Assembly (NCBI GenBank): GCA_016209865.1
Contig: JACQVL010000166.1
Location: 1 to 8,978, forward strand
From: Candidatus Latescibacterota bacterium
Lineage (GTDB): Bacteria > JAAXHH01 > JACQVL01
DNA: 8,978 nt
Reading direction: 5' to 3'
Positions 1 to 8,978 of the stretch are shown here, one piece after another. The translations under genes and the position numbers were made by a program. Position 1 is the first letter of the stretch, and each line of letters opens with the position of its first letter. The notes beneath the pieces are model-generated. The model ran no database searches. It saw only the letters and a program-made list of their open reading frames with translations, and was not told the DNA's origin.

Positions 1-1
1 C

Positions 2-157
2 CCGTATCCCTCGTTGAACGACAAATATACGATCTTCGGCCAGGTGACCGAGGGGCAGGAGGTCGTGAACAAGATCGGGGGCGTCCAGCGCGGCCCGGGT
101 GACAAGCCGACGACCCCGGTCGTGCTCACGAAGGTCACGATCGAGCGGGTGAAGTAG
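2..157 (+). CDS. Cyclophilin-type peptidyl-prolyl cis-trans isomerase, C-terminal fragment
   Basis: The window opens in frame inside this gene, and only its last 51 codons and TAG stop (155-157) are present. The visible protein reads PYPSLNDKYTIFGQVTEGQ and ends TKVTIERVK. The stretch LNDKYTIFGQVTEGQEVV corresponds to the late beta-strand region of cyclophilins, where 'L(D/N)-x-(K/x)-(Y/H)-T-(I/V)-FG-(Q/R)-V' is strongly conserved. The closing 'P-x-x-x-V-x-(I/L)-x-x-V-x-I' strand is also typical of bacterial PpiA/PpiB-like enzymes. Members of the family catalyse proline cis-trans isomerisation during protein folding. The catalytic Arg/Phe region lies upstream of the window, so activity and any signal peptide cannot be judged. 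The stop is followed immediately by the inverted heptamer repeat that begins at 158. No functional link to the glycan genes is evident. Confidence 0.85.
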   Translation, partial: PYPSLNDKYTIFGQVTEGQEVVNKIGGVQRGPGDKPTTPVVLTKVTIERVK

Positions 158-263
158 AGCAAGGACGAAACGGAATAAGGACGAAGGACGAAACGGCGAA
201 CCGGTCATGCCCGCGCACGCGAAAATCCTTTTCGTCCTTCATACTTCGTCCTTTGTCCTTGCT
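158..263. repeat. Inverted heptamer repeat element (GGACGAA / TTCGTCC)
   Basis: This element fills most of the gap between the cyclophilin and permease genes. The left arm has GGACGAA at 163-169, 179-185 and 186-192. The right arm has its complement in phased heptamers: TTCGTCC 231-237, TTCATAC 238-244, TTCGTCC 245-251 and TTTGTCC 252-258. The outer ends AGCAAGGAC (158-166) and GTCCTTGCT (255-263) are perfect complements, and AAGGACGAAA (184-193) pairs perfectly with TTTCGTCCTT (230-239). AAGGACG (177-183) can pair with CGTCCTT (247-253), leaving a bulge of exactly seven bases (240-246), which is one unit. It may act as an RNA hairpin after the cyclophilin stop, but it has no classical terminator T-run. 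No convincing -35/-10 promoter was seen in it. Confidence 0.8.
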
Positions 264-267
264 TTCC

Positions 268-273
268 AGGAGG
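268..273 (+). promoter_or_regulatory. Strong Shine-Dalgarno site for the permease
   Basis: AGGAGG lies seven bases before ATG 281. It is the best ribosome-binding site in the window and fixes the permease start. It sits just outside the right arm of the inverted heptamer element. Confidence 0.85.
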
Positions 274-280
274 CCTGGCC

Positions 281-1693
281 ATGGCTGAGCCTGCCGTCCG
301 CGTTGGCACGACCGACGAGGGGACGGACGCTGATCGGGCGCTCGTCCGGGGGTTGGGGCTGGTCGAGGCGACGACGATCGTCATGGGTGGCATCATCGGG
401 TCGGGGATCTTCCGCGCGCCGAGCTTCGTCGCCCAGGCGGTGGGGTCGCCCGGCATGAGCATCATGGTCTGGCTCGTCTGCGGACTGATCGCCTTGTTCG
501 GCGCGCTGTGCTACGCCGAGCTGACGTCCGCCCTGCCGCACACGGGCGGGACGTACGTCTACCTCCGAGAAGCCTATGACGCCCCGATCATCACGTTCCT
601 GTACGGCTGGGTGTACTTCCTCGTCATCCAGGCGGCCGGGATCGCGGCGGTCGCCACCGTGTTCGCCACGTACGTGGCGAGCATCATCAATACCGTGGAA
701 GGCGCAACGCTGGGCGTCTGGACGCAGCGGGGGATTGCGCTCGGCTGCATCTGGCTGCTGACGGTCATCAACTGTATCGGCGTCCGGGTCGGCGGCCAGG
801 TCTCCAACCTGTTCACGTTCCTGAAAACAAGCGCGATCGTCGTGCTGATCGCCCTGGGTTTCATCTTTGCCGAGAAAGGGAGCATCGCTCATTTCACCCC
901 GTTCTGGGGGGCGAGCACGGACGGCGGGTTCAACCCCGGCGTGTTCGGCGCGGCGATGATCACCGCCCTGTTCGCGTACGAAGGGTGGACGTTCTCCAGT
1001 TACGTCGGGGGCGAAGTCCGCAACCCGAGGCGCAACCTGCCGCTGTCGATCCTCATCGGGATCAGCGCGGTGATGGTCATCTACCTGCTCGTCAATTTCG
1101 TCTATCTGTACATCCTGCCGTTCGAGCAGCTCCAGCAATCCGAATGGGTAGCGGCGGACACGATGCGGGTCCTCGTCGGCCCGGCCGGCGCGCTCCTGAT
1201 CTCGATCGCGGTGATGTGTTCGACGTTCGGGACGGTTAACATCATGCTCCTGACGTCGCCGCGCATCTACTACGCGATGGCGCGGGACGGGATGCTCTTC
1301 CAGGGGCTGACGCGCGTCCATCCGACGTACCGGACTCCCGCCAACGCCATCCTCGTCCAGGGATTGCTCGCCTCCGCCTTCGCGGTGGCGGGCGGGTACG
1401 ACGAGATCATCACCTACACCAGCTTCCCCACCTACTTTCTTCTCCTCCTCGTCGCCGTCGGGGTGATGCTCCTCCGCAAGAAGCGGCCCGACCTCCCGCG
1501 TCCGTACAAAGTCTGGGGCTACCCGGTCACGCCCCTCATCTTCATCCTCGTCCTCACTGGATACCTCTACACCCTCGTCTCGCAGTGGAAGACCCTCCAG
1601 GAGACACTCATCGGGTTTGCCATCACCGCGACCGGGCTTCCGTTCTATTATCACTGGCGGAAGAAAGCAACAGCCGTGACGAGGGACACGTGA
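281..1693 (+). CDS. APC-superfamily amino acid permease (LAT-like)
   Basis: This is a 470-residue polytopic inner-membrane transporter of the amino acid-polyamine-organocation superfamily (AA_permease_2 type), of the usual length and with about 12 hydrophobic segments. After a hydrophilic N-terminus of about 25 residues comes GLVEATTIVMGGIIGSGIF. The GSGIF at 40-44 is the unwound substrate-binding part of TM1. CYAELTSALPHTGGTYVYL follows TM2 as in LAT/SteT-type exchangers, and FAYEGWTFSSYVGGEVRNP (231-249) is the TM6 and following loop signature. Substrate is probably neutral or cationic amino acids, by uniport or exchange; sequence alone does not decide. ATG 281 is chosen for its AGGAGG site. 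The protein ends VTRDT, and this tail and the TGA stop lie in the GTGACGA repeat at 1676-1703. The next gene begins 34 bp downstream, so co-transcription with galE is possible, but a functional link is not obvious. Confidence 0.93.
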   Translation: MAEPAVRVGTTDEGTDADRALVRGLGLVEATTIVMGGIIGSGIFRAPSFVAQAVGSPGMSIMVWLVCGLIALFGALCYAELTSALPHTGGTYVYLREAYDAPIITFLYGWVYFLVIQAAGIAAVATVFATYVASIINTVEGATLGVWTQRGIALGCIWLLTVINCIGVRVGGQVSNLFTFLKTSAIVVLIALGFIFAEKGSIAHFTPFWGASTDGGFNPGVFGAAMITALFAYEGWTFSSYVGGEVRNPRRNLPLSILIGISAVMVIYLLVNFVYLYILPFEQLQQSEWVAADTMRVLVGPAGALLISIAVMCSTFGTVNIMLLTSPRIYYAMARDGMLFQGLTRVHPTYRTPANAILVQGLLASAFAVAGGYDEIITYTSFPTYFLLLLVAVGVMLLRKKRPDLPRPYKVWGYPVTPLIFILVLTGYLYTLVSQWKTLQETLIGFAITATGLPFYYHWRKKATAVTRDT

Positions 1694-1703
1694 CGAGGAA
1701 AGG
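1676..1703. repeat. Short period-7 repeat covering the permease stop
   Basis: GTGACGA occurs at 1676-1682 and 1690-1696, exactly two heptamers apart, with GGGACAC between (1683-1689) and GGAAAGG after (1697-1703). The permease TGA (1691-1693) lies in the second GTGACGA. With only two good copies it could be chance, but its 7-base phase matches the clearer elements at 158-263 and 5348-5382. Confidence 0.45.
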
Positions 1704-1727
1704 TCCGGCACCATCACGAGGTCTCCG

Positions 1728-2693
1728 ATGAACTGTCTGATCACCGGCGGCGCCGGGTACATCGGGTCGGTGTGCGCCGACCTCCTCCTCCACGCCGGAC
1801 ATACCGTCTCCGTCATCGACGACCTCCGCCAGGGGAACGCGGACGCCGTCCCAGACGGGGCGGTGTTCTACCACGCCCAGTACGGCGAGAAGGCGGTCTT
1901 GCACGAGGTCTTCGACCGTCACATCGACGTCGTGTTCCACTTAGCCGCCGAGGCGAGCGTCCCGCGGTCGATGCACAACCCCGGCCTGTTCTATGAGGTG
2001 AACGTCTGCCAGGGTCTCAGCCTCCTGGAGACGATGCGTCACCACGGCTGTCGCATCCTGATCTTTTCGTCGACCGCCGCCGTGTTCGGCGAGCCGATCA
2101 CCGTCCCGATCGATGAGCACCACCCGAAGAATCCCTGCAACCCGTACGGGGATTCAAAGCTCGCGTTCGAGCGTTTGCTGCGGTGGTATCACGAGTGCTA
2201 CGGCTTCCGGGCGCACATCTTCCGGTATTTCAACGCGGCGGGAGCGACTGAGCGGCATGGTGAATCCCGTCCGGTCGAAGAGCATCTCATCCCCCGCGCG
2301 TTCGAAGCCCTGACCGGGAAACGTAATCAACTCACGGTGTTCGGCAACGATTATCCGACGCGCGACGGGACGTGCGTCCGGGATTACCTGCACGTGCGCG
2401 ATGTCGCCCAGGCGCACCTCGTCTCTGCGGAGTATCTGTTGCAGCACGACGAGTGTGACGATTTTAACTTAGGCAGCGGGACGGGCACGACCGTGCTCGA
2501 ACTCTTAGACGCCATCCAACGGGTAACGGGACGCCCTGTGCCCTACACCATCGGCGGCCGGCGAGCGGGCGACCCGGCCGTGCTCGTCGCCTCGTCCGAC
2601 AAAGCGCGACAGAAACTCGGCCTGACGTTCGAGCATTCGACGGTCGACCAGATCGTGTCGAGCGCGTGGCGGTGGGTTCGGAAGGCAGGGTAA
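1728..2693 (+). CDS. galE: UDP-glucose 4-epimerase (GalE-type extended SDR)
   Basis: This 321-residue soluble NAD-dependent epimerase interconverts UDP-glucose and UDP-galactose (possibly the N-acetyl forms) and so supplies a sugar donor to the glycosyltransferases downstream. The N-terminal Rossmann motif GGAGYIG is at residues 7-13. SSTAAVFGEP carries the catalytic Ser/Thr region at about 114-116. The YxxxK catalytic pair is Y140 and K144 in NPYGDSK. FRYFNAAGA (165-173) and the later VRDYLHVRDVAQAHL are specific GalE signatures, distinguishing it from dTDP-glucose dehydratases and GDP-mannose dehydratases. The length fits bacterial GalE (about 320-340). ATG 1728 is preceded by GAGG (1718-1721) at six bases. 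An 82-bp gap holding a strong inverted octamer repeat separates it from the first glycosyltransferase. It contains three TTA leucine codons, unusual for this base composition. Substrate preference (UDP-Glc or UDP-GlcNAc) cannot be told from these motifs. Confidence 0.93.
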   Translation: MNCLITGGAGYIGSVCADLLLHAGHTVSVIDDLRQGNADAVPDGAVFYHAQYGEKAVLHEVFDRHIDVVFHLAAEASVPRSMHNPGLFYEVNVCQGLSLLETMRHHGCRILIFSSTAAVFGEPITVPIDEHHPKNPCNPYGDSKLAFERLLRWYHECYGFRAHIFRYFNAAGATERHGESRPVEEHLIPRAFEALTGKRNQLTVFGNDYPTRDGTCVRDYLHVRDVAQAHLVSAEYLLQHDECDDFNLGSGTGTTVLELLDAIQRVTGRPVPYTIGGRRAGDPAVLVASSDKARQKLGLTFEHSTVDQIVSSAWRWVRKAG

Positions 2694-2703
2694 AGGGCTG
2701 TTG

Positions 2704-2776
2704 CCCCCCTGCCCCTCTGCTCCCCTGCCCCCCTGCGGGGGGCGCAGAGGGGCGGAGGGGCAGAGGAGAGGTGGGG
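2704..2776. repeat. Inverted octamer repeat, long GC-rich hairpin
   Basis: The left arm has four phased octamers: CCCCCCTG 2704-2711, CCCCTCTG 2712-2719, CTCCCCTG 2720-2727 and CCCCCCTG 2728-2735. The right arm has four complementary-type octamers: CAGAGGGG 2745-2752, CGGAGGGG 2753-2760, CAGAGGAG 2761-2768 and AGGTGGGG 2769-2776. The apex is a perfect stem, GCCCCCC (2727-2733) with GGGGGGC (2737-2743) around a three-base loop TGC. Pairing continues with few mismatches out to about 2706/2766. There is no downstream T-run, so a simple intrinsic terminator is unlikely. The right arm holds the ribosome-binding site of the next gene, and its last base is the first base of that gene's GTG start. 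Confidence 0.85.
2762..2771 (+). promoter_or_regulatory. Shine-Dalgarno site inside the octamer repeat, sets the GTG start
   Basis: AGAGGAGAGG includes GAGGAG (2763-2768), seven bases before GTG 2776. It is the reason to start the glycosyltransferase at 2776 and not at the upstream in-frame TTG 2701, which would translate the repeat. In the folded hairpin part of this site is paired with the left arm near 2706-2710. Confidence 0.7.
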
Positions 2777-3924
2777 TGCGGCTCTGCGCCTTCGGCACGT
2801 ACGAACGCGACTTCGTCAGGAATCGGACGATCCGAAACGGCCTCCGGGCGTGCGGATGGGAGGTCGAGGAATGCCACGCGCCCGTTTGGGAACGGCAGCG
2901 CAATAAGACCGGCCGGTACCTCGGCGTCCTGTCGTTGTGCCGGGTTAGCGGACGATTGATCGTGTCGTACGTGCGGCTGTTGCTGCGGTATACCTTCACC
3001 GTCCGCCGGTACGACATCATGCTCGTCGGCTACATCGGCCATCTCGACCTGCTGTTCGCCGGCCTGCTGACCCGCATCCCGCGCCGACGGCCGCTCGTCT
3101 TCGACCCGCTCATCTCACTCTACGACACGCTCGTCGCCGACCGGGCCGCCTTCCCGTCGGACTCGCTCATCGGCCGGCTGCTCTGGCAGCTCGACCGTTC
3201 AACCTGCCGGATGGCCGACCTCGTCTTGCTCGATACGAACGCCCACATCGAGTATTTCGTCACGACGTTCCACCTGCCACGCGAGAAGTTCGTCCGGGTG
3301 TTCGTCGGGGCGGAGAGCGACCTGTTCGCGCCGAGGACACAGGCCGGACGGACTGATGAATTCCGCGTGCTGTTCGTCGGCAAGTTCACCCCGCTCCACG
3401 GCCTGCTGACGATCATCCAGGCCGCGAAGCTGCTAGAGACGGACCCGCAGATCATGTTCGACATCATCGGGTCGGGACAACTGTCCGACGAGGTGCATCA
3501 GCTTGCGGTGCAACTCGACGTACGGGCCGTCCAGTTTACTGATTGGGTGGAGTACGAAAACCTGCCGGAGCGGATGGCGGCGGCGGATGTCTGTCTGGGC
3601 ATCTTCGGGACGACCGACAAGGCGGACCGGGTCATCCCCGCCAAAGTGTTCACCGCGCTCGCCATGCGGAAGCCGTTGATCACGGGGGATTCGACCGCCA
3701 TCCGGGAGCTGCTGATCGACGGGGAGAGCGCGGTGCTGTGCCGGCGGGGCGACCCGGAGGCGCTCAGCCAGGCGATCCGTCGTCTGAAGTCGGACGCCGC
3801 ATTCCGGGAACGTCTCGCCGACGCCGGACACCAGGTGTACTGCGAACAGGCGTCAGAAGCCCGGATCGGACGGGCGGTGACGGCGGCTCTCACCCGGCTC
3901 GTCCCGGATGAGTCGCCACGATGA
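2776..3924 (+). CDS. Glycosyltransferase family 4 (GT-B fold), first of two
   Basis: With the GTG start this is a 382-residue retaining GT-B glycosyltransferase, probably peripheral on the cytoplasmic membrane face, adding a sugar from a nucleotide donor to a lipid-linked glycan. The N-terminus MRLCAFGTYERDFVRNRTI is the typical opening of the acceptor-side Rossmann domain, which supports this start. LLDTNAHIEYF, then VFVGAESDLFAPR, lead to the linker. The donor domain begins near FVGKFTPLHGLLTIIQAAK (from residue 200). CLGIFGTTDKADRVIPAKVF (the VIPAKV at 286-291) and KPLITGDSTAIRELLIDGE form the nucleotide-sugar site. The common E-x7-E motif is absent in its standard form; the 'RVIP-x-KV' version is typical of one GT4 subgroup. 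A longer start at TTG 2701 would add 25 Pro/Gly/Arg-rich residues encoded by the repeat and is less likely. The stop overlaps the flippase start as ATGA (3921-3924), implying translational coupling. The sugar specificity is unknown. Confidence 0.9.
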   Translation: MRLCAFGTYERDFVRNRTIRNGLRACGWEVEECHAPVWERQRNKTGRYLGVLSLCRVSGRLIVSYVRLLLRYTFTVRRYDIMLVGYIGHLDLLFAGLLTRIPRRRPLVFDPLISLYDTLVADRAAFPSDSLIGRLLWQLDRSTCRMADLVLLDTNAHIEYFVTTFHLPREKFVRVFVGAESDLFAPRTQAGRTDEFRVLFVGKFTPLHGLLTIIQAAKLLETDPQIMFDIIGSGQLSDEVHQLAVQLDVRAVQFTDWVEYENLPERMAAADVCLGIFGTTDKADRVIPAKVFTALAMRKPLITGDSTAIRELLIDGESAVLCRRGDPEALSQAIRRLKSDAAFRERLADAGHQVYCEQASEARIGRAVTAALTRLVPDESPR

Positions 3925-5381
3925 ACCGATTCGCCCGCGTGACGCGGAACCTCGCCATCCTGTTCACCGGCAACCTCGTCAACAAGGCGGCGGGCGCGGT
4001 GTTGTTCATCGTCCTCGCCAGGCACGTCGGCGCATCGGGACTCGGCAAGTACGCGTTCGCCGTCGCCTTTACCGCACTGTTTGCCGCCCTCCCCGACCTG
4101 GGCCTCAACACGATGCTCGTCCGGGCGGTGGCCCGTGACCGCTCCTCCGCCAGCAAATACTTGGGCAACGTCGCCGCCTTGCGGGCACTGCTCGCCGTCC
4201 TGGCGTTCTGCCTGACCGGGATCGGCCTCTCCGTCGGCGTGTGGACCGGTCGGATTAAACCGGACACCGCCCCGATCGTCTGGCTCGTTGCCGGGGCTGC
4301 CTTCTTCGCCTCCGTCGGCAATGGGGTCCGGTGGTCGTTCCAGGCGTTCGAGCGGCTCCAGTACGAAGCCGTCCTGGCCGGCGGAGAGAGTCTGTTGATG
4401 CTGGCCGGCGGGGTGCTGGTGCTCGTCTCAGGGTTCGGGCTCATCGAGCTGACCGCCGTGCAGCTCGGCCTGTCCGTCCTGGCCTGCGCCGCTGGTCTGC
4501 TGCTGACGACGACCCGCATCGCCCGGCCGGCGTTCGAGCTCGACCGGGCGTTCTGCAAACAGTTGATCATCGGGGCTGTCCCATTTATCTTGATGTTCGT
4601 CCTCACCCGGGTGTATTTCAATTTCGATACGGTGCTGCTCTCGTTCCTGAGAGGGGATGCGGAGACTGGCCGGTACACCGCCGCCTACAGGTTCATCACG
4701 ATGTTCCAGATGATCCCGATGCTCTGCAATTTCGCCGTCTTCCCGGTGATGGTCGAGGCGGCGGCCGGTCCGAAAGAGGAGTTCAGCCGGGTGGTCGAAC
4801 GGTCGTTCCGGTACATGATCATCCTCGGCCTGGGGATCGGAGTGACCACGACCGTCTTCGCCGCGCCCATCATCCAGTTGCTCTATGGGATGAAGTTCGT
4901 CGAGACGGCCCCCGTCCTCCGTCTGTTGATCTGGATGAGTTGCTGCTACTTCGTGACGAACGTGAGCTACTGTGCCGTGATCGCATGTCACCGGGAACGG
5001 GCAGTCGTCACGATCGGCGGAATCGTGCTGGGGACGAACGTCGTCTGCAACCTGTTCCTCATCCCCCGGTGGGGGGCGACCGGCGCGGCCTGCGCCATCC
5101 TCGTCTCGGAAAGCCTGTCGTGCGGCCTGTTCCTCCGCCAGGTCGCCCGGAGCGTCGAGGCCATCCGCTGGGGCCGGCTGTTCCTCCGGCCAGTCTGCGC
5201 GGCGGCGGTGACCGCCATCCCGGCGTGGCTGCTCCTGGAGACTCATCTGGTCGTCGGACTCGGCGGTGTCGCGGTCGTGTACCTCGTCCTGCTCCTGCTC
5301 GTCGGCGCGATCCCGGCGGGCGACCTGCGGCTCGCCCGGGCGTTCATGAGTGAAAAGGTAAGAGTGCAGAGTGAAGAGTGA
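3921..5381 (+). CDS. Wzx-like polysaccharide flippase (MOP superfamily)
   Basis: This is a 486-residue integral membrane protein with about 12-14 hydrophobic segments, the expected size for the polysaccharide-specific transporter branch of the MOP/MATE-like exporters. Members move undecaprenyl-diphosphate-linked oligosaccharides from the cytoplasmic to the periplasmic face. The N-terminus LAILFTGNLVNKAAGAVLF, followed by LARHVGASGLGKYAFAVAF and DLGLNTMLVRAVARD, is characteristic of Polysacc_synt proteins. A mid-protein FNFDTVLLSFLRGDAETGRY loop (around residue 234) matches the second-half repeat start of the fold. ATG 3921 overlaps the upstream stop by four bases and lacks a strong ribosome-binding site of its own. 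The last residues, MSEKVRVQSEE, are encoded by the GAGTGAA heptamer repeat at 5348-5382, so the C-terminal tail is repeat-derived. The TGA stop lies inside the last unit. The exact substrate and Wzx/Wzy dependence cannot be told from the sequence. Confidence 0.91.
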   Translation: MNRFARVTRNLAILFTGNLVNKAAGAVLFIVLARHVGASGLGKYAFAVAFTALFAALPDLGLNTMLVRAVARDRSSASKYLGNVAALRALLAVLAFCLTGIGLSVGVWTGRIKPDTAPIVWLVAGAAFFASVGNGVRWSFQAFERLQYEAVLAGGESLLMLAGGVLVLVSGFGLIELTAVQLGLSVLACAAGLLLTTTRIARPAFELDRAFCKQLIIGAVPFILMFVLTRVYFNFDTVLLSFLRGDAETGRYTAAYRFITMFQMIPMLCNFAVFPVMVEAAAGPKEEFSRVVERSFRYMIILGLGIGVTTTVFAAPIIQLLYGMKFVETAPVLRLLIWMSCCYFVTNVSYCAVIACHRERAVVTIGGIVLGTNVVCNLFLIPRWGATGAACAILVSESLSCGLFLRQVARSVEAIRWGRLFLRPVCAAAVTAIPAWLLLETHLVVGLGGVAVVYLVLLLLVGAIPAGDLRLARAFMSEKVRVQSEE

Positions 5382-5382
5382 A
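5348..5382. repeat. Tandem heptamer repeat (GAGTGAA) bridging two genes
   Basis: There are five phased heptamers: GAGTGAA 5348-5354, AAGGTAA 5355-5361, GAGTGCA 5362-5368, GAGTGAA 5369-5375 and GAGTGAA 5376-5382. The fourth unit provides the putative GTG start of the methyltransferase (5371-5373), and the fifth provides the flippase TGA stop (5379-5381). On the complement strand the unit is TTCACTC, which resembles the TTCGTCC unit of the element at 158-263 at five of seven positions. Confidence 0.8.
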
Positions 5383-6111
5383 ACAGAAAACAGTCTGGTG
5401 ATGCCCGTGCCCGACTCGAACATCGAGGGGATCAAGGAACGGACCGACCCCCGGCTCGAACCGGCGGTGATGAGCCGGGTCGAGCACCTGTTCCGGTACC
5501 GGTACGCCAGCCGGCGGTGCGGGCAGACTGTCTTAGACGTGGGCTGCGGGGTCGGCTACGGCAGCCGGATGGTGTTCGAGACGGGACGGCGGGTGGTTGG
5601 TGTCGATGTGTCGATGGATGCGTTGCGATACGCGACGGTCCGGTACCCGGGGCCGGGGTACGTCCGGGCGTCGGGCGAGTGTCTGCCGTTCCCCGCCCGG
5701 TCGTTCGACTCCGTCATCGCGTTCGAGGTGATCGAACATCTCGACCGACACGAGGGACTGCTCGACGAACTCGACCGGGTGCTCAAGCCCGGCGGCGATC
5801 TGTTCATCTCGACTCCCAACCCACGGCATCTCTGGAATGCCCTCCGGCACTGGCTTCGCGGCGCGCCGTACCCGGAGAAACTGACGTCGGAGAACATCTA
5901 CCACCGGAGAGAATACCACTACGAGGAATTCATCCAGATCCTGAAGGACCGGGAGTTTTCCATCCGGTCGACGTTCGGCCAGACGATCCTGCTGCGCCCG
6001 CTCAACCCGGTGTTCGCACGGCTGAGGCTCTTCAAGTTCCAGGTGTACTCAGGTTATTTCATCCCGAAGTACGCGGTGACGGTCGTCGTCCACGCCGCCA
6101 AATCATCGTAG
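5371..6111 (+). CDS. Class I SAM-dependent methyltransferase (Methyltransf_11 type)
   Basis: This is a 246-residue soluble Rossmann-fold enzyme. SAM-binding motif I is VLDVGCGVGYG (residues 54-64), the acidic residue after strand 2 is D79 in VVGVDVS, and ASGECLPFPARSFDSVIAFE with the following VIEHL covers motifs II-III. LDRVLKPGGDLFISTPNPRH (STPNP at 150-154) is the usual beta5 region of Methyltransf_11 proteins. Lying between a flippase and glycosyltransferases, it probably methylates a sugar hydroxyl or a chain terminus, though the acceptor is not shown by sequence. GTG 5371 overlaps the flippase by 11 bp and lies in the heptamer repeat; ATG 5401, ten codons later, is a plausible alternative, and neither has a strong ribosome-binding site. 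It carries no kinase domain of the WbdD type. The TAG stop is built into the AGGAG ribosome-binding site of the next gene. Confidence 0.9.
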   Translation: MKSETENSLVMPVPDSNIEGIKERTDPRLEPAVMSRVEHLFRYRYASRRCGQTVLDVGCGVGYGSRMVFETGRRVVGVDVSMDALRYATVRYPGPGYVRASGECLPFPARSFDSVIAFEVIEHLDRHEGLLDELDRVLKPGGDLFISTPNPRHLWNALRHWLRGAPYPEKLTSENIYHRREYHYEEFIQILKDREFSIRSTFGQTILLRPLNPVFARLRLFKFQVYSGYFIPKYAVTVVVHAAKSS

Positions 6112-6114
6112 GAG
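6110..6114 (+). promoter_or_regulatory. Shine-Dalgarno overlapping the upstream stop codon
   Basis: AGGAG begins within the TAG stop (6109-6111) of the first methyltransferase and lies six bases before ATG 6121. This fixes the start of the second methyltransferase and suggests coupled translation. Confidence 0.75.
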
Positions 6115-6120
6115 TCCGCG

Positions 6121-6972
6121 ATGCTCACCGAAGCCCGGATCAAACGATTCATCCCGAAGCCGCTCCATCCCGCGACGAAGGTGCTGGCCGGGACGGTGAA
6201 GCGCCGGTACGCGAAACTCCGCGACTGGATCAGCCGGCCGAACCTTTACCGCCTGAGCACGCCCGAGCGGGTCGGCGTGATCTACGGCAACCCGACCGAG
6301 ATGAGCCTCGACGAACGGCTGCTGCTGTTCGCCCTCATCCGAGGACACCGGCCGGAACGCGCCCTGGAAATCGGCACCCGGCAGGGCGGGTCGGCGGCCA
6401 TCATCACGTGCGCGATGGAGGATAACGGCGCCGGCCGGTTGATCGGCGTCGATCCGAACCCGGACATCACCGTCAACCCCCGCGTGTTCCATGGACGGTT
6501 CCATCTGATCGCCCGACCCTCCCCCGAAGCCGTGGCCGAGGCGCGAGAGGCGGCGGGCGGGCCGTTCGATTTCGTCCTGATCGACGGGGTTCATGTGTAC
6601 GACCAGGTCACGAAAGACATCGAGGGGTGCCTACCCCACCTGACCGATGGGGCATATCTGCTGTTGCACGACGCGTTCAATTACGGGGTGCGCGAGGCCA
6701 TCCGTGCGGCGATCCAGGCTCACTCCAGCCTGCATGACTGCGGGTACGTCGGGACGACCGTGTACACGTCAGAGCCATTGCTCACGTACCGAGGCCTGCG
6801 GCTGCTGCGGTTCGACCCGTCCCCGATCGCCGACCCGCAGCCCCTCGTCGAGGCGGCTTACCGGGTGGCGGGCAAGCCGGTCCCGCCGGCCGACCCCGAC
6901 CTCCTCAACCACGACGAATGGTACTGCCGGACCGTCCAGCCCTGTCCCTATTGCCAGAAGATACGGGTCTGA
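6121..6972 (+). CDS. Class I SAM-dependent methyltransferase (Methyltransf_24-like)
   Basis: This 283-residue protein is not similar to its methyltransferase neighbour beyond the fold. A basic N-terminal region of about 75 residues precedes the Rossmann core: ALEIGTRQGGSAAII (LEIG at 82-85) binds SAM, and the acidic residue D111 follows in GVDPNPD. FDFVLIDGVHVYDQVTKDIE has the D155-G-x-H158-x-Y motif of the Methyltransf_24 group, where these residues often contribute to a metal or acceptor site, and LLLHDAFNYGVREAI (H183-D184) follows. Such proteins are common in glycan clusters as putative sugar O-methyltransferases. After the core, the tail has a cysteine trio (C269, C275, C278) in CRTVQPCPYCQ. 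ATG 6121 is supported by AGGAG overlapping the previous stop. The next gene follows within six bases. Sugar methylation is inferred from context; a role as a distant hydroxylase-like relative is the main alternative. Confidence 0.87.
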   Translation: MLTEARIKRFIPKPLHPATKVLAGTVKRRYAKLRDWISRPNLYRLSTPERVGVIYGNPTEMSLDERLLLFALIRGHRPERALEIGTRQGGSAAIITCAMEDNGAGRLIGVDPNPDITVNPRVFHGRFHLIARPSPEAVAEAREAAGGPFDFVLIDGVHVYDQVTKDIEGCLPHLTDGAYLLLHDAFNYGVREAIRAAIQAHSSLHDCGYVGTTVYTSEPLLTYRGLRLLRFDPSPIADPQPLVEAAYRVAGKPVPPADPDLLNHDEWYCRTVQPCPYCQKIRV

Positions 6973-6978
6973 GTGCTT

Positions 6979-8049
6979 ATGCGCATTACCTTCATCCTGC
7001 CGTTCATCAACATGACCGGGGGTAACAAGGTCATCCTGCAGTACGCGAACTGCCTGACCACACGAGGGCATCAGGTCACCGTCGCCTATCCGATCATCCC
7101 GCTGCGCTTCGGCGCGCCGTGGTCCGACCTCCACACCCTGTACGTCCAGGTGATGCAGGGGTTGGGCAACCTGCGGAAAGGGGTTCGCGTCCGGTGGTTC
7201 GACCTGCACGCCCGCCTCATCCGGCCGATGACGCTCTCCGCCCGGTCGATCCCGGACGCGGACGCCGTCGTCGCCACCGCCTGGCCGACCGCGTACTACG
7301 TCCACCGGTACCCGCCGTCGAAGGGGGAGAAGTTCTACATCATCCAGCACTACGAGGTCTGGAGCGGCCCGAAGGGACTCGTCGACGGCACGTGGACGCT
7401 CCCTCTCAAGAAGATCGTCATCGCGTCATGGTTACAAGAGCTCGCCGAACACCAGTTCGGTCAGCGCGTAGAACGGGTGATCACGAACGGGATCAACCTG
7501 GACGATTTCTACGGCCAGCCGCGCGCCGCGTCCGGCCCGAAGCGGGTCGGCATGCTCTGGCATTATCTCGAATGGAAAGGGTTGCAGGACGGCCTGACTG
7601 CGTTCGAGCGGGCGCGGGAGCGGTTCCCCGGCCTGACGCTCGTCCTGTTCGCCACCCACCGGTTCCCCGGCATCCCGGAGGACGCCGAGTTTCATCTCAA
7701 CCCGCCGATCTCGACGATTCGGGAGATTTACACGTCCTGCGACGTGTTCCTCTCGCCGAGCTGGTCGGAGGGCTGCCAGGCCCCCCCGATGGAGGCGATG
7801 GCGTGCGGGTGCGCGGTCGTGGCGACGAACGTCGGCGGGATTCCGGATTACGCGATCGCGGGAGAAACGGCGCTCGTCGTCCCGCCGAAGCGGCCCGACC
7901 TGCTGGCCGAGGCGCTCATCGAGCTGCTCGCCGATGACGACAACCGCCAGCGCATCGCCTTAGCCGGACAGCGCCACATCCAGCAGTTCACCTGGGACCG
8001 TGCGACGGATCAATTAGAGGGGGTGTTTAGAACCCCGTGCCATCTGTGA
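6979..8049 (+). CDS. Glycosyltransferase family 4 (GT-B fold), second
   Basis: This 356-residue GT-B enzyme transfers a sugar from a nucleotide donor to the growing glycan. MRITFILPFINMTGGNKVIL is a textbook GT4 opening with the glycine-rich acceptor loop. The middle holds FYIIQHYEVWSGPKG and VITNGINLDDFYG, and the donor domain starts near WHYLEWKGLQDGL (W194 onward). SPSWSEGCQAPPMEAMACG carries the E-x7-E motif (E264 and E272), and VVATNVGGIPDYAIAGETAL completes the nucleotide-sugar pocket. The 'IQHYE' type N-terminal domain is found in rhamnosyl- and other deoxyhexosyl-transferases, but donor specificity is not proven. ATG 6979 is preferred to GTG 6973 because the protein then begins MRITF, like its relatives; neither has a good ribosome-binding site. 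The stop at 8047-8049 overlaps the next gene, which is consistent with one transcription unit. Confidence 0.91.
   Translation: MRITFILPFINMTGGNKVILQYANCLTTRGHQVTVAYPIIPLRFGAPWSDLHTLYVQVMQGLGNLRKGVRVRWFDLHARLIRPMTLSARSIPDADAVVATAWPTAYYVHRYPPSKGEKFYIIQHYEVWSGPKGLVDGTWTLPLKKIVIASWLQELAEHQFGQRVERVITNGINLDDFYGQPRAASGPKRVGMLWHYLEWKGLQDGLTAFERARERFPGLTLVLFATHRFPGIPEDAEFHLNPPISTIREIYTSCDVFLSPSWSEGCQAPPMEAMACGCAVVATNVGGIPDYAIAGETALVVPPKRPDLLAEALIELLADDDNRQRIALAGQRHIQQFTWDRATDQLEGVFRTPCHL
8016..8036 (+). promoter_or_regulatory. Ribosome-binding site in a small hairpin before the GT2 start
   Basis: AGAGGGGGT (8016-8024) is the only purine-rich site near GTG 8037, about 12 bases before it. GGGGT (8020-8024) is complementary to ACCCC (8032-8036) with a seven-base loop, so the site can be hidden in a stem until a ribosome translating the end of the upstream gene opens it. 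The elements are visible; the regulatory role is inferred. Confidence 0.4.
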
Positions 8050-8939
8050 TCGCAGTCGTCGTCAATTATAACCGGCGGGACGACACCCTCGAATGTCTGG
8101 ACTCCCTCCAGCGTGTGCCGTCCCCCGCCCTCGACGTGCTCGTCGTCGATAACGGGTCGTCGGACGGGTCGGTCGAGGCGATCCGGGCCCGGTTTCCCGG
8201 CGTGACGGTGATCGAGGCCGGGACGAACCTCGGCTATCCGGGCGGGAACAATTTGGGCATCGAGCGGGCACTGGAACGGGGCGCGGAGTACCTTTTTATC
8301 TTGAATAATGATATCGTCGTCGATCCGGACATCGTGCAGGCGCTCGTCGATGTGGCCGAACACGACATGGCTGTCGGGATGGTCTGTCCGAAGGTCTACT
8401 ACTACGACCGCCGGGACGTCATCTGGTCGGCCGGGTCGCGCATCGACATGCGAACCGGCACTCCCCTTCTGAGAGGGTGCGGGGAGGTGGATCGCGGCCA
8501 GTACGACGCCGAATGTCCGGTCGAGGTGATCGACGGCTGCGCCATCCTCGTTACCCGGCGGCTGTGCGAGCAGGTTGGGCTGATCGACCCGACGTATTTT
8601 GCGTACTACGAAGACACCGACTGGGCCATCCGGGCGACCCGCGCCGGGTTCAGGATCATCTACACCCCGCGCGCCCGCGCCTGGCACAAGGTGTCCGCCA
8701 CCAACCGGAGCGGGACGGCCCGCTCCCCGTTCCAGGTGTACTACCACATCCGCAACCACCTGCTGTTCCTCTCCCGGTACAGCCGGATCACGACGGGCAA
8801 GCACGTCGAGATGTGGGGGACGGTCGCGTTCAACGTTCTCAAGGTGCTGGTCGGGTACGACCGCGAGCGGAGTCTGGCGCGGCTGCGCGGTATCACCGAC
8901 TACTACCGTGGCCGCTTTGGCCATCGGGTGTCCCTGTAA
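8037..8939 (+). CDS. Glycosyltransferase family 2 (GT-A fold), rhamnosyltransferase-like
   Basis: This is a 300-residue inverting GT-A transferase of the usual length for the rhamnosyltransferase-like GT2 group. MPSVIAVVVNYNRRDDTLEC is the nucleotide-binding start, followed by VLVVDNGSSDGSVEAIRARF. EAGTNLGYPGGNNLGIERAL leads to the metal-binding ILNNDIVVDPD (N90-N91-D92, in place of DXD). YFAYYEDTDWAIRATRAGF holds the catalytic-base region E192-D193-T194-D195, and AWHKVS follows as in the family. No transmembrane anchor is evident, so it probably acts at the cytoplasmic membrane surface. GTG 8037 overlaps the previous gene by 13 bp; GTG 8046 would give a four-base GTGA overlap but lies farther from the purine-rich site. 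A GC-rich palindrome-like stretch at 8461-8486 is read through in frame as PLLRGCGE. The TAA stop is followed directly by a hairpin. Confidence 0.93.
   Translation: MPSVIAVVVNYNRRDDTLECLDSLQRVPSPALDVLVVDNGSSDGSVEAIRARFPGVTVIEAGTNLGYPGGNNLGIERALERGAEYLFILNNDIVVDPDIVQALVDVAEHDMAVGMVCPKVYYYDRRDVIWSAGSRIDMRTGTPLLRGCGEVDRGQYDAECPVEVIDGCAILVTRRLCEQVGLIDPTYFAYYEDTDWAIRATRAGFRIIYTPRARAWHKVSATNRSGTARSPFQVYYHIRNHLLFLSRYSRITTGKHVEMWGTVAFNVLKVLVGYDRERSLARLRGITDYYRGRFGHRVSL
8461..8486. repeat. GC-rich palindromic repeat embedded in the GT2 coding sequence
   Basis: CTCCCC (8461-8466) is complementary to GGGGAG (8481-8486), and CCCT (8464-8467) to AGGG (8474-8477). The spacing and the TTCTGAGAGGG core resemble widespread interspersed bacterial palindromes of the CTCCC...GAGAGGG...GGGGAGG kind. 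The reading frame is kept open. The resemblance is from memory and is not proof of a mobile repeat. Confidence 0.35.
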
Positions 8940-8941
8940 AT

Positions 8942-8962
8942 CCGGGGTTCGGATAACCCCGG
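8942..8962 (+). terminator. Perfect 8-bp hairpin after the last gene
   Basis: CCGGGGTT (8942-8949) and AACCCCGG (8955-8962) are perfect complements around the five-base loop CGGAT, beginning two bases after the TAA stop of the GT2 gene. Such a hairpin could stop transcription or protect the 3' end of the operon mRNA. It is followed by GGTACGGGATTC, not a T-run, so it is not a standard intrinsic terminator. Confidence 0.4.
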
Positions 8963-8978
8963 GGTACGGGATTCGGGA
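8962..8978. repeat. Possible start of another heptamer array, cut by the window edge
   Basis: GGGTACG (8962-8968), GGATTCG (8969-8975) and GGA (8976-8978) are in 7-base phase and share GG-x-T-x-CG. Only two units and a fragment are present, so this is a suggestion based on the clearer elements elsewhere in the window. Confidence 0.3.

Follow-up and report, generated by a model that had tools for sequence, protein, structure and literature searches.

Introduction

Tandem heptamers have been reported taxon by taxon, each time with an explanation of its own, namely a G-quadruplex, a regulator site, slippage, or an intron stem. The STRR families of heterocystous cyanobacteria are intergenic tandem heptanucleotides, and to our knowledge inverted same-family pairing is no part of their definition. 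In Xanthomonas and Nostoc, GGGNATC heptamers are found between genes with a preference for four units, and G-quadruplex (G4) formation has been proposed for them (Rehm et al., 2015, PMC4692102). They occur near the stop codon on the sense strand and near the start codon on the antisense strand, are scarce between divergent genes, and form inverted pairs between convergent genes in Xanthomonas (PMC4692102). Direct repeats of TAACTGA were described in Beggiatoaceae, Cyanobacteria, and Bacteroidetes, which are distant phyla, and horizontal spread was suspected (MacGregor, 2015, PMC4679880). The P6b stem of the Nostoc trnL intron is built from inverted heptad arrays of Class I (TDNGATT) and Class II (NNTGAGT) (PMC4476775, PMC3488679), and replacement of one heptad class by the other has recurred at this site with the structure retained (PMC4476775). 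In Geobacter metallireducens, multicopy 7- and 8-mers occur in three to five tandem copies, often as opposite-strand pairs at variable distance (PMC2700814).

The window analyzed here is an entire contig of 8,978 bases from a draft genome of 3.75 Mb in 356 contigs, and its gene junctions carry tandem repeats that are termed heptad arms below. As with the STRR families, these are intergenic tandem heptanucleotides, in a host that is not established as a cyanobacterium. With GGGNATC they share the 7-nt unit, the number of about four units, and the placement in sense at stops and antisense at starts. In contrast to GGGNATC, which has one G-rich unit type per genome, the host has ten families, mostly non-G4; G-runs of at least three that would make an arm G4-capable were found in only 33 of 272 arms. 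Additionally, same-family pairing per gap is quantified here, repeat words cross phyla, and units were swapped at orthologous gaps. The TAACTGA repeats are likewise 7-nt intergenic units (two to six copies) scattered over phyla, whereas they have a single unit, lie mostly upstream of starts, and, in the principal genome of that study, show essentially no inverted pairing (PMC4679880). Class I of the trnL intron is matched by the host's GGATTTT family (TTGGATT, TTAGATT), yet P6b is one intronic site and the host arms stand at gene edges genome-wide. The Geobacter elements were read as regulator sites, and edge or polarity rules are not among the features given in the accessible part of that report (PMC2700814).

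While single-family cases are known (GGGNATC, TAACTGA, and trnL P6b), the multi-family format, its rules, and the swapping of units appear to be under-described; no paper uniting the heptad cases into one format was found in the openly searchable literature. Ten families with one geometry and mutual replacement at orthologous gaps make the format the common factor. Why seven bases, why about four units, and why gene ends are questions that can be tested by comparing families alike only in layout, and neither a regulator-site nor a G4 function should be read off any single unit sequence.

Results

Repeats at the gene junctions of the window

Pfam assignments in the window included a permease and a surface-polysaccharide cluster with an epimerase, glycosyltransferases, a flippase, and methyltransferases. 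A sequence-only reading of this DNA had claimed junction repeats at positions 158-263, 2704-2776, and 5348-5382, together with two weaker candidates at 1676-1703 and 8962-8978. All five were present (Table 1), and the weaker two turned out to be a degenerate AGTGACG arm and a GGGTTCG arm. The inverted GGACGAA pair gave an RNA fold of -45.8 kcal/mol (z -5.2), and the octamer hairpin formed by TGCCCCCC and GGGGCAGA gave -65.1 kcal/mol (z -4.2). The latter is atypical, with an arm order that is the reverse of that of the heptads. No Rfam model matched the window at its gathering score.

Table 1. Repeat arms and associated features in the window.
Feature	Position	Strand	Remarks
Stop codon TAG of the ORF running into the window from upstream	155-157	+	Read from the sequence; ORF product cyclophilin-like by eye only
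Left GGACGAA heptad arm	161-192	+	G-rich strand sense; starts 3 nt past the stop; flanked by AGC and ACGG
Loop between the GGACGAA arms	193-230	none	Unrelated to the other loops of the genome
Right GGACGAA heptad arm	231-260	-	C-rich strand sense; ends 20 nt 5' of the ATG at 281, immediately upstream of the SD
Degenerate AGTGACG-family arm	1676-1697	+	Overlaps the end of the permease ORF (281-1693) and provides its stop (1691-1693)
Octamer arm TGCCCCCC	2702-2736	-	Atypical polarity, C-rich strand leading
Octamer arm GGGGCAGA/GGGGCGGA	2737-2776	+	Near-perfect hairpin with 2702-2736
GAGTGAA heptad arm	5348-5382	+	Provides the stop (5379-5381) of the flippase ORF (3921-5381); single, no inverted partner
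GGGTTCG heptad arm	8960-8978	+	Past the stop at 8937-8939; runs into the contig end

Periodicity and abundance in the host genome

A sample of 639 kb of the host genome was analyzed, consisting of 40 contigs taken blind and 20 contigs picked for the GGACGAA motif. Arrays were called at a score of at least 13, and a first-order Markov shuffle served as the control. At lag 7, 189 arrays were found versus one in shuffled DNA. Lags 8 and 9 yielded 14 and 11 arrays, respectively, versus none after shuffling, and lags 5 and 10 yielded nothing beyond chance in the same sample at the same score. The excess of period 7, whose absence the sequence-only reading had named as refuting its claim, was thus evident. 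Of its proposed 7/8-base architecture, the seven was upheld and the eight was not, as octamers are few and the one in the window is atypical. Its further proposal, that several unrelated unit sequences follow one design and often form inverted arms, was borne out genome-wide.

Profiles of the individual families identified 272 arms of ten families in the sampled DNA; at the profile threshold, a subset of 25 sequences contained 64 arms when real and none when shuffled. The blind contigs held 112 arms in 297 kb, corresponding to about 1,400 arms per genome. For example, TTCGTCCTTCGTCC occurred 91 times in the genome, compared with zero for the reversed control, and adjacent copies of it were ordered '-' then '+'. 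Arms were not enriched at contig ends, where they were found at 4 of 100 ends versus 39 of 1,000 random windows.

Anatomy, position, and polarity of the arms

Written on the G-rich strand, the ten families have the units AGTGACG/A (AGTGACR), GGATTTT, GGACGAA, GGTCGGT, GGGTTCG, GGGGTCA, GGGCAGT, GAGTGAA, GATTGCG, and GAAATGG. An arm usually comprises three or four units and a part unit, and measures mostly 24 or about 31 nt (24-33 nt). The flanks are A-rich, with AAAAGC on the outer side and AAAA on the inner side.

Arms begin at a median of 2 nt past the stop or overlap with it, and at start edges they end at a median of 16 nt ahead of the start, directly 5' of the SD. The G-rich strand runs away from the gene, with 116 in and 16 out at stops and 64 in and 15 out at starts. 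A recheck on the blind contigs alone gave 50 in and 6 out at stops, and 23 in and 3 out at starts. The same polarity was observed in divergent junctions and next to a tRNA-like gene (locus L087). This strand-polarity rule is a better statement of the pattern that had been described from the window as a T at a fixed phase, and it replaces that description.

The arms remain close to the edges even in long gaps. Where the gap was at least 200 nt, 44 of 65 arms lay within 45 nt of an edge, compared with 24 of 65 under random placement; among dRS3-like dispersed palindromes of the same long gaps, none was near an edge, though only seven were counted. More stops than starts bore an arm (116/278 versus 64/292). 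Among gaps of at least 60 nt, occupancy was 19/26 in convergent, 92/193 in co-oriented, and 15/35 in divergent gaps.

Overlap with the ORF end varied among families (15/39 in AGTGACR, 4/6 in GAGTGAA, and 2/20 in GGACGAA), and the units of AGTGACR and GAGTGAA contain TGA. A general function as backup stops in all frames was rejected, since some families have no stops.

Pairing of arms across gaps

When two arms occurred in one junction they were inverted, and 47 of 55 such pairs were of the same family (14.5% expected by chance). In contrast, arms flanking a gene matched in 3 of 25 cases, which is the chance level (0.145). The unit is thus a property of the gap, and gene bracketing, in which the gene would be a cassette between matching arms, was rejected on the same count. 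For the 43 same-family pairs with loops of up to 150 nt, folding paired 60% or more of the shorter arm with its partner arm in 43 cases on the + strand and in 42 on the - strand. Full pairs were found in 9/26 convergent, 39/193 co-oriented, and 3/35 divergent gaps of at least 60 nt; convergent gaps being the richest, the hairpins favor 3' ends.

Many arms are single and unable to form the hairpin, and these follow the identical edge and polarity rule. In 32 of them less than 40 nt of gap remained, and in 56 there was more, only nine of which hold a short partner. The loops of host pairs are mostly 10-150 nt long and mostly unrelated to each other, unlike those of a simple MITE, with one homologous pair of loops (loci L036/L077). 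Paired arms showed no extra likeness over arms of other pairs of the same family (permutation p = 0.72), which gives no support for recent arm-to-arm copying or compensatory change; covariation or gene conversion between partner arms left no signal.

Occurrence in other phyla

The exact 25-mer GATTTTGGATTTTAGATTTTGGATT was found in at least 95 stretches from at least seven phyla, including Cyanobacteria, Chloroflexi, Acidobacteria, Verrucomicrobia, Planctomycetes, Deltaproteobacteria, and Ignavibacteria, while about 0.0005 occurrences would be expected by chance in 257 Gb at equal base frequencies. Most of the inspected loci were flush with gene ends in the same polarity, and several had an inverted partner. 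The cyanobacterial loci were 73 in and 13 out. Scores of loci, and other phyla as well, contain identical words of 24-31 nt, and this repetition favors dispersal.

The distribution across genomes is patchy. In a spread of 384 genomes, a degenerate form of GATTTTGGATTTTAGATTTTGGATT was found in 16 and the AGTGACR form in four. Within the host's order, one genome of a neighboring family was positive (13 matches) and no other. Many of the cross-phylum matches are in metagenome-assembled genomes, and single cases could be contamination. Contamination can hardly be the source of the whole cross-phylum pattern, in which isolate genomes and high-GC flanks are also represented.

Exchange of units at orthologous gaps in Nostoc

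Orthologous gaps in Nostoc contained different units in different species. Past one conserved stop, for example, the units were GGGGAGT, GGGAAAT/GGGTAAA, TAATTCG, or CAGAATT depending on the species. One convergent gap held a stop-to-stop hairpin in five species, each with different units, namely GGATTTT, GGAGTTA, GGGGACT, GGGGAAT/GAGTGCT, or GGCAGGA. At a third gap, GGATTTT arms were present at the left edge in 8/8 species and at both edges in 7/8, and the loop was replaced. In the gap after ..gttaatctttga, the first unit was common to the species and later units diverged. Different units were also observed at further Nostoc junctions. Taken together, position and format persist while units are exchanged through dispersal and in-place turnover, as judged from small numbers and from species pairs that are not independent.

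One Nostoc hairpin was present about a dozen times in a single genome, with a common loop, and several of these copies were flush with gene ends. Palindromic inserts within arms were also seen at a Nostoc gap.

Discussion

The reading we favor, with evenly divided confidence, is that the repeats are genome-wide dispersed non-coding heptad arms of at least ten interchangeable families, placed at gene edges, which would spread by copying and be kept as stems. It brings together the anatomy, position, polarity, and pairing of the arms, their sharing across loci and phyla, and the different families at orthologous gaps. Whole arms or whole hairpins would be copied by some route, with slippage in 7-base steps in addition, and arms may be retained since a stem at the edge of a transcript unit would be useful or harmless whatever its sequence. 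The likeliest role would be that of an intercistronic or 3'-end RNA stem, either as a bidirectional 3' end resembling a terminator or in stabilization or processing. A stem role indifferent to sequence would make families swappable while the format is kept, and it seems to be the format that is conserved rather than the unit sequence. The RNA-stem reading is challenged most by single arms and by arms at the start edges of divergent gaps, a place where no 3'-end stem would be anticipated. In addition, paired arms that match no better than their family provide no hint of selection for compensatory change in the stem. An intrinsic terminator with a U-tract was unconvincing: a 3'-end bias was found, with stop edges ahead of start edges and convergent gaps most occupied, while the loops are mostly of the length given above and the T excess past the right arm is weak, with no strong run. 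Explanations bound to the mRNA of an operon are weakened by the arms in divergent gaps.

Selfish palindromes resembling MITE or REP elements, whose hairpins would insert where they are tolerated, in compact bacterial genomes the space from a stop to the following SD, and would have no host function, are a somewhat unlikely but serious alternative. They would account for the dispersed Nostoc copies with a common loop and for words that cross phyla with a patchy presence (4 and 16 of 384 genomes), and the palindromic inserts within arms indicate that such elements do land there. However, tolerance alone would not keep arms at the edges of gaps of at least 200 nt, where tolerated space is ample, or of divergent gaps, and the dRS3-like palindromes of the same gaps, seven in count, do not hug edges. 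Single arms that keep the polarity, host loops that are mostly unrelated, and one junction filled by differing families in 5/5 Nostoc species with the gap intact also argue against them. Local creation, in which replication slippage would build 7-base arrays at gene edges and template switching would turn one arm into a copy of its partner and so homogenize the units, is quite improbable. It agrees with families that are uniform within a gap and vary from gap to gap, as well as with the Nostoc gap of a common first unit and species-specific later units, but not with paired arms that are no closer than arms from other pairs, with arm words repeated over many loci and other phyla, or with arms of mostly three or four units where an open-ended array would be expected. 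The general process advanced by the sequence-only reading is therefore retained for the format, and not for local creation or homogenization as its main route; a weaker form survives as in-place turnover of units in Nostoc.

Binding of a sequence-specific regulator, a role proposed for the TAACTGA repeats of Beggiatoaceae and the paired Geobacter 7- and 8-mers, would explain the direct 7-bp spacing, the three to five copies, and the opposite-strand pairs (PMC4679880, PMC2700814). This is highly unlikely for ten unrelated units that follow one positional rule in one genome, as a single regulator would not recognize every one of them, and families replace each other at orthologous gaps. Least credible, at nearly negligible probability, are G4 elements, in which four G-runs would be needed and hence four units (Rehm et al., 2015). 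Capable arms are frequent in GGGTTCG (25/33) and GGGGTCA (7/13), yet they account for 12% of all arms, with one in five in an eighth family and none in GGACGAA, AGTGACR, GGATTTT, GGTCGGT, GAGTGAA, GATTGCG, or GGGCAGT; the main non-G4 families do not differ from the others in arm length, position, or polarity. G4 formation is thus refuted as a general explanation and may contribute in the G-rich families. An improbable but more far-reaching possibility is a sequence-independent process, present in several phyla, that would write or select three to four heptads at gene edges with fixed polarity and with the family matched per gap. Such a process would read edges and format (a 7-nt period, about 31 nt, and an inverted pair) and would differ from the transposition, slippage, and G4 systems known so far.

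As for the route of copying, neither a RAYT (Y1 transposase, PF01797) nor a reverse transcriptase was found in the host genome, which is 83% complete, and copying by REP/RAYT or by reverse transcriptase was rejected on this ground. A telomere-like healing of breaks, in which one G-strand is added to both ends, fits the polarity and the matched families, but not long divergent gaps in which the promoters are retained, and was dropped. With respect to the boundaries of a MITE, the ends of the element are heptad arrays of variable length.

Heptad hairpins and composite arms

The loops of two GGATTTT heptad hairpins, lying in separate stretches of the host genome, were found to be homologous (83% over 46 nt), and the pair represents the clearest sign in the host genome that whole elements have been copied. 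A fixed composite was also observed, in which a GGTCGGT arm is followed 3-7 nt on by an AGTGACR arm of the same strand, while the right arms carry the composite in mirror order, nested.

Coordinates of heptad and octamer features in stretches of the host genome
Feature	Location	Remark
GGATTTT hairpin	L036:1735-1854	
GGATTTT hairpin	L077:14296-14421	
GGTCGGT + AGTGACR composite	L047:6344-6411	
GGTCGGT + AGTGACR composite	L055:2145-2206	
GGTCGGT + AGTGACR composite	L058:8253-8300	
GGTCGGT + AGTGACR composite	L076:2180-2234	
tRNA-like gene flanked by heptad arms	L087:12638-13018	gene identified by eye
AACGTTYG/AACGTGYC-type octamers	L032:3458-3487	
AACGTTYG/AACGTGYC-type octamers	L053:52-135	

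Because heptad arms directly adjoin both ends of a tRNA-like gene in L087, the edge rule may extend beyond protein genes.

Octamer arrays and other repeats

In the octamer hairpin at 2702-2776 of the window, the first arm is C-rich, the reverse of nearly all heptad pairs; the other GGGGCAGA-type octamers of the host genome (L056, L077, and L082) keep the usual polarity. Octamers of the AACGTTYG/AACGTGYC type, an array of a different kind, occurred close to gene ends.

Many heptad loops (L044, L055, L076, L078, L084, L086, and others) contained the palindrome TGTCATTCCCGCGAAAGCGGGAATCCA, which is similar to the Neisseria dRS3 repeat. Its 32 copies in 639 kb of host genome included 29 in intergenic DNA, and gene edges were not its site.

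The Nostoc junction L129:5169-5412 also contained two more dispersed repeats, of ~97 and ~150 bp, which recur dozens of times in several genomes of Nostoc.
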